From Streptococcus sp. F0442 (GTDB lineage: Bacteria > Bacillota > Bacilli > Lactobacillales > Streptococcaceae): a stretch of 64,000 nucleotides of DNA. A model generated the notes under the pieces. That model ran no database searches. It had not been told where the DNA came from and saw nothing but the letters and a program-made list of their open reading frames with translations. A program made the translations under genes and the position numbers. This document shows positions 1 through 64,000 of the stretch, one piece after another. Numbering within the stretch: position 1 is the first letter of the stretch; each line of letters opens with the position of its first letter. The stretch is taken from contig NZ_KB373314.1 of assembly GCF_000314795.2 (NCBI RefSeq), forward strand, positions 554,418 through 618,417, in the 5' to 3' direction.

Positions 1-214
1 GGTAGGTCTGAAAATCCTCGTTTTCTTTCCAAATACCATCGTTCCCTATCGTTTCTGTATAAGGCTTAAACATCACATAGCGCATCCATCCACCATTTTC
101 AGAATAGTTAATTTCTTCCATGGGGTTCTTCAAGCTCAGGTAGATTCCCAACCAATAAAGGCAAAAAAGTAGGATAGGAGTAAGCCAGAGAAACTGTTTT
201 AGAGGTTTTTTCAT
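1..214 (-). CDS. Hypothetical membrane-anchored protein, N-terminal fragment (gene runs off the left edge)
   Basis: An open frame on the minus strand starts with ATG at 214-212 and runs out of the window. It reads MKKPLKQFLWLTPILLF and so on. A basic N-terminus is followed by one hydrophobic segment (about residues 8-27), then a polar part containing NGGWMRYVMF. This looks like a signal anchor with an extracellular domain. The start overlaps the recJ stop as ATGA, so it is probably translated in the same operon after recJ. I do not recognise the family; only about 71 codons are visible. Confidence 0.6.
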   Translation of the reverse strand, partial: MKKPLKQFLWLTPILLFCLYWLGIYLSLKNPMEEINYSENGGWMRYVMFKPYTETIGNDGIWKENEDFQTY

Positions 215-2436
215 AAGGTCTGTCTTGTCAGATAATCATAGATTTCACGAACTGTTCCAAGGGCCATCAATTCCTGCTCTTTCACCGTTTGTTTGAGTTT
301 TTGGTAGATGGTGCTTTCTGCGATTTCCCGTTTTTCTGCTGTTTTATTGACCTTCATGATGCCATTTTCAATGGTCACAAAGCCCAGCTCTTGGAAGATC
401 TGGATCATTTTGACCAAGAGGATCTGCTGGATCTTGAGATAGGCCGCTAGGTCTTTGAGTTTGTAACGGACATCGAACTCTGGGTATTGGTAAATGGTTT
501 TATAGAGTTTGGCATACTGGTCCCTGCTACCGTAGCCTGTCAGATAGTAGGCTTTGGCGATTTCATTTTTGAAATAGACGACCTGGAAATCATGCTCTTG
601 AAAGATGTGACGCAGTTGCTCTATATCCTCAGGGATATTTCCAACCACTACAGCAGTTGCTCCTACTAGATCAGGCAGTTCTTTGGTAAAATCAAGAACA
701 GGAACACCTGAGGGGAGGCTGGCTGTTTTAGAGCGAATATTAAAGAGCTGGACGCCGTCCACACGCGCATCGACCAGCATGAGCTGAAGGGTCGTTTGGC
801 CATTCCATTGGTTGACAGACAATTGCACGGCTAGCTCTAAGTCTTGCGCCTGGGCAAATTCTGTTTCTAAGCTTCCCAAGCCAAAGGCAACCACCTCAAA
901 GGTCGCATCTTCTTGAGAAATTTTGAGTTTCAAGTGAGTATTGCCAGCTCCCATTGAGCGTGCCCCTTCTACCTTGAAGTTACGGATCAGAAAGACAGGC
1001 TTTTTATTATCCATGCCAAAAGGACTCAAGCGATCAAAGCTTTTCAAGGTTTCAAGCGTTAATTCTGTTAAATGCAGTTCCTCATCGATCGCTAAGCTAG
1101 ACTTGCTGCTGAGATCTATCTCTTGCTCTGAAATATAGTCGGTAAGGGCCTGAGACAAGGCAGGGAGTTGGTCCACCTCGAGCGTCATCCCTGCTGCACC
1201 GGCATGTCCTCCAAAGGCAACAAAGAGTGACCGGTGAGGATCGAGAGCCTCAAAGATATTGACTGACTCAGGACTGCGAGCGCTTCCTTTAGCTCGTCCA
1301 TCTTCGATACTTAAAACAACGACCGGCTGGTGAAGTTCTTCTAAGAGACGACCGGCAACAATGCCAAGCACTCCCGGATTCCAGCCTTCTTTAGCCAAGA
1401 CCTGGGCAGACAAGCTTGGGTCGACCATGGTTTTAGCTTCGTCGTAGATGCTTTGGACGATCTCTTTGCGTTCTTCATTCTTTTGATGAATCATGAGAGC
1501 AATTTCGTGCGCTTCTTCATCATCAAAACCAGTCAGTAGTTCGATGGCTGGATTTGGGTCATCGAGGCGACCAAGGGCATTGAGACGAGGGGCGATCTGA
1601 AAGCCAATTGTTTCTTCATTAACATCCTCCGGACGAATCCCTGCGATCTCCAAAAGCTCCTGCAAGCCCATGCGCTGGGTATGTTGGAGAACCCCCAGGC
1701 CGTATTTGACCAGAATTCGATTTTCATCTGTCAGGCTCACCATGTCAGCGATGGTCCCGATCGCGACCAAGTCTAAGAGATCGACGGGCACTTCCTCTAG
1801 GAGGGCACAGGCCAATTTAAAGGCCACACCACAGCCTGCTAGATAATGGAAGGGATAGGCCGCATCTGGATGCTCTGGATGGATGATCGCATAAGCATGC
1901 GGCAAGTCCTCTGGCATAGAGTGGTGGTCCGTTACTATGACATCTACTCCCATTGCCTGGGCCATAGCGATGGCTTGATTGCCCGCGACACCATTGTCCA
2001 CCGTGACAATCAAAGAAATACCTTGCTGCTCGATAAAGTACTTGTAGACACTCTCATTGGGACCATAGCCGTCTGTGAAGCGGTTGGGTAGGTAGACTTG
2101 CACCTCTGCTCCCATCTGCTCCAAGGTTTCCTTCATAATAGAGGCCGAGGTCATCCCGTCCGCGTCATAGTCTCCATAGATGAGGATCTGCTCGTAATCT
2201 TCGATGGCCCGACGAATGCGCTCCACTGCCTTGTCCATATCATGGAGCAAATAAGGGTCGTGAAGCTTCTCCAGCTTGGGCTCTAAAAAGTCTTCTAAAT
2301 CCTCTTTGGTCTGAATGCCACGCTCATACAGCAAGGTTGCTACGGACGCTTCCAGGCCTGCTTTTTTAGCAAGGGCTAAAAAGGCCTCATCTGCACTTGG
2401 CGAAGCTAACTGCCAATCGTATTTTGAAGTGATCAT
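211..2436 (-). CDS. recJ: Single-stranded-DNA-specific 5'-3' exonuclease RecJ
   Basis: RecJ degrades single-stranded DNA 5' to 3' in recombinational and mismatch repair. The 741-residue protein shows the DHH phosphoesterase signatures: DYDADG near residues 89-94 (metal binding), VDNG near 146-149 and TDHH at 169-172. The DHHA1 motif GGHAGAAG lies near 405-415. The length suits the Firmicute form, which carries an extra C-terminal domain. An AGGAG box lies about 12 nt before the ATG, rather far. An extended -10 (TGATATAAT, minus strand, 2471-2479) lies just upstream. It seems to be first in a leftward transcript that continues into the next gene by a 4-bp overlap. Confidence 0.95.
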   Translation of the reverse strand: MITSKYDWQLASPSADEAFLALAKKAGLEASVATLLYERGIQTKEDLEDFLEPKLEKLHDPYLLHDMDKAVERIRRAIEDYEQILIYGDYDADGMTSASIMKETLEQMGAEVQVYLPNRFTDGYGPNESVYKYFIEQQGISLIVTVDNGVAGNQAIAMAQAMGVDVIVTDHHSMPEDLPHAYAIIHPEHPDAAYPFHYLAGCGVAFKLACALLEEVPVDLLDLVAIGTIADMVSLTDENRILVKYGLGVLQHTQRMGLQELLEIAGIRPEDVNEETIGFQIAPRLNALGRLDDPNPAIELLTGFDDEEAHEIALMIHQKNEERKEIVQSIYDEAKTMVDPSLSAQVLAKEGWNPGVLGIVAGRLLEELHQPVVVLSIEDGRAKGSARSPESVNIFEALDPHRSLFVAFGGHAGAAGMTLEVDQLPALSQALTDYISEQEIDLSSKSSLAIDEELHLTELTLETLKSFDRLSPFGMDNKKPVFLIRNFKVEGARSMGAGNTHLKLKISQEDATFEVVAFGLGSLETEFAQAQDLELAVQLSVNQWNGQTTLQLMLVDARVDGVQLFNIRSKTASLPSGVPVLDFTKELPDLVGATAVVVGNIPEDIEQLRHIFQEHDFQVVYFKNEIAKAYYLTGYGSRDQYAKLYKTIYQYPEFDVRYKLKDLAAYLKIQQILLVKMIQIFQELGFVTIENGIMKVNKTAEKREIAESTIYQKLKQTVKEQELMALGTVREIYDYLTRQTL

Positions 2437-2470
2437 CTAGCTTTTGGTCTCCTCTTTTTCTTATCTGAAT

Positions 2471-2479
2471 ATTATATCA
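2471..2479 (-). promoter_or_regulatory. Extended -10 promoter of recJ
   Basis: On the minus strand the sequence reads TGATATAAT, a full TGnTATAAT extended -10, about 35 nt before the recJ ATG. No good -35 was picked out, as is common for extended -10 promoters in streptococci. Confidence 0.55.
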
Positions 2480-2564
2480 TGAAAGCAGGAAATGTCGGGA
2501 AATAAAGGGTCAGACAGATCTTGAAATAAAATGAACAGCAAGCTCTATTTTTGTTTCATTTGGC

Positions 2565-2592
2565 TTGACTTATAGGTATAAAAACTTATAAT
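2565..2592 (+). promoter_or_regulatory. Promoter of the LPxTG surface protein gene
   Basis: TTGACT at 2565-2570 and a perfect TATAAT at 2587-2592 are separated by 16 bp. If used, it gives a 5' untranslated leader of about 300 nt before the TTG start at 2906. A second TATAAT-like box lies near 2641-2647, so another start is possible. Confidence 0.55.
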
Positions 2593-2724
2593 ATATTATG
2601 ATAATAATCTTTTTAAATATGTGATGGGATGATTATTCTGTTATAATTTCAAACGTTTATTATCGTTTTAACATTACTAAGCTTGTCATTTACCTTATTT
2701 TTCTATGTAAACAAACGTAATTAG

Positions 2725-2835
2725 AGGCTTTGATGCGGATCTGATCGCTGAGGTTGTTACTTTTAGCTAACAGATCATTTATAGATCCATCATCAAATAA
2801 GGCGACTAGTTTCAAGGAGTAGAAATTAGAAGCCT
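2725..2835 (+). promoter_or_regulatory. Structured 5' leader of the surface protein gene
   Basis: The 469 bp between recJ and the adhesin hold this foldable stretch. TTTGATG (2729-2735) pairs with CATCAAA (2791-2797), GGATC (2737-2741) with GATCC (2784-2788), and TGATC (2742-2746) with GATCA (2773-2777). AGGCTT (2725-2730) can also pair with AAGCCT (2830-2835) as an outer or competing stem. There is no U-run directly after it, so it is not a plain terminator. No known riboswitch class was recognised. Confidence 0.45.
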
Positions 2836-2905
2836 TTCTGTTTTAGGATATATCACTATATAGAAAAATGGGAGAAGGCATGCAAAAGAAAGGAAATGAG
2901 GCCAA

Positions 2906-5900
2906 TTGAAATCTCTTTATAAAAAGATAGTTGCATTTGTAGCTATCATCGGTGTGGTAGCCTTAGGCTTGTCTGTGATCAAACCTGTTAGCGCAGCCAC
3001 TGTTTCACCAACTGTCACCAATTTAAAGGCTCAGACAAGTGGACAAAAAGTTACATTTTCATTTGACTGGGATTTAACAGGTAAATCTGTTAAAGAAGGC
3101 GACACTTTCACAATCGATGCTCCAGAAGGTGTCAATATCACTGAAATCGCAACACAATCACTACAAGCAAACGGTGCTGAAGTGGCGACTGTTTCGATGA
3201 CAGGTAAAAAGATTACTTTTACTTTCAAAAAAGCAATCGAATCAATGAACCAAAACGTAAAAGGTGGATTCTCATACAAAGCGGAATGGGATAACACTCC
3301 AGGAAACCCTGGAAACAAGACTGCCACTTCTAAAGTCGGTTCAGAATCTGTCATCATCACTCGTCCTGATGGACCCGGCGTATTTGAATCTGTCTTAAAT
3401 AAATATAATCGTACTGGTGATTTTGTTTCTAAACAATTCAAATTAGATGCATCTGAAAACTATGCATGGATGAACGTTGGAGATGACTATTACCTCACTA
3501 CTTGGTTCATTCGTATTAACGGAGATGGTAAGAAACAAGCCATCACAAATCCTGTTGTATCAGATAAAATCCAAGCTCCAGCTGTCGATTACTCAAAAAT
3601 CACTTTTGCTCCAGCTGCCAATCACGCTGCAAGTGAATTCTTCGTTGGAACATACTTGAAACCATCCTTCACATTAAGAAAAGGTGGACAAGTGGTTGCT
3701 TCAGGATGGGACTTCTGGCAACATGTGAAATTCGATGCAGACGGTAATGGATTTACCGTGAATTTATCAGATGTCAGTGATGTATTTAAAACAGCGTCTA
3801 GCGATGAATTGATCGTTGAATACCAAACATTAATTCCTAAGACAACTATTCGCGTAGATAACAATGCTACGTTAACAGCTGATGAAATCAAAACACCACA
3901 AACAGATCCTGCATTCTGGAATAACACAGAATTGAACTTCTGGGTAACTGGTGACAAGACTGTTACAGTTCAAAAAGAATGGGTTGGCGATAGCGAAGCA
4001 GATCGTAAAGATATCACTGTTCAATTAGTAGCTGATGGTAAAAAATTAGACGGAATGACTAAGACCTTGACAAAGGCTTCTGGTTGGCAAGCAGAATTTA
4101 CTAAATTACCAGGTATCAAAGACGGTAAGAAGATTGAGTACTCCGTAGTGGAAACAAATACACCTGATGGATATACTTCAAAAGTTGAACCAATCAATGA
4201 GTCGAATGTTATCAAAGTTGTAAACACTTCAAATAAACCAAAAGTTACTGAAACCACTGCAAATCTTGTTATTAAAAAAACTTTCGAAATAGCCGGCGAT
4301 CAGGAACATACACAAGTTCCGATCACAGAAGGTCAATTCGAATTTGTCTTGAAAGACGAAAATAACAAAGTAGTCGAAACTGCCAAGAACCAAGCAGATG
4401 GCACTGTTAACTTTAAGTCTCTGACTTTCAATAAAGAAGGTACTCATACTTATACCATCACTGAAAATAAGGGTACAGATACTAGTGTCAACTATAGTAC
4501 ACAAAGTATCAAGGCTACTGTCGATGTGAAGAAAGATAACGACAAACTCGTTGCTACTGTCACTTACTCAGGTGGAGATGGTGAACAAAAAAATACGATC
4601 ACCAATACTCAAAATAAACCAAAAGTTTCAAATGCTAAGGTAACCTTAAAACTTAAAAAAGCATTTGAAGGTGGCGAACTGAAGGGCGATGACTTTGAGT
4701 TTGTTGCAAAAGATGCAAACGATAAAGTTGTTGGTACAGCTAAGAACAAAGAAGATGGTTCGATTACTTTTGATACCATCACTGTAGACCACGCAGGAAC
4801 ATTCACCTATACCATCACTGAAACAAAAGGTAGTGACAAAACCATTACCTACAGTGATAAAACCATCACGGCTACGGTTGTAGTGGTTGAAAAAGACAAT
4901 GCTTTAGTTGTCGAACAAATCAACTACTCTGATGGTCAAACTAACACAGATACGTTCATCAACAAAAAAGAAGCTCCTAAAACAGAAAGTGTAACAGCTA
5001 CACTTCAAGTGAAAAAGCTCTTTAAAGAAGATGAAACAACCTTACCGATGGCAGACAATCAATTTGAATTTGTCTTAAAAGAAGGAAACACTACCCTTGA
5101 AACTGCCAAGAACAAGGCAGATGGTACTGTAACCTTTAAGGAACTTTCTTATACTGCAGAAGGAACACACGCTTACACCATTACCGAAAACAAAGGTACG
5201 GATGCTTCTATCAACTATAGCACACAAACCATCACGGCTACTGTTGCTGTGAAGAAAGCAAACGACAAACTCGTCGCTACTGTGACTTACTCAGGTGGAG
5301 ATACTGAAAAAGGTAATACCTTCACAAATACGAAGACACCTCCGACACCTCCAACGCCTGTTCCTCCAACAGTGAAACCAACGTCAGCTCAATTTAAGGC
5401 TAAAAAAGTTTTGGCGATCAATGGTTCGAGCGATCGTACATTAAAAGCTAATGAATTTACTTTCCTTCTCAAGGATCAAAATGGTACAGTCCTTGATACC
5501 AAGACAAATGGTGAGAATGGTGATATTCTCTTCAATCCAGTAACCTTTAGCAAGGCCGGTACTTTCACCTACACAATCGCTGAACAAAAACCAGCTACGC
5601 CAGAATCCGCTATTACTTATGATGAAACTGTTCATACTGTAACAGTAACTGTCACAAAAGATGCAACTGGACAATTGACTGCGGATGTGAAATACGATGG
5701 TAAGATGGATACTCTTACTTTTACCAACACGTATACACCTCCGACACCTCCAACTCCAAGTGAAAAACAAATTACCACAAGCAAGATTTTAGAAGGTCGT
5801 GACCTTCAAGGTGGTGAATTTAGCTTTAACCTCTTGGACGAAAATGGAACTGTTCTTCAAACAAAACAAAATGCTGCAGATGGTACAGTGACATTTGATG

Positions 5901-6730
5901 CGATCGCCTACACGGAAGCGATGATTGGTACTCATCAATATACCATTAAAGAAGTCGTACCAGCTGATCAGGCAAACATCCAATACGATGAAGGTCAAGT
6001 GGATGTCACAGTTACTGTCACAAAAGATGAAGCATCAAATGCGATCCAAGCGGTAGTTTCTTATGGTGACAAGAAAACCTTTATTAACAAGGTCATCCCA
6101 CCAACTCCACCAACAATTGATATTCCTGAATTGAAACTTTACACCCTTAAGGTTCGTAAAGTAGATGAAAAGGGTGATTACCTTGCCGGTGCTGTATTTG
6201 GACTCTTTGAAGCAGATGGTGTGACACCTGTTGCAAACCCATATGGACAAGGCCAAGCGCAAGCAATTTCTGGTCAAGATGGACTTGCAAGCTTTGTTGG
6301 ATTTGAAGCGAAAGATTACGTAATCAAAGAGCTCTCTGCTCCAAGTGATTACCAACTTTCAAATGAAGTTATCAAAGTTTCTGTAAGCGACTATGTTGCT
6401 GCTACAAACCTTGTTGTTGATAAAGGAAACGTGGTGAATAAACTTCTTCCACCTCCACCATCAACAGATAAACCGAAATCATCAACACCTCCACCATCAA
6501 CAGATAAACCTAAATCATCAACACCTCCATCACCAAATGGAGATAAACCTAAGTCTAACGACAAACCTAAATCTAGTGAAACTCCTAAATCTAGTGACAA
6601 ACCTAAAGAAAATAAAAAATCTCTTCCTTCAACAGGAACTGAAGATCATTTAGGACTTCTTGTAACTGGTTTGACATTCGTCGCTACAGCTATTGCTTCT
6701 ATAACACTTAAGAAGAAAGAAGACTTCTAA
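2906..6730 (+). CDS. LPxTG-anchored surface adhesin with CnaB and pilin isopeptide-linkage repeats
   Basis: A 1274-residue secreted cell-wall protein. It opens with a signal peptide (about 1-31, ending near VSAA). Next come an MSCRAMM-like N-terminal adhesive region (about 32-350) and a CnaB-like domain (about 351-445). Five repeats of the streptococcal pilin isopeptide-linkage type begin near 452, 576, 693, 826 and 953, each with a TYTI(T/A/K)E core. A second CnaB/SpaA-like domain lies near 1076-1175, followed by a Pro/Lys/Ser wall-spanning tail with PPPSTDKPKSS repeats. The sorting signal LPSTG is at 1240-1244, then a hydrophobic segment and KKKEDF. Intramolecular Lys-Asn isopeptide bonds are expected from the family. 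The start is TTG: nearby ATGs are out of frame, and GGAAATGAGG lies just before. No sortase or pilus partner is adjacent. The ligand is unknown. Confidence 0.9.
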   Translation: MKSLYKKIVAFVAIIGVVALGLSVIKPVSAATVSPTVTNLKAQTSGQKVTFSFDWDLTGKSVKEGDTFTIDAPEGVNITEIATQSLQANGAEVATVSMTGKKITFTFKKAIESMNQNVKGGFSYKAEWDNTPGNPGNKTATSKVGSESVIITRPDGPGVFESVLNKYNRTGDFVSKQFKLDASENYAWMNVGDDYYLTTWFIRINGDGKKQAITNPVVSDKIQAPAVDYSKITFAPAANHAASEFFVGTYLKPSFTLRKGGQVVASGWDFWQHVKFDADGNGFTVNLSDVSDVFKTASSDELIVEYQTLIPKTTIRVDNNATLTADEIKTPQTDPAFWNNTELNFWVTGDKTVTVQKEWVGDSEADRKDITVQLVADGKKLDGMTKTLTKASGWQAEFTKLPGIKDGKKIEYSVVETNTPDGYTSKVEPINESNVIKVVNTSNKPKVTETTANLVIKKTFEIAGDQEHTQVPITEGQFEFVLKDENNKVVETAKNQADGTVNFKSLTFNKEGTHTYTITENKGTDTSVNYSTQSIKATVDVKKDNDKLVATVTYSGGDGEQKNTITNTQNKPKVSNAKVTLKLKKAFEGGELKGDDFEFVAKDANDKVVGTAKNKEDGSITFDTITVDHAGTFTYTITETKGSDKTITYSDKTITATVVVVEKDNALVVEQINYSDGQTNTDTFINKKEAPKTESVTATLQVKKLFKEDETTLPMADNQFEFVLKEGNTTLETAKNKADGTVTFKELSYTAEGTHAYTITENKGTDASINYSTQTITATVAVKKANDKLVATVTYSGGDTEKGNTFTNTKTPPTPPTPVPPTVKPTSAQFKAKKVLAINGSSDRTLKANEFTFLLKDQNGTVLDTKTNGENGDILFNPVTFSKAGTFTYTIAEQKPATPESAITYDETVHTVTVTVTKDATGQLTADVKYDGKMDTLTFTNTYTPPTPPTPSEKQITTSKILEGRDLQGGEFSFNLLDENGTVLQTKQNAADGTVTFDAIAYTEAMIGTHQYTIKEVVPADQANIQYDEGQVDVTVTVTKDEASNAIQAVVSYGDKKTFINKVIPPTPPTIDIPELKLYTLKVRKVDEKGDYLAGAVFGLFEADGVTPVANPYGQGQAQAISGQDGLASFVGFEAKDYVIKELSAPSDYQLSNEVIKVSVSDYVAATNLVVDKGNVVNKLLPPPPSTDKPKSSTPPPSTDKPKSSTPPSPNGDKPKSNDKPKSSETPKSSDKPKENKKSLPSTGTEDHLGLLVTGLTFVATAIASITLKKKEDF

Positions 6731-6738
6731 GAAACATG

Positions 6739-6773
6739 AAAGATCTAGTCAAACGTGACTAGATCTTTTTCTT
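6739..6773 (+). terminator. Rho-independent terminator after the surface protein gene
   Basis: A 13-bp perfect stem (AAAGATCTAGTCA with TGACTAGATCTTT) around an AACG loop is followed by a T-run. It sits 8 nt after the stop codon and also closes the convergent acetyltransferase transcript from the other side. Confidence 0.9.
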
Positions 6774-6781
6774 GTATGATA

Positions 6782-7186
6782 TTAATTTTTATAAATCATC
6801 CCTGTACAGGCTTGCTCTGACAGTTCGACAAAACCCAGGGATTGGTAAAAGGCAAGATTTTTCTCACTTCGTTCAGTAACAAGGAGCCGTTGATAGACAG
6901 TAGGGAAGGTCGCTAAAGCCTCTTCTAAGAGTTTCTTTCCAATGCCTTGGCGCTGGTGATCTGGTCGCACCAATAGGTCCTGCACAAAAATGACAGAATG
7001 GCCATCTCCTACTAAGCGAATGTAGGCTACTAACTCTTCCTTATCATAGACCGCCAACTGCCAGAGACTGGCTTTGACAGCTTCTTCCAACATGGTTGGA
7101 TTGTTAGTATAATTGGTCCAGCCGACTGAGCTATAGAGTGCGAGTAGGTCTGTCATCTCTGGAATTTCTTTTTTATAATGTAACAT
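6782..7186 (-). CDS. GNAT-family N-acetyltransferase
   Basis: A 134-residue single-domain acetyltransferase that would move an acetyl group from acetyl-CoA to an unknown amine. The acetyl-CoA motif QRQGIG lies at residues 78-83, after FVQDLLVRP. The C-terminal FYQSLGF motif typical of GNAT proteins follows. An AAGGAG box lies 5 nt before the ATG and overlaps the end of the upstream methyltransferase gene, so the two are co-translated. It is the last gene of the leftward run that begins at miaA. The substrate cannot be read from the sequence. Confidence 0.85.
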   Translation of the reverse strand: MLHYKKEIPEMTDLLALYSSVGWTNYTNNPTMLEEAVKASLWQLAVYDKEELVAYIRLVGDGHSVIFVQDLLVRPDHQRQGIGKKLLEEALATFPTVYQRLLVTERSEKNLAFYQSLGFVELSEQACTGMIYKN

Positions 7187-7187
7187 C

Positions 7188-7898
7188 TTAACTCCTTTTT
7201 AAGCTATAGTGCTGGAAGAAGGCGATATCTCTGTAAGGGGACTCTTGGCAAACGGCCAGCTCCATTTTGAGCATAGACTCTCGCCAGCCTTCTTCGCTCT
7301 TGAAGCGATTGTCCTGCAAGGCATAAAAGACACGAATTCCTTGGTAGTCCTGAACTTCGAGGGCTAGGTCTTCTACTACTGCATCGATATCATAGGCCTG
7401 AGCCAAGCCCATGGAGTGGGTTTCCAGATCCTGACCTGCTAGCAAATCAAGGGCCTTCTGAGAATCATTTTCAAAGACGACGGTCTGTAGGACGCGGCCA
7501 ACCTCATTGTGCTTGACGATAGAGAGCAGGCCTCCTGGTTTCAAGAGACGGGTGAATTCCTTGAGAACATCCTTGCGATCCTCCACATACTCCAAGACAT
7601 TGTGGCAAAGGATGACCTCAAAACTGGCATCTTCAAAGCTTTCTATTTGGTCCAAACTCCCGACCAGTTGCTGGTAAGGATGATCCTGGACCCGCAAGGC
7701 CACCATTTCCTCATTAGGCTCCACAGCAAGGACTTGATTGTCTTGCGCCAAGTGGTTGGCTACAAGACCGAAACCACTGCCAAAATCGAGCACTCGCTTT
7801 CCCTTGATGTCCTGTAATTGTTCAAAAAGGATATCATAATAGATCTGTCCCCAGGGTTGCCGAAGGTTCTCTAAATAGGCTTGAATATTTGTGGCCAT
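7188..7898 (-). CDS. SAM-dependent class I methyltransferase
   Basis: A 236-residue protein with a Rossmann-type SAM-binding core. Motif I is VLDFGSGFG (about 37-45), with an acidic residue in AVEPNEEM (about 58-65) and FEVILCHNVLEYV (motif post I/II) following. It resembles the Methyltransf_11 / UbiE-like group. The substrate is unknown. A GGAGGAG box precedes the ATG. The gene sits between the SDR gene (10 bp upstream) and the acetyltransferase (1 bp downstream), so it is part of the same operon. Confidence 0.85.
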   Translation of the reverse strand: MATNIQAYLENLRQPWGQIYYDILFEQLQDIKGKRVLDFGSGFGLVANHLAQDNQVLAVEPNEEMVALRVQDHPYQQLVGSLDQIESFEDASFEVILCHNVLEYVEDRKDVLKEFTRLLKPGGLLSIVKHNEVGRVLQTVVFENDSQKALDLLAGQDLETHSMGLAQAYDIDAVVEDLALEVQDYQGIRVFYALQDNRFKSEEGWRESMLKMELAVCQESPYRDIAFFQHYSLKRS

Positions 7899-7908
7899 CT
7901 ATCTCCTC

Positions 7909-8664
7909 CTATTTGAAGTTAAACATCTTGCAGGCTAGCTTGTCTGAGATGCGTGGGAAAAGGGTATAGAGCTTGTGGGTCAGGTTCAAGAGCCAAGGCA
8001 GATTGAGCTCACGTTTTGCTTTTCCAAAATTTTTGACAATTTTCTTAGCCACAAAGTCCGGTTCCAAAATATACCGGTCTACAGCTTTGACATAACTTCC
8101 GTCTGGGTCTGCCTGATCAAAGAAAGTGGTCCGAATTGGGCCTGGATTGACTGTCGTCACATGGACACCAAAGGGCATGAGTTCCAAACGCAAAGCGTTA
8201 GAGAAGCCAATGGCCGCAAACTTGGTGGCCGAATAAAGGCTGGATTTGGCAGTTGCGACGAGGCCCGCCATGCTGACGATATTGACAATGTGCCCCTTTC
8301 CTGCTGCCTTCATGTGCGCACCCATCAAGCGTGAAAGCTGCATGAGGGCAAAGGTATTGACTTCAAACATCTCCTGCACCTGCTGGTCAGAAATGCGATC
8401 AAAGGCCTCAAAAATCCCATAGCCTGCATTGTTGACCAAGATATCGATCTGTCCGTAGCGCTGATAGAGCTCTTCTACCAAATCTTGGACGGCTGAGGAA
8501 TCGGTGATATCAAGCCCGATGCATTCGGCTTGAGGATGGTCAGCATAGAGGTCTTCCAGTTTCTCTTGATTTCTCCCTAAGAGAATGAGCCGGTCTTCAG
8601 GGAGGAGCTTGACCATTTCCTGTGCCAATCCTCCACTTGCTCCTGTGATAATGATGGTTCGCAT
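7909..8664 (-). CDS. Short-chain dehydrogenase/reductase (SDR)
   Basis: A 251-residue NAD(P)-dependent oxidoreductase. The nucleotide motif TGASGGLA is at 7-14, NNAG at 78-81, the catalytic Ser near 131 (NIVSMAG), and YSATK gives Tyr144 and Lys148. It is a classical SDR of the YqjQ/DltE type seen after rnz in other streptococci. The substrate is unknown. The SD GGAGA lies 6 nt before ATG, and only 1 bp separates it from the rnz stop, so the two are translationally coupled. Confidence 0.9.
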   Translation of the reverse strand: MRTIIITGASGGLAQEMVKLLPEDRLILLGRNQEKLEDLYADHPQAECIGLDITDSSAVQDLVEELYQRYGQIDILVNNAGYGIFEAFDRISDQQVQEMFEVNTFALMQLSRLMGAHMKAAGKGHIVNIVSMAGLVATAKSSLYSATKFAAIGFSNALRLELMPFGVHVTTVNPGPIRTTFFDQADPDGSYVKAVDRYILEPDFVAKKIVKNFGKAKRELNLPWLLNLTHKLYTLFPRISDKLACKMFNFK

Positions 8665-8665
8665 C

Positions 8666-9595
8666 TTAGATCTCCACTTCTTCTAGATCTTTGACCACAT
8701 AGACATTTTCAAAAATGCTGGACGCATCCTTGCGCAATTGGCTGATGTCTTTTGATAAGAAGCGAGCACTGATGTGATTCAAAAGAAGGCGCTTGGCTCC
8801 AGCTTCACGCGCTACTTCTGCCGCCTGCATATTGGTCGAGTGGCCGTGTTTCTTAGCAATCTTCTCATCTCCCTTGCCATAGGTGGACTCATGGACCAAG
8901 ACATCCGCATTGACTGCTAGTCGTACACTAGCATTTGTCTTCCGTGTATCTCCTAGGATCGTGATAATCTTACCAGGTCGAGGGGCTGAAATATAGTCGG
9001 CTGCAATGATTTTGGTGCCATCTTCCAGGGTGACGTCTTGCCCATTTTTGACTTTCCCAAAGAGCGGTCCAAAAGGAACTCCTGCCGCCTTCAACTTCTC
9101 TGCATCCAGTGTTCCTTCAAGGTCCTTCTGCATAATCCGGTAACCTACACAGAAAATGGTGTGGTCCAAAGCTTCCGCATAAACCGTGAATTTATCAGTT
9201 TCTAAAATTTTTCCTAGAGAGTTTTCATCGAATTCATGAAAATGGATGCGATAAGGCAGGCGAGAACCCGATACGCGAAGACTTGTCATGACAAAAGATT
9301 TGATCCCTACTGGTCCATAGATATCCAGATCCGTCTGCTCTTCATTGGCCTGGAAAGCCCGGCTAGAGAGGAAACCTGGCAAACCAAAAATATGGTCTCC
9401 GTGTAGGTGAGTGATAAAGATCTTGCTAACCTTTCGCGGACGAATGGTCGTTTCTAAAATTTGATTCTGTGTCGCCTCGCCACAATCAAAGAGCCAGACT
9501 TCATTGATCTCATCCAGCAATTTGAGTGCTAAGCTCGATACATTCCGGGCTTTTGAGGGTTGCCCAGCTCCCGTTCCTAAAAATTGAATGTCCAT
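8666..9595 (-). CDS. rnz: Ribonuclease Z (tRNA 3' processing endonuclease)
   Basis: Ribonuclease Z cuts the 3' trailer of tRNA precursors. The 309-residue protein is a metallo-beta-lactamase fold with the zinc motif HLHGDH at 63-68. It has the family-specific start [14 protein letters not shown] near residues 5-18 and the late [15 protein letters not shown] and LLNHISARF motifs. The length fits the short bacterial form. It lies 3 bp after the preceding unknown gene, and with miaA and hflX upstream it forms a tRNA/ribosome-related cluster. Confidence 0.95.
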
Positions 9596-9598
9596 TGT

Positions 9599-10228
9599 CT
9601 ACTTTCTATCTATATAAATCATGGCCGTCCGGTTCTCTGAACGGAACGAATGGTTGAAAGGATAGGCTTGAGCATGCTCAAGCAGCTCCTCCTGGTTATA
9701 ACCTGACAGTTTCAAGCGTCCATCTTCCAATGTCATCAAATCCGTCAGGGCTGAGAGGGCTTCTGTTTTAGTGACCACTTCTGGGCCGGCCTCTTGCAGA
9801 CAGATCTTGCCATCTTTTTCAAAGACCAAACAATGCGGAAAAATCTCTGCGATTTCGAATAAAATCGAAGGGGTGATTTCCGCCACTGGATGTTCAGCAA
9901 AGACACAGGCTATCTCTCCATTTACATAGGCCAAGCCATAAGACTGACCTGATAAGTTGAGACGGATAAAAGGTTTTTGTTCATTAAAGCTTTTCTGAAC
10001 TGTGAATAAGTCAAATGCTCGGCTCAAGTCCAAGAAATAATCCATGGCCTCCTTGGGACTCTTCTTTTGGTAGAGCTCTGCGAAATAAGCGTTGATCACA
10101 CTTGGGGGAGGCGTAATCACACGGAGACGCAATTCCTCAGGGATCGTGCTTAAAAGATTGGTCAGATAGACCCGATCGAGGCTGGTATAGCCTCCATATT
10201 TTATTGCTAAATCAACGTAATCCGTCAT
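9599..10228 (-). CDS. Conserved streptococcal protein of unknown function between hflX and rnz
   Basis: About 209 residues from the ATG at 10228. I prefer this start ([13 protein letters not shown]) over an in-frame ATG 28 codons upstream: GGAAG lies 7 nt before it, and the longer version would overlap hflX by about 100 bp. The chosen start overlaps hflX by 17 bp. The sequence has LDRVYLTNLLSTIPEE near the start, KEAMDYFLDLSRAFDLF in the middle and a C-terminal YPFNHSFRSENR. No membrane segment or known catalytic motif is seen. It is conserved at this place in streptococci, but I cannot assign a function. Confidence 0.8.
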   Translation of the reverse strand: MTDYVDLAIKYGGYTSLDRVYLTNLLSTIPEELRLRVITPPPSVINAYFAELYQKKSPKEAMDYFLDLSRAFDLFTVQKSFNEQKPFIRLNLSGQSYGLAYVNGEIACVFAEHPVAEITPSILFEIAEIFPHCLVFEKDGKICLQEAGPEVVTKTEALSALTDLMTLEDGRLKLSGYNQEELLEHAQAYPFNHSFRSENRTAMIYIDRK

Positions 10229-11459
10229 AAAATTCTTCCAACTTCCACTTATTTTTCTCTGCGATATAGCCTTGAATGACCTCGACATCTTCTTCAAATT
10301 CGCGCTGGTCAATGATCGCGACCGTCTCTAAGTCATGTGTCCGATAGGATTTTGAAAAGGGAACGCGAATGGTAAAGGGAACAAAGAGTTCTCTCAGTTT
10401 TTCTAGGAACAAAGCCTGCAGATCCTCACGGGCTGTCTCAGAGCGAGCTGAAATCAAGCTAAAAGGTGTCTGGGTTGGGGTAAAGTCCGCTACTTTATCC
10501 GCCTTGTTGTAGAGGGTTAAGCGAGGAATCTCCAGCATATCCAGGTCCTTCATGATAGAGAGAACGGTCTTTTCATGCTCTTCATGATTGGGATCAGAAG
10601 CATCGATGACATGGACCAAGAGATCCACGTTCTTACTTTCTTCCAGGGTCGACTTAAAGCTCGATACCAACTCTGTTGGCAGATCTTGGATAAAGCCAAC
10701 CGTATCGGTCAGGGTCACTTGCAGATTGCCTGTTAGGTGGATGCTCTTGGTTGTGGCGTCCAAGGTCGCAAAAAGTTCATCTGCTTCATATTGGCTCTTA
10801 CTGGTCAGCTGATTCATAATGGTCGACTTTCCTGCATTGGTATAGCCGATCAAACCAATCTTGAAGACAGGTGATTCCAAGCGTTTTTCACGAAGGGTTT
10901 CCCGATTCTTTTCTACTGCCTTGAGCTGGCGCTCGATATCGGTGATTTGATTGCGAACGCTCCGGCGGTTCAACTCCAACTGACTTTCCCCTGGACCACG
11001 AGAACCAATTCCCCCAGCCTGACGGCTGAGCATGATCCCTTGACCGACAAGGCGTGGCAAGAGGTATTTAAGCTGGGCCAAGTGCACCTGCAACTTCCCT
11101 TCATGACTCCTAGCTCGCATGGCAAAGATATCTAGAATCAGCTGCATCCGGTCAATGACCTTAACCCCAAGGATTTCTTCTAAATTGACATTTTGCCGGG
11201 GTGTTAGGCGGTTATTGACTACCACTGTCGTAATCTCATCTGCTTCGACCATCTGAGCAATTTCTTCTAATTTTCCTGAGCCGACAAAGGTCTTGGTGTC
11301 GTATTTCTCCCGCTTTTGTGTATAAGAGCCCCGGACATCACCACCGGCTGTTTTAGCTAGACTGGCCAACTCCTCCATCGACATATCAAAATTATCCATG
11401 CCTTGTAGTTCCACACCGACCAATAGGATGCGTTCTTGTTTCTTTTCTGTTTCAATCAT
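10212..11459 (-). CDS. hflX: Ribosome-associated GTPase HflX
   Basis: HflX is a GTPase that binds the 50S subunit, splits stalled or stressed ribosomes and can act in antibiotic tolerance. The 415-residue protein has the N-terminal HflX domain (about 1-195) with the glycine-rich [14 protein letters not shown] stretch near 145-158. The G domain follows, with G1 GYTNAGKST at 205-213, G3 DTVGF near 252 and G4 NKAD near 318. It overlaps the end of miaA by 8 bp and is followed by the unknown gene with a 17-bp overlap, so translation is coupled. Confidence 0.95.
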
Positions 11460-12339
11460 GCTCTAAAAACTCCTTTACATCTGCAAGAACCTGCTCCTTG
11501 AAGTGGGGGGCAGAAATGGCGTAAAAGGTTACTTCCATCCGATTTCGAAACCAGGTCAGTTGCCGTTTAGCAAAACGCCGGGTGTTGCGCTTGAGGGTCT
11601 CACTGGCTTCTTCAAGGCTTTGCTCCCCCTTAAAGTAAGGAAAGAGTTCCTTGTAGCCAATCCCTTTACTGGCTTGCACATCTGGATAATGGTCATAGAG
11701 CCAACGGGCTTCCTCTAATAAGCCCTCCTCTAGCATGCGATCTACTCGACGATTGATGCGATCATAGATCAAGGACCGATCATCATCTAGGCAGATCAGA
11801 TAAGGTTCATAATCGGTCTCTTCGTTTGCTAGGTCTTTCCCCAAATGCGCAATTTCAAGAGCCCGCATGGCCCGACGACGATTGATCTGAGGAATCACAA
11901 GTCCTTGCTCCGCCACTCTTTGGTACAAGTCTTCGTCTGAAAGCAAGTCTAATTGAGCCCGATAGGCCAGAATCTCTTCATGGGGAACTTCACCACCAAG
12001 ATGATAGCCTTCAAGAAGACTTTGGATGTAGAGGCCCGTCCCACCTGCAATGATGGGCAACTTCCCTCGAGCTGTGATATCCTCGATGGCCTGCTTGGCT
12101 TCCTCTACAAAATCAAAGGCCGAGTAAGACTCGGTCACCTCCCGCACATCGATTAAATGATGGGGAGCCGCAGCTTGCTCCTCTGGCGTCGCCTTGGCAG
12201 TTCCAATATCCAGCTTGCGATAGACTTGCTGGCTATCGCCACTGATGATCTCACCATTGAAGGCTTGAGCCAAATCGATCGCAAGAGCTGTCTTTCCAAC
12301 CGCGGTCGGTCCCACAATCACAATTATCTTGGTTTTCAT
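11452..12339 (-). CDS. miaA: tRNA dimethylallyltransferase MiaA
   Basis: MiaA adds the dimethylallyl group to adenine 37 of tRNAs that read UNN codons. The ATG at 12339 gives 295 residues. It has AAGGA 6 nt before it, whereas an in-frame TTG five codons upstream has no such box. The P-loop GPTAVGKT is at residues 10-17, with the DSQQVYR and GGTGLY motifs following. C-terminal [17 protein letters not shown] is family-typical. It is the first gene of a leftward cluster (hflX, unknown, rnz, SDR, methyltransferase, acetyltransferase). An extended -10 (TGTTATAAT, minus strand) lies at about 12380-12388. Confidence 0.95.
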
Positions 12340-12379
12340 CGTTTTTCCTTGCAAAATTCACGTTTTTTCGTTACCATAT

Positions 12380-12388
12380 ATTATAACA
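12380..12388 (-). promoter_or_regulatory. Extended -10 promoter of the miaA operon
   Basis: Minus-strand TGTTATAAT lies about 40 nt before the miaA ATG. The divergent DUF3042 gene starts at 12423 and must use overlapping promoter DNA, where TATATT/TATAAC-like boxes read on the plus strand. Confidence 0.5.
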
Positions 12389-12422
12389 TAAATATTTAAA
12401 GTTCAGAAAAGGAGAAATTCTC

Positions 12423-12593
12423 ATGGCTAAAGGATTTGGTAAAGGTTTTGTTACTGGTGTTGCTGGTACAGTTGCTGCTGTCGCAGGTGCAGTTTACACA
12501 TTCAAGAAAAAAGTAATCGAGCCAGAAGAACAAAAAGCAGCTTTCATCGAAGAAAACCGCAAAAAAGCAGCACGTCGTCGTGTCTCACACTAA
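12423..12593 (+). CDS. DUF3042 family small protein
   Basis: A 56-residue protein starting MAKGFGKGFVTGVAG and ending AARRRVSH. AAGGAG lies just upstream of the ATG. A glycine/alanine-rich hydrophobic stretch (about 5-27) suggests one membrane helix, followed by a very basic and acidic tail (FKKKVIEPEEQKAAF). It matches the DUF3042 family of lactic acid bacteria from memory; its role is unknown. It is divergent from miaA and followed directly by a strong terminator. Confidence 0.85.
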   Translation: MAKGFGKGFVTGVAGTVAAVAGAVYTFKKKVIEPEEQKAAFIEENRKKAARRRVSH

Positions 12594-12601
12594 TCCAACA
12601 A

Positions 12602-12629
12602 AAAGCCCCGGGAAACCGGAGCTTTTTTT
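12602..12629 (+). terminator. Terminator of the DUF3042 gene
   Basis: Stem AAAGCCCCGG with CCGGAGCTTT around a GAAA loop, then seven or more T. Nearly the same hairpin occurs inverted at 12909-12944 on the far side of the structured element. Confidence 0.85.
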
Positions 12630-12751
12630 GCTGAAGAAAAAAGTCCATTTTGGAAAATTTTCTTTTACTGGTAGGTTTTGTCAAGATAAGCTAACACAAG
12701 TAATGCTAAAAGAATTAGAATGATATATGTTATGTTTATTCAAACATTACT

Positions 12752-12889
12752 GAAACTTTCCGCCGTGAGAAAAGTGCTAGAAACACGATAGTTTCTAGCA
12801 CTCGGGAGTTTTGAAACTTTAGGTTCAAAACTAAGTCATGGAACTTCTTCGAAGTTCGCTGACGTCCGTACTCACCTAAGGAAAGTTTC
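12752..12889 (+). repeat. Structured repeat element / candidate RNA, copy A
   Basis: A 138-bp element in the 357-bp gap between two convergent genes; the rest of that gap (12630-12751) is AT-rich with nothing I can name. Terminal stem GAAACTTTCC (12752-12761) pairs with GGAAAGTTTC (12880-12889). GTGAG (12765-12769) pairs with CTCAC (12871-12875). A 12-bp hairpin spans 12773-12802 and a 9-bp hairpin 12807-12832. A composite hairpin uses GTCA/TGAC and GAACTTC/GAAGTTC (12835-12863). The loop of the second hairpin holds TTAGG (12819-12823), complementary to CCTAA (12875-12879). Copy B at 20964-21101 aligns without gaps. Its strand and function are unknown; the plus strand is shown by convention. 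Confidence 0.75.
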
Positions 12890-12908
12890 TATGATGACGT
12901 TTGTCCTC

Positions 12909-12944
12909 AATCTAAAAGCTCCGGTTTCCCGGAGCTTTTAGATT
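12909..12944 (-). terminator. Long bidirectional hairpin; terminator of the rexBA-DUF4298 operon
   Basis: AATCTAAAAGCTCCGG (12909-12924) pairs with CCGGAGCTTTTAGATT (12929-12944) over 16 bp. It sits 7 bp after the DUF4298 stop. Read on the minus strand, its core and GAAA loop match the DUF3042 terminator at 12602-12629 almost exactly. Confidence 0.75.
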
Positions 12945-12950
12945 GAAATT

Positions 12951-13268
12951 TCACCGTTCTTTGATCATTTTCGTTGCGATCTCCAAGAGTTCCACTCCCA
13001 TCTGAAAATGCTCGTCTAACAAATCATAGACGGCATCTTCAGACAAGACACCACAAGGAAGATCGGCTGGAAAATCAGCTTGATTGGACAGTTCCAAGTC
13101 ATCAAAATAGGCCTGACTACTATAATAATCGCGCAGTTGGATATAGCTCTCTTGATGCTCTTTTAGTCGATCCACTGCTTTTTTTGTTTCTTCCAAAGTC
13201 TTGGCATAGTCGTTCAAATAACCTTCCATCCTTTGGATGCGTTCAATTTTTTCCTTTGCAATTGTCAT
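12951..13268 (-). CDS. DUF4298 domain protein
   Basis: A 105-residue, mostly helical protein (MTIAKEKIERIQRMEGYLNDY at the start), rich in charged heptad-like residues. It has a LPCGVLSEDAVYDLLDEHF segment near 70-88. It resembles the small DUF4298 proteins of Firmicutes, for which no function is known to me. GGAGTAACAC precedes the ATG and overlaps the end of rexA (3 bp gap), so it is the third gene of the rexB-rexA operon. No transmembrane segment is visible. Confidence 0.8.
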   Translation of the reverse strand: MTIAKEKIERIQRMEGYLNDYAKTLEETKKAVDRLKEHQESYIQLRDYYSSQAYFDDLELSNQADFPADLPCGVLSEDAVYDLLDEHFQMGVELLEIATKMIKER

Positions 13269-13271
13269 GTG

Positions 13272-16200
13272 TTACTCCACTTTCACCACTTCTAGATGAG
13301 GGCCACCTAAAAGTACCAGATATTTTTCAACGTGCTCTTGGCCATAGGAACGGCGAAGAGCTTCTGCATAAAGATCGAGCTGATCTCGGTATCGTTCGAC
13401 CAATTGGCTAGGGTCCTTGTAGTGATCTGTCTTGTAGTCAAAGAGCAAGATCCGATCTTCTAGCACCATATACCCATCCAAGATCCCCCGCACGACAAAG
13501 TCCTCTCCACTAGCTGGATCTTTCTTCAGCATGGCAAAGGGGGCTTCACGATAAACACGAGGGGCTTCTCTTTGAAGTAAGGTTCCCAAAGGCGTCTCAT
13601 AGAAAGCGAGAATAGCCTCTAGCTTGATGCGCGCTTTGACCGCTGGCTCTGCTTGGACTTGCTCCAAGGCTTGACGCAGTGTATCAAGAGTGATTGCTTC
13701 TTCAAGAGGCACGCGCTGCATGAGTTCATGGACAGCACTACCAACTTGGGCTCCTGTCACCGCTTTTTCTTGACCAAAAGTTGGGAGCTCAAAGTCAGGT
13801 GTCACGGTCTTCGCATCCATGATCTGGACGCCATTGGCATCCATGACCGGCTCGTAGAATTTCTTGATCTGGCTAGGGGTACGGACACTAGGTAAATGAA
13901 TGGCCGGAGCATAAAGCTGATTGAGCCGATCAACATTTTCCAAGATATCCAAAGCCCGACGAATATCCTCTGACTGGCGGACATCCTTGAGCTGATCCAG
14001 GCGGGAATCCTTCTCCTTCTCTAGTGGCTCCAGCTGGTTCGGTGTCAGGTCTTCATCTGTCACAAAACGCGTGTCATAGGCCAGAGTATTCTTGGCAAAC
14101 ACATCTTGAATGGCAAAGAGCCAGTCCTGATAAGAGGTCCATTCTTTTCGTTTTTCCGGATCCAGCTTGCCATTGCGACTGGTCCCCCAATCGGTATCTC
14201 GCAGTTTGTCCTCACGGCCTTTTCCGACCAGATAGAGCTTGAGCTCGGCCCGTGTCATAGCAACATATAGAAGACGCATCTGCTCTGAAATCGTGGCTAA
14301 TTTTGTTTCTTCCACATTGCCTTGGTAGCAAGGTGTTTCGATCTGCAGACGAATGGACTCTGGAGCAGCTGGATTTTCGGTCTTAACTGGCAGGTTGGCA
14401 ATGTATTTAAAACCAATCCCTTTTTGGCGACTGAGGATAATCGGTCCCGATTGATCCTTGCGGTTGAAAGCCTTGTCCATATTGAGAATAAAGACATACT
14501 TGAATTCCAGCCCCTTACTCTTATGGACGGTCATGAGCTGGACGGCATCTTTGGGTGCTGCCAGAGGAACGCTGGCCAAATCGTGTTCATTTTCAATGAT
14601 CTTATCGATCATAGCAATGAAGCGCGACAAGCCCTTAAAGCTGGCCTTCTCATAATCATTGGCCCGAAGCGTCAAGGCATAGAGGTTGGCCTGGCGCTGG
14701 GCGCCATTTGGAAGGGCGCCAACATAGTCGTAGTAATAGCGATCCTCATAGATTTTCCACAGCAAATCATAAAGCGAATGGGTCTTGGAAGCAGCGCGCC
14801 AAGTAGATAAAACCTGGAGGAAGTTCTCGATTTTAGCTAGGAGCTTGGCATCGATCAGATTTGCATGCTCTGCAGTTTTTTCAAAGGCTAACTGGACCTT
14901 GTGGTAGAAGGCCACTTGCTTTTTCTCTGGAAGCGTCTGCAAGGAAATCCGTGCCAGCTCATCTTCATCAAAGTCAAACATAGGGGATTTCATAAGGGCC
15001 ACTAAGGGGTAATCATGCAAGGGATTATTAATGGTCCGCAAGGTATCCAGCATGACCATCACTTCTAGTGACTCAAGATAATGCGCCTGTCCGCTATCTG
15101 CCACAATCGGAATCTGGTACTGGTCAAAGGATTCCAGAATCGCGTCATTTCGCGTTCGAGTCGCGGTCAAGAGAGTGATCTCTTTAAAAGGCACTTTTTC
15201 CACCCGATGGAGGCGTAAAATTTCTTTGATGACAAGGAGAATTTCTCCCTTGGAAACCGTCTCGAGTCCAGAAGCAACTTCCTCGTCTTCGGCCTTTTCT
15301 TCCTGGTCTTGGCTACCATCATAGAGCAAAAATTCAGCCCGATGTTGTGGCAAGGCCATCCGCTGCTTGTCGCTTCCTGCAACTAGATAGTGGGTTTGAT
15401 TGTAGTCAATCTCTACTACCTCTTCGTCCATCAAATGGCGAAAGACATCATTGGTCGCATCCAACACTTCCACATGACTCCGGAAATTTTCCTTGAGGAG
15501 AATCAACCGCCCTTTTGCCCCTTCTTCTTGGTAGGCCTTAAATTTATCATTGAAAATCTGTGGATCTGCCTGACGGAAGCGGTAAATGGATTGCTTGATA
15601 TCCCCCACCATGAAGCGATTGTGGCCATTTGACAACAAGTCCAACATCCGCTCTTGGGTATGGTTGGTATCCTGGTACTCATCAACCATGACCTCATGAT
15701 AGCGCTCCTGAAAGGCTTGTCTTACCTCTGGGAATTGCTCTAAAATTTGAATGGCAAAATGACTGATGTCTCCAAATTCATAGGCTTTCTCTTGAATTTT
15801 TCGCTCCAGATAAGCACGAGCAAAGTCTCTGATAAAGTCCCGCAGCAAGGAGAGCATGGGGCCTTCTTCTTGGTGGAAGGTTTGTTGAAATTCCAGCTGA
15901 TAGAGCTGATTTTCCAAGTCTCTGAGGCGGTTGATATGAAGATTTTTGTCTTGGTTATAAGCCGTAACTAGGTCTTTCAGCTCTTCCTTTCGGGCTCTAT
16001 TGGTCAAGGCTCCCCCATTTGAAGCTCGACTAATCGCCACGACTGCCTTTAGGACAGAGGTCAGTTGCGCTTTATTAGGGCGCTCTGTGAGGCTTCCAAT
16101 CTGATCCAGCACCTCTTGCACGGCTTCCAAATATTTGGCCTTGCCAAATGCTTGGCCTTCATTAGACAAATGAAAGGCAAAAAAGCTCTCTGCCTCATAA

Positions 16201-16937
16201 AGGGCCTGCTGGATGCTCTCCATTAGGGTAGTTTCCACCTGTTCAAAATCGGTCTCTTCATAGCCTTTTAAGAAATGCTCCTCCAACCATTTCTCCGGAT
16301 CACTGGTGGACTGAAGAAAGTCATAGATCTGGTAGACCTTCTCTTTAAACAAGGTCAAATTTTTGCGCTGTCCCGTGAAATTCTTGACCATCTGGACAAA
16401 GGCTTCTTGGTTTTCTCCTTGGTAATAGCGGTCAAAAACAGCTTGAAAGACTTCATTTTGCAAGAGACGCTGCTCACTGGCATTTTGTAAAATGCGAAAC
16501 TGGGGCGCCAACCCAAGCAAATAGCCATAGCGCGTTAGGACCTTTTGGGTAAAGGAGTCCATGGTTCCGATATCGCTCGTTGCGACATCTGCGATTTGAC
16601 TGGCCAGGTGTTGCTTGAGTTCTGGGTCATCGCTCGCTTGCAGGGCTTTCCCAAGCTCACTTTCCAAACGTTCCTTGAGCTCTCCTGCTGCCTTGACCGT
16701 AAAGGTAGAGATAAAGAGCTCCTTAATCGAAATGCCTCGCTGGATCTGATCCAAAATCCTTTGCACCATGACAAAGGTCTTCCCCGAACCAGCCGAGGCC
16801 GACACCAAGATATTGGTCCCCGAACTATAGATGGCATCGATCTGTTCTGGTGTTCGTTTTTGCTCCTTAGTAGAGGCTGCCTCTTGGGCCTGAAGGGCCT
16901 TGATTTCTTCTCTTGTCAAAAATGCTTGTTTGATCAT
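13272..16937 (-). CDS. rexA: ATP-dependent helicase/nuclease subunit A (RexA/AddA)
   Basis: RexA is the helicase and one nuclease of the RexAB double-strand-break processing enzyme. The start at 16937 gives 1221 residues: its ATG overlaps the rexB stop as ATGA and has GGAGG upstream, while the in-frame ATG 11 codons earlier lies inside rexB. Walker [10 protein letters not shown] is near 46-54, VDEYQDTN is the Walker B/helicase motif [12 protein letters not shown] is motif VI, and FDYKTD near 1166 is the RecB-type nuclease motif. It is co-transcribed with rexB and DUF4298. Confidence 0.95.
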
Positions 16938-19900
16938 TTGTTCAAGACCTCCTTCATCTTCTCGATCCAAGCGGCTTTCACCTTTTCACCGCGTATTCCT
17001 TTTTGGTCTAGTTTGGTCAAGAACCGTGCCTGACCGAGGTGACGATCGGCTTCAAAGCCTGTGATGGATTTAAACTGCTCCACATATGGTGCGATATTGC
17101 GCCCATTTTCACTATAGGGATTGATGGCAAATTGCCCTTTGAGAATCCCTTCTGCTGCTGTTTTATAGAGATAAGCGTTGTACAAGAGGAGCAGGTCCAG
17201 CTCTTCCTTACTCAGCATCATGGCCTTGTTCTTATCATAGGCCTCGCCCAGATAAGGCGCCTGATCTGCCATAAAGAGCCCCTTGTACTGTTGACTTTTC
17301 ATAGTTTGGTTGATGGCGTCCTCTACTGTCTTGGTCTTTTTCAGATCCACTAGGGGATCTCCCATTTCTAAATACATGGCTCCGAAAATCCCTTGTTCCT
17401 CTTGGTATTCCTTCAGATCCTGAATGGCAGAGAGATAGGTTGGCAATTGAGAATTCAGACCATTAAAGAACTTGTCATAGTGGAATTGCGTCAAGCTCGA
17501 CTTGTAATCCACAACGCCAAGAGCTCCTTGTTCTCGTAATTGGTCAATTCGGTCCACCTTTCCTCGTAGCTGTAAGAGCCTGCCATCAGATAAAGGATAA
17601 GAGGTGTGAGCACTCCCTCCAAAGAGGGTCTCCTCACCAATGGTCTCGATGCCATTTTGCTGGGCGAGGACCCGTCCGGTTGTTTTAGCGGTATCAAGAA
17701 GCAAGTTGCGAATAAACTCGGTCTCTCCATTTTCTCCATACAATTGCTGGAACTCTGCTTCTTGGCTGGTTTCTCGAATCGCCTCGCTTAAGCGCTGATC
17801 AAAAGCTTGATCGGAGCTGTCTTTTAAGACTTTTTCAAAGATTCGGTGCAAGAAATTCCCATGACTGCGAGCGTCTGGCCGGATCGTCTTATCTTCTTGT
17901 AAGCCCAAGACATAGCGCAGATAAAAGGCATACTGGTGCTTGTAGTATTCATTCAAGGCAGAAGCAGATAAGGTCAAGGCTTTGCCTTCTGGATAGAGCG
18001 CTTGAAGGGTATCCGACTGAAGCTGGCGACTCTTTAATTCCGTTGAAATCTGAGGAATCTGAATGCCTTCTGCTTGCAATTTCTTGCGCAAGACCCGCAC
18101 CGCCACACCCCAAAAGCTGGCTTCTTCAGCAGACAGCTCACTAGTGATCTCTTCTTGATGGAGTTCGATCACGCGCGCTAAGAGGGCTCGGTAGGTCCCG
18201 ATGTCATCACTCGAAGCTTGGGCTTGTTTGCTTGTCCACTCGATGGCAATAGGCTCCTTGGCCAATTCTAGAAGGTAAGGAGAGACACTATCTTCCGTTT
18301 CATTCACCAAGCTAGGGGCCGATAGGACCAACTGCTTGGTCGCTGCATTGAGTAACGAAACCGCCACAAAGCGATTCTTCTTGAGATTTTCGCTGGTCAC
18401 CACCTGGAGCTCTGTTCCTTCTTGGGTGGCCTCATTAAGCTGCTGGCGCTCGTCTTCACTGAGAAGCGAGGTATTCTGCGCGATCTTGGGAAAACGTTCC
18501 TGGGTCAGCCCGATCGCGTAGACATAAGGTGCTGTCAAGGGTTCAATCAAGTCATAGGACTGAACCATCACCACATCGACAGTAGCAGGAACTGTCCGGT
18601 ATTGAGACAATTGCATCCCCGATAAGAGGAGGGCCAAAAAGTCATCCACTGTCAGCTCTTGGTCCTCAAAAACCAGATTCAATTCTTCTGAGACGTGGAG
18701 GAAGGCCTTCCAGACCTGGTCATAGCGCTCCTGCTCTTCCAAAGCTAGATCCTTGATCAAAGCTTGTAAATTCTGAGAAAGCTGAGCCTCTTGCAGAAAC
18801 TCTGTAAAGGCCATTAAGAGATGGGTCACCTTTTGTTTGCGCTGTGAAAAGAAAGGAGCTAAAGGTTCTGCGACGCGTTCCCGGAGAGTATTGAGCCCTT
18901 CCAAATTAAACTTACCCTGACGATTGCTGGTAAAAGGCTTGTGAAATTTTGCAGCCCCCTTTACTTCCGCAAAGCGAAGGTACTGCTCAAAAGAATCGAC
19001 TTCTTCTTGGGTCAAGTCACTATACAGACTCGTTTTCAACAGATTGATGACGTCTTCGGTCTGGTAATTGAACTGCTTGATCCGCCACAAGGATTCAATG
19101 ACCTGAATCAAGGGATGATGGACCATGGCTTCACTTCGTCCCAAGTAAAAGGGAATCTGATACTGATCAAAAATGGTCTTGAGCTGCAGTTGATAAGCTT
19201 CTACATCGCCTAACAAGACCCGAATATCCCGATACCGGGCCCCATCATGAAGACGCTGACGGATGGATTTAGCGACAAATTCCAACTCTTCTTTTTGCGT
19301 ATTGGTTTGCCAGAGTTGGACAGCGGTTCGATCTTGGTTCTCCAGCACATCTTCCATTTGTGAAAAATCGTAGCGCGCTTCCAACATGCGGGTCATGCGA
19401 CTAAAAGAATCTTCGATTGCTTGCCCACAATATTGAGGTTGAACCTGAAAAGTCTTAGCTAGCTGGAGCAGAAAATCAACACTGGCCTGGTAAAGATTGC
19501 CCTCTCTAAAGCTTGCTCGATAGGCTTTTTCACTGGCATAGACCCCGATGACAATCTCCACTCCTTTTCGGTGAAGGAGACCAATCAAGGCCTCTTCTTC
19601 TGCAGAAAAACGCGTGAAGCCATCGACGACGATCGCCACATCCTTTAATTGCTCCTCTAAGTGCCCTGCTTCGACCTGATTGAGGAAAAAGGCCATCTTG
19701 GACTGGGATTCATACTGATGCTGGACCAGCATCTCAGAGACCGCTTCAAAAATCGCCAAGAGGTCCTCTCTTTTTTCAGCTTCCTCGAGCAACTCCAAAT
19801 CTGTAAAATCCATCTGGGCCGTCTGCAATTCATGATAGAGCTGAACCAGTTGCTGGATAAACTGAGAATCCTTACGCAAGGCCCCATAAACTTTAAGGTC

Positions 19901-20200
19901 CTGCTCCTTCATGTGGGAAAGAGCTTTAAAAAATAACATGCCTAGTCCGATGTCATCTAAGGCTTTCTCCTCAAAAACCTGATTCAGGATGAAATAACGG
20001 GCCATTTGAGTAAAGCGCGTAACGGTTATGGCAAAAGAAGCCTGACCTTCTAAATAGGACAAGACCTTGGCTTCTTTTTCAAAGGAAAGAGAGTTAGGTG
20101 CAATGTAAAACACACGCTTGCCATCTTCTACTAACCCTACGGCTTCTTGCGTCAGGACCTGGGTCAAGGGGGTCCGAACATCCGTATAGAGTAATTTCAT
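16934..20200 (-). CDS. rexB: ATP-dependent nuclease subunit B (RexB/AddB)
   Basis: RexB is the second nuclease subunit of RexAB and takes part in Chi recognition. It is 1088 residues long. The RecB-type nuclease motif VVDYKSS lies near residue 900. The N-terminus reads [14 protein letters not shown] where AddB proteins of Bacillus carry a P-loop, so ATP binding by this subunit looks lost. I count one cysteine in the whole protein (QYCGQ), so the four-Cys iron-sulfur site of Bacillus AddB is absent. Both losses are known for RexB of lactic acid bacteria. An extended -10 TGATATAAT lies at 20248-20256 (minus), and AAAGGAG precedes the ATG. Confidence 0.95.
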
Positions 20201-20247
20201 CCGATCCGTTCTCCTTTGGGCACTTTCTTGAGAGCTTTTATCTTCTT

Positions 20248-20256
20248 ATTATATCA
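20248..20256 (-). promoter_or_regulatory. Extended -10 promoter of rexB-rexA
   Basis: Minus-strand TGATATAAT lies about 48 nt before the rexB ATG. It is the only clear promoter seen for the three-gene operon. Confidence 0.55.
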
Positions 20257-20358
20257 TTTTCACAAGTGGGACTAAAGCAAGAAGTCATGGTCCTCTTGGC
20301 CCAATTTTAGGATATTTGTGCTACAATTAAAGATGAAAAGACAGAAAGGATAACACCT

Positions 20359-20841
20359 ATGACCAGCATTTATGATTTTTCTTTAGAAAACCAACAAGGG
20401 GAAGAAATTTCTCTTTCCCACTACCAAGGTAAAGTCCTTATCGTGGTCAATACAGCAACAGGCTGTGGCTTGACCCCGCAATACCAAGGACTGCAAGATC
20501 TCTACCTGCGCTACAAGGAAAAAGGGCTGGAAATCCTAGACATCCCTTGTAACCAATTCATGGGACAAGCTCCAGGAACTGCAGAAGAAATCAATAGCTT
20601 CTGTAGCCTCAACTACCAGACCACCTTCCCACGATTCGCTAAAGCCAAGGTCAATGGTAAAGAAGCCCTTCCTCTTTATGACTGGCTCAAAAGCCAAGCA
20701 GCTGGACCACTGGGCAAACGCATTGAATGGAACTTCGCAAAATTTGTCATCGACCGACAAGGCCAAGTCGCCCAACGCTTCTCCTCCAAAACAGAACCAG
20801 ATGCTATGGAAGACTTAATCCAAGAATTACTTGAAAAATAA
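20359..20841 (+). CDS. Glutathione peroxidase family thiol peroxidase
   Basis: A 160-residue non-selenium peroxidase that would reduce peroxides using a thiol donor (thioredoxin or glutathione). The peroxidatic Cys36 is in NTATGCGLTPQ, and the tetrad partners appear in NQFMGQAPG and EWNFAKFVID. The length fits the single-domain bacterial GpoA/BsaA form. AGAAAGGATAACACC precedes the ATG, with TGCTACAAT upstream as an extended -10. The gene is monocistronic, closed by the terminator at 20847-20876. The donor cannot be told from sequence. Confidence 0.9.
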   Translation: MTSIYDFSLENQQGEEISLSHYQGKVLIVVNTATGCGLTPQYQGLQDLYLRYKEKGLEILDIPCNQFMGQAPGTAEEINSFCSLNYQTTFPRFAKAKVNGKEALPLYDWLKSQAAGPLGKRIEWNFAKFVIDRQGQVAQRFSSKTEPDAMEDLIQELLEK

Positions 20842-20846
20842 GCAAA

Positions 20847-20876
20847 AAAGCTTGAGCGCTGGCTCAGGCTTTTTTT
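20847..20876 (+). terminator. Terminator of the glutathione peroxidase gene
   Basis: Stem AAAGCTTGAGC with GCTCAGGCTTT (one G-T pair) around GCTG, followed by seven T. The 24 nt from 20853 to 20876 recur without change at 21130-21153, on the other side of the structured element. Confidence 0.85.
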
Positions 20877-20963
20877 ATGTAGACAAACTATTTAGAAATA
20901 AGTTAAGAGATTCTGCAAAAAATAAAATGAGTTCTAATTTTTAAAATGAATCAAGAAAATACC

Positions 20964-21101
20964 AAAACTTTCCGCCGTGAGAAAAGTGCCTGAAACAATT
21001 AAGATTCAGGCACTCGGAATTATTGAGACCTTAGGCTCAATAATTAGTCATGGAACTTCGTAGAAGTTCGCTGACGTCCGTACTCACCTAAGGAAAGTTT
21101 T
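20964..21101 (+). repeat. Structured repeat element / candidate RNA, copy B
   Basis: Second copy of the 138-bp element, in the 314-bp gap between the convergent glutathione peroxidase and ABC exporter genes; 20877-20963 is AT-rich with no clear feature. AAAACTTTCC (20964-20973) pairs with GGAAAGTTTT (21092-21101), and GTGAG (20977-20981) with CTCAC (21083-21087). Hairpins span 20985-21014, 21018-21045 and 21047-21075. The second loop holds ACCTTAGG (21028-21035), complementary to CCTAAGG (21087-21093). By hand alignment it differs from copy A at about 22 of 138 positions, and most changes within stems keep pairing. Confidence 0.75.
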
Positions 21102-21126
21102 TAAGATGACTTTGTCTTCATTCTAT

Positions 21127-21153
21127 GCCTGAGCGCTGGCTCAGGCTTTTTTT
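21127..21153 (+). terminator. Second terminator hairpin after element B; also closes the ABC exporter operon
   Basis: GCCTGAGC (21127-21134) pairs with GCTCAGGC (21139-21146), followed by seven T. It is 2 bp from the stop codon of the leftward exporter gene. It is a direct duplicate of the terminator at 20847-20876. Confidence 0.8.
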
Positions 21154-21155
21154 CT

Positions 21156-23024
21156 TTAATCAATTTCAAGTCCACCAGTGTACAAACGGTGATAGGTTCC
21201 TTTTTCTGCCATCAAGGAAGCATGGTTGCCTCGCTCGATGATGCGTCCATGGTCCATCACCATGATGACATCGGAATTGACAATTGTCGACAGACGGTGG
21301 GCAATGACAAAGACAGTCCGACCTTCCATCAAGCGGTCCATCCCTTCTTGCACCATCTTCTCTGTCCGTGAGTCAATCGAAGACGTCGCTTCGTCCAGAA
21401 TCAAGACTGGCGCATTGGCAAGGGCTGCACGGGCAATGGCGATCAATTGTCGTTGACCATTTGAAAGGCCAGCCCCATCATCCGTCAAGACCGTTTCATA
21501 GCCCTGATCCAAGTGTTTGACAAAGGAATCTACATTGGCAATCCGAGCTGCCTCAAGGATCTCCTCCCGCGTTGCATCGGCACGGCCATAAGCGATGTTT
21601 TCCGCAATCGTACCAGTGAATAAGTGGGTATCTTGAAGAACGATTCCGAGGGAACGACGAAGAGAATCTTTCTCAATCAATTTGATATCGATCCCATCAT
21701 AAGTAATCATTCCGGATTGGATATCATAGAATCGGTTGATCAAGTTGGTGATGGTTGTCTTCCCTGCACCGGTCGCTCCGACAAAGGCCACTTTTTGACC
21801 CTTATCCGCATAGAGATTGATCCCATGAAGAATTTGTTTCTTCCCATCATAAGAGAAATCAACATCATCAAAGACCACATTTCCGACCATCTTGACAAGC
21901 TGATAATCTCCATTTGGACGCGGGTGTTTCCAAGCCCATTTGTTGGTTTTCTGATCGGTTTCGACCATTTCTCCGTCGACCAGTTCATAATTGACCAGCG
22001 TCACTTTTCCTTGGTCAACTTCTTCTTCTTCGTCCAAAAGATCAAAGATACGATCTCCACCAGCCAAGGCCATCAGGACAAAGTTCAATTGTTGAGAGAC
22101 CTGGGCAATGGGACCCGTGAAGGAACGGTTCAATTGCAAGAAGGCCATGAGACCACCAATGGTTAAACCACCGATGCCATTTAGGGCAATGATCCCACCG
22201 ATCAAGGATGTCAGAACAAAGGAAACATTTCCTAGGTTCCCAAGAATCGGCATGAGAACATTGGCATAGCGATTGGCTTGGTAAGAAGATTCAAAGAGTT
22301 GGTCATTGATCCGATCAAAATCCTCGATGCTTTCTGCTTCGTGGACAAAGGCCTTGACCACCTTTTGACCCGACATCATTTCTTCAATAAAGCCATTTTC
22401 GATCCCTAAGTTCTTTTGTTGGGCCCCAAAGTAACGGCCGGACTTGCCAGAAACATCCTTGATAATAAAGAACATAACGATGACCATAATCAGAACAATT
22501 AAGAACAAGAGCGGACTGACGGTCAGCATGGTAATCGTTACCCCAAGGATCATAATCGCTGAGGATAAAAGTTGGGGAATGGATTGTTCAATCGCTTGGC
22601 GAAGAGCGTCAATGTCATTGGTATAGATAGACATGATGTCCCCGTGTTGGTGGGTATCAAAGTAGCGAACGGGCAGTTTTTGCATGCGAGCAAACAACTG
22701 ATTCCGAAGGCTTCTAAGCGAGTCTTGTGAAATGGTCGCCATAATCAAGGTAAAGCCATAGTTGGCAAGGACCCCGATCAAACAGATCAAACCAACCCTT
22801 GTCAAGAAGGACAAGAGCGGTCCAAAGTCATGGCTGTTGGACGACAGCATGGGCTCCACATAGACGTCGACCAAGGACTGAATCGAAGCTATCACATTGA
22901 CCGTCGCAAGAGACGATAGAATGATTAAGATAAAGGAAACAATCAAGGACAGCTTGTAGTTTTTCCATAGGAAGTCCAGTAGGCGAAGGAGTGAACCTAG
23001 ATTTGCTTTTTTCTTAGTTTTCAT
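21156..23024 (-). CDS. ABC exporter half-transporter (catalytic subunit of a heterodimer)
   Basis: A 622-residue half-transporter with an N-terminal six-helix membrane domain (about 1-330) and a C-terminal ATPase. Walker A GATGAGKTT lies near 414-422 and Walker B LILDEATSS near 540, with an intact catalytic Glu. The H-loop is AHRLST. The signature is LSNGQ instead of LSGGQ. A charged linker of about 45 residues (VDGEMVETDQKTNKW) precedes the ATPase. It overlaps the partner gene by 11 bp. It resembles multidrug exporters of the EfrAB/BmrCD/TM287-288 group; the substrate is unknown. Confidence 0.9.
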   Translation of the reverse strand: MKTKKKANLGSLLRLLDFLWKNYKLSLIVSFILIILSSLATVNVIASIQSLVDVYVEPMLSSNSHDFGPLLSFLTRVGLICLIGVLANYGFTLIMATISQDSLRSLRNQLFARMQKLPVRYFDTHQHGDIMSIYTNDIDALRQAIEQSIPQLLSSAIMILGVTITMLTVSPLLFLIVLIMVIVMFFIIKDVSGKSGRYFGAQQKNLGIENGFIEEMMSGQKVVKAFVHEAESIEDFDRINDQLFESSYQANRYANVLMPILGNLGNVSFVLTSLIGGIIALNGIGGLTIGGLMAFLQLNRSFTGPIAQVSQQLNFVLMALAGGDRIFDLLDEEEEVDQGKVTLVNYELVDGEMVETDQKTNKWAWKHPRPNGDYQLVKMVGNVVFDDVDFSYDGKKQILHGINLYADKGQKVAFVGATGAGKTTITNLINRFYDIQSGMITYDGIDIKLIEKDSLRRSLGIVLQDTHLFTGTIAENIAYGRADATREEILEAARIANVDSFVKHLDQGYETVLTDDGAGLSNGQRQLIAIARAALANAPVLILDEATSSIDSRTEKMVQEGMDRLMEGRTVFVIAHRLSTIVNSDVIMVMDHGRIIERGNHASLMAEKGTYHRLYTGGLEID

Positions 23025-24759
23025 CTGCTACTCCTTTCCCTTGTGTTTGCATTTCATATACTTCTTGGTAGATGGCATTGGTCGAAAGCAATTCCTCGTG
23101 GCTACCGATGGTATCGATTTGACCATCATTCATGACGATGATACGATCTGCATCCTGAATAGAGGATATCCGTTGACCAATGATAATTTTGGTAGTCTCT
23201 TTTAAGCTCCTTGCCAATCCTTGACGGATCAAACTATCTGTCTTGGTATCGACCGCTGAAGTCGAATCATCCAAGATCAAGATCTTCGGATTCATGAGAA
23301 GAGCACGCGCAATACAGAGACGTTGGCGCTGTCCACCGGAGACGTTGGATCCCCCACGCTCAATCATGGTGTCATAACCCTCTTTGAAATCTTGAATAAA
23401 TTCATCGGCTTGGGCAATCTTACAAGCTGCGATGATCTCTTCATCCGTCGCATCTTTATTTCCCCAGCGCATATTTTCTTTAATCGTACCAGAGAAAAGA
23501 ACATTGGTCTGAAGAACCATGGCCACTTGCTTACGAAGGGAATCAAGATCGTATTCTTTGACATCGTGGCCTGCTACTGTCACCCGACCAGACTCGACAT
23601 CATAGAGACGAGGAATCAACTGTACTAGACTAGACTTCCCTGATCCTGTCCCCCCTAAGATACCAATGACTTCCCCTGAACGAATGGAAAGGTTAATTCC
23701 TTGCAAGACATGGGTCTTGTCGCCATTCTCATCAGTATAGGCAAAGGTCACATCTTCAAAGTTGATGGATCCATCTGCAACTTCTTTGATTCCATTTTCT
23801 GGGGAGACAATCGTCGCTTTGGTCGTCAAGACTTCATTGATCCGCTCGACCGAGGCCATGGAAATCGACAACATGACAAAGATCATCATAAACATCATCA
23901 GCGACATGAGAATGGTCATGGTGTAGCTAAACATAGAAGTCAAATTCCCAGTAGAGAGTTGGCCACCAACGATCAGATGTGCCCCAATCCAAGAGATCAA
24001 AAGGAAGGAAGCATACATGGAAAGCATCATAGCTGGGCTACTAAAGACAACGATACGGATTGCCTTCATAAACATGTTGTAAATCCGGCGGGAAGCTTTT
24101 TGGAATTTAACCGTTTCGTCGGCTTCTTTAACGTAAGACTTCACCACTCGCATATTGGTAATGTTTTCCTGAATGCTGTTGTTAAGATTGTCATAGGATT
24201 CAAACACTTCTGTAAAGAGCGGATAAACAATCTTCATGATGATGCTTAGAACAGCTGCCAAAAAGATGGTCACATAGACAAAGATCATAGCCATTTCCGG
24301 GTTGATCAAGAAACAGGCCGCAATGGCAAAAATCAAATTGAGCGGTGCCCGTACACAGATCCGGATGACCATTTGATAGGCATTTTGCACATTGGTCACG
24401 TCCGTCATCATCCGAGTAACCAGACCACCAGATGAGAACTGGTCAATATTTTCAAATGAGAAGGTTTGAACCTTTTTGAAAATGGCCCGACGAAGGTTTT
24501 TAGCAAAACCAGCTGAAGCATAGGCACCATAACGGGCAGACTGCATCCCACAAAAGAGGGAGAGAAAGGCACAGACCAGCATGAGCCCACCGTAAAATAG
24601 GATATTGTTCATGTTTCTTTGTTGAACACCCTGGTCCAATAGACTCGCCATGACAAAGGGAATCGAAATCTCAAACATGACTTCAAAGACCATGAACAAG
24701 GAAGCCAAAATCGAGGGCTTCTTGAATTCTTTGATCTCGGAAATTAAGGATCGAATCAT
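23014..24759 (-). CDS. ABC exporter half-transporter (degenerate-site subunit of a heterodimer)
   Basis: About 581 residues from the ATG at 24759, 5 nt after GGAGG; the ATG one codon earlier is possible. It has a six-helix membrane domain followed by an ATPase with Walker A GGTGSGKSS (near 371-379) and canonical signature VSGGQ. Walker B ends LILDDSTSA, with Asp in place of the catalytic Glu, and the switch His is replaced by Gln (IGQRISS). It therefore carries the Walker half of the non-hydrolysing site, complementary to the LSNGQ of the partner. It is first in a two-gene operon behind the promoter at 24895-24923. Confidence 0.9.
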   Translation of the reverse strand: MIRSLISEIKEFKKPSILASLFMVFEVMFEISIPFVMASLLDQGVQQRNMNNILFYGGLMLVCAFLSLFCGMQSARYGAYASAGFAKNLRRAIFKKVQTFSFENIDQFSSGGLVTRMMTDVTNVQNAYQMVIRICVRAPLNLIFAIAACFLINPEMAMIFVYVTIFLAAVLSIIMKIVYPLFTEVFESYDNLNNSIQENITNMRVVKSYVKEADETVKFQKASRRIYNMFMKAIRIVVFSSPAMMLSMYASFLLISWIGAHLIVGGQLSTGNLTSMFSYTMTILMSLMMFMMIFVMLSISMASVERINEVLTTKATIVSPENGIKEVADGSINFEDVTFAYTDENGDKTHVLQGINLSIRSGEVIGILGGTGSGKSSLVQLIPRLYDVESGRVTVAGHDVKEYDLDSLRKQVAMVLQTNVLFSGTIKENMRWGNKDATDEEIIAACKIAQADEFIQDFKEGYDTMIERGGSNVSGGQRQRLCIARALLMNPKILILDDSTSAVDTKTDSLIRQGLARSLKETTKIIIGQRISSIQDADRIIVMNDGQIDTIGSHEELLSTNAIYQEVYEMQTQGKGVADEN

Positions 24760-24875
24760 CATTACCTCCAAAGTTTTTCATACTTTTTTCTGCGGGAGAA
24801 GCAAAGCTTTTTCCCACCGAAAAATAGGTCAAAACACACAAAATTCCCTGAGGGAAAGACCCTAGGGATTACGCA

Positions 24876-24923
24876 TGTATACTAATTAAGTATCATTGTA
24901 TACTAATTTCACAAAAAAAGCAA
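24876..24923 (-). promoter_or_regulatory. Promoter and repeated operator-like boxes of the ABC exporter operon
   Basis: On the minus strand, -35 TTGCTT (24923-24918) and -10 TACAAT (24900-24895) are 17 bp apart. The 12-mer TGTATACTAATT occurs twice on the plus strand, at 24876-24887 and 24897-24908. The starts are 21 bp apart (two helical turns), and the second copy overlaps the -10. This looks like a regulator binding site; the regulator is not identified. The leader of about 125 nt holds foldable GGGAGAAGC/GCTTTTTCCC and CCCTAGGG/CCCTCAGGG stretches. Confidence 0.6.
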
Positions 24924-24936
24924 GATTTAAGTCAGC

Positions 24937-24969
24937 TAAAAAGGCTTCTCCTATTTTGAGAAACCTTTA
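24937..24969 (-). terminator. Terminator of the glycerophosphodiesterase gene or of an upstream transcript
   Basis: Minus-strand AAAGGTTTCTC and GAGAAGCCTTT form an 11-bp stem with one G-T-type mismatch, followed by T. It lies directly downstream of the glycerophosphodiesterase stop. Confidence 0.75.
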
Positions 24970-24983
24970 AAGCAGAGTGCCTC

Positions 24984-26753
24984 TTATTCTTCCTTAGACG
25001 TAGCGACAAGATTTAAGACGCGATCAAAGTAGGACTTGTTTTGTTTCAAATCTTTTTTCAATCTTTGAGCCTCTGTCAATTCATCCGTAATCAAGCCATC
25101 AAAGGGTTGTTGCAAATACTTCGTCAACTTCTGCTTGTCATTGATGGTCCAGACATAGAGCTCTTTTTTCATCTCATGGGCCTGGGTCACCAATTCCTCC
25201 TGATAAGAAAAGTCTTCAATCGCAAAGAAGTCTACCGAATCATTCTCAAAGCGACCAAATTGAATGGGAATAACATAGCCAGTCTTGATCTCAGGAGCTT
25301 TTTTCTCGACCTTTTCCATGACCGACAGATCCAAAGACATGGCCGGATAGTCTTTCTCGATCCCCAAGTCCCGCATCTTCTGGACGAAAAGATCCACGTA
25401 GTTTTTCGGTTCTGCACCGTGAGGCTTAAGCTCAACCAAGAGCTTCATCTTCAATTCTTTGGCCCGTTTAACATATTCTTCAAAAGAAGGGATATGACTC
25501 GTGTGACCATCCTGCTGAATCTTAAGGCCTTGCACCTCAGCTAGGGTCATGTCTTTCACGTCCTTGTCAACCCCAGCCAGGCGCTTGAGGTTGTAGTCAT
25601 GCATGACAACAAATTGATGGTCCTTGATGAGAAGAATATCCATCTCTGCATAAGCCGCCTTTCCCTTGGCTGCTGCTTCTAAGGCTTCCAGGGAATTTTC
25701 TACCCCCTTAGAGACATCGCCACGATGGGCGATGAGCTTGATCTGATCATTGACTTTTAGGGTTGCTAGTTCAAAGGCTGATATCCCCGATTGCAGCATG
25801 AGAAAGACCACTGTCAGAGCAAAGAGCCCCTTCATCTTTCGACTGCCTTTGGAGCGCATGACGGAACGGCTCGGTACTTCCCATGCAGAATCCAAGATGA
25901 TGCCGAGCGACCCCACCTTTGTCAAGACTGTAAAAATAAACAGGAAGGTCCGAATCAAGACCAAAAAGATGGTCTCCACCCAGAAATACTGCCCCTCTTT
26001 ATCGATCACCGTCAAGGTAAAGACCAGACCCAAGACCAGCAAAATCCCTAGAAAGGTTAAGAGAAACTCAAAGGACAGAATTCTCCATAAGAGACGAAAG
26101 CTTCCTCTTTTGGTCATGCTCCAGCTTTTTTTCAAGGCACGACCAAATGGAAGCTCCTCCACCACGAGGTTGGGAACTGTATAGATGAGGCGAAGATTGA
26201 GATAGATAAAGGTCAGCTGCACCACTAAGAGTCCGATGGAGCCAATCGTGGTCTTTTCAAACTCCCCTGTGATAAAGGTTGGAATGTAAAGACCATCAGT
26301 CAGAGTCGATCCAATCAAGACACCTGCGACAGGCAAGGTCAAAAGAAGATAGAGCAGAAAGTAAAGCAGGTTTCTCCCCGACAAATCCTTCAAACGACCA
26401 AATGATTGCCGCAAGACCTTTTTAAAGGACAAGTGTCGGTCGGTTCGCGATAGGTAAATGACCGAAATCAGGGTCCGCATCTCCAACATAAACAAGAAAG
26501 CAAAGACCATGATAAAGACCAAAAGAGCCAGCAAACTCAAGGGATGGCTCATAACAGAGACCAAGTTGTTCTTATCGATATTGGCCTGACCAGCAAGCAA
26601 GACTGCCAGTTGAAAGACCCAACTCAACGCCGCAGCCCCAATACCAACCACAAATTGCAAAAGGATCCCCACAGAGATAAAGGACCATTTATTGCGCCAG
26701 ATCAAGTAAAAGGCCCCCTTCAGGTCCTGCCAGTAACTCCGTTTCATCTCCAT
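24984..26753 (-). CDS. Membrane-anchored glycerophosphodiester phosphodiesterase
   Basis: A 589-residue protein in two parts. The N-terminal half (about 1-325) has several hydrophobic helices and matches the membrane domain often fused to GDPD enzymes. The C-terminal half is a GDPD domain with LIAHRGD near 341, the ENSLEA motif, EMDILLIKD and VVMHD, which supply the metal and catalytic residues. It would hydrolyse glycerophosphodiesters, possibly from lipids or lipoteichoic acid, at the outer face. The start could be the ATG two codons later (GGAAAGGGATGGAG upstream). It is a single gene between two ABC systems. Confidence 0.9.
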   Translation of the reverse strand: MEMKRSYWQDLKGAFYLIWRNKWSFISVGILLQFVVGIGAAALSWVFQLAVLLAGQANIDKNNLVSVMSHPLSLLALLVFIMVFAFLFMLEMRTLISVIYLSRTDRHLSFKKVLRQSFGRLKDLSGRNLLYFLLYLLLTLPVAGVLIGSTLTDGLYIPTFITGEFEKTTIGSIGLLVVQLTFIYLNLRLIYTVPNLVVEELPFGRALKKSWSMTKRGSFRLLWRILSFEFLLTFLGILLVLGLVFTLTVIDKEGQYFWVETIFLVLIRTFLFIFTVLTKVGSLGIILDSAWEVPSRSVMRSKGSRKMKGLFALTVVFLMLQSGISAFELATLKVNDQIKLIAHRGDVSKGVENSLEALEAAAKGKAAYAEMDILLIKDHQFVVMHDYNLKRLAGVDKDVKDMTLAEVQGLKIQQDGHTSHIPSFEEYVKRAKELKMKLLVELKPHGAEPKNYVDLFVQKMRDLGIEKDYPAMSLDLSVMEKVEKKAPEIKTGYVIPIQFGRFENDSVDFFAIEDFSYQEELVTQAHEMKKELYVWTINDKQKLTKYLQQPFDGLITDELTEAQRLKKDLKQNKSYFDRVLNLVATSKEE

Positions 26754-26820
26754 CCCTTTCCTTTTCTTTCATTCCCCTAGAATAGCGGAAAAGCCCTCCC
26801 TTGTCAATGACTTGCACAAG

Positions 26821-26846
26821 AAAAAGGCTGGGAAACCCAACCTTTT
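26821..26846 (-). terminator. Terminator of the TetR-ABC operon
   Basis: AAAAGGCTGGG with CCCAACCTTTT around AAA, with runs of T on both strands. It sits directly after the stop codon of the permease gene. Confidence 0.8.
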
Positions 26847-26850
26847 CTGA

Positions 26851-27996
26851 TCATTCTGCTAAGAGCACTTCTTTGATGGTTTGTTTTTGGAGTTTTCTGT
26901 TGGATAGATAAAAGAGGCTTTCGTAAACCACAGCAAAACCGAGCAAGGTCCAGAAGCACACATTCCCATCAAAGTGATGCTCAATCTTTTCAGGTACCGT
27001 GTCTTTGATCACACCAATCAAGATTTCCATGATGCCATATTGATAAGCTGTCCCAAGGGCAAATCCTAGATAAGCCCAGAAACGATAAGGAGCGAGAATA
27101 TGACTTTGGCATTCACGATCGGTGTAGCCAAAAGCCTTCATAAGGGCCAAGGTTTCGCGACTTTCTGAGACCACAATTCCCAATGACAAAAAGAGGATCG
27201 AGAAAGAAAGGATCAAACCAATCATAATCATCATCGTTTGGATGATGTCATCTGTGTAGTCCCTTAGCCCAAAAGACAATTGAACCATGGCCGCGAAACA
27301 CATGGAGCCAAAAACCACAAAAAACAGGATCGATTTTCTCCCCCAAATCAGTGATGAGGACAGTTCTTTTAGGAAAGATTTGTCTTTCTTGGAAACCCTC
27401 TTTCTCCTTTGGGCCTTGATTGGTGTTGGAGATTTTTTCAATAAGCGAAGGGCCGGCGTTTGTAGTTGTCTTCTAGCATAAGCAATCGCAAGGACCATAA
27501 AGAAAGTCGTTGGTAGCATCACTAAAGCAACTAAGAGTTGCCAATGAAAATGAATGGTAATGTCTGGCAAAATCCCCTTCTCATTGCGAAAGTCATAAAA
27601 ATGCCCCATCATTAGAAAAGAAGCGAAATAGCCAAGAAGTGCTCCAACTCCAAAACTGAGTCCAAAAGCCCAAAATCGTTTCGCCAACTGGCCATTGCTA
27701 TAGCCCAAAGCCTTTAAAATCCCTAATTGTTCCTTGTGGTCATCGACAAATTGTTTGATATAAAAACACATGAGAAGGATCGACGTCAAGGACAAGACGA
27801 CCCCACTGACCATGGCCACCATCCAGGAAAGCGAAACCTGGGCATCATAGTAGGTCGTAATCATGGGATTGGTTTTAGAAATCTCCAACTGCTCGATATC
27901 CAGATAAAAATTCAAGAAGAGATTGGCCACAAAGACCGCACAAGCTCCGATGATACTGACGACAACTAATTTTCGAATATCTTTTACTGAAAACAT
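26851..27996 (-). CDS. ABC transporter permease with FtsX-type domains
   Basis: A 381-residue integral membrane protein. Its helices sit in two blocks: one near the N-terminus (about 10-30, 50-80, 105-125, 150-170) and one in the C-terminal half (about 220-345). The signatures KEQLGILKALGYSNGQLAKRFW and RETLALMKAFGYTDRE are the repeated MacB/FtsX permease motifs. Together with the ATPase gene 3 bp upstream it forms a LolCD/MacB-type transporter, perhaps for peptides or lipophilic compounds. It lacks the large extracytoplasmic domain of MacB. It is the last gene of the TetR operon. Confidence 0.85.
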   Translation of the reverse strand: MFSVKDIRKLVVVSIIGACAVFVANLFLNFYLDIEQLEISKTNPMITTYYDAQVSLSWMVAMVSGVVLSLTSILLMCFYIKQFVDDHKEQLGILKALGYSNGQLAKRFWAFGLSFGVGALLGYFASFLMMGHFYDFRNEKGILPDITIHFHWQLLVALVMLPTTFFMVLAIAYARRQLQTPALRLLKKSPTPIKAQRRKRVSKKDKSFLKELSSSLIWGRKSILFFVVFGSMCFAAMVQLSFGLRDYTDDIIQTMMIMIGLILSFSILFLSLGIVVSESRETLALMKAFGYTDRECQSHILAPYRFWAYLGFALGTAYQYGIMEILIGVIKDTVPEKIEHHFDGNVCFWTLLGFAVVYESLFYLSNRKLQKQTIKEVLLAE

Positions 27997-27999
27997 GGC

Positions 28000-28680
28000 T
28001 TACCATCCAATCTCATAGGCATTCTGAGGCTGATCGTTGGTCACAACTTGGGTAATCTTGCCACTATTGACGCGAATGATGGTTCTGGCCATATCCGCAA
28101 TATTTTGGTTGTGCGTCACCATGATTAAGGTAAAGCCTAGCTTTTCCTTCAACTTCCAGATATAGTCGAGAATTTTGCGCCCTGTTTCTTCATCCAGGGC
28201 CCCCGTCGGCTCATCTAAGAAAAGAATCTCTGGCTTTTTGGCCAAGGCACGGGCAATGGAGACTCTCTGCTGTTCCCCACCAGACAATTCACTTGGATAC
28301 TTGTCCAGCTTATCACCAAGCCCCAAATCCTCGATAATCTGCAAAAAATCATGATTGCTTGCCAGGTCAGCTCCCATCTTTACATTCTGTCTAACCGTCA
28401 GATTCGGTAATAAATAATACTGCTGAAAAATAAAGGCTATCTTCTCACGTCTAAAGGCTGTCAATTGAGCATCAGTGAGTTGAGACAAATCCTGTCCTTG
28501 AATGAGAATATGCCCCTCATCTACCTTTTCTAATCCGGATAATACGTTTAAGAGGGTTGACTTTCCTGATCCAGAAGGACCTAGGATAACCACATCATCC
28601 TGGTCTTGAATCTGCAAATCAATCCCTTTTAAAACCTTGGTTTGACCGTAACTTTTGTGAACATTTTCTAGTTGAATCAT
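28000..28680 (-). CDS. ABC transporter ATP-binding protein (MacB/LolD type)
   Basis: 226 residues from the ATG at 28680, which overlaps the TetR stop as ATGA and has AGGAAAG upstream; an earlier in-frame start lies inside the tetR gene. Walker [10 protein letters not shown] is at 34-42, the Q-loop in FQQYYLLP, the signature [10 protein letters not shown] near 132 and Walker [17 protein letters not shown]. This is the LolD/MacB class, which pairs with FtsX-like permeases, in keeping with the next gene. Confidence 0.9.
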
Positions 28681-29252
28681 TTCTTTCCTACCATTTCTTT
28701 GATGAGAGATTGACAAACTTCTGTCAATAAACCAATCACTTCTTCCATGCTGAACTGATAAATACCAGAAGCAACCATAGAGGCCATTCCGTGTGAGTAG
28801 ATAAATAAATGCTGGTACAGGCGACTAGCCTCCTCTAACGTCAAAGGATAGTCTGCGACAATCGAATCCAGAACTAATTGGTAACTATGATCCTTCATGG
28901 GAAGAAAATCTTGAAAGCGACGAATCGGATCTTTGCTAGGATTTTGGAAAAGCAATTGAAAGAGTTGGGGCTCTTTTGAGGCGAAGAGGATATAAGCAAC
29001 CCCGACAGATCGAAAAGGTTTCTCATCTTCTAAGGCCTTGCGAATATACCCCACCACTACCATTTCCGCAGCAACAATAACCTCTGCTTGTAACTCAGCC
29101 ATATTAGCAAATTGCCCAAAAATGACCCTTGGCGTGGCTCCCAGTTTCTCTGCTAATGCTCGAGCCGTCAAACTAGCCAGGCCCTCTTCTCTCACCAATT
29201 GTAAAGCTGTCCCAATGATAGCCTCTTTACTAAATTTAACCTTGGGTGGCAT
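28677..29252 (-). CDS. TetR-family transcriptional regulator
   Basis: 191 residues from the ATG at 29252 (AAGGAG 5 nt upstream; the in-frame start 7 codons earlier has none). The N-terminal helix-turn-helix is in IIGTALQLVREEGLASLTARALAEKLG (about 11-37), followed by VIFGQFANMAEL, the typical end of a TetR DNA-binding domain. The C-terminal part is a ligand domain of unknown specificity. It is the first gene of an operon with an ABC ATPase and permease, and probably represses its own promoter through the palindromes at 29266-29294. Confidence 0.9.
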   Translation of the reverse strand: MPPKVKFSKEAIIGTALQLVREEGLASLTARALAEKLGATPRVIFGQFANMAELQAEVIVAAEMVVVGYIRKALEDEKPFRSVGVAYILFASKEPQLFQLLFQNPSKDPIRRFQDFLPMKDHSYQLVLDSIVADYPLTLEEASRLYQHLFIYSHGMASMVASGIYQFSMEEVIGLLTEVCQSLIKEMVGKK

Positions 29253-29265
29253 AAGACTCCTTTCA

Positions 29266-29294
29266 CGCAACAAACGTTGCGCAACACTTGTTGC
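29266..29294 (-). promoter_or_regulatory. Tandem palindromic operators upstream of tetR
   Basis: Two palindromes abut: CGCAACAAACGTTGCG (29266-29281) and GCAACACTTGTTGC (29281-29294). Both have GCAAC/GTTGC arms. They lie 13-42 nt before the tetR ATG, where a self-regulating TetR protein would bind. Confidence 0.7.
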
Positions 29295-29400
29295 ATAAAG
29301 AATACCATAACAAAGTAAGACTTGTCAAGAAAAATTCGTAAAGTATAAAACAAAAGACCAGCCCACTGATACAAGTGAAGTCTGGTCTACTAACAAGATT

Positions 29401-30324
29401 CTAAGGCAAATCATTTCCCGCCGCCAAGTAGATTTGGTACCATTCCTTGCGCGTTAGAGTGACTGTTGCTGCTTTCCCCGCTTCAAGGATATGCTGGGGT
29501 TTGGTCGTTCCGATGACAGCCTGCATCTTACCCGGATAGCGGAGGACCCAAGCAAGGGCAATGGCTGTCGGAGTGACTTGGTATTTTTTCGCCAAGTCAT
29601 TGAGGACGTGATTGAGGGCCGCAAACTCTTCCTTGCCCACAAAATTCCCCTTGAAATAGCCATGCTGGAGGACAGACCAGGCTTGAATCACCGTATCAGT
29701 TAAACGACAATACTCAAAGACACTGCCATCTCGCACGGCTGCTTTTGGCCCTTCCATGTTGACATGAAAACCGGCTTCAAAGCTAGGCGTAAAGGCGGCA
29801 CTCAACTGCAACTGGTTGACCTTGAGTGGTTGTTTGACAGCTGTTTTGAGCAATTCCATCATCATAGGATTTTGATTGGACACCCCAAAATGACGGACCT
29901 TTCCCGCTTGCTCCAAGTGATCAAAAGCTTCCGCCACTTCTTCCGGCTCCATGAGGGCATCCGGTCGGTGAAGGAGGAGACTATCTAAGCGCTCGATCTG
30001 CAGACGCTCGAGGATACCGTCGACAGAGTCCGAAATATAGTCCTTAGAAAAATCAAAATAGGTAAAGCCATCTTTGCGAATCCCACACTTGGACTGGATC
30101 CACATCTGGTTCCGTAGATCCGGACGACGCTTGAGAACCTTCCCCAGCAGGACCTCACACTGGCCATCGCCATAGATATCCGCTAGGTCAAAGGTGTTAA
30201 TTCCAATCGACAAGGCTGCTTCCACCAAGGCCTCCACCTCATCTTCACTCATCTGACTGATCCGCATCATCCCAAGGACAATCGTGGACAGACGCTCATT
30301 TTCAGCAAACTCAATATAGTTCAT
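29401..30324 (-). CDS. Aldo/keto reductase family oxidoreductase
   Basis: A 307-residue NADPH-dependent reductase of the (beta/alpha)8 fold. FDLADIYGDG (about 45-54) gives the Asp and catalytic Tyr, a Lys follows in WIQSKCG, and LLLHRPD (about 116-122) carries the active-site His. The C-terminal nucleotide-binding part has VIGTTKPQHI. It is close to the YdhF group. The substrate is unknown. It is monocistronic; a GGAGGCGGAC-type box precedes the ATG. Confidence 0.9.
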   Translation of the reverse strand: MNYIEFAENERLSTIVLGMMRISQMSEDEVEALVEAALSIGINTFDLADIYGDGQCEVLLGKVLKRRPDLRNQMWIQSKCGIRKDGFTYFDFSKDYISDSVDGILERLQIERLDSLLLHRPDALMEPEEVAEAFDHLEQAGKVRHFGVSNQNPMMMELLKTAVKQPLKVNQLQLSAAFTPSFEAGFHVNMEGPKAAVRDGSVFEYCRLTDTVIQAWSVLQHGYFKGNFVGKEEFAALNHVLNDLAKKYQVTPTAIALAWVLRYPGKMQAVIGTTKPQHILEAGKAATVTLTRKEWYQIYLAAGNDLP

Positions 30325-30392
30325 GTCCGCCTCCTTTTCATTCTACTTTCATTATAATGTAAAGAAGATCAAACAGCAATGATTTCACAAAG

Positions 30393-30422
30393 GAAAACAC
30401 CTCCAGTATCTACTGAAGGTGT
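30393..30422 (-). terminator. Terminator of the XRE-DUF3169-ABC operon
   Basis: Minus-strand ACACCTTCAGTA pairs with TACTGGAGGTGT, then TTTTCCTTT. It lies 6 bp after the ABC permease stop. Confidence 0.8.
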
Positions 30423-30427
30423 CTCTT

Positions 30428-31642
30428 TTAGCGATAGCTCAAGGCTTTTTTAACTGTTTTGACCAAGCCTAGGTCATCCGTTTGTAAGATTAGGCTAGAA
30501 TAGATTTTTCCAATGATCATGGTGCCGAGGAGCGTGAAGGCCAAGGCAATTCCGAATGAACCCCATGATTCAAGTCCACTTGCATAGCCATTGATGGTAC
30601 GGAATGGCATGAAGAAGGTTGAAATGAATGGGACGTAAGATCCAATCTTCAATAGTGGGACATCTCCTGCGCTACCCAAGGTAGTCACTCCAAAGAATCC
30701 AACCATCACCAACATCATCAAAGGAGAGAGGGCCTTCCCTGTATCTTCAGGACGAGCAACTGTTGACCCTAGGAAAGCTGAGAGTACAACGTACATGAAG
30801 ATTCCGAGAATGATAAAGAAGAAGGTATTCAAGGAAATAGATTGTCCAATATGTTGAGTAATAGGAGAGTCTGGAGATAAAATATCTTTCACAAGAGGAA
30901 TGGAATCTCTAAAGATCCAAACGCCTCCCAAACCTACTGCATAGATACCAATATGGGTAAAAATCACTCCGAAAAGACCAATCATACGAGCATAGAAATA
31001 GTGAGTAGCGCGAATGCTTGAGAAGACCACTTCCATGATCTTGGTTCCTTTTTCACTAGCTACCTCTTGAGCAGTGATACTTGAATAAAAGATCAGAATC
31101 ATGTAGATAAGAAAACCAATTCCTCCAGCTACCATGGTCTGCACCATTTTCAATCCTTCTTTTTTCTCATCAATTTTTTCAGTAAATGAGACCTGTTGAG
31201 AAAGGGCTGCTAACTGCTCTTGGCTTAAATCCGCCTTAGAAACATTGAGCATTTGTTGGACCTGACTCAATTTTGCCATGACGATTGATTTGAAATCTGG
31301 CTTCATGGCATCCTCACTCTGGTAGCGAGCCTCTAGCTGGCCATCCTTTTCTTCAACTGTGAGGATACCTTTAATCTCTTCCTCTTTCATGGCCTTTTTA
31401 GCTGCTGCTTCATCCTTATAGTCAAAGGTCAAGCCATCGGTGTCTTTCAAGCCTTCCTTGACAGGAGCTTGATCTGTAATCAAGGCGATGTTGCTTTTAG
31501 CAGAGGTAGAAGAGCCAACGAAGTAGTTTATTCCGATGGTCAATCCAATGAAGAGAAAGGGAGAAAGGACCATCAGGAAAAAGCTCCATGATTTCACTTG
31601 GCGTAAATAAGTTTCTTTGATAACAATCAGCATCTGTTTCAT
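30428..31642 (-). CDS. ABC-2 type transporter permease (NatB-like)
   Basis: A 404-residue permease. One N-terminal helix (about 18-40) is followed by a soluble extracytoplasmic region (about 45-165), then five or more helices from about 170 to the end. The pattern matches NatB/YhaP proteins, which export Na+ or other substrates with a NatA-type ATPase. STVARPEDTGKALSPLMM is a typical cytoplasmic loop. It overlaps the ATPase gene by 4 bp. The substrate is unknown. It is the last of a five-gene leftward operon starting at 33863. Confidence 0.88.
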   Translation of the reverse strand: MKQMLIVIKETYLRQVKSWSFFLMVLSPFLFIGLTIGINYFVGSSTSAKSNIALITDQAPVKEGLKDTDGLTFDYKDEAAAKKAMKEEEIKGILTVEEKDGQLEARYQSEDAMKPDFKSIVMAKLSQVQQMLNVSKADLSQEQLAALSQQVSFTEKIDEKKEGLKMVQTMVAGGIGFLIYMILIFYSSITAQEVASEKGTKIMEVVFSSIRATHYFYARMIGLFGVIFTHIGIYAVGLGGVWIFRDSIPLVKDILSPDSPITQHIGQSISLNTFFFIILGIFMYVVLSAFLGSTVARPEDTGKALSPLMMLVMVGFFGVTTLGSAGDVPLLKIGSYVPFISTFFMPFRTINGYASGLESWGSFGIALAFTLLGTMIIGKIYSSLILQTDDLGLVKTVKKALSYR

Positions 31643-32532
31643 ACTTCTACTCCTGATTCTAATTTAAAGATTTCATCAATGGTTGGGGCTTGTTGGTCAA
31701 AGGTTGCTAGATAGCGACCCTTGGTCAACTGGTCGAAGAGGTCTGGACCTGCTGTCTCATCATCCAATACCAACTTCCATAGACCTTGCTTGGTCATAGT
31801 CACTTTAGTCACATGAGGCAAGGCTTCCAACTCCTCTTGACTGAAGTCATTGGATACGAAGAGACGAGTCTTGCCAAAGCTATTCCGAACTTCTTGTACG
31901 GGACCTGAGAGAATCACAGATCCATCACGGATCATAACTAACTCATCACAGAGTTCTTCCACATTGGTCATGACATGGTCCGAGAAGATAATAGTCGCAC
32001 CGCGTTCTTTTTCTTCAAAGATGACCTGCTTGAGCACTTCTGTATTGACAGGATCCAGTCCACTAAAAGGCTCATCCAAGATGATCAATTTTGGCTCATG
32101 GATCATGGTAATAATCAATTGAACCTTTTGTTGATTCCCTTTTGAGAGGCTCTTGATCTTATCGGTTAATTTCCCTTTTACTTGGAGTTTTTCCATCCAG
32201 ATTGGAAGTTTCTCCTTGACCTCTGCGGTGCTCATTCCTTTCAAAGCAGCCAAATAACGGACTTGCTCATAGATGGTCAACTTAGGCATGAGGCTCCGCT
32301 CTTCTGGCAGGTAACCAATTTCCTTATAGGTTTCTTGACTGATTGCTTTGCCATCCAATTGGATATCGCCACTGTAGTCAAGGAAGCGGAGGATACTATG
32401 GAAGATGGTGGTCTTCCCTGCTCCGTTCTTCCCGATCAAACCTAAGATGGATCCTTTTTTCGCAGTCAAGTCAATGCCGAACAAGACCTGCTTCTTGCCA
32501 AAGCTTTTTTCTAAATTTCTAATTTCTAACAT
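31639..32532 (-). CDS. ABC transporter ATP-binding protein (NatA-like)
   Basis: A 297-residue ATPase. Walker A GKNGAGKTT is at 34-42, the signature LSKGNQQKVQ near 143 (LSKGN in place of LSGGQ, common in the NatA/DrrA group) and Walker B LIILDEPFSGLDPVN near 163-177. The C-terminal extension of about 80 residues is typical of this group. It works with the permease encoded by the next gene. Eleven bp separate it from the DUF3169 gene upstream. Confidence 0.9.
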   Translation of the reverse strand: MLEIRNLEKSFGKKQVLFGIDLTAKKGSILGLIGKNGAGKTTIFHSILRFLDYSGDIQLDGKAISQETYKEIGYLPEERSLMPKLTIYEQVRYLAALKGMSTAEVKEKLPIWMEKLQVKGKLTDKIKSLSKGNQQKVQLIITMIHEPKLIILDEPFSGLDPVNTEVLKQVIFEEKERGATIIFSDHVMTNVEELCDELVMIRDGSVILSGPVQEVRNSFGKTRLFVSNDFSQEELEALPHVTKVTMTKQGLWKLVLDDETAGPDLFDQLTKGRYLATFDQQAPTIDEIFKLESGVEV

Positions 32533-32543
32533 GGATGACTCCT

Positions 32544-33329
32544 TTACTCTTTATAATAACGTTTGGTAATTTTGTATTGTGAAATAAGGATATAAATATA
32601 GAGAATGGATACGACGAACAAAGCTAAGAGGATATCCGTTTTGAAGGCAACTCCAATGAGGAGGAGAGCAAGGAGAAAGCTCGGCAAGATATAATTGCTT
32701 AACTTAACCACCACTTCGAAATTTTCCTCGTAGTTTATCTGTTTTTCTGCCTCATCCATCATACTCATCATAAATTCACGCATTTCCTTGGCATCGGCAT
32801 TGCGGGGAATCGGTTTCCCATAAACCAAGTTAAAGGTCTTACGATAGAAGATACCCACTAGGAAAAATAGGACAATCAAGGCAAGAAAAAGATAGAGCAT
32901 GGTAAAAGGTCCAAAGATAAAAGCCGCAGGTTTATCCAAATTCACCAATTGAATATAAAAGATGATAATAAAAAAGTATGGTAAGATCATGATTCCTTTA
33001 AAGATGGTCGCTAACCCATACAGTTTTTCCTTCTGGATATCATAGTGATAGGCTTCATCCTCGTCTTCTATTTGGAGAATCTTGTAATGAAGTTTACTTA
33101 CCCGCATCAATAGGACCATCGTGATCATAAACACGACCAAGAATAAAACTACTGAGCCCAAAAGGAGCACCTCTTTACTAAAGAAGGATTGGATTTCAAG
33201 GGGCTTTTCGGATCCAAACATGCCTGTCAAAAAACCAATGACTCCTCCAATCAAGCCGGAACCTATGATGATTCCGACATTTCTCCAAAAACGGTAACGA
33301 TCAGATCGTTCTTGTTGTTGCTTTTTCAT
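32544..33329 (-). CDS. DUF3169 family membrane protein
   Basis: A 261-residue protein with about six hydrophobic segments (near 17-37, 52-74, 112-132, 143-163, 210-228 and 230-247) and a charged cytoplasmic part between (MREFMMSMMDEAEKQINYEE). It matches DUF3169 proteins, which recur next to small XRE regulators and ABC-2 transporters in Firmicutes; their function is unknown to me. It sits 2 bp after the XRE gene and 11 bp before the ATPase, so it is clearly one operon. Confidence 0.85.
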   Translation of the reverse strand: MKKQQQERSDRYRFWRNVGIIIGSGLIGGVIGFLTGMFGSEKPLEIQSFFSKEVLLLGSVVLFLVVFMITMVLLMRVSKLHYKILQIEDEDEAYHYDIQKEKLYGLATIFKGIMILPYFFIIIFYIQLVNLDKPAAFIFGPFTMLYLFLALIVLFFLVGIFYRKTFNLVYGKPIPRNADAKEMREFMMSMMDEAEKQINYEENFEVVVKLSNYILPSFLLALLLIGVAFKTDILLALFVVSILYIYILISQYKITKRYYKE

Positions 33330-33331
33330 TT

Positions 33332-33541
33332 TTATTCCTCTCCCTCTACTAGACTAAAGACATTCTCCACCGGTTCCTTGAAAATTTGGGCGATGGTGAT
33401 CGCAATGATAACCGAGGGGGTGTATTCCCCCCGCTCCAAGAGACTGATGGACTGGCGCGAGACTCCTGCTAGCTTGGCTAGCTCGGATTGGTTGAGCCCA
33501 TCACGCGCCCTCAGCTCTTTCAGTCGATTTTTTAAAATCAT
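33332..33541 (-). CDS. Small XRE-family (Cro/CI-like) regulator
   Basis: A 69-residue protein that is almost only a helix-turn-helix. KNRLKELRARDGLNQSELAKLAG begins it, followed by SRQSISLLERGEYTPS, the recognition region of the YozG/Cro-like group. A short FSLVEGEE tail ends it. It probably controls its own operon. Candidate sites are the two TGACA(A/T)GTATATTTT boxes at 33918-33987. Confidence 0.9.
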   Translation of the reverse strand: MILKNRLKELRARDGLNQSELAKLAGVSRQSISLLERGEYTPSVIIAITIAQIFKEPVENVFSLVEGEE

Positions 33542-33554
33542 GGCTTTCGCCCCC

Positions 33555-33863
33555 TTATAGTTGAATACCTTGAATATCTTCGATGCGGACTAATTTGGTT
33601 TCCTTTTCTTTTTTATTATTCTCACGGCTCAATTTGACCCAATCTTCGTCGATATCCAAAATTTCATACTCGAATCCAACACCACTCACTAAAACAGTGG
33701 CCGTTTGGCCTTTCAATTCTTCTAAAAGTCTAGACATGTCTTGATTTCCTTTCACTTGTTTTTCTAATCGTCTGATGCGTTTGTTCAACCTTTTTATCTT
33801 CTTTTCTGAGCTTGCATAAAATATAAGCAGAAAAGGGATAAAAATAATCCACACGGCTCCCAT
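33555..33863 (-). CDS. Hypothetical membrane-anchored coiled-coil protein
   Basis: 102 residues from the ATG at 33863. AGGAGG lies 8 nt before it, while an in-frame start 20 codons upstream has no such box and overlaps the promoter. One membrane helix (MGAVWIIFIPFLLIFYAS, 1-18) is followed by a basic coiled-coil (KKIKRLNKRIRRLEKQV). A small beta-rich C-terminus (ATVLVSGVGFEYEILDIDEDW and on) completes it. The family is not recognised. It is first in the operon with the XRE regulator, DUF3169 and ABC-2 genes. Confidence 0.7.
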   Translation of the reverse strand: MGAVWIIFIPFLLIFYASSEKKIKRLNKRIRRLEKQVKGNQDMSRLLEELKGQTATVLVSGVGFEYEILDIDEDWVKLSRENNKKEKETKLVRIEDIQGIQL

Positions 33864-33895
33864 AAGAAAACCTCCTCTTCTTTCAACTGAAATCA

Positions 33896-33987
33896 TTGTA
33901 ACACTTCTTTTTCTTTTTGACAAGTATATTTTACAAAAAAATAAAAATATTTGTCAAAAATAGAAGGATGGTTGACATGTATATTTT
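33896..33987 (-). promoter_or_regulatory. Promoter with repeated boxes upstream of the XRE operon
   Basis: Minus-strand TTGTCA (33923-33918) and TACAAT (33901-33896) are 16 bp apart. The plus strand carries TGACAAGTATATTTT (33918-33932), covering the -35, and TGACATGTATATTTT (33973-33987), a 14/15 match 55 bp away. These are plausible regulator sites. Confidence 0.6.
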
Positions 33988-34052
33988 GAGTACTTAAAGG
34001 AATTTCTTTATTTTTATAGGGTTTTAAAGCCTATAACTTGCAAATCCTGGAA

Positions 34053-34083
34053 GAAAAAAACAGCTGAGAAATTCTCAACTGTT
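34053..34083 (-). terminator. Terminator of the pheS-pheT operon
   Basis: Minus-strand AACAGTTGAGAA pairs with TTCTCAGCTGTT (one G-T pair), followed by seven T. Confidence 0.85.
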
Positions 34084-34098
34084 TCATCTTTTAACGAT

Positions 34099-36504
34099 TT
34101 AGCGCACTTCTGCGTCGACTTTTTCTTCGAGTGATGCTTGAATTTTTTCCATATAGCGAGCAACTTCTTCGTCTGTCAAGCTATCTTCTGGATTTTGGAA
34201 GGTCAAGCTATAGGCCATGGACTTCATTCCAACTCCTAGTTTTTCACCGGAGAAGACGTCAAAGAGTTTAATGTCTGTCAAACGTTTCACGCCCGCAGCT
34301 TGAATGGCATCAATAACCTCTTGGTGAGTCACTTCTGCCTTGAGGAGAAGAGCGATATCACGGCTCACCGCTGGGAACTTAGTAATTTCCACAAAGGCTG
34401 CTGCTGGTTGAAGGGCTTCTTCAATAGCTGAAAGGTTGATCTCAGCTACATAAGTTTCTGGAATATCGTAAGCCTTAGCCGTCACAGGGTGCACTTGACC
34501 GAGGAAACCGACTACTTGATCACCAAGTGAGATCAAGGCTGTGCGTCCTGGGTGAAGACTCTTGATCTCTTGCGTTGCTGTATAGGTCACTTCAAGACCC
34601 AAGCGAGCAAATAGAGCTTCCAAAATTCCCTTAGCATAGAAGAAGTCAACTGGAACAGCTGGAGTCTGGAAGTCTTTTTCAGCGACTAAACCAGTCAATG
34701 CAAAGGCAAAGCTGTTGATTTCATTTGGCAAGTCTTCTTTTGGATTACCCGTTTGCTCGAAGACTTTTCCAATCTCGTAAAGAGCCAAGTCTTTGTTCTT
34801 ACGCGCTACGTTGTAGGCAACTGTATCAAGGATACCAGAAACCATATTTTGACGGAGGACTGAACGATCCACGGTCATTGGCCACATGAGCTCCGTTAAG
34901 TTACTTGGTGCAGTCGTGAACTCCACTGCTTTTTCAGGAGTCGTAAGAGCGTAGGTGATGATTTCTGTCAATCCAGCACCTTCTGCAATGGTACGAACTT
35001 GACGACGCAATTTTTGTGTCGCTGTTAATTCACCGGCTGTCCCATCATCTTTTGGAAGACTGGTTGGCAAGCGATCGTAACCATAAATCCGAGCGATTTC
35101 TTCAAAGAGGTCCGCTTCGATGGTGATATCCCAACGGCGACGTGGAACGCTAACTGTGAAGGCTTCTGCATTTCCAGAAAGGCCAAATCCTAGACGACGG
35201 AAGACATCCTCTACATCCGCGTAGGAAAGCTCAGTACCAAGGACACGGTTAACGTCTGCAAGAGTAGAAGAAACTTCTACATCAGAAGTATCCAATTCAC
35301 CTGCTGAAACAATCCCCTTACGCACGTTTGCACCAGCCAATTCAGCAATCATGCTCGCTGCTGCATCAAGGGCTTCATTAACGGTTGCCACATTGATGCC
35401 TTTTTCAAAGCGAGAAGATGATTCAGAACGAAGGTTGAGGCGACCACTAGTCTTGCGGATTGATTTACCATTGAAGACAGCCGCTTCAAGGACGACTCGA
35501 CTAGAGTTTTCAGAGATTTCTGTAGCCTCTCCACCCATGACACCTGCAAGGGCTACTGGTTTGTCAGCAACAGTAATAACTAAATCAGTTGTTTCCAACT
35601 CACGCTCTTCCCCATCCAAGGTCACTAATTTCTCACCAGCACGCGCTTCACGCACACGGGTATCAGTTCCTTCAAAGGTATCCAAGTCAAAGGCATGCAT
35701 AGGCTGACCAAAGTAAAGCAGGATATAGTTGGTCACGTCAACCACATTATTAATCGGACGGATGCCTTCGTTCATGAGGAGGTTTTGCAACCATTGTGGA
35801 CTTGGTGCAATGGTCACATTATCCAAGACACGAGCTGCATAGTAAGGAGCCTTGTCTGTATCGATGCTGACAGAAAGAGCATCTGCTGCAGCTTGGTCTG
35901 TTTCGGTCAAGGTAAAGTCTTTGAAGTTGACTGCCTTGTCATAGATGGCTGCTACTTCATGTGCTACCCCACGCATCGAAAGGGCATCTGCACGGTTTGG
36001 AGTGATCGAAAGCTCGATGATTTCATCATCCAAGTCTAGGTAGGAGAAGATTTCTTCTCCTGGAACAGCTTCTTCCGGCAAGATTTGGATGCCATCTGCA
36101 AATTCTTTGGGTACAACGGAGTCAGAAATGCCCAACTCACCAAGTGAACAGATCATCCCGAGGGATTCCAAACCACGGATTTTCCCTTTTTTAATCTTGT
36201 AGTTATCTGCGATGCGTGCACCTGGAAGAGCCACCATGACCTTGATGCCTGCACGCACATTTGGTGCTCCACAGACGATTTGACGGGCTTCTTCTTCACC
36301 CACATTGACTTGGCAGACATGAAGGTGTGTCTCTGGCACATCTTCACAAGACAAGACTTCTCCGACGACAATTTTTGAGAGACCAGCAGCAGGTGATTCC
36401 ACACCTTCTACTTCGATCCCTGTGGTTGACATTTTTTCAGCCAACTCTTGTGATGGTACATCAATGTCCACCAATTCTTTTAACCATTTATAACTAACTA
36501 ACAT
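34099..36504 (-). CDS. pheT: Phenylalanyl-tRNA synthetase beta subunit
   Basis: The beta chain of the alpha2-beta2 enzyme that charges tRNA-Phe. The 801 residues hold the N-terminal tRNA-binding (EMAP-like) domain near 40-150, B3/B4 editing region, B5 domain and the C-terminal anticodon-binding FDX-ACB domain (from about 707, [11 protein letters not shown]). The start [14 protein letters not shown] is family-standard, yet no Shine-Dalgarno box precedes it; instead a long hairpin lies at 36515-36564. It is third in the operon after pheS and an acetyltransferase gene, an order usual in streptococci. Confidence 0.97.
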
Positions 36505-36514
36505 ATGTAAGATA

Positions 36515-36564
36515 CCAAGGGCTATGTAGAAATCTAGATGACTTTCCTAGATTTCCTTTGGCCC
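36515..36564 (-). promoter_or_regulatory. Hairpin before the pheT start codon
   Basis: GAAATCTAG (36529-36537) pairs perfectly with CTAGATTTC (36547-36555), and flanking CCAAGGGC/GCCC (36515-36522, 36561-36564) can extend it. It lies 10 nt before the ATG in the 157-nt gap after the acetyltransferase gene. No U-run follows on the mRNA strand. Another small hairpin, CCAGC/GCTGG, lies at about 36593-36607. Confidence 0.5.
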
Positions 36565-36661
36565 TAGTTTAGATCCTTTCATTTTGTGTTTTCCAGCTCG
36601 AGGCTGGCTTAGGTAGGTCTAGTAACCTCCCCTTCTCTAGAATAGAAGTTTCTTGTTCCTT

Positions 36662-37177
36662 CTAGATCAATTTCTTTCTCAACAACCAGTCTGTATCCAC
36701 GGTATCTCCGGTTATATACTGGTGTTCACTAAATCGTTCAAAACCAAAGCGGTAGTAAAAATCTTGCGCCTTAAAATTACGCTCCCAGACACCTAGCCAT
36801 GCCCATTCAAAGCCACGGCTCTTGGCTTTATCCAGCGCAAAGGTAAACATTTCCTTACCGAAACCAGCCCCATGAAATTCCTTTTTGACATAGATCCGTT
36901 GAATCTCAAAGGACTTGTCCATCTCTACTGGCTCGGTCTGCGCTTGACCCCAGTTGATCTTAAGAAAACCACTGATTTCTTGACCTTCATTGAGGACAAA
37001 ATAGGTTTCGGATTCTGGATCTAGCAGATCCTTCTCGATTTGCTCCAAAGAGAGCACGGTAGAGAAGTACTCTTCCAAATCTTCCTCAACAATATAGGGA
37101 CCGAAGGTATCCCGATAGGTTTCTACCTCTAGGTCACGTAAGGTCTGTAAGTGATCGATTTTTACTCTAACTAACAT
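36662..37177 (-). CDS. GNAT-family N-acetyltransferase in the phe operon
   Basis: A 171-residue acetyltransferase with the acetyl-CoA loop KEFHGAGFGKEM near 114-125, followed by RGFEWAWLGVWERNFKAQDFYYRFGF, the GNAT core end. It begins 2 bp after pheS. An acetyltransferase at this place is usual in streptococci, but its substrate is not known to me. Regulation is expected from the Phe T-box upstream. Confidence 0.88.
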   Translation of the reverse strand: MLVRVKIDHLQTLRDLEVETYRDTFGPYIVEEDLEEYFSTVLSLEQIEKDLLDPESETYFVLNEGQEISGFLKINWGQAQTEPVEMDKSFEIQRIYVKKEFHGAGFGKEMFTFALDKAKSRGFEWAWLGVWERNFKAQDFYYRFGFERFSEHQYITGDTVDTDWLLRKKLI

Positions 37178-37179
37178 GA

Positions 37180-38226
37180 TTATTTAAACTGTTCTGAGAA
37201 GCGAACATCTCCTTGATAGAAGCCACGGATATCATTGATTCCATAACGAAGCATGGCTACACGCTCCTGCCCAAGTCCAAAGGCAAATCCTGAATAGACG
37301 GTTGCATCAATGCCACTCATTTCAAGGACGCGTGGGTGAACCATACCAGCTCCCATGATTTCAATCCAACCTGTCTTCTTACATACATTACATCCCGCTC
37401 CACCACATTTGAAGCAAGATACATCGACCTCAACAGATGGCTCTGTAAATGGGAAGTAAGAAGGACGCAGACGGATTTGGCGTTCTGCACCAAACATCTT
37501 TTGCACGATCAACTGAAGCGTTCCTTGAAGATCTGCCATAGAAATATTCTTCCCAACGACCAAACCTTCGATCTGATGGAACTGGTGGCTGTGGGTCGCA
37601 TCATCTGTATCCCGACGGAAAACACGCCCTGGAGAAATCATCTTCAAAGGTCCCTTGCTAAAGTCATGCGCATCCATCGCCCGCGCTTGAACTGGAGACG
37701 TGTGGGTCCGAAGCAAGATTTCTTCTGTGATGTAGAAGGTATCCTGCATATCACGAGCTGGGTGATCCTTTGGCAAGTTCATGCGTTCAAAGTTGTAGTA
37801 GTCTTTTTCAACTTCAAAGCCATCTACGACTTGGTAGCCCATCCCGATAAAGATATCTTCGATTTCTTCACTGGTTTGGGTCAAGACATGGCGGTGACCA
37901 GTCGCAACTGGACGTCCCGGAAGCGTCACATCGATACTTTCACTAGCCAGTTGAGCTTCCACTTTCTTTTCTTCCAAGAGTTTAGCGGTTTCTTCAAAGG
38001 CAGCCGTCAAGACATCACGGGCTTCATTGACGTGCTTTCCGATAACCGGACGCATTTCAGCAGAGACATCTTTCATCCCTTTAAGGATTTCAGTAAGGGA
38101 ACCTTTTTTCCCAAGGACAGAGACGCGTAACTCTTGCATCTCTTTTTTATTTTCAGCAGAGATCTGCTTCAAAGCTGCCAGCGTTTCTTCCCGAAGCGCT
38201 TTTAATTGTTCTTCAATCGTTGACAT
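37180..38226 (-). CDS. pheS: Phenylalanyl-tRNA synthetase alpha subunit
   Basis: The catalytic chain of the enzyme, 348 residues. An N-terminal coiled-coil (about 1-85) is followed by the class II core: [11 protein letters not shown] (motif 1 region), [22 protein letters not shown] (motif 2, about 205-226) and [15 protein letters not shown] (motif 3, about 315-329). Four cysteines in [12 protein letters not shown] form the usual zinc-like knuckle near 274-285. GGAGG precedes the ATG. It is regulated by the T-box just upstream. Confidence 0.97.
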
Positions 38227-38244
38227 ATTTCCTCCATCATGGTC

Positions 38245-38470
38245 TTCACTCAGACATAGAAAAAACCACGCGCCACACCCATATTCGGAGCGTTGACACG
38301 CGGTACCATCCGTCTTTTATCTGAAACTCAGACCTTAATTTCTAAATCCTTGCGCAAGTGAATTCACTCAGCTTTCATGCAAAGAGCTTTCAGTCACGGC
38401 TCTTCTCCCTGTTGCACTTCCCTTGAGGTACTAGTCTTGCAGATTTCTATTCAATTACGTTCTAGTTTAT
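38245..38470 (-). promoter_or_regulatory. T-box leader (phenylalanine) of the pheS operon, with promoter
   Basis: The minus strand carries the T-box core GGATGGTACCGCG (38311-38299). A specifier loop reads GAATTCAC, whose codon TTC (38362-38360) is Phe. The terminator arm CGCG..CGCG ends in GGTTTTTTC near 38262-38268. Its promoter is TTGTTT (38492-38487), 17 bp, TAAACT (38469-38464). Uncharged tRNA-Phe should favour read-through. The stretch 38493-38539 shows nothing further. Confidence 0.9.
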
Positions 38471-38539
38471 CAGATTTTTAGTTAAAAAACAAGTTAGATG
38501 AGACTAATTTCAATAGACAAAGAAACAAGACGCAGTGCA

Positions 38540-38959
38540 TTATCTATTTGCCTGGTCTGCTTCATCTGCTTTCCTTTTCAATAGAAGAGATGCTGCTTGG
38601 TTAAAACCATCACACCAGTTATACCATTTTGCTGCATACTCATCTTGAGGTAAGATATGATGTTTTAAATCCAGAATAGAGGTTATCTTTCTTTCCTCGC
38701 AAGCTTGCGCATAGAGATGATAAATTTCATCACCACCATCTTTATCAAACTCAGCAGAAATCGTATCCCGACCTGCCAATAAAGCCTGATAAGCCCTGTG
38801 ATGGCCGTCTGTAATCAAGAAGCGATTTCCAAATGCAAGAATACTAATTGGATCCATATTGATGATTTCTGCCGACTGATCAAGCATCTGGATAGCTTGC
38901 AACTTCTTTTCTGATAAGTATAGTTGGGTCGGATGAAGATCCGTTAGCTTGACTTTCAT
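38540..38959 (-). CDS. ParB/Srx-fold domain protein of unknown function
   Basis: 139 residues from the ATG at 38959, with GAGGGG 6 nt upstream; an earlier in-frame start lacks such a box. KVKLTDLHPTQLYLSEKKL starts it, and FLITDGHHRAYQALLAG (about 47-63) is the DGHHR motif of the ParB N-terminal / sulfiredoxin-like nucleotide-binding fold. The C-terminal part is rich in charged and aromatic residues. It is 78 bp after trpX and may be read from the same Trp T-box transcript. It has no DNA-binding domain, so it is not a chromosome-partition ParB. Confidence 0.7.
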   Translation of the reverse strand: MKVKLTDLHPTQLYLSEKKLQAIQMLDQSAEIINMDPISILAFGNRFLITDGHHRAYQALLAGRDTISAEFDKDGGDEIYHLYAQACEERKITSILDLKHHILPQDEYAAKWYNWCDGFNQAASLLLKRKADEADQANR

Positions 38960-39037
38960 TTCTTTCCCCTCAAAGGTCCCGATTAAAAGACCTATCAAAG
39001 CCAAATTCTCCTGCCACTCTTGTGATTCGTTTTCTTT

Positions 39038-40039
39038 TTATTTAATGACTTGTCCAGCATCTTTCAAGACAGATTCTGGAATAGTAATGCCCAATTCATC
39101 TGCGACTTTTTTATTGATGACAGATTTTCCTTGGCTAAAGATTTCAACAGGTGTGTCTGCAGGTTTTTGACCTTTCAAGATCTTGGCAGCCATTTTACCA
39201 GCTGCTACCCCAAGATCGTGTTGGTCGACAACGACTGAAGCAAGACCACCCGCTTCTACCATGGCTGTCGCACTTGGGAAGATTGGTTTTTTAGCATCTT
39301 TATTGGCTTCAACAACAGTTGAGAAGGCTGATGCGATGGTATTGTCGATTGGAACCCAGATGGCATCGACTTTACCAGTCATGACAGAAACTGTTGAAGC
39401 AACTTCGTTTGTTGAAGGTACAGAGTAAGGAATCACCTTGAAACCTTCTTTTTCAGCCAATTTTGTAAATTCTTCTACTTGAGATTTAGAATTGTCTTCA
39501 CTAGTTGAGTAAAGGGCACCGATTGTTTTCACGTTCGGAGTCAATTCTTTGATCAATTTCAATTGTTGCTCAGTTGGATTGTGGTCAGATACCCCTGTGA
39601 TATTGCCACCTGGTTTTTTCAAATCTTTGACCAAGTTTGCACCGACTGGATCGGTGATGGCTCCCATGACAATTGGTTTGTCTTTAGTTGCACTGGCCAA
39701 ACCTTGAGCAGATGGGGTTGCGATTCCAATCAAGACTTGGTTATCCTTGTCTACCAATTGTTTACTCATGGTTGCAACCTTGTTTTGGTCGCCTTCTGCA
39801 TTGAGGAAATCAATGTCCACTTTGTCCTTGTCATAACCTTCTTCAGCCAAACCATCTTGAATTCCCTTGTAGATCAAATCAAGTGAAGGGTGGCTGACCA
39901 ACTGCAAGACCCCAACTTTAGCCTTCTCATTGCTGCTTGCTGCCTTGTTGTCCTTGCCTGCTGTAGCTGAATAGATCGCTGTCCCAATGACTGCCGCTGC
40001 AATCAAACCAATAATTCCCATTAACCGTTTATTTTTCAT
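39038..40039 (-). CDS. trpX: TrpX-type ABC transporter substrate-binding protein
   Basis: A 333-residue periplasmic-binding-type protein (two-lobe, PF04392 family). The N-terminus (MKNKRLMGIIGLIAAAVIGTAIY) is a signal anchor; there is no lipobox Cys, so it would stay anchored by this helix. Motifs ISHP-like QLVSHPSLDLIYKGI (about 47-61) and AITDPVGANLV match the TrpX/YtfQ-like set. Tryptophan is inferred from the Trp T-box before it. The usual permease and ATPase genes (trpY, trpZ) do not follow here. Confidence 0.8.
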   Translation of the reverse strand: MKNKRLMGIIGLIAAAVIGTAIYSATAGKDNKAASSNEKAKVGVLQLVSHPSLDLIYKGIQDGLAEEGYDKDKVDIDFLNAEGDQNKVATMSKQLVDKDNQVLIGIATPSAQGLASATKDKPIVMGAITDPVGANLVKDLKKPGGNITGVSDHNPTEQQLKLIKELTPNVKTIGALYSTSEDNSKSQVEEFTKLAEKEGFKVIPYSVPSTNEVASTVSVMTGKVDAIWVPIDNTIASAFSTVVEANKDAKKPIFPSATAMVEAGGLASVVVDQHDLGVAAGKMAAKILKGQKPADTPVEIFSQGKSVINKKVADELGITIPESVLKDAGQVIK

Positions 40040-40133
40040 TTTACTACCTCTTCTATTTTTATATTCTTTTTTTCTTTCAACCTAAAAACTGAGACGCCAT
40101 CGTTTCTTCATATCTTTTTCTCCCTTCTCATCT

Positions 40134-40385
40134 GAAACAAAAAACACGCCCACACATAGCAAAAGCTATGTGAGGACGTGTCATCGCGGTGCCACCTCAC
40201 TTATGGGAAAAGGATAGTCTCTCCCCATATCTCTGTCTTGTCTAGCAACAAGTTGCACGATAAGGTGTGCCAACCGAATTTTTATTGTTTCAAATTCATC
40301 TCATCATTAGTCCAATTTCATAAACTGCCGCTACCCACTCTCAGCAACCGTGGGCTCTCTTCAAACTTTCATTTACTACTTTTCT
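40134..40385 (-). promoter_or_regulatory. T-box leader (tryptophan) of trpX
   Basis: On the minus strand the T-box core AGGTGGCACCGCG is at 40197-40185. The specifier region GAAATTGGAC gives codon TGG (40314-40312), Trp. A terminator hairpin with CACATAGC/GCTATGTG (about 40173-40151) inside ACACG/CGTGT arms ends in TTTTTT. The stem I bulge region GAGAGCCCACGG...GTGGG is also seen near 40360-40330. The leader should read through when tRNA-Trp is uncharged. Confidence 0.9.
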
Positions 40386-40395
40386 AATTTCTTAC

Positions 40396-40424
40396 ATTTT
40401 AAAGTTTTCTTTCAAAAATGTCAA
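40396..40424 (-). promoter_or_regulatory. Promoter of the Trp T-box / trpX transcript
   Basis: Minus-strand TTGACA (40424-40419) and TAAAAT (40401-40396) are exactly 17 bp apart, a near-consensus sigma-A promoter. Confidence 0.8.
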
Positions 40425-40442
40425 TACTTTTTCAGTATTTTT

Positions 40443-40457
40443 TTGGAAACGTTCGCA
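40443..40457. promoter_or_regulatory. Candidate cre (CcpA) site between trpX and the PavA-like gene
   Basis: TTGGAAACGTTCGCA fits the cre consensus WTGNAANCGNWNNCW at every position. It lies 19 bp upstream of the trpX -35 and about 54 bp before the -10 of the divergent gene, so it could act on either. Confidence 0.5.
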
Positions 40458-40509
40458 TTTTCTATTCTACATCCTCTTGCTTCTTTCTGGGATTTCCGAT
40501 CTATTTTTG

Positions 40510-40516
40510 ATATAAT
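40510..40516 (+). promoter_or_regulatory. Extended -10 promoter of the PavA-like gene
   Basis: TGATATAAT spans 40508-40516, about 36 nt before the ATG at 40552. No strong -35 is seen. Confidence 0.5.
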
Positions 40517-40551
40517 TTACTAGAATAACAGCTAGAATGATGAGGAATCCC

Positions 40552-42213
40552 ATGTCTTTTGATGGATTTTTTTTACACCATATGGTGCAAGAATTGAAGG
40601 CCCAACTCTTGAGTGGTCGCATTCAAAAAATTAACCAACCCTTCGAGCAAGAATTGGTGCTCCAAATCCGAGGCAATCGGAAAAACCAAAAACTCTTGCT
40701 CTCTGCCCATTCTGTCTTCGGGCGAATCCAACTGACCCAGACCAACTTTGAAAACCCAGCCTTTCCTAATACCTTTATTATGGTCATGCGCAAGTATCTT
40801 CAAGGCGCTGTCATTGAAGGAATTGAGCAATTGGACAACGACCGGATCCTCGAAATCCGTGTTTCCAATAAAAACGAAATCGGTGATGCTATTTCCGTCA
40901 GCCTCATGATCGAAATCATGGGCAAGCACAGCAATATTATCCTCCTGGATCGCACCAGCAATAAAATCATCGAAGCCATCAAACACGTCGGCTTCTCACA
41001 AAATAGCTATCGGACCATTCTCCCTGGATCAACCTATATTGCACCTCCAAAGACAGATGCGGTTAATCCTTTTACTATTGGAGATGAAGCCCTTTTTGCC
41101 CTTCTTCACAAGGAAGAACTAAGCCCTAAGAACCTTCAAAAATGTTTCCAAGGGCTTGGCCGAGATACGGCTCAAGAATTAGCTAAGAGACTTGAAACAG
41201 ATGAAAAATTAAAAACCTTCCGTACTTTTTTCAAGACACCTTCTGAGCCTCGCCTAACGACCAAATCCTTCTCGGCTATTCCCTTTGAAGATGCCACTAG
41301 TCAGACCTTTGAGACACTTTCAGATCTACTGGATGATTATTACCGAGACAAGGCTGAGCGCGATCGGGTGCAACAACAGGCCAGCGAATTGATCCGGAGG
41401 GTCGAAAACGATCTTGAAAAGAACCGAAAAAAATTAGCTAAACAAGAAGCCGAGTTAGCAGCGACCGACAATGCGGAAGAGTTTCGCCAAAAAGGGGAAT
41501 TACTGATCACCTTCCTCCATCAGGTACCCAACGACCAAGATCAGGTTGTCCTAGACAATTACTATACCAACGAACCGATCACCATCCAACTCAACAAGGC
41601 TCTTACCCCCAACCAAAATGCTCAACGCTACTTCAAGCGTTACCAGAAATTAAAAGAAGCCGTCAAACATTTAACCATCCTGATTCAAGAAACCAAGGAA
41701 ACCATCTCCTACCTGGAAACAGTCGAAACAGCCCTTGCCCAAGCAAGCCTTTCTGAAGTCGCCGAGATCCGAGAAGAGCTGATCCAAACCGGCTTCATCA
41801 AACGACGTAACCGAGAAAAGATCCACAAACGGAAAAAACCAGAGAAGTATTTAGCTTCTGACGGGAAAACCATTATTTTAGTCGGGCGCAACAATCTCCA
41901 AAACGATGAACTGACCTTTAAGATCGCTAAAAAAGACGAGCTCTGGTTCCATGCCAAGGATATCCCAGGTAGCCACGTGGTCATTACCGGAAATCTCGAT
42001 CCAACAGATGAAGTGAAGACCGACGCTGCAGAATTGGCCGCCTACTACTCCAAGGCCCGGCTGTCAAACCTAGTCCAAGTAGATATGATCGAAGCTAAGA
42101 AACTCAATAAACCAACCGGTGGAAAACCTGGCTTTGTCACCTACACTGGTCAAAAGACCCTTCGGGTTACTCCAGAAGAAGAAAAAATCAAAGCCATGAA
42201 ACTAGCTGATTGA
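40552..42213 (+). CDS. pavA: Fibronectin-binding protein PavA/FBP54 (NFACT/RqcH family)
   Basis: 553 residues from the ATG at 40552 (GAGGA 6 nt upstream), the usual MSFDGFFLHH start; an in-frame ATG 5 codons earlier has a worse context. It has the NFACT-N domain (1 to about 250), a coiled-coil (about 268-310, AERDRVQQQASELIRR) and NFACT-R near the C-terminus with KNDELWFHAKDIPGSHVVI (about 459-478). In Bacillus the homolog RqcH binds split 50S subunits and adds Ala tails; in streptococci PavA is also found on the surface and binds fibronectin. No signal peptide is present. Confidence 0.93.
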   Translation: MSFDGFFLHHMVQELKAQLLSGRIQKINQPFEQELVLQIRGNRKNQKLLLSAHSVFGRIQLTQTNFENPAFPNTFIMVMRKYLQGAVIEGIEQLDNDRILEIRVSNKNEIGDAISVSLMIEIMGKHSNIILLDRTSNKIIEAIKHVGFSQNSYRTILPGSTYIAPPKTDAVNPFTIGDEALFALLHKEELSPKNLQKCFQGLGRDTAQELAKRLETDEKLKTFRTFFKTPSEPRLTTKSFSAIPFEDATSQTFETLSDLLDDYYRDKAERDRVQQQASELIRRVENDLEKNRKKLAKQEAELAATDNAEEFRQKGELLITFLHQVPNDQDQVVLDNYYTNEPITIQLNKALTPNQNAQRYFKRYQKLKEAVKHLTILIQETKETISYLETVETALAQASLSEVAEIREELIQTGFIKRRNREKIHKRKKPEKYLASDGKTIILVGRNNLQNDELTFKIAKKDELWFHAKDIPGSHVVITGNLDPTDEVKTDAAELAAYYSKARLSNLVQVDMIEAKKLNKPTGGKPGFVTYTGQKTLRVTPEEEKIKAMKLAD

Positions 42214-42223
42214 TTTCAAAAAT

Positions 42224-42252
42224 AAAAGGTTGAGCATCGCTCAACCTTTTTA
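42224..42252. terminator. Bidirectional terminator between pavA and acetolactate decarboxylase
   Basis: AAAAGGTTGAGC pairs perfectly with GCTCAACCTTTT around ATC, with T-runs on both strands. It serves the two convergent genes. Confidence 0.9.
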
Positions 42253-42966
42253 TTCTGCTTTATGAATGTCTTGTCTCACTTCATCAACATTGAATTTAGC
42301 AAAGAGATACTGACGGTCTTGAACTGGGAAGCGTTGGTCCAGTTGATCGATAGCCCCTACTTCTACAATGCCTTCTGTAATGACAAAATCCATGACATGG
42401 CCACCAAAGGTGAAATCATCTGAAATAAAATGCAAATGATAGCCTGCCACGCTGACACCGTGGAAAATTTCTGGGGTCCAAAAACCGACGATGGTTCCTG
42501 TCACGTTTTCCCGTGTATACTCTGGCTGATGGGTTGCTACTTCCGCAAATTTCATCTCTGGTGTAGATTTTGGAATCATACGGACATGCATCTTGGCAAA
42601 GTCACCACGAATCTTGATGGAGCGAAAAAGATTCTCCCCATCGTAATAAGACTCAATACGTGCTTCTAATTCCTCATCCGTCATTTCAAAGCGTTGCCGA
42701 AAGATCACTTCTGCCTGGTGAGGAACTACGGCTGCATATGGAACCTTGGCATCAGGAGAAACTTCGACAATTTCAGGATGGTCGCCAGAGCCCTTGGCCT
42801 GATAGGCCTTACCATCTAATACGATCAACTCTCCATCAATAGAATCCAGGGTCCCAATTCCCAGATCTCCATGTTCTAAAAGCTCACCAATCGTAAATGA
42901 GCCCCCATAAAGACCTGCCATCAGGGCACCCAAAGTATTGTATTGAAAAAGTTTCACCGGTTCCAT
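42250..42966 (-). CDS. budA: Alpha-acetolactate decarboxylase
   Basis: A 238-residue enzyme that turns 2-acetolactate into acetoin, an overflow and pH-homeostasis route from pyruvate. Motifs KLFQYNTLGALMAGLYGGSFT at the N-terminus and GYHLHFISDDFTFGGHV (about 171-187, zinc-binding histidines) are family-typical. GGAGAGAAAC precedes the ATG. No acetolactate synthase gene is adjacent. The alternative symbol aldB/aldC is used in streptococci. Confidence 0.95.
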   Translation of the reverse strand: MEPVKLFQYNTLGALMAGLYGGSFTIGELLEHGDLGIGTLDSIDGELIVLDGKAYQAKGSGDHPEIVEVSPDAKVPYAAVVPHQAEVIFRQRFEMTDEELEARIESYYDGENLFRSIKIRGDFAKMHVRMIPKSTPEMKFAEVATHQPEYTRENVTGTIVGFWTPEIFHGVSVAGYHLHFISDDFTFGGHVMDFVITEGIVEVGAIDQLDQRFPVQDRQYLFAKFNVDEVRQDIHKAE

Positions 42967-43033
42967 GTTTCTCTCCTCATTCTATCTTCTACCAGTATAC
43001 CATAAACTGTTCCGAAACTTTACTACTTGGTTT

Positions 43034-44266
43034 TCATTCAAGGCTTTCATAGATGGATTGCATTTGCACATCATCTGGAACAATCGCCAAATAGTGCTTG
43101 GCCACTTCACGCGCCCTCGTCACATCTCCAGCTTCACGCAACACATACACATAGGCTTCCAGAAATTCTGGATTATCCTTTAAGTCCTCGTAGAGCTCTT
43201 GGTAGGCTGAAACGGCCTCTTCTGTTTTCTCTAAGGCAGCCAAAGCACGGGCAATGTTCCATTTGGTCACAAGGTTTTCGACTTCTTCTGTTTGCCAAGC
43301 TAGGACTTCGTCAAACCGTTCCTGTTCTAAATAGAGCGTCGTGAGGCGAAGAACAATCTCTTCCAGGTCATCCGCCACTTCTTTGGCTTCTAACAGGTAA
43401 GCTTCCGCTTGCTTAGGCTGGTGAAGTTCATATGAAAGCTGAGAAGCCAGGAGCTTCAATTGGGCATCAAATGGATTCTTCTGAATCCCTTGTTTAGCAA
43501 TCTCAAGCGCTTTTTCACGGTCATTCTCTGCCTGTAAGGCCAAGGCATAGCCATACTCATAGCCCTCAAAATCAGGCGACAAGGTATCAATTTGTTTGTA
43601 GTAGATGACGGCCTTTTGATATTCTTCTTGGTCAGACAATAAGGTCGCTAATTCGTAAGCAATCTGGTCATCAAACTCAATCTCCAGAGCTTTCTCTAAG
43701 AAGGGAACAGCAGCTTCAAATTTACCAAGATTGGCATAGGCAAAACCGATCCGTTGATAGGTAGAAATTCCTGTCGCTTCCAAAATTTCTCGATTGTCCA
43801 ACTGGGCATACTCTTGAATAGCCTCTTGGTAGCGTTCCAATTCCAGATCAATTTCAGCTAGCCCTAATTGAATGATGGGATCATCCGACAGACTGGCTGC
43901 TTGGACTAATTTTTCACGCGCCACATCAGCTAAGCCTTCCAACTGATACAGATCCGCCTTAACCAACAAACTCGCCACATACCAGTTTGACTCAGGGCCA
44001 ATTTCTTCTAAATAAGCAAAGGCCTCTTCCATTTGACCATCTTCAGCAAGAATGGTTGCCAAACTCAGATATACTTCCGGATAGGTTGGGGCAATTTGTT
44101 GATAGATTTCTTTTGCCTGAGGGTAAAAACCGATGCTCTCAAGGTATTGGCCCAAATCCAATAAGTCTGCAGCCTCATCCTCAAGCAAGGCCTTTTGATA
44201 TTGAATTTCTGCCTCTTCCAACTCTTGCATTTCGAGAGCCTCTACCATTCGTTGACTATGATTCAC
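43034..44266 (-). CDS. Tetratricopeptide-repeat protein
   Basis: A 410-residue, very acidic protein made of TPR-like helix pairs, for example YLESIGFYPQAKEIYQQIAP, ELERYQEAIQEYAQL, LGKFEAAVPFLEKALEI and QEEYQKAVIYYKQI. The start is GTG at 44266 with AGAGGA upstream; it overlaps the preceding AI-2E gene by 11 bp. An ATG six codons later is an alternative. No signal peptide or membrane segment is visible. It likely acts as a protein-interaction scaffold; partner unknown. Confidence 0.88.
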   Translation of the reverse strand: MNHSQRMVEALEMQELEEAEIQYQKALLEDEAADLLDLGQYLESIGFYPQAKEIYQQIAPTYPEVYLSLATILAEDGQMEEAFAYLEEIGPESNWYVASLLVKADLYQLEGLADVAREKLVQAASLSDDPIIQLGLAEIDLELERYQEAIQEYAQLDNREILEATGISTYQRIGFAYANLGKFEAAVPFLEKALEIEFDDQIAYELATLLSDQEEYQKAVIYYKQIDTLSPDFEGYEYGYALALQAENDREKALEIAKQGIQKNPFDAQLKLLASQLSYELHQPKQAEAYLLEAKEVADDLEEIVLRLTTLYLEQERFDEVLAWQTEEVENLVTKWNIARALAALEKTEEAVSAYQELYEDLKDNPEFLEAYVYVLREAGDVTRAREVAKHYLAIVPDDVQMQSIYESLE

Positions 44267-45431
44267 TGTGTTTTTCCTCTACTAATTCATGATTTTCTTC
44301 ATACAAGCCACTAACTACCTTGTACCATTCAAAGATGGCTCCAATGACAACCTTAGCGGATGCATAGACTGGAATCCCAAGAAAGACTCCCCAAATTCCA
44401 AACATAGATCCTGAAGTCAAGAGAACAAATAAAATGGTAATCGGATGAATATTCAACTGACTGCCCAAAACCAAAGGCGATACAAAGCGACCTTCAATGG
44501 TTTGCTCCACGGCAAACACAATCAAAACCTTGATAAACATCTCCGGTCCTGCCACCAACCCCAAGACCATAGCAGGCAACATAGCCAAGAAACTACCCAA
44601 GTAAGGGATCAAATTCAAAATCCCCGCAGAGATCCCAAGTGTCACTGCATAGCGCAAGCCAATGATTTTAAAGAAGAGGATAAACATAATGGCAACAACT
44701 ATGGCTACCGTAATTTGTCCTCGAACATAGTTGGAGAGCTGGGTATTGACATCTGAGAGAACTTGTTCAGCTGATTTCCGAATCTTAGTTGGCAAAAAAC
44801 GAACAATATGACCCTTTAAATTTTTTCCATCCCGAAGAAGATAAAAGACAATAAAAGGCATGATGATCAAGGCAACAATGACTTGAGATGCCACTCCGAT
44901 CAAATTGCTGACCCAGTTGACTGCCCGACCAGAGATAGTACTACCCCAAGAAGTGATGTTTGCAGACAGTTCCTTGGTGATCTCGTCCAACTGGGGTTTT
45001 ATATCAGAGGAGACGCGGTTGTCTAGAAAATCATCGATGGTCGCATTGGCCTTCTCCAAATAAGTTGGTAAATTATGAAAGAAACTAATGACTTGTCGTT
45101 GAACAGCTGGAATTACGACAGCTAGCCCCCATACCAAGAGGACTGCAATCAAGAAAAAGACTAAGGAAATCGCAAAAATCCGCTTGATTCCTTTTCTTTC
45201 AAGAAAGTCGACAATAGGGTTGAGCAAGTAATAAAGCAAGCCAGAAATAATGACTGGCAGCATGACGGCTCCTGCAAACTCAAAAATCGGTATAAAAATA
45301 AAGGTAATTTTACTCAAGACTAAAAGATTCAGACCCAAGAGCAAGGTAACTAAAAACACGGTGATGGCCTTATTGTCTAAAAACCATCTAAAAAACCAGG
45401 ACATACTAAACTGTTTTTCTTTATTATCCAC
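44256..45431 (-). CDS. AI-2E family transporter (PerM-type membrane protein)
   Basis: A 391-residue protein with about eight hydrophobic segments. Two lie near 20-75, one near 90-115, then after a soluble part (about 120-175) come several between 180 and 370. The last ones contain GILNLIPYLGSFLAMLPAMVLGLVAGP and HPITILFVLLTSGSMFGIWGVFLGIPV, typical of the family. Members are proposed to export AI-2 or to be Na+/H+ antiporters; which applies here is unknown. It is the first gene of a two-gene operon with the TPR gene. Confidence 0.88.
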   Translation of the reverse strand: MDNKEKQFSMSWFFRWFLDNKAITVFLVTLLLGLNLLVLSKITFIFIPIFEFAGAVMLPVIISGLLYYLLNPIVDFLERKGIKRIFAISLVFFLIAVLLVWGLAVVIPAVQRQVISFFHNLPTYLEKANATIDDFLDNRVSSDIKPQLDEITKELSANITSWGSTISGRAVNWVSNLIGVASQVIVALIIMPFIVFYLLRDGKNLKGHIVRFLPTKIRKSAEQVLSDVNTQLSNYVRGQITVAIVVAIMFILFFKIIGLRYAVTLGISAGILNLIPYLGSFLAMLPAMVLGLVAGPEMFIKVLIVFAVEQTIEGRFVSPLVLGSQLNIHPITILFVLLTSGSMFGIWGVFLGIPVYASAKVVIGAIFEWYKVVSGLYEENHELVEEKHSES

Positions 45432-45596
45432 AGGGAACTCCTTTTCATTTCAATCTGTTTCTATTTTAGCATTTTTTGAGCGTGAAGTTACGAAAAAACT
45501 GGTAAAATAAGAAAGACCTCTCCCTTCTTCAACTAGCAATTGCCTTCCAATAGGACCTTTGATATAATAAACCTAACAAATCATACGAGGTGACCT

Positions 45597-46607
45597 ATGT
45601 CTCAATCTATTTATTTCGGAACCTATACCAAAAAAGAATCCAAAGGAATTTACAAGGCCGCATTTGACCCTGAAGCAGGATCATTGAGCGATCTTAAACT
45701 CCTTGCAGCTGAGCCCAATCCAACCTATATCGCTTTTTCTGAAAAAGGAAATCTTTATAGTGTTGGAGCTGAAGATGGCAAAGGAGGGATTGCTAGTTTT
45801 ACAGCCGATTTTCAACCGCTCAATCACGTTGTTGAAGATGGAGCACCACTCTGCTATGTCTCTGTCGATGACAAACGTCAACTAGTCTATGGGGCAAACT
45901 ATCACAAGGGACAGGTTCTCGTATACAAACTAGAAGTTGATGGTAGCTTAACCTTTGTCGATCAAGACACTCACCAAGGAAGCGGTCCTCACGCCAACCA
46001 AGCCAGTCCGCATACCCACTATGCCGATCTGACTCCAGATCACTACCTGATCACGTGTGATCTAGGAACCGATAGTTTACATGTCTACGATCTTAGCGAG
46101 GAAGGAAAACTAAGTCTGATCAATCAGTATCAAACAGCACCCGGCGCAGGACCTCGCCACCTTGTTTTTCATCCCCATTATAAGACTGCCTATTTGATCA
46201 ATGAATTAAACGCTACCATTGACGTGCTCTTCTACGATGGAATGGGAGAGTTCGAACATTTCCAAACCGTCTCTACTCTTCCTTCCGACTACGAGGGACA
46301 AAAATGGGCTTCTGCTATCAAGCTCTCAGCCGATGGAAAATTCCTCTACGCTTCTAACCGGACTCATAACTCGATCGCTGTCTTTCAAGTTTTGGCAGAT
46401 GGCAGCATCGAACTGATTGAAATTGTTCCAACACATGGACTCAATCCACGCGATTTCACTATTAGTCCAGATCAAAACTACCTCATCGCAGCCCATCAAG
46501 ATTCACCTAACGCAAGCGTCTTCAAGCGAAATCTAGCTAGTGGAAAATTGACCCTTTTATCCCATGACTTCTATGTTCCAGAAGCTGTTTGTACCGTTTT
46601 TCGTTAA
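45597..46607 (+). CDS. Lactonase family protein (6-phosphogluconolactonase-like, beta-propeller)
   Basis: A 336-residue seven-bladed beta-propeller of the YbhE/Pgl type. It starts IYFGTYTKKESKGIYKA and carries GSGPHANQASPHTHYADL, GAGPRHLVFHP, WASAIKLSADGKFLYASNR and HGLNPRDFTISPD, the conserved blade motifs. It would hydrolyse 6-phosphogluconolactone in the oxidative pentose phosphate path or another lactone. GAGGTGA precedes the ATG and TATAAT lies upstream. It is monocistronic. Confidence 0.9.
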   Translation: MSQSIYFGTYTKKESKGIYKAAFDPEAGSLSDLKLLAAEPNPTYIAFSEKGNLYSVGAEDGKGGIASFTADFQPLNHVVEDGAPLCYVSVDDKRQLVYGANYHKGQVLVYKLEVDGSLTFVDQDTHQGSGPHANQASPHTHYADLTPDHYLITCDLGTDSLHVYDLSEEGKLSLINQYQTAPGAGPRHLVFHPHYKTAYLINELNATIDVLFYDGMGEFEHFQTVSTLPSDYEGQKWASAIKLSADGKFLYASNRTHNSIAVFQVLADGSIELIEIVPTHGLNPRDFTISPDQNYLIAAHQDSPNASVFKRNLASGKLTLLSHDFYVPEAVCTVFR

Positions 46608-46680
46608 GTCGTTTTAGTTGTCAAACCTCTAAAAAAATGATTAAATAGTGATAAAATAAATAGTTTATAGGAGAAACCTC

Positions 46681-46866
46681 ATGAACCCAATGGATCTGTT
46701 TAACCAAGTCAAAGAAATGATCGAAAAGAAAGATTTCGATGCTGCAAAGAAATTTGTGGATGACAATAAAGATAACCTTGGTGACTACCTTGAACAAGCC
46801 AAAGGGCTTGTTTCCGGAAACGAAATGGTTAGCGGTGCCTTGGACAAAATCAAAGGCCTATTCTAA
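46681..46866 (+). CDS. Small conserved streptococcal protein
   Basis: A 61-residue soluble helical protein (MNPMDLFNQVKEMIEKKDF to ALDKIKGLF) rich in Lys, Asp and Glu. It has AGGAGAAA 6 nt before the ATG, its own upstream spacer and its own strong terminator at 46874-46903, so it is a real gene. The pattern of charged helices broken by Gly-Asn-Glu recalls small stress proteins (CsbD/YtxH-like), but I cannot assign a family. Confidence 0.75.
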   Translation: MNPMDLFNQVKEMIEKKDFDAAKKFVDDNKDNLGDYLEQAKGLVSGNEMVSGALDKIKGLF

Positions 46867-46873
46867 TAGATTT

Positions 46874-46903
46874 ACTCCTCAACTACATAGTTGAGGAGTT
46901 TTT
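46874..46903 (+). terminator. Terminator of the 61-residue protein gene
   Basis: ACTCCTCAACTA pairs perfectly with TAGTTGAGGAGT around CA, then TTTTTC. Confidence 0.9.
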
Positions 46904-46917
46904 CTTTGGCTCAATAA

Positions 46918-46946
46918 CAAAAAAATCCTTGAGAAAACTCAAGGAT
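46918..46946 (-). terminator. Terminator of eno
   Basis: Minus-strand ATCCTTGAG pairs with CTCAAGGAT around TTTT, followed by seven T. Confidence 0.9.
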
Positions 46947-46968
46947 CTTTTTAATCTAGTAAACTAGC

Positions 46969-48276
<1,308 letters not shown>

Positions 48277-48312
48277 TTACTCTCCTTATTGAGTTATATT
48301 TTTTACTCCTCT

Positions 48313-48341
48313 ATCATATCGTAATTAGGCTATTTTTTCAA
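48313..48341 (-). promoter_or_regulatory. Promoter of eno
   Basis: Minus-strand TTGAAA (48341-48336) and TATGAT (48318-48313) are 17 bp apart, about 40 nt before the ATG. Confidence 0.75.
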
Positions 48342-48470
48342 GAAAAAACAAGGAAAACATCGAAAATTGAGAAGTTTTTAACAAGAAAACGGTTCCAGTT
48401 ACAGTTTCACCTTCGTTTTCATAGCTGATTTAATTTTTTCGCATTCCTCTACTCTTCCGCTTGGCTTTAT

Positions 48471-48478
48471 GCTATACT
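48471..48478 (+). promoter_or_regulatory. Extended -10 box of the DUF1694 gene, almost touching its ATG
   Basis: TGCTATACT spans 48470-48478 and the ATG is at 48485, only 6 nt after the hexamer. Transcription would start at or next to the A of the ATG. There is no Shine-Dalgarno box. Confidence 0.55.
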
Positions 48479-48484
48479 TAGCTT

Positions 48485-48937
48485 ATGACAGATATTAATA
48501 AAACCATTTTAGAAAAAGCTGCAGGCCCTAGTCGTTTCAATCCTGATGAGCAGCGTCGATTTTTGGAAACCTATGAGGAGCGCGTGATTGCTTCATGTAC
48601 CTTGGTGGAGGCAAGGGAAAGTAAGTATCTGGAGCATTACTCGACCATCCTTACGGAGATTTCCGAGCGCTTTGATCCTGTCTTGGTCAAGATTTCTCCC
48701 GCCCTAGATGAAAGCAGCCAACTCCAGTATTTGAAAAAGACCAAGGACCTCGGTCTGGTTGCCAGTATCGTTTCAGATGACTGTCGCCATTCACCATTTG
48801 GTTTCATCATTCATACCGACCACCCATCTGGAATAGATCCAACCGATCTCCGTCTCCAGTATCCAGATCTCTTTGAGAAGAAGCAGGAAACTTCTGCTCC
48901 AGAAAAGAAATCATTTTGGAAACGCCTCTTCGGCTAA
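48485..48937 (+). CDS. DUF1694 (YueI-like) protein
   Basis: A 150-residue soluble protein. AGPSRFNPDEQRRFLETYEERVI (about 13-35) at the start and SDDCRHSPFGFIIHTDHP in the second half are typical of DUF1694/YueI, a family of unknown function. The last residues are basic (KKSFWKRLFG). It has no ribosome binding site; see the extended -10 next to its ATG, which suggests a leaderless mRNA. It is convergent with the glycerate kinase gene and ends at a bidirectional hairpin. Confidence 0.85.
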   Translation: MTDINKTILEKAAGPSRFNPDEQRRFLETYEERVIASCTLVEARESKYLEHYSTILTEISERFDPVLVKISPALDESSQLQYLKKTKDLGLVASIVSDDCRHSPFGFIIHTDHPSGIDPTDLRLQYPDLFEKKQETSAPEKKSFWKRLFG

Positions 48938-48940
48938 AGA

Positions 48941-48981
48941 AAACCAATTGAAAAGGGAAGCCCCTCTTTCAATTGGTTTTT
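48941..48981. terminator. Bidirectional terminator between DUF1694 gene and glycerate kinase
   Basis: AAACCAATTGAAA (48941-48953) pairs perfectly with TTTCAATTGGTTT (48967-48979), with T after it on the plus strand. Confidence 0.85.
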
Positions 48982-50095
48982 AGTTTGTTTTCATTTTTAA
49001 AAGATTGCCAATATTCCGAGCACAGGAAATGAGATTGCTCTCTGCCTGTGCAAGTGCTTCTGTCACCTCACAAGGCCCTGTTAGGATAGAGAAAGCAGCG
49101 TCAATGTGATGACTTGGAAAAGCTGGTAAATCTGAGGCTAGAGCCCCGCAAATTGCAAGGACTGGGATCTGGTCTGGGGTTCTTTGAGCAACCCCAACAG
49201 GTGCTTTTCCGGAGAGTGACTGAAGGTCCATCCTGCCTTCCCCAACGACGACCAGATCTGCTTTTTGCACTATGCGATCAAAATCAATTAAATCCAGACT
49301 CTTCTCAATTCCTGAAGAAATCTGCCCTCCTGCAAAGGCGACCAAACCAGCTGCCATGCCCCCGCCAGCACCAGCTCCCTCTATAGTTAATATTCGTGAA
49401 TCTACTAGCTGATAAAACTTTTGCATGGCCTGATCCACCGCTGGAAATAGGAGAGGATTTAACCCTTTTTGCCCTCCAAAAATATAGGTTGCTCCTTGAC
49501 TACCACAGAGAAGATTGGTCACATCTGTTAAGACTTGGAGATCAATCTCTTGTAGCGCCTTGGGAACCGCACTGGTATCTATTCTAGCCACACGACCGAG
49601 TGAAGCACCTATAGGACGAAGCAAATGACCTTGCTCATCATAGAAAGCTACACCTAAGCCAGCAGCCATTCCGATGCCACCATCATTGGTTGCAGAACCG
49701 CCAATTCCCACACAGATCGTTTTGATCCCTTGATCAACTAACTGCAAAATGAGTTCACCAATTCCTCTTGTTTCCAGTTCAATAGGATTTCGTTTTTCAG
49801 CTGGAATAGAGGCTAAACCGACAATCGAGGCCATTTCAAAAAAAGCCATCTGGTCCCTTTGATAGTAGGGCATTGAAACAGGCTGTCCAAATGGACCCGT
49901 CACTTGAGTGTGGTACTCAGTTAAATTCAGAACTCCAGCGAGAGTATCCATGGTCCCTTCGCCACCATCCCCGATAGGAAGAAGGTCAAAGGTAGCATTT
50001 GGTAGGGCTTCTTGAAACCCCTTTTTTAAGGACTCTGCTACTTGTTTAGCAGATAAGGATTCTTTAAAGGAATCCGGTGCTAGTAGAATATGCAT
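48980..50095 (-). CDS. Glycerate kinase
   Basis: A 371-residue kinase of the GarK/GlxK family that phosphorylates D-glycerate. APDSFKESLSAKQVAESL (about 6-23), GDGGEGTMDTL, GIGGSATNDGGIGMAAGLG (about 130-148) and GAGAGGGMAAGL are family motifs. It overlaps the upstream serB gene by 16 bp, so the two form an operon; the product 2- or 3-phosphoglycerate feeds glycolysis next to enolase. No dedicated glycerate transporter is seen nearby. Confidence 0.93.
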   Translation of the reverse strand: MHILLAPDSFKESLSAKQVAESLKKGFQEALPNATFDLLPIGDGGEGTMDTLAGVLNLTEYHTQVTGPFGQPVSMPYYQRDQMAFFEMASIVGLASIPAEKRNPIELETRGIGELILQLVDQGIKTICVGIGGSATNDGGIGMAAGLGVAFYDEQGHLLRPIGASLGRVARIDTSAVPKALQEIDLQVLTDVTNLLCGSQGATYIFGGQKGLNPLLFPAVDQAMQKFYQLVDSRILTIEGAGAGGGMAAGLVAFAGGQISSGIEKSLDLIDFDRIVQKADLVVVGEGRMDLQSLSGKAPVGVAQRTPDQIPVLAICGALASDLPAFPSHHIDAAFSILTGPCEVTEALAQAESNLISCARNIGNLLKMKTN

Positions 50096-50748
50096 CTTGT
50101 ATCCTTTCCATGCTTGTCTAGAATCTCAAGAACAAGTCTTAAATCCCTTGTCTCAATCCGATAAGAAGCTAGTCTTGACACGATTGGCTTGGCCATAAAG
50201 GCAATCCCCATTCCGGCAGTCTTTATCATAGGAAGATCATTGGCACCGTCCCCTATGGCAATGGTTTGACTTGTTTGAACATGATAGTCTCTAGCCCAGG
50301 TCAAAAGGGTTTCTTTTTTCTTCTCGGGCGTGACAACTTCACCGAGCACTTTTCCTGTCAAACGGCCATCAGCAACTTCCAATCGATTGGCTTGGACGAG
50401 ATCAATTCCTAGAGACTGAGCGATGGGATCAATGACTTCATGAAAACCACCTGAAACCAAACCGATCTTGTATCCTCTTAGACGAAGTTCAGTGATCAAG
50501 TCACCTGCCCCTCTTGTTATATCTATCTGCTCCAAAATTTTTGGAAAGACGGAGGTCTCCAAGCCCTTCAAAAGCTCCACTCTTGCGTGTAAAGAGGTAG
50601 CAAAATCCAAGTCTCCATTCATTGCCCCTGCTGTGATCTCTGCCACTTTTTCTCCCATATCAGCTGCTTGAGCCAGTAGATTAATTCCTTCTTGTCGGAT
50701 CAAGGTTCCATCTACATCCATGACAAGGAGTCCTGAAACTTTCTTCAT
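50080..50748 (-). CDS. serB: Phosphoserine phosphatase SerB
   Basis: A 222-residue HAD phosphatase for the last step of serine synthesis. MDVDGTLIRQEGI (about 10-22) carries the nucleophile Asp, LVSGGFHEV (about 97-105) the Ser, and IAIGDGANDLPMIKTAGMGIAF (about 164-185) the metal-binding Asp pair. It lacks the N-terminal ACT domains of the E. coli enzyme, as usual in streptococci. It is first in an operon with glycerate kinase. Confidence 0.9.
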   Translation of the reverse strand: MKKVSGLLVMDVDGTLIRQEGINLLAQAADMGEKVAEITAGAMNGDLDFATSLHARVELLKGLETSVFPKILEQIDITRGAGDLITELRLRGYKIGLVSGGFHEVIDPIAQSLGIDLVQANRLEVADGRLTGKVLGEVVTPEKKKETLLTWARDYHVQTSQTIAIGDGANDLPMIKTAGMGIAFMAKPIVSRLASYRIETRDLRLVLEILDKHGKDTRCIFY

Positions 50749-50825
50749 TTTTTCCCTCTCTTTACTTCTCCCTTACTATACAAAAAGAGGTAGCAAATTT
50801 CAAGTTTCAAGAGTAAGCTAATAAA

Positions 50826-50854
50826 AAAAAAACGACCTTCAAACAGGTCGTTTT
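50826..50854 (-). terminator. Terminator of ezrA
   Basis: Minus-strand AACGACCT pairs with AGGTCGTT around GTTTGA, then nine or more T. Confidence 0.85.
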
Positions 50855-50860
50855 CTATCC

Positions 50861-52585
50861 TTAGAAGCGAATTTGCTCCCGCGTTTTTTCATATGAAGTA
50901 ACAAAGCGGTCAGTTACTCCTGCTTCTACCATTTCCAAAGCATCTGAGATGACTTTGAAGGAAGCCGCATAATCGTACTCTCTTTCGAAAATATATAGCG
51001 ATTCGTCAAAAGCCGCTTGTACATGATCATCAAATGAACGGTAACGATTCGAGTATTGCAATAATTGCTCTGTCAACGTCGCATTTTGCACAATTCGATA
51101 AGCCGCTTCTTCCAGTTCATTCATATCATTTGTTAGGATATCCAATAAACGGTTGGTTGTTTCAATATCGACTTTTTCGCCTTCCAATTCATTCATCAAT
51201 GCTTCAGTATTGTTACTTGCTGTGAAGAAAATTTCTAAGAATTCTTGAGGAATTCCTGGCAAGTTTCGCTTATCCATGTAGCGTTTGATCGCATGCAAAC
51301 GGTTGGCATAGATATTAACCTTTTGGCGAGCATTGGCATCGTCTTTTTCAATTTTTGAAAGGGAATTGCTTAAGTTGATTTGTTCATCTTCAATTTCTTT
51401 CAAACGAGTTTCAATCGCTTCTAATTCCTCTTCAACGATGGAATAAGCTTTTTGTGTTTCAGATGAATCTTTCAAAGCATCCTCCACCACATCTTCTTGT
51501 GAAGACAATTCAGCTTCCAACTCTTTTAACTGTTGGCTAAAGGCTTCATTCAAGACAAAGGTTTTACCAAGACGTTCTACTTCCGTTGCAAGGTTTTTAT
51601 TGTTTTCCTTTGCATGGTTCAAATAACCAGGCAATTGTTTCACTAACTTCTTGACAACTTTTTGCGATTCAATCTCACGGGTAAAAATGTGATACAAAGC
51701 ATCGATCTCTTCTTGAATTTGCTCATTTTCGTAAATGGCATTGTCCAATTCAAGAGCTGATACATTTGCCATGTTATTCTTCAAAGAAGCATGCAATTGT
51801 TGGAAGCGAGATTCAATATCCGTTTCAGTAAAATGATAACCAGATTCTAAAAGCTTGCGGTAGCCACTTTCCAAATCTTCCAATTGATCCGGAAGTTTTG
51901 ATTGAAGGGCTGTGACAATTTCTGGTACCCGCTCTACAATTTGTTTTAAAGCAACAATATGATTTTCAGCAGTATCAAGAATTTCAGCAGCCTCAACAGG
52001 GTCCCCTGAAGAATTCAGAGTGACAAATTGTGAAAATTCAGATTGAATATTCCCAATTTGCTTTTCAATTTCAGGAAGAGCACTACCATAACGATCTGGA
52101 TTCGAAGTAACTTCTTTTTGAAGTTCCTCAAACATATCTAAGGCATGGACAACACGACCGCTATTCTTTTGCTCTTGCTCTTTCAGATCTGAAAGGGCTT
52201 GGCGAATCGCCTTGATATCCTCCTCGATTAATTGGATCTGACTTTCGATATTGTCAATGGCTTGTTTGGCCTTCATGAAACGGAAAGAATTATTATAACC
52301 TTCTGCTTCAAATAGATTGTTTTCAATATCAGCAAATGAATTCAAGGATAAGTCTACCCATTTTTGATTCCATTCACGAAATGCCACTTGACTTTGACCA
52401 ATCAAATGCATGTTTTTGACAGCCTCTACTTCATCGTTGACCGGAAGGTTGTATAACTTTTCTTTTCGTTCTTCCAGTGCTGCCAGTAAGGCTTCATTTC
52501 TTTTTCTCAAAATCACTGCAACCACATATCCTACAATCAAGATAAGGGCTACAATAAAGATGAGAGCAATTAGTCCACTAGACAT
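50861..52585 (-). CDS. ezrA: Septation ring formation regulator EzrA
   Basis: EzrA binds FtsZ and helps place and time the Z ring; in streptococci it is close to essential. The 574 residues have one N-terminal membrane helix (about 4-26, GLIALIFIVALILIVGYVVAVIL) with a short outside end, followed by long coiled-coil domains to the C-terminus, as in the family. AAGGAG precedes the ATG, and TGGTATAAT (minus strand, 52636-52628) is an extended -10. The neighbours gyrB and serB fit the usual streptococcal order. Confidence 0.95.
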   Translation of the reverse strand: MSSGLIALIFIVALILIVGYVVAVILRKRNEALLAALEERKEKLYNLPVNDEVEAVKNMHLIGQSQVAFREWNQKWVDLSLNSFADIENNLFEAEGYNNSFRFMKAKQAIDNIESQIQLIEEDIKAIRQALSDLKEQEQKNSGRVVHALDMFEELQKEVTSNPDRYGSALPEIEKQIGNIQSEFSQFVTLNSSGDPVEAAEILDTAENHIVALKQIVERVPEIVTALQSKLPDQLEDLESGYRKLLESGYHFTETDIESRFQQLHASLKNNMANVSALELDNAIYENEQIQEEIDALYHIFTREIESQKVVKKLVKQLPGYLNHAKENNKNLATEVERLGKTFVLNEAFSQQLKELEAELSSQEDVVEDALKDSSETQKAYSIVEEELEAIETRLKEIEDEQINLSNSLSKIEKDDANARQKVNIYANRLHAIKRYMDKRNLPGIPQEFLEIFFTASNNTEALMNELEGEKVDIETTNRLLDILTNDMNELEEAAYRIVQNATLTEQLLQYSNRYRSFDDHVQAAFDESLYIFEREYDYAASFKVISDALEMVEAGVTDRFVTSYEKTREQIRF

Positions 52586-52671
52586 ATAAAAACTCCTTCA
52601 TCGTATTACTTGAGCGTAATCCTTGTAATTATACCATAAAATATCCATTAATGGGAAGTGTTCAGTGAATT

Positions 52672-54633
<1,962 letters not shown>

Positions 54634-55197
54634 CTATTCAAATATAAACTGGTGTAATTGGGGCATGGTATCAAATAAATAAGTTGTGAGACCTGCTGCC
54701 TTTCCAGCTTCTATATCGATCGGACGATCTCCGATAACCAGGCCGTCTTGGATGCCATATTTTTCCTTTAAATAAAGCATAGAGGCTGGATCTGGTTTGC
54801 GAGGGAACCCCTCGTCTGCTGTTACAATCTCCGTAAAGAAAGACGCGATACCCGTCTGATCAATGAGAGTCAATACTTGGCGATCCCGATGGGATACCAA
54901 AAAATGATGACCTCCTTGTAATTGAATCTCTTCTAGCAACTCTTTCGCTCCCTCAAACAGTACCGGCTCTTGCAAGGCAACGGCTTCTTTTTTCTTATAT
55001 TCTGTACGAAATTCAGAGATATGAGGTGCAAAGGTAGCAATCGCATCCTGTGTTGAGATTTTTAATGCTGCATAAACAGAATCATGATCAGCTTGGATGT
55101 GAAAGTCCTTCAATGTCGCTACAAAGGCATTTGTGGACATTTCGTAATTATCCAACAGCGTCCCACCAAGATCCCATATAAAATCATGATAATTCAT
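54634..55197 (-). CDS. HAD-superfamily hydrolase upstream of gyrB
   Basis: 187 residues from the ATG at 55197. WDLGGTLLDNY (about 7-17) is the HAD motif I with the nucleophile position D-x-G replaced as DLGGT, FLVSHRD (about 90) is motif II and GDRPIDIEAGKAAG (about 149-162) motif III. It is of the phosphoglycolate-phosphatase-like class. Motif I has Gly where the second Asp is usual (DxGGT), so activity may be altered. No Shine-Dalgarno box exists: the -10 box ends 7 nt before the ATG. Confidence 0.85.
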   Translation of the reverse strand: MNYHDFIWDLGGTLLDNYEMSTNAFVATLKDFHIQADHDSVYAALKISTQDAIATFAPHISEFRTEYKKKEAVALQEPVLFEGAKELLEEIQLQGGHHFLVSHRDRQVLTLIDQTGIASFFTEIVTADEGFPRKPDPASMLYLKEKYGIQDGLVIGDRPIDIEAGKAAGLTTYLFDTMPQLHQFIFE

Positions 55198-55204
55198 AGT
55201 CAAT

Positions 55205-55213
55205 ATTATACCA
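55205..55213 (-). promoter_or_regulatory. Extended -10 box next to the HAD-gyrB start
   Basis: Minus-strand TGGTATAAT (55213-55205) ends 7 nt before the ATG at 55197-55195, so transcription should begin at or beside the A of the ATG. TTATTT lies 17 bp upstream as a weak -35. Confidence 0.6.
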
Positions 55214-55296
55214 CAAATGGACAAAAAAAATAAGCCAAAACCCTCATTTAGGGCGGATTTTAGCCATTTTTTACCTTCGTTTCGTTTTACATCAAA

Positions 55297-55328
55297 GAGA
55301 AGGCATTTCCTAGCAGAAAATGCCTCTC
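55297..55328 (-). terminator. Hairpin after the DJ-1/PfpI gene
   Basis: GAGAAGGCATTT (55297-55308) pairs with AAATGCCTCTC (55318-55328) with one bulge. The T-run after it is poor on either strand, so it may be a weak terminator. The gap 55198-55361 holds little else. Confidence 0.5.
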
Positions 55329-55361
55329 TCCCTTACAAAAACTGTGGCCCAAAGCACATTT

Positions 55362-55913
55362 TTAGGCGTCTCCAAAGACGTCTTGGTAAAGCATCCCTTG
55401 GCGAAGACTTTGGGCGTCTCCTCCAAAATGGTCTACCAAGGCATAAGCCAAGGCTAGGGCAGTTGAAGGACCACGACTGGTTAGAAGGTTGCCATCCTTG
55501 ACGACTGTCTCCTTTAGATACTGTCCGTCTTGAATCTCCTCTTCAAAGCCATCGTAACAGGTATAGTGTTTATCTTTTAAGAGACCGGCACGCGCCAAGA
55601 CAATGGGAGCTGCACAAATCGCAGAGATGGTTTTTCCTTTGCTACTTTCTTCTTGAAGGGCTGCAATCAATTCTGGATTATCCCGTAAATTCACTGCTCC
55701 TGGCATTCCACCTGGTAGAAAGATCCCATCATAATCTGACAAGTCTCCATTCCAGAGACGGTCTACTTCCACCGAGATTTGGTGAGAGCCTGTTACAGTC
55801 TCTTCCATGCCAATAAGGTCACAGTCAATCCCTGCACGTCTCAAAACATCGACAATGGTCAAAGCTTCAATTTCTTCAAATCCATTTGCTAAAATCGTTG
55901 CTACTTTTTTCAT
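55362..55913 (-). CDS. DJ-1/PfpI family protein
   Basis: 183 residues from the ATG at 55913; AAGGA lies 6 nt before it and directly abuts the ATG two codons upstream. VATILANGFEEIEALTIVDVLRRAG begins it, with the acid residue Glu (GFEEIEA). ICAAPIVLARAG (about 98-109) holds the nucleophilic Cys of the elbow. It resembles the ThiJ/YajL group (deglycase or chaperone functions are debated in the literature). It lies between rodA and the HAD-gyrB genes, as in related streptococci. Confidence 0.9.
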   Translation of the reverse strand: MKKVATILANGFEEIEALTIVDVLRRAGIDCDLIGMEETVTGSHQISVEVDRLWNGDLSDYDGIFLPGGMPGAVNLRDNPELIAALQEESSKGKTISAICAAPIVLARAGLLKDKHYTCYDGFEEEIQDGQYLKETVVKDGNLLTSRGPSTALALAYALVDHFGGDAQSLRQGMLYQDVFGDA

Positions 55914-55928
55914 CTTCATTCCTTCTTT

Positions 55929-57158
55929 CTATTGCGCTCCTTTAAGGATGACTTTTTTACGGATCGGCACCTGCTCCTTTGGCTCTTTCTTTTTGCTACT
56001 ATGATTGTAAATCGAGAGAACCAGACCAATACCGATCAGGTTACTAATAATAGAGGAGCCACCTTGAGAGATAAAGGGAAGGGGAATCCCAGTCAATGGC
56101 AGTAGCCCCGTCACTGCTCCAACATTTTCAAAAATATGAAAGACCAACATCATAATAAACCCAATGGAAATATAGGTATAAAATTGGTTATTGGACCGTA
56201 GAGTGATTTTTAAAATTCGGTAAATTAAAGCTACATAAAGAATCAAAAGCAGGAGAGAGCCAACAAAACCGAAGTCCTCTGCTACTACTGTAAAAATCAT
56301 ATCGCTTTCCCGAACAGGGACCAATAAATTGGAGACATTAAATCCTTGTCCAAAGAGACCACCGCTAGCAATAGCCAACTGTCCTTGGGCTTGCTGATAG
56401 GTTGTTGTTTGGGCATAATCAAAGGGATTTAACCAGGCAACGATCCGATTCATTTGGTAAGTAGGCATCCCTACTTGCTGGTGAAGAAAAGCACGGCCAC
56501 CTTCTGATAAAAAGAGAAAGAGAAAGCCTGCTACGCCACCCGCTACAAGTAAGATCACCGGAAAAATAATTTTCCAGGAAACTCCTGAAACCAGCACCAA
56601 GCCTGAAAAGATGGCTAAGAATACCAAAGCCGTTCCCAAGTCCTGTTGTAAAGCCAGTAAGACAAAAACAGGAATCGTATAAACAATCAACTCGAGGATC
56701 AAAAACCAATCTTGTCGCAACCAGCGCTCACGCCCTTTGTTTCGTTGTAAAAATAAGACAATCGAGCGTGACAACATCAGAATAAAGGGAATCTTCATAA
56801 ATTCTGAAGGCTGAAATAAAGTGATATTGCCATAAGCCACCAAGTTTTTAGCCCCTGTTGAAGCCACCAAGTTGGGATTATAAAAAACAAGAGGAAGAAC
56901 CATCAAGGCCAAACCGAGTATATAGAGAAAGGGAGTGATTTTCCAAAGAAATTTTGTGCTAAAAATCGTCACAATGAGGCAAATAAGAACTCCTAGACCA
57001 ATCCAGGCCAATTGTTGTCCCAAAAAAGGCCAGACCCATTGGGGATAATCGTGAGAAACCGCGACATAAACAGATAAGATCCCAATCAGGAGAAGAATAA
57101 GGACAATCGTAATAATCGAATAATCCAGGTGTACCTTCCAGTACTGCTTTTTCTTCAT
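55929..57158 (-). CDS. rodA: Rod-shape-determining SEDS glycosyltransferase RodA
   Basis: A 409-residue SEDS peptidoglycan polymerase used for peripheral wall synthesis. About ten hydrophobic segments are seen. LQQDLGTALVFLAIFSGL carries the central Asp-containing motif, and GVTGLLPLTGIPLPFISQGGSSIISN-like sequence near 350-375 is the family signature. The C-terminal end is basic (KKKEPKEQVPIRKKV). AAGGAATGTG precedes the ATG. RodA rather than FtsW is judged from length and neighbours (gyrB, DJ-1 gene). Confidence 0.9.
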   Translation of the reverse strand: MKKKQYWKVHLDYSIITIVLILLLIGILSVYVAVSHDYPQWVWPFLGQQLAWIGLGVLICLIVTIFSTKFLWKITPFLYILGLALMVLPLVFYNPNLVASTGAKNLVAYGNITLFQPSEFMKIPFILMLSRSIVLFLQRNKGRERWLRQDWFLILELIVYTIPVFVLLALQQDLGTALVFLAIFSGLVLVSGVSWKIIFPVILLVAGGVAGFLFLFLSEGGRAFLHQQVGMPTYQMNRIVAWLNPFDYAQTTTYQQAQGQLAIASGGLFGQGFNVSNLLVPVRESDMIFTVVAEDFGFVGSLLLLILYVALIYRILKITLRSNNQFYTYISIGFIMMLVFHIFENVGAVTGLLPLTGIPLPFISQGGSSIISNLIGIGLVLSIYNHSSKKKEPKEQVPIRKKVILKGAQ

Positions 57159-57191
57159 TCACATTCCTTTCTAAAAAGGTGATAAATTCAA

Positions 57192-58172
57192 TTAATAAAA
57201 TAACATTTGTAGAATCAAGCTAGATCCTGCTACAAAAAACCAAGCTATCAAGCCAACTAAAAGAGGAGCTGCTCCAGCAGCGCGGAACTGTTTCCAAGAA
57301 ACCTTACTGCCGATTCCAACCAAGGCCATAGCCATAAAGAGATGAGAAAGGTCCTTTAGGTAAGGAAGGACTACCTTAGGAACCACGCCGATAGAAGATA
57401 GAATGGAAGCCACAATAAACCAAATGATAAACCAAGGAATAATTTGTTTCACCATTCCTTTGTTACCTTCCTGGTACTGACTCTGATACCATTTTAAACC
57501 GATCATGCCCAAACAAACCGGCACGATCATGAGAGCCCTTGATAATTTTACAATCGTCGCCATTTCACCAGCCGCTTTACTGTAGGAAAAGGCTGCCGCT
57601 ACAACAGATGATGTGTCGTTAATAGCTGTCCCTGACCAAAGGCTAAATTGAAAATCAGACATGTGCCATAAATGACCTAATAGCGGAAAGATAAAGACAG
57701 CCAAAATGTTAAAAAAGAAAATGGTTGACATGGATAGAGCAATTTCCTCTTCATCTGCTTCAATGATGGGCGCGGCGGCAGCGATAGCTGATCCACCACA
57801 AATAGCTGTTCCAAAACCGATTAAGGTTCGTAAATGAGATTTCAGATGAAAGACTTTCCCAAAGATCACAGCAGCAAGAAAGGCAACCGCAATAGTGGGC
57901 AAACTAATCTTCAGGGAAGAGACCCCTGTAGAGGCAACGGTCGCAATAGGCAAGCTAAAACCCATGAAGATAATCGAATACTGCAACAATTTCTTACCGG
58001 ACCAATTGAGTCCTGGCCGCGACGTCTCAGGCAGGTCTACCAATTCATTGAGGACAATTCCTAAAATCAAAGCAAAGACACTTGAGCCAATGATGGGAAA
58101 GAACTTTCCCAAAAACATAGCGCCCAACGCTAATACAAATGCAAATGCAAGTCCAAATCCCTTATTTTTCAT
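57192..58172 (-). CDS. YeiH-family putative sulfate exporter
   Basis: A 326-residue integral membrane protein with about ten helices. PETSRPGLNWSGKKLLQYSIIFMG, FGTAICGGSAIAAAAPIIEADEEEIALS and WSGTAINDTSSVVAAAFSY are the hallmark stretches of the YeiH/UPF0324 group. The family is called putative sulfate exporter but its substrate is not settled. Its ATG overlaps the dinG stop by 4 bp, so it is translated after dinG. Confidence 0.88.
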   Translation of the reverse strand: MKNKGFGLAFAFVLALGAMFLGKFFPIIGSSVFALILGIVLNELVDLPETSRPGLNWSGKKLLQYSIIFMGFSLPIATVASTGVSSLKISLPTIAVAFLAAVIFGKVFHLKSHLRTLIGFGTAICGGSAIAAAAPIIEADEEEIALSMSTIFFFNILAVFIFPLLGHLWHMSDFQFSLWSGTAINDTSSVVAAAFSYSKAAGEMATIVKLSRALMIVPVCLGMIGLKWYQSQYQEGNKGMVKQIIPWFIIWFIVASILSSIGVVPKVVLPYLKDLSHLFMAMALVGIGSKVSWKQFRAAGAAPLLVGLIAWFFVAGSSLILQMLFY

Positions 58173-60631
58173 TCTCTATTTTCCTTTTTGAAAAAGTTGG
58201 CTGTTTGCTCAACAAGTCGTTCTCTCAATGTCGTGTGAAGGGGCAATACCTGTTGCAAGCTATCTAAAATTTGTTTTCCATATCGTTTGGTCACCACTCG
58301 CTGGTCTAATAGGAGCACTAAAGATTCCTGTTCTTGGAAACGACTGGTTCTCCCAATGGCCTGCTTTAGTCTCAAAATCGCGACTGGCAGACTATAGTCA
58401 TAAAAAGGGTTCTTCCCCTCTTGTCTGAGTTGGCTATTTACCTTTTGAACCATATAGTTTTTAGGATTATCAAAAGGCAAACGCGTGATGATTTGAATCA
58501 CTTCTCTTTGTTGGGAAAAATCGACTCCCTCCCAGAAGCTTCCTGTTCCCAATAAAATCGTACTCTCTCCACGATCAAATCGTCGTTTAATATTGGCTGC
58601 ATCCCCATTTCGGTACTGAGCCAAATGAGGAAACTTCAAAGCAGCTGAGGTCTCCAGTAATAATTCTTTTGAAGTGAATAAAAGAAAGATTGGTTTTCTA
58701 AGAGGAAGCAACTCTTCGATCAGTCGACTGATTTCAATTGCATACTCTGATGAAGACAGGGAAACCACATCTGGAAAATCAATTGGTAGGAGCATTGCCT
58801 GGTGTTGCTTTAACTGGGTTGGAACCTGGTAGATTTGCTGCTCTTGGTAACCTAATAGAGAAGGCAAATTCACCTTTTTACTAATAGCGATGGTCGCTGA
58901 TACAAAGAGCACGGGCACTTCTTCAGGAACAAAATCCCTAAAGGAACATAAATCCTCAACTCCTGCATGAAGATGAAGGATTTGGTGTCTATCGACCACT
59001 TCTTTATCTATCCAAAAGGTCTGGTAGCGCTCATCAAATAATTCTCTTAGTTTCTCTAAAGAGTCGTTTTTTAATTCCGATACATCTTGACGTATTTTGG
59101 CCACTGTTTGATCGGATAAAACTGCCGTTTTTCCTTGCTGGATTTCTTTGGAGCAGGCATTTAACTCAAATTGAATACTCTCCAACAAACGCCGTTGCAG
59201 AAGATCTTTCTCCTCCTCAATTGCGTGTTGCAGGCTCATTAGAAGAGATTGCAAGGTCTCTTCTCTCTGTGAAAACTGCTCCAAAGCAAAGAAGAGTTTT
59301 TGTGCTTCATCCACAACCAGGACAGTCTCTTGAAGCAGACTTTTGTCATCTTCTAGGCGGGTTAAAAGATAAGCATGATTGGTCAGAATCACCCGGCTAG
59401 TTTTTACTTTTTCCTGGCCAAGACGCCAGAAATCTTCCTGATAAAAAAGTGAATGCTTCGACAATTGGCCATCGTGACTTATTTCAGAGACAAAATGGGC
59501 ATGACGATAAAGCTGGCCAATCTCACTTAACTCTCCTGTTTCTGTCATGGTTAGCCAAACCAACAGTTGCATCTTAAAGCGTCGGATCATCCGATTATCT
59601 GAATCACTCTGTAAGGTCTCATAAAATTTATCAAGTTGGATGTAATCCTTGGGACTTTTCAGGCTATGAAAGGGGATTTGGAAAAGATCCTGAATAGCCT
59701 TTCCTTCCTTTTTCATTATTTGATCCTGAAGAATTTTAGTCGGTACACTCACAAGGATACGCTTAGAGGTTTTGGACAATAGCGTTAACAGATAGGCGTA
59801 GGTCTTCCCAATTCCTGTCGGAGCCTCTATAAAACTTGGAAGAGGCTGACGCAAACTTTCCTCGAGATAAGCCACAAATTGACTCTGCTCCGGATAAGCC
59901 TCCAATCCCAACAACTGCATATTGAGTTCAAATTGTTCAGATAAATGGTAGCTTTCCAGAAACTGCTGTGGCTTTCGCAAATAGAGTCCATGAACTTCGA
60001 ATAAATGAGACGGCAAAAAGAGGCTACTGTCTTCAAGTGCATCTTCTATCAACAGCCGTGATTCATAAATCAAACAATCTGCCATCGAAAGGAGGTTCTC
60101 AATCAATCCTCTTGGTAAGCTCGCAATTTTTTCTCTTAACTTCAACAGCAACTGGGCTGTTGCCATAGCATCAGCTAGGGCAGAGTGAGCATGATGCAAC
60201 TCAATGTCCAGTTCAGTCGCAAGTGCTCCTAAATTGTAACGTTCCAAAGTAGGATAGAAAATTTGAGACAATTCGACCGTATCAATTCGAGGAGTGGTTA
60301 GCTCAAAGCCTTCCCAAAAGAGGGCTTCTGCCAATAAATTCGCATCAAATTTGACATTATGGGCCACAAAGACGGCATCTTCTATTAACTCAAAAATTTC
60401 TTTTGCCACTTGTGCAAACTCTGGAGCTTTTCGCAAGCGAGCATCTATCAGGCCAGTCAATTGTTTGATGTGCTCATCCAATCGTTCATGGGGATTCACA
60501 TCCGTCTCATAGGATTGAGTGATCCTGCCATCTTCAACGATGACAATTCCAACCTGAATGATCTTGGCATTGCTTCCAGCACTGGTGGCTTCCAGATCCA
60601 CAATGGCGTATTTCCGTTTCTGTCTTGTCAT
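58169..60631 (-). CDS. dinG: DnaQ-family exonuclease/DinG-family helicase
   Basis: 820 residues from the ATG at 60631 (the in-frame TTG ten codons earlier has no ribosome site). The N-terminal exonuclease has IVDLEATSAGS (about 9-19) and FVAHNVKFDANLL (about 89-101). The helicase has APTGIGKTYAYLL (Walker A, about 280), VVDEAQKLF (DEAQ box) and GTGSFWEGVDF. The four-Cys iron-sulfur knuckle of E. coli DinG is absent, as in other Firmicute members. It has an extended -10 but no ribosome binding site; the leader would be about 4 nt. Confidence 0.92.
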   Translation of the reverse strand: MTRQKRKYAIVDLEATSAGSNAKIIQVGIVIVEDGRITQSYETDVNPHERLDEHIKQLTGLIDARLRKAPEFAQVAKEIFELIEDAVFVAHNVKFDANLLAEALFWEGFELTTPRIDTVELSQIFYPTLERYNLGALATELDIELHHAHSALADAMATAQLLLKLREKIASLPRGLIENLLSMADCLIYESRLLIEDALEDSSLFLPSHLFEVHGLYLRKPQQFLESYHLSEQFELNMQLLGLEAYPEQSQFVAYLEESLRQPLPSFIEAPTGIGKTYAYLLTLLSKTSKRILVSVPTKILQDQIMKKEGKAIQDLFQIPFHSLKSPKDYIQLDKFYETLQSDSDNRMIRRFKMQLLVWLTMTETGELSEIGQLYRHAHFVSEISHDGQLSKHSLFYQEDFWRLGQEKVKTSRVILTNHAYLLTRLEDDKSLLQETVLVVDEAQKLFFALEQFSQREETLQSLLMSLQHAIEEEKDLLQRRLLESIQFELNACSKEIQQGKTAVLSDQTVAKIRQDVSELKNDSLEKLRELFDERYQTFWIDKEVVDRHQILHLHAGVEDLCSFRDFVPEEVPVLFVSATIAISKKVNLPSLLGYQEQQIYQVPTQLKQHQAMLLPIDFPDVVSLSSSEYAIEISRLIEELLPLRKPIFLLFTSKELLLETSAALKFPHLAQYRNGDAANIKRRFDRGESTILLGTGSFWEGVDFSQQREVIQIITRLPFDNPKNYMVQKVNSQLRQEGKNPFYDYSLPVAILRLKQAIGRTSRFQEQESLVLLLDQRVVTKRYGKQILDSLQQVLPLHTTLRERLVEQTANFFKKENRE

Positions 60632-60641
60632 AGTACTTAAA

Positions 60642-60650
60642 ATTATATCA
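60642..60650 (-). promoter_or_regulatory. Extended -10 box close to the dinG start
   Basis: Minus-strand TGATATAAT (60650-60642) ends 10 nt before the ATG at 60631-60629. The start site would fall about 4 nt before the ATG. There is no Shine-Dalgarno box. Confidence 0.55.
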
Positions 60651-60749
60651 CGTTTGAGCAAGCTATGCAGATTTTTTTATCCTTTCAAGCCGACTTCAAT
60701 CCTGTTATTTTCCTTGTAATTTGATACACTATTCTAGAAAGGAGTCCCA

Positions 60750-61385
60750 ATGAAAATCTATCGAACTGTTAATCCTGTAGCTTATGAAAACACCTACTAC
60801 CTTGAAAATGACCAGGCCCTTATCCTAGTAGATCCAGGTAGCGACTGGGCTACTATTCAAAAACAAATTGATCGCATAGGAAAACCAATCGTAGCGATTC
60901 TTTTAACCCATACGCATTACGATCACATTATGAGTCTTGAAAAGGTTCGTCAACAGTATTACTTCCCACCTGTCTATGTCCACCCAGCAGAATCTAGTTG
61001 GTTGTCTTCTCCTGTTGACAATTTATCTGGTTTGGATCGTCATGCAGATTTGCAAGATGTGATTTGTAAAGAAGCAGAGTTTCTCTATGAGATTCGCAGT
61101 GAGTATGACATAGCGGATTTCCACTTTTACGTTCTGGAGACACCGGGCCATTCGGCCGGTGGAGTCTCTATCGTCTTTCCCGACGACCACTTGGTCCTAT
61201 CCGGTGATGCCCTCTTTCGTGAGACCATTGGACGGACCGATCTTCCAACTGGAAATGCTACACAGCTATTAAACAGTATCAGGGAAGAACTCTTTCCTCT
61301 TCCATCTTCCTACACCGTCTATCCTGGTCATGGCCCTGAAACTTCTATCGGACATGAAAAAATGTTCAATCCCTTCTTTAGGTAA
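60750..61385 (+). CDS. MBL-fold metallo-hydrolase (glyoxalase II-like)
   Basis: A 211-residue metallo-beta-lactamase-fold enzyme. THTHYDHI (about 53-60) is the zinc motif HxHxDH, ETPGHSAGGVS gives the third His, and LSGDALFRETIGRTD the bridging Asp. YPGHGPETSIGHEK ends it. The length fits single-domain GloB-like hydrolases, which cleave thioesters such as S-lactoylglutathione. The substrate here is unknown. AAAGGAG precedes the ATG. Confidence 0.9.
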   Translation: MKIYRTVNPVAYENTYYLENDQALILVDPGSDWATIQKQIDRIGKPIVAILLTHTHYDHIMSLEKVRQQYYFPPVYVHPAESSWLSSPVDNLSGLDRHADLQDVICKEAEFLYEIRSEYDIADFHFYVLETPGHSAGGVSIVFPDDHLVLSGDALFRETIGRTDLPTGNATQLLNSIREELFPLPSSYTVYPGHGPETSIGHEKMFNPFFR

Positions 61386-61434
61386 TCTTAAAAAGCCCTG
61401 TCTCATCCTTCCTGTACTAATTAAAGGATACAAA

Positions 61435-61460
61435 AAAGCAAGTGTGAACTTGCTTTTTTG
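61435..61460. terminator. Bidirectional terminator between the MBL-fold gene and ftsX
   Basis: AAAAGCAAGT pairs perfectly with ACTTGCTTTT around GTGA, with T-runs on both strands. Confidence 0.9.
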
Positions 61461-62387
61461 TTATATTTTAAGGAAACGTCTCATGGAGATTGAAGAACCG
61501 ATCGCTCCGATCAAAATTCCCAATCCAAACAAGGCACCGACCATAATAGGCACCAAGAGATTTGGGCTATATAGGTACAAGTTTTGGTCCGCTAAGTTAT
61601 TGTTCATCGATGTGTAGACAACATTGTAGACATAGAAAACCAAGGCAGAAGGGACCACGGCTCCTAAGAGACCGATCCAAGCTCCTTCTAAAAGGAATGG
61701 CGCACGAATATAGCCACTTTTCGCACCAACTAGACGCATAATCTTAATCTCACGACTACGTGAAATAATAGTGATCCGAATCGTATTGGAAATCAAGAAG
61801 ACCGCGATAAAGATCAATAAGGCTACACCAATCAAGCCCCAGTTTCGAATAAAGGTTCCAAGGGCAAATAAGCGTTGGGTATCTACCCCACCATCTTTAA
61901 CTTCAGAGACCCCTTCAATTTTTTTGGCATCAGCCGAAACTTGCTTAACATATTTAGGAGCTGTGGTCTCTACATAATAGGCATCATAAAGAGGATTTGC
62001 ATCTCCATCAAAAATCTTCCAGTTGTTTCCAGCTGTTTTGATCAGTTTATCATACTGTTCTTCCTTACTAGAAAAAACTACCTTATCGACATGTTTCATG
62101 GCTGTTAAAGCATCGTAGACTTTATGGTAATTTTCATTAGTGACAGTCTGACCTTCTTGTTCAATCTGTTCGCTCTGATCTTGAATATCTTTGCGCATGT
62201 ATACTACAACCCGCACACTGTTTTGAATATCATCTGAGAGCTTGATGGTATTGGCAATGACAGAGGCAAAGATAGCAACCAAGCTAAGGGTAATCATAAC
62301 CGAGCTGACTGCCGCAATCGTCATCCAACCATTTCGTTTCAAGCTTTTAAACGATTCGATTAAGTGTCGGAAAAATCTTCTAATCAT
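61461..62387 (-). CDS. ftsX: Cell division protein FtsX
   Basis: FtsX is the membrane part of the FtsEX complex, which in streptococci activates the hydrolase PcsB at the septum. The ATG at 62387 gives 308 residues (MIRRFFRHLIESFKSLKRNGW), overlapping the end of ftsE by 8 bp; GGAGAG lies upstream. An N-terminal helix (about 22-45) is followed by a large outside loop (about 46-165), then three helices, with REIKIMRLVGAKSGYIRAPF as the FtsX signature. Confidence 0.95.
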   Translation of the reverse strand: MIRRFFRHLIESFKSLKRNGWMTIAAVSSVMITLSLVAIFASVIANTIKLSDDIQNSVRVVVYMRKDIQDQSEQIEQEGQTVTNENYHKVYDALTAMKHVDKVVFSSKEEQYDKLIKTAGNNWKIFDGDANPLYDAYYVETTAPKYVKQVSADAKKIEGVSEVKDGGVDTQRLFALGTFIRNWGLIGVALLIFIAVFLISNTIRITIISRSREIKIMRLVGAKSGYIRAPFLLEGAWIGLLGAVVPSALVFYVYNVVYTSMNNNLADQNLYLYSPNLLVPIMVGALFGLGILIGAIGSSISMRRFLKI

Positions 62388-63072
62388 CGTATCCGTACTC
62401 TCCTTCCGCTTCATCACGCACGACACGACCATTTTCAATCGCGATGACACGGTGACGTAAGGTATTTACAATTAAGCTATTATGGGTCGCCATTAAGACT
62501 GTGGTCCCTTGTAAATTAATCCGTTCCAAAAGATTCATGATCTCCCACGAATTATCTGGGTCCAAGTTACCAGTGGGTTCATCCGCAATCAAGACTTTAG
62601 GATTGTTTACAATGGCCCGCGCAATGGCAATCCGTTGTTGTTCCCCACCTGACAATTCATTCGGGAATGAACGAACCTTGTGTTTTAAGCCAACAAGATC
62701 CAAGACTTCCATAACGCGCTTTTTAATATTCCGTCGGCGTTCCCCAATAACTTGCATAGCATAGGCAATGTTTTCATAAACTGTTTTCTTTGGAAGCAAT
62801 TTGTAGTCTTGGAAGACTACCCCAACGTTCCGACGCAACATAGGAATATCGCGTTTTTTGATTTTATCTAAATCAAAATCAGCTACTTTCAAACTTCCTT
62901 TATCGTGTTTTACTTCACGGTATAAAAGTCGAATAAAGGTCGACTTCCCTGCACCAGAAGGTCCTACAATATAGGCAAATTCTCCCGGTTCAATTTGGAC
63001 CGTTACCCCTCGAAGGGCCGTAGTCCCGTTGTCATACTTTTTGACAACATCTTTCATTTCAATCATTGACAT
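62380..63072 (-). CDS. ftsE: Cell division ATP-binding protein FtsE
   Basis: The ATPase of FtsEX, 230 residues. Walker A GPSGAGKST is near 38-46, the Q-loop in VFQDYKLLP, the signature [14 protein letters not shown] near 139-152 and Walker B VLIADEPTGNLDP. AAAGGA lies 10 nt before the ATG. It is followed by ftsX and preceded by prfB (42 bp gap), the order found in other streptococci. Confidence 0.97.
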   Translation of the reverse strand: MSMIEMKDVVKKYDNGTTALRGVTVQIEPGEFAYIVGPSGAGKSTFIRLLYREVKHDKGSLKVADFDLDKIKKRDIPMLRRNVGVVFQDYKLLPKKTVYENIAYAMQVIGERRRNIKKRVMEVLDLVGLKHKVRSFPNELSGGEQQRIAIARAIVNNPKVLIADEPTGNLDPDNSWEIMNLLERINLQGTTVLMATHNSLIVNTLRHRVIAIENGRVVRDEAEGEYGYDD

Positions 63073-63114
63073 GTAATGAAATTCCTTTCATTCTTTTTAG
63101 GTATCCACTTTAGG

Positions 63115-64000
63115 TTATTGGAGTCTCCATTTGAGATAGGCATCGATAAAACCATCGATATCTCCATCCATCACCCTATCCACCTGCGCAACTTCGTAGT
63201 TGGTCCGGTGATCCTTAACCATCGTGTATGGGGTAAACACATAAGAGCGGATTTGACTTCCCCAAGTGATTTCTTTCTTATCCCCTTTTAGAGAATCCAC
63301 TTCTGCAGCTTTTTTCTCTTGCTCTAATTGATAGAGTTTGGCTTGCAACATCTTCATAGCCCGATCACGGTTTCCGTACTGAGTCCGGTCAACCGTCGAA
63401 GCTACTACAATCCCTGTCGGAATATGTGTCAAGCGCACCCCAGTAGAGACCTTGTTGACATTTTGTCCACCAGCACCACCAGAGCGGAAGGTATCCATCT
63501 TGATATCATCATCTCGAACTTCCACTTCGATAGTATCATCTAATTCTGGCATGACTTCAACAGAAGTGAAGGAAGTATGCCGACGTTTGGCGGAGTCAAA
63601 TGGAGAGATCCGAACCAAACGGTGAACCCCCATCTCAGACTTGAGAAGACCATAGGCATGAGGCCCTTCAAAGGATAAGGTCACAGACTTGATTCCAGCC
63701 TCATCACCAGCCTGATAGTCCAAGACTTCAACTTTAAAGCCGTGGGCATTTCCAAAACGTGTATACATCCGAAGAAGCATGTCGCCCCAGTCCTGAGCCT
63801 CTGTGCCTCCTGAACCTGGGTGGATTTCTAAGATAGCATTATTATTGTCATAGGGTTCAGACAATAGTAAGGTCATCTCATAGCTGGTCATTCGTTTGTC
63901 TAGTTCTTCTAACTTTTCGATCAATTCTTCTTTGACCGAATCATCTTCTGCCAAAAAGTCCAGTAAGATTTCAGACTCATCAAAGAGATCCACCATTTGA
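63115..64000 (-). CDS. prfB: Peptide chain release factor 2 (5' end outside the window)
   Basis: The 3' 295 codons of the RF2 gene; the frame stays open to the edge, so about 70 N-terminal residues are missing. [23 protein letters not shown] holds the catalytic GGQ, and [15 protein letters not shown] the SPF tripeptide that reads UGA/UAA stop codons. [12 protein letters not shown] is also family-typical. RF2 genes usually carry a programmed frameshift near codon 25; that part lies outside this window. Confidence 0.97.

Follow-up and report, generated by a model that had tools for sequence, protein, structure and literature searches.

A near genus-wide structured RNA carried by probable IS1182-family miniature elements in Streptococcus

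Results

Two copies of a folded element lie in the window

The stretch of DNA analysed here, hereafter the window, comprises 64,000 nucleotides of contig NZ_KB373314.1 from Streptococcus sp. F0442 (assembly GCF_000314795.2, positions 554,418 to 618,417 of the forward strand) and contains two copies, A and B, of a folded core (Table 1), with a short gene upstream of copy A that by our reading is rpsU. As the initial annotation of this DNA had counted by hand, both cores are 138 nt long and align without gaps at 116 of 138 positions. The six two-sided pair changes that it listed are all present when checked by eye on sequence and fold: from A to B, G-C becomes A-T in the terminal stem, T-A becomes C-G and A-T becomes T-A in the first hairpin, and G-C becomes T-A, T-A becomes A-T and A-T becomes G-C in the second, and the unpaired segments that it named are identical in the two copies. 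Each copy is predicted to form a single multi-branched structure far stabler than its shuffled counterparts, with folding energies of -58.3 kcal/mol for A and -56.8 kcal/mol for B where shuffles average -30.2 and -27.2 (z = -8.30 and -8.77, respectively), and a 34-nt stretch of the core, sought with up to three mismatches, occurs twice in the window and in none of 100 shuffles.

The repeated unit exceeds these 138 nt: at both copies it is flanked on either side by a hairpin, the two hairpins being duplicates, and no transposase reading frame is found between them among ORFs of at least 80 aa. Copy A has no recognisable 5' terminal inverted repeat and only its 3' end passes our end test, and the 5' end of copy B is partial, with outermost bases that are not conserved and 5 mismatches in 16 positions. 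Calling the flanking hairpins terminators is partly our own reading, as a terminator scan reports both hairpin copies at B, whereas at A the assignment was made by reading, a simple terminator scan giving no site at the upstream hairpin or elsewhere at that copy. The downstream loop of copy A is the reverse complement of the upstream one and is direct in the related loci L021-L023, so that the hairpin at copy A was probably flipped in place.

Table 1. Coordinates of the two element copies in the window and of their parts
Feature	Position	Strand	Detail or evidence
Copy A, upstream hairpin copy, terminator by reading (target site duplication)	12601..12626	.	AAAAGCCCCGG-GAAA-CCGGAGCTTTT
Copy A, whole element, 287 bp	12627..12913	+	between two hairpin copies
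Copy A, conserved folded core, 138 nt	12752..12889	+	sequence comparison, folding, covariation
P1, 5' strand	12752..12761	+	partner 12880-12889; folding and covariation
P3 hairpin	12773..12802	+	12773-12784 with 12791-12802; folding and covariation
P4 hairpin	12806..12833	+	8-nt loop, usually ACnnnAGG; folding and covariation
P5/P6 hairpin	12835..12863	+	12835-12838 with 12860-12863, 12841-12847 with 12851-12857
Copy A, 3' end, IS1182-like terminal inverted repeat	12890..12913	+	3 mismatches to CAGATTGAAGACAAAG
Copy A, downstream hairpin copy	12914..12939	.	loop inverted (TTTC vs. GAAA)
Copy B, upstream terminator copy	20850..20876	.	terminator scan reports - strand
Copy B, whole element, 250 bp	20877..21126	+	bounded by terminator copies
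Copy B, 5' terminal inverted repeat, inner part	20877..20888	+	ATGTAGACAAAC
Copy B, conserved folded core, 138 nt	20964..21101	+	sequence comparison, folding, covariation
Copy B, 3' end, IS1182-left-end-like inverted repeat	21102..21126	+	2 mismatches
Copy B, downstream terminator copy	21127..21153	.	terminator scan reports + strand

The element shares ends and target duplication with streptococcal IS1182

Across the whole F0442 genome, 42 BLAST matches to the element correspond, on recounting, to 37 distinct places, with 31 near-complete copies. Flanking direct repeats exceed the 99th percentile of 930 mismatched pairs at 11 of these 31 (10 lie above the maximum), and the remaining 20 have no repeat above that percentile. 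By eye all 11 repeats are hairpins, the downstream one beginning 22-27 nt past the core, and in the duplicated hairpins the stems match between the two copies and the loops often differ. Where a duplication is detectable the element mostly measures 236 to 264 bp, with exceptions from 227 to 293, and ends resembling CAGAnTGnAGACAAA are common to duplication-bearing copies from several genomes. Leaving out 12 of the 31 copies for their short flanks, the 3' end is found within four mismatches in 11 of 19 copies scored (control 0) and the 5' end in 6 of 19 (control 1). Orientations were distributed as 15 (+,-), 10 (-,-), 5 (+,+) and 1 (-,+), a count in which the short gene upstream of copy A was missed by a length cut and from which we claim no bias. 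Some copies (L059, L060, L061, L065, L169 and L172) carry exchangeable modules, namely an alternative P6 module (CTGGATTGCTGAAATC...) or long P4 insertions, that recall the boxB modules of BOX repeats. A search of the F0442 genome for an autonomous parent by its end pattern, with up to three mismatches, returned the element ends and six other places, where by reading a transposase is absent.

Matches to the IS1182-family transposase model (NCBIfam NF033551) were found in 189 of 279 genomes, above the cut-off in 82, and not once in the F0442 genome, whose enzyme must therefore be external or lost. We took the best match per genome at 30 IS1182 loci, of which four are cut by contig ends and one lacks clear ends, leaving 25 for scoring. 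These streptococcal insertion sequences end in CAGATTGAAGACAAAGTC on the side where the transposase starts, which resembles the 3' end of the short element, and in CAGAATGAAGACAAAC on the opposite side, which resembles its 5' end; both kinds of element also have one asymmetry in common, with ...ACAAAG(TC) on the former side and ...ACAAAC on the latter (13 loci). A direct repeat of 18-38 bp flanks 20 of the 25 insertions with identified ends (0.2% of 600 cross-pair controls) and the other five have no matching repeat; 19 of the 20 repeats are palindromic end to end, with at least 80% of outer pairs formed, and the twentieth is a hairpin offset by one base. Since the direct repeats are themselves palindromic hairpins, the duplication is the hairpin. 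The streptococcal IS1182 elements and the element described here are thus alike in their terminal inverted repeats, left/right asymmetry and duplication of a whole target hairpin, but the former are ~1.54 kb long, encode a transposase and mostly lack the core: among the 30 loci there are two strong core matches and a weak one, and 27 have none at E<=1. At one of these loci (L380) the core lies antisense between the left end of the IS1182 element and its transposase gene, and at another (L387) core and IS1182 are fused.

IS1272, an IS1182-family element of staphylococci, is reported to target stem-loops, terminators included, without sequence specificity and to delete or replace them with no duplication (PMC4923244, PMC5678879). 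In contrast, the streptococcal elements duplicate the stem-loop, an outcome that the legend to Fig. 13 of the latter paper gives as a hypothetical pathway b. With matching ends, a short and transposase-free body and a hairpin mode of target use all found, the copies are very probably non-autonomous transposons (MITEs) of the streptococcal IS1182 family, and we infer that its transposase moves them. The initial annotation, which dealt with the folded core, had not recognised that an IS1182-type MITE with duplicated flanking hairpins carries the structure as its cargo. IS1202, known for long target repeats (PMC10132070), was also considered as the mobiliser and rejected: its ends are TCAATCGAAAATGACAATGTCTT (L346, L347), and the repeat that is clear in one element, L346, is 28 bp long and non-palindromic. 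Movement by a group II intron or another RNA-based route was likewise rejected, as ends and repeats fit a DDE transposon, though a reverse transcriptase fragment adjoins the copies of one genome, G163.

The place of copy B is occupied in some close relatives and empty in others: of six examined, two have a single terminator without the element, three carry an element and one is rearranged. The elements of the three relatives differ from copy B in their 5' parts, which are shorter, and have no recognisable IS1182 ends, so that this presence/absence comparison concerns a place and not surely one insertion event, and it slightly lowers our confidence in the transposon identity. For copy A, where an empty site was likewise sought, the neighbouring gene was found in only one other of 41 genomes searched. 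In the wider set of loci from other genomes, flanking repeats exceed the foreign 99th percentile at 22 of 105 distinct places (23 of 114 loci before merging), at the element boundary in 20 and away from it in L034 and L119. Ends within four mismatches are present on the 3' side at 43 of 104 distinct places and on the 5' side at 23 of 104, with none in the 3'-end control windows of 113 loci before merging. No IS1182 ends are seen at 48 of 104 distinct places (52 of 113 before merging), though L085, L099 and L141, at least, still have a duplicated hairpin. The recount of distinct places leaves out L151, at a contig start, and merges sequence-identical places from different genomes (L136 with L044, L072 with L070); the pre-merge counts of 113 or 114 loci and the orientation counts for foreign loci include some places twice, plus L069 of the F0442 genome itself. 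Loci with IS1182 ends show no orientation bias, with 15 (+,+) and 20 (-,-).

The core is found in most Streptococcus genomes and at recurrent places

Our covariance model of the core, R1, has matches at E<=0.001 in 250 of 284 Streptococcus genomes and, in a 198-genome sample of the order, in 26 genomes belonging to 2 of 54 genera; copies per genome range from 1 to over 50. Among the matches listed, exact copies of the core occur in S. parasanguinis, S. australis, S. rubneri, S. xiaochunlingii and unnamed Streptococcus, and BLAST against phage and plasmid records finds no match.

Grouping loci by their flanks reveals recurrent fixed places, between grpE and dnaK in 10 genomes and before rmlB in nine, where the core follows rmlC and in two of the nine another gene lies between; further placements are groES|groEL, purD|purE and a site ahead of pth. 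One locus of each kind was used to check the gene names with NCBIfam, with rmlC scoring below the cut-off and the others above it. Often 18 to 54 nt separate the end of the core from a start codon, and at loci without IS1182 ends it is sense to co-directional neighbours in 29 cases versus 8 antisense; many of these loci are orthologous, representing about 9 versus 6 distinct gene contexts, so that the sense bias taken alone is weak.

The core also occurs in other settings. In a genome of another Lactobacillales family (G396), 38 matches were found, and 21 copies in 20 regions (L395-L414) have other ends, often TAGAA[core]TTTCTA, and no hairpin repeats. One of these regions, L395, holds two copies in tandem. 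In genomes G162 and G163 the core adjoins an ISL3-like transposase; the same genomes contain an IS5-like element with the core antisense between its end and its transposase start (L158, L162-L166), and in G163, at several loci, truncated copies of the element abut a fragment of a group II intron reverse transcriptase (L156, L157, L159). The IS5-like, ISL3-like and group II intron calls were made from fragments that score below the family cut-offs. Several G162 contigs open with the same ~320 bases. Judged from these arrangements, the cargo RNA is not tied to IS1182.

The core corresponds to the SSRC8 RNA

The element had been described as unrecognised, which proved half right. The Rfam family RF02616 (SSRC8; model SSRC8_2) matches the two window copies with E values of 1.5e-13 and 1.5e-14, at 51.3 and 54.4 bits and thus below its gathering threshold of 72, and produced nine matches over all eight further loci scanned, none above 55.7 bits against the same threshold. 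Other Rfam families in this permissive scan remain far below their cut-offs, leaving RF02616 as the sole plausible match. SSRC8 and our element have the same core, and we read the Rfam consensus as hairpin, CAGAACGGAGACA-like end, core, ...GCAATCTG-like end and hairpin, i.e., as one member of this element; the SSRC8_2 model differs in its outer helices, which do not follow the fold found here. In S. pyogenes, SSRC8 was reported from Northern blotting with circular RACE mapping of its ends, and it is treated there as one sRNA gene whose transcript, by the coordinates of Table 4 of that study, measures at least 250 nt (PMC3675131).

Covariation supports selection on the fold

The structure is composed of P1-P2-(P3, a 3-bp stem, P4, P5/P6), with an internal loop in P5/P6 that is usually TG/GC. 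In an alignment of 29 copies from the F0442 genome, assembled without the partial copies L059, L061, L063, L064, L066 and L067 and the module-bearing L060 and L065, 97.2% of cells are paired and two-sided changes affect 23 of 51 pairs, in 97 cells versus 27.6 in shuffles; sliding the partner by one to three columns reduces pairing to 31-46%, and RNAalifold, not supplied with the structure, returns essentially the same fold. Homologues at 70 loci in other genomes, ranging in source from close relatives to distant species, were aligned by fitting to the model. Their 70 distinct rows have two-sided changes at 46 of 51 pairs, in 738 cells versus 190 in shuffles, and removal of a reverse-strand self-match leaves 69 with the same 46 pairs changed, 724 two-sided cells and 94.6% pairing. 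P1, whose arms lie ~120 nt apart, has two-sided changes at all 10 of its pairs, P3 has them at 9 of 12 pairs in the 29 own copies and at 12 of 12 in the 70 distinct foreign rows, and in G396 they affect 40 of 51 pairs.

Covariation is also present at fixed loci. The grpE|dnaK group (10 rows) has two-sided changes at 27 of 50 pairs, in 72 cells where the shuffle maximum is 31, and the rmlB group (6 rows) at 24 of 50, in 52 cells versus a shuffle maximum of 26; two further groups, of 4 and 5 rows, have little or moderate change, with 1 and 18 two-sided cells. Pair 124-136, misaligned in the A3 alignment, was left out of the fixed-locus analysis and of that of the upstream hairpin below. The fold is kept at places where no transposon end is recognisable, although some copies may have been inserted there independently. 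The proposal of selection on a fold, made initially from two copies, is strongly supported by the changes at 23 of 51 own and 46 of 51 foreign pairs together with those at fixed loci; the concern raised with it, that homologues might lack covariation, was examined and covariation was found.

Paired arms could in principle also be restored to perfection by hairpin-templated repair or by conversion between copies, with no selection on the fold at all, a process that would account both for two-sided changes that far outnumber G-U intermediates and for the duplicated hairpins, where stems are likewise kept matched while loops drift. We consider it very unlikely: the P1 arms have changed throughout despite the distance between them, unpaired motifs are conserved as well, and copies fixed at one place, above all those at grpE|dnaK, covary far beyond their shuffles.

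Whether the fold is selected as RNA or as single-stranded DNA, both of which had been entertained initially, is a separate matter. Over the 69 rows, with the terminal pair left out, G-U accounts for 70 of 3399 cells (2.1%) and A-C for 41 (1.2%), and in the 29 own copies for 8 and 6 cells. G-U thus makes up ~2% of paired cells although two-sided changes number in the hundreds, a rarity that none of the explanations considered here fully covers. This scarcity seems odd for a fold acting only as RNA. The predominance of Watson-Crick pairs would suit a DNA device, a folded strand or cruciform used by the transposase for binding or end protection, with pairing selected in DNA, as would the reported insertion of IS1182-type elements at hairpins (PMC4923244, PMC5678879). 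Such a device is nevertheless unlikely, as most of the 30 IS1182 loci do without the core, compensatory changes accumulate at fixed loci that have no transposon ends, and G-U outnumbers A-C. A strand-specific feature argues against it too: in some copies P1 is preceded by a hairpin that has GA/AG steps and a GNA loop. A strict pattern for it occurs within 30 nt in 16 of 71 cases and elsewhere in the 270 nt upstream in none of the 71; both window copies lack it. This strand-specific hairpin, the published Northern signal of SSRC8 and the sense placement favour RNA, with the low G-U content speaking against it. A pseudoknot between loop and junction (TTAG with CTAA) could form but has no support from shuffling, at least four pairs being possible in 41 of 69 sequences versus 39.2 +/- 1.5 in shuffles and the junction being variable in G396.

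Discussion

In light of the shared ends and the whole-hairpin duplications, we propose that a streptococcal IS1182-family transposase acts in trans to move a ~250-bp MITE; the enzyme would recognise the ~16-bp ends and join them at the feet of an extruded intrinsic-terminator hairpin. The whole hairpin would thereby be copied to both sides and termination would survive the insertion; the transcript of the carried RNA, a conserved multi-branched structure of the SSRC8 type whose fold is evident from covariation, could then end at the downstream terminator copy. An element that copies terminators would multiply without breaking them, which offers a simple explanation for its presence at 37 places in one genome. 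The identification as an IS1182 MITE family with a near genus-wide structured RNA as cargo, which we regard as well supported, brings together in one system an orphan sRNA of Rfam, a repeat of high copy number and a family of transposons, and it provides natural cases of the whole-stem-loop target duplication that figures as hypothetical in the IS1272 paper (PMC5678879).

The near genus-wide RNA, with its exceptional covariation, lies before dnaK, groEL and rmlB in several species. Many fixed copies lie in sense just before a start codon, which suggests action in cis, and our best guess for its role is that of a cis-acting mRNA stabiliser or processing element: outside recognisable transposons, the RNA kept between cistrons in sense may, as the likeliest of several uncertain options, protect the downstream mRNA at its 5' end or serve there in its processing. 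The published Northern blot of an SSRC8 transcript (PMC3675131), the presence of the core in most Streptococcus genomes and the 3' end that a downstream terminator copy supplies would fit an independent small-RNA gene of the SSRC8 type that acts in trans and is merely multiplied by the MITE. That role appears unlikely to us in view of a copy number that varies from 1 to over 50, of the sense copies fixed before start codons and of the most variable hairpins, which keep their pairing and not their sequence and are in this respect unlike a trans-acting seed. A simple consensus scan moreover detected nothing promoter-like on the sense strand of either window copy, a result that counts against our preferred reading as well; its one site lies at copy A, on the minus strand, and copy B has none (0.6 expected from shuffles at each). 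Extending the preferred cis-acting role, the core may be a portable structured RNA domain of streptococci and their relatives that travels in unrelated transposons (IS1182-type MITEs and an IS5-like element, as well as next to ISL3 and a group II intron) and that hosts have recruited repeatedly as a cis-acting 5' mRNA element setting the output of a second cistron, as in grpE-dnaK, groES-groEL and rmlC-rmlB, a broader view that is possible but still more doubtful.

Small RNAs derived from MITEs have a precedent in QMITE1 and QMITE2 of Coxiella, which are present in ~50 copies with short direct repeats (PMC5896051); the abstract of that report mentions no genus-wide covarying fold, and on that description the streptococcal element is set apart. 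In the titles and abstract openings surveyed, neither a streptococcal IS1182 MITE nor this repeat is described.

The element had also been compared with BOX of S. pneumoniae, a small mobile repeat that is interspersed in many copies per genome and whose internal modules vary (PMC3049150), as similar in layout and not in sequence. The comparison was fair in that both are small, mobile, many-copied and modular, yet they differ in sequence and fold. A divergent pneumococcal repeat of the BOX, RUP or SPRITE type, for which similar size, intergenic position and exchangeable internal modules might be cited, is extremely improbable: R1 matches none of nine BOX-bearing loci even at E<=10, the predicted BOX fold (8 loci) is different, and in ends and duplicated hairpins the element agrees with IS1182. 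A boxA string likewise has no match in the F0442 genome with two mismatches allowed. BOX-rich streptococcal genomes seem poor in the present element and genomes of the F0442 type show the reverse, an impression formed without statistics. The window's only Rfam match above threshold is a T-box leader (RF00230, 100 bits) at positions 40169-40401 on the minus strand.
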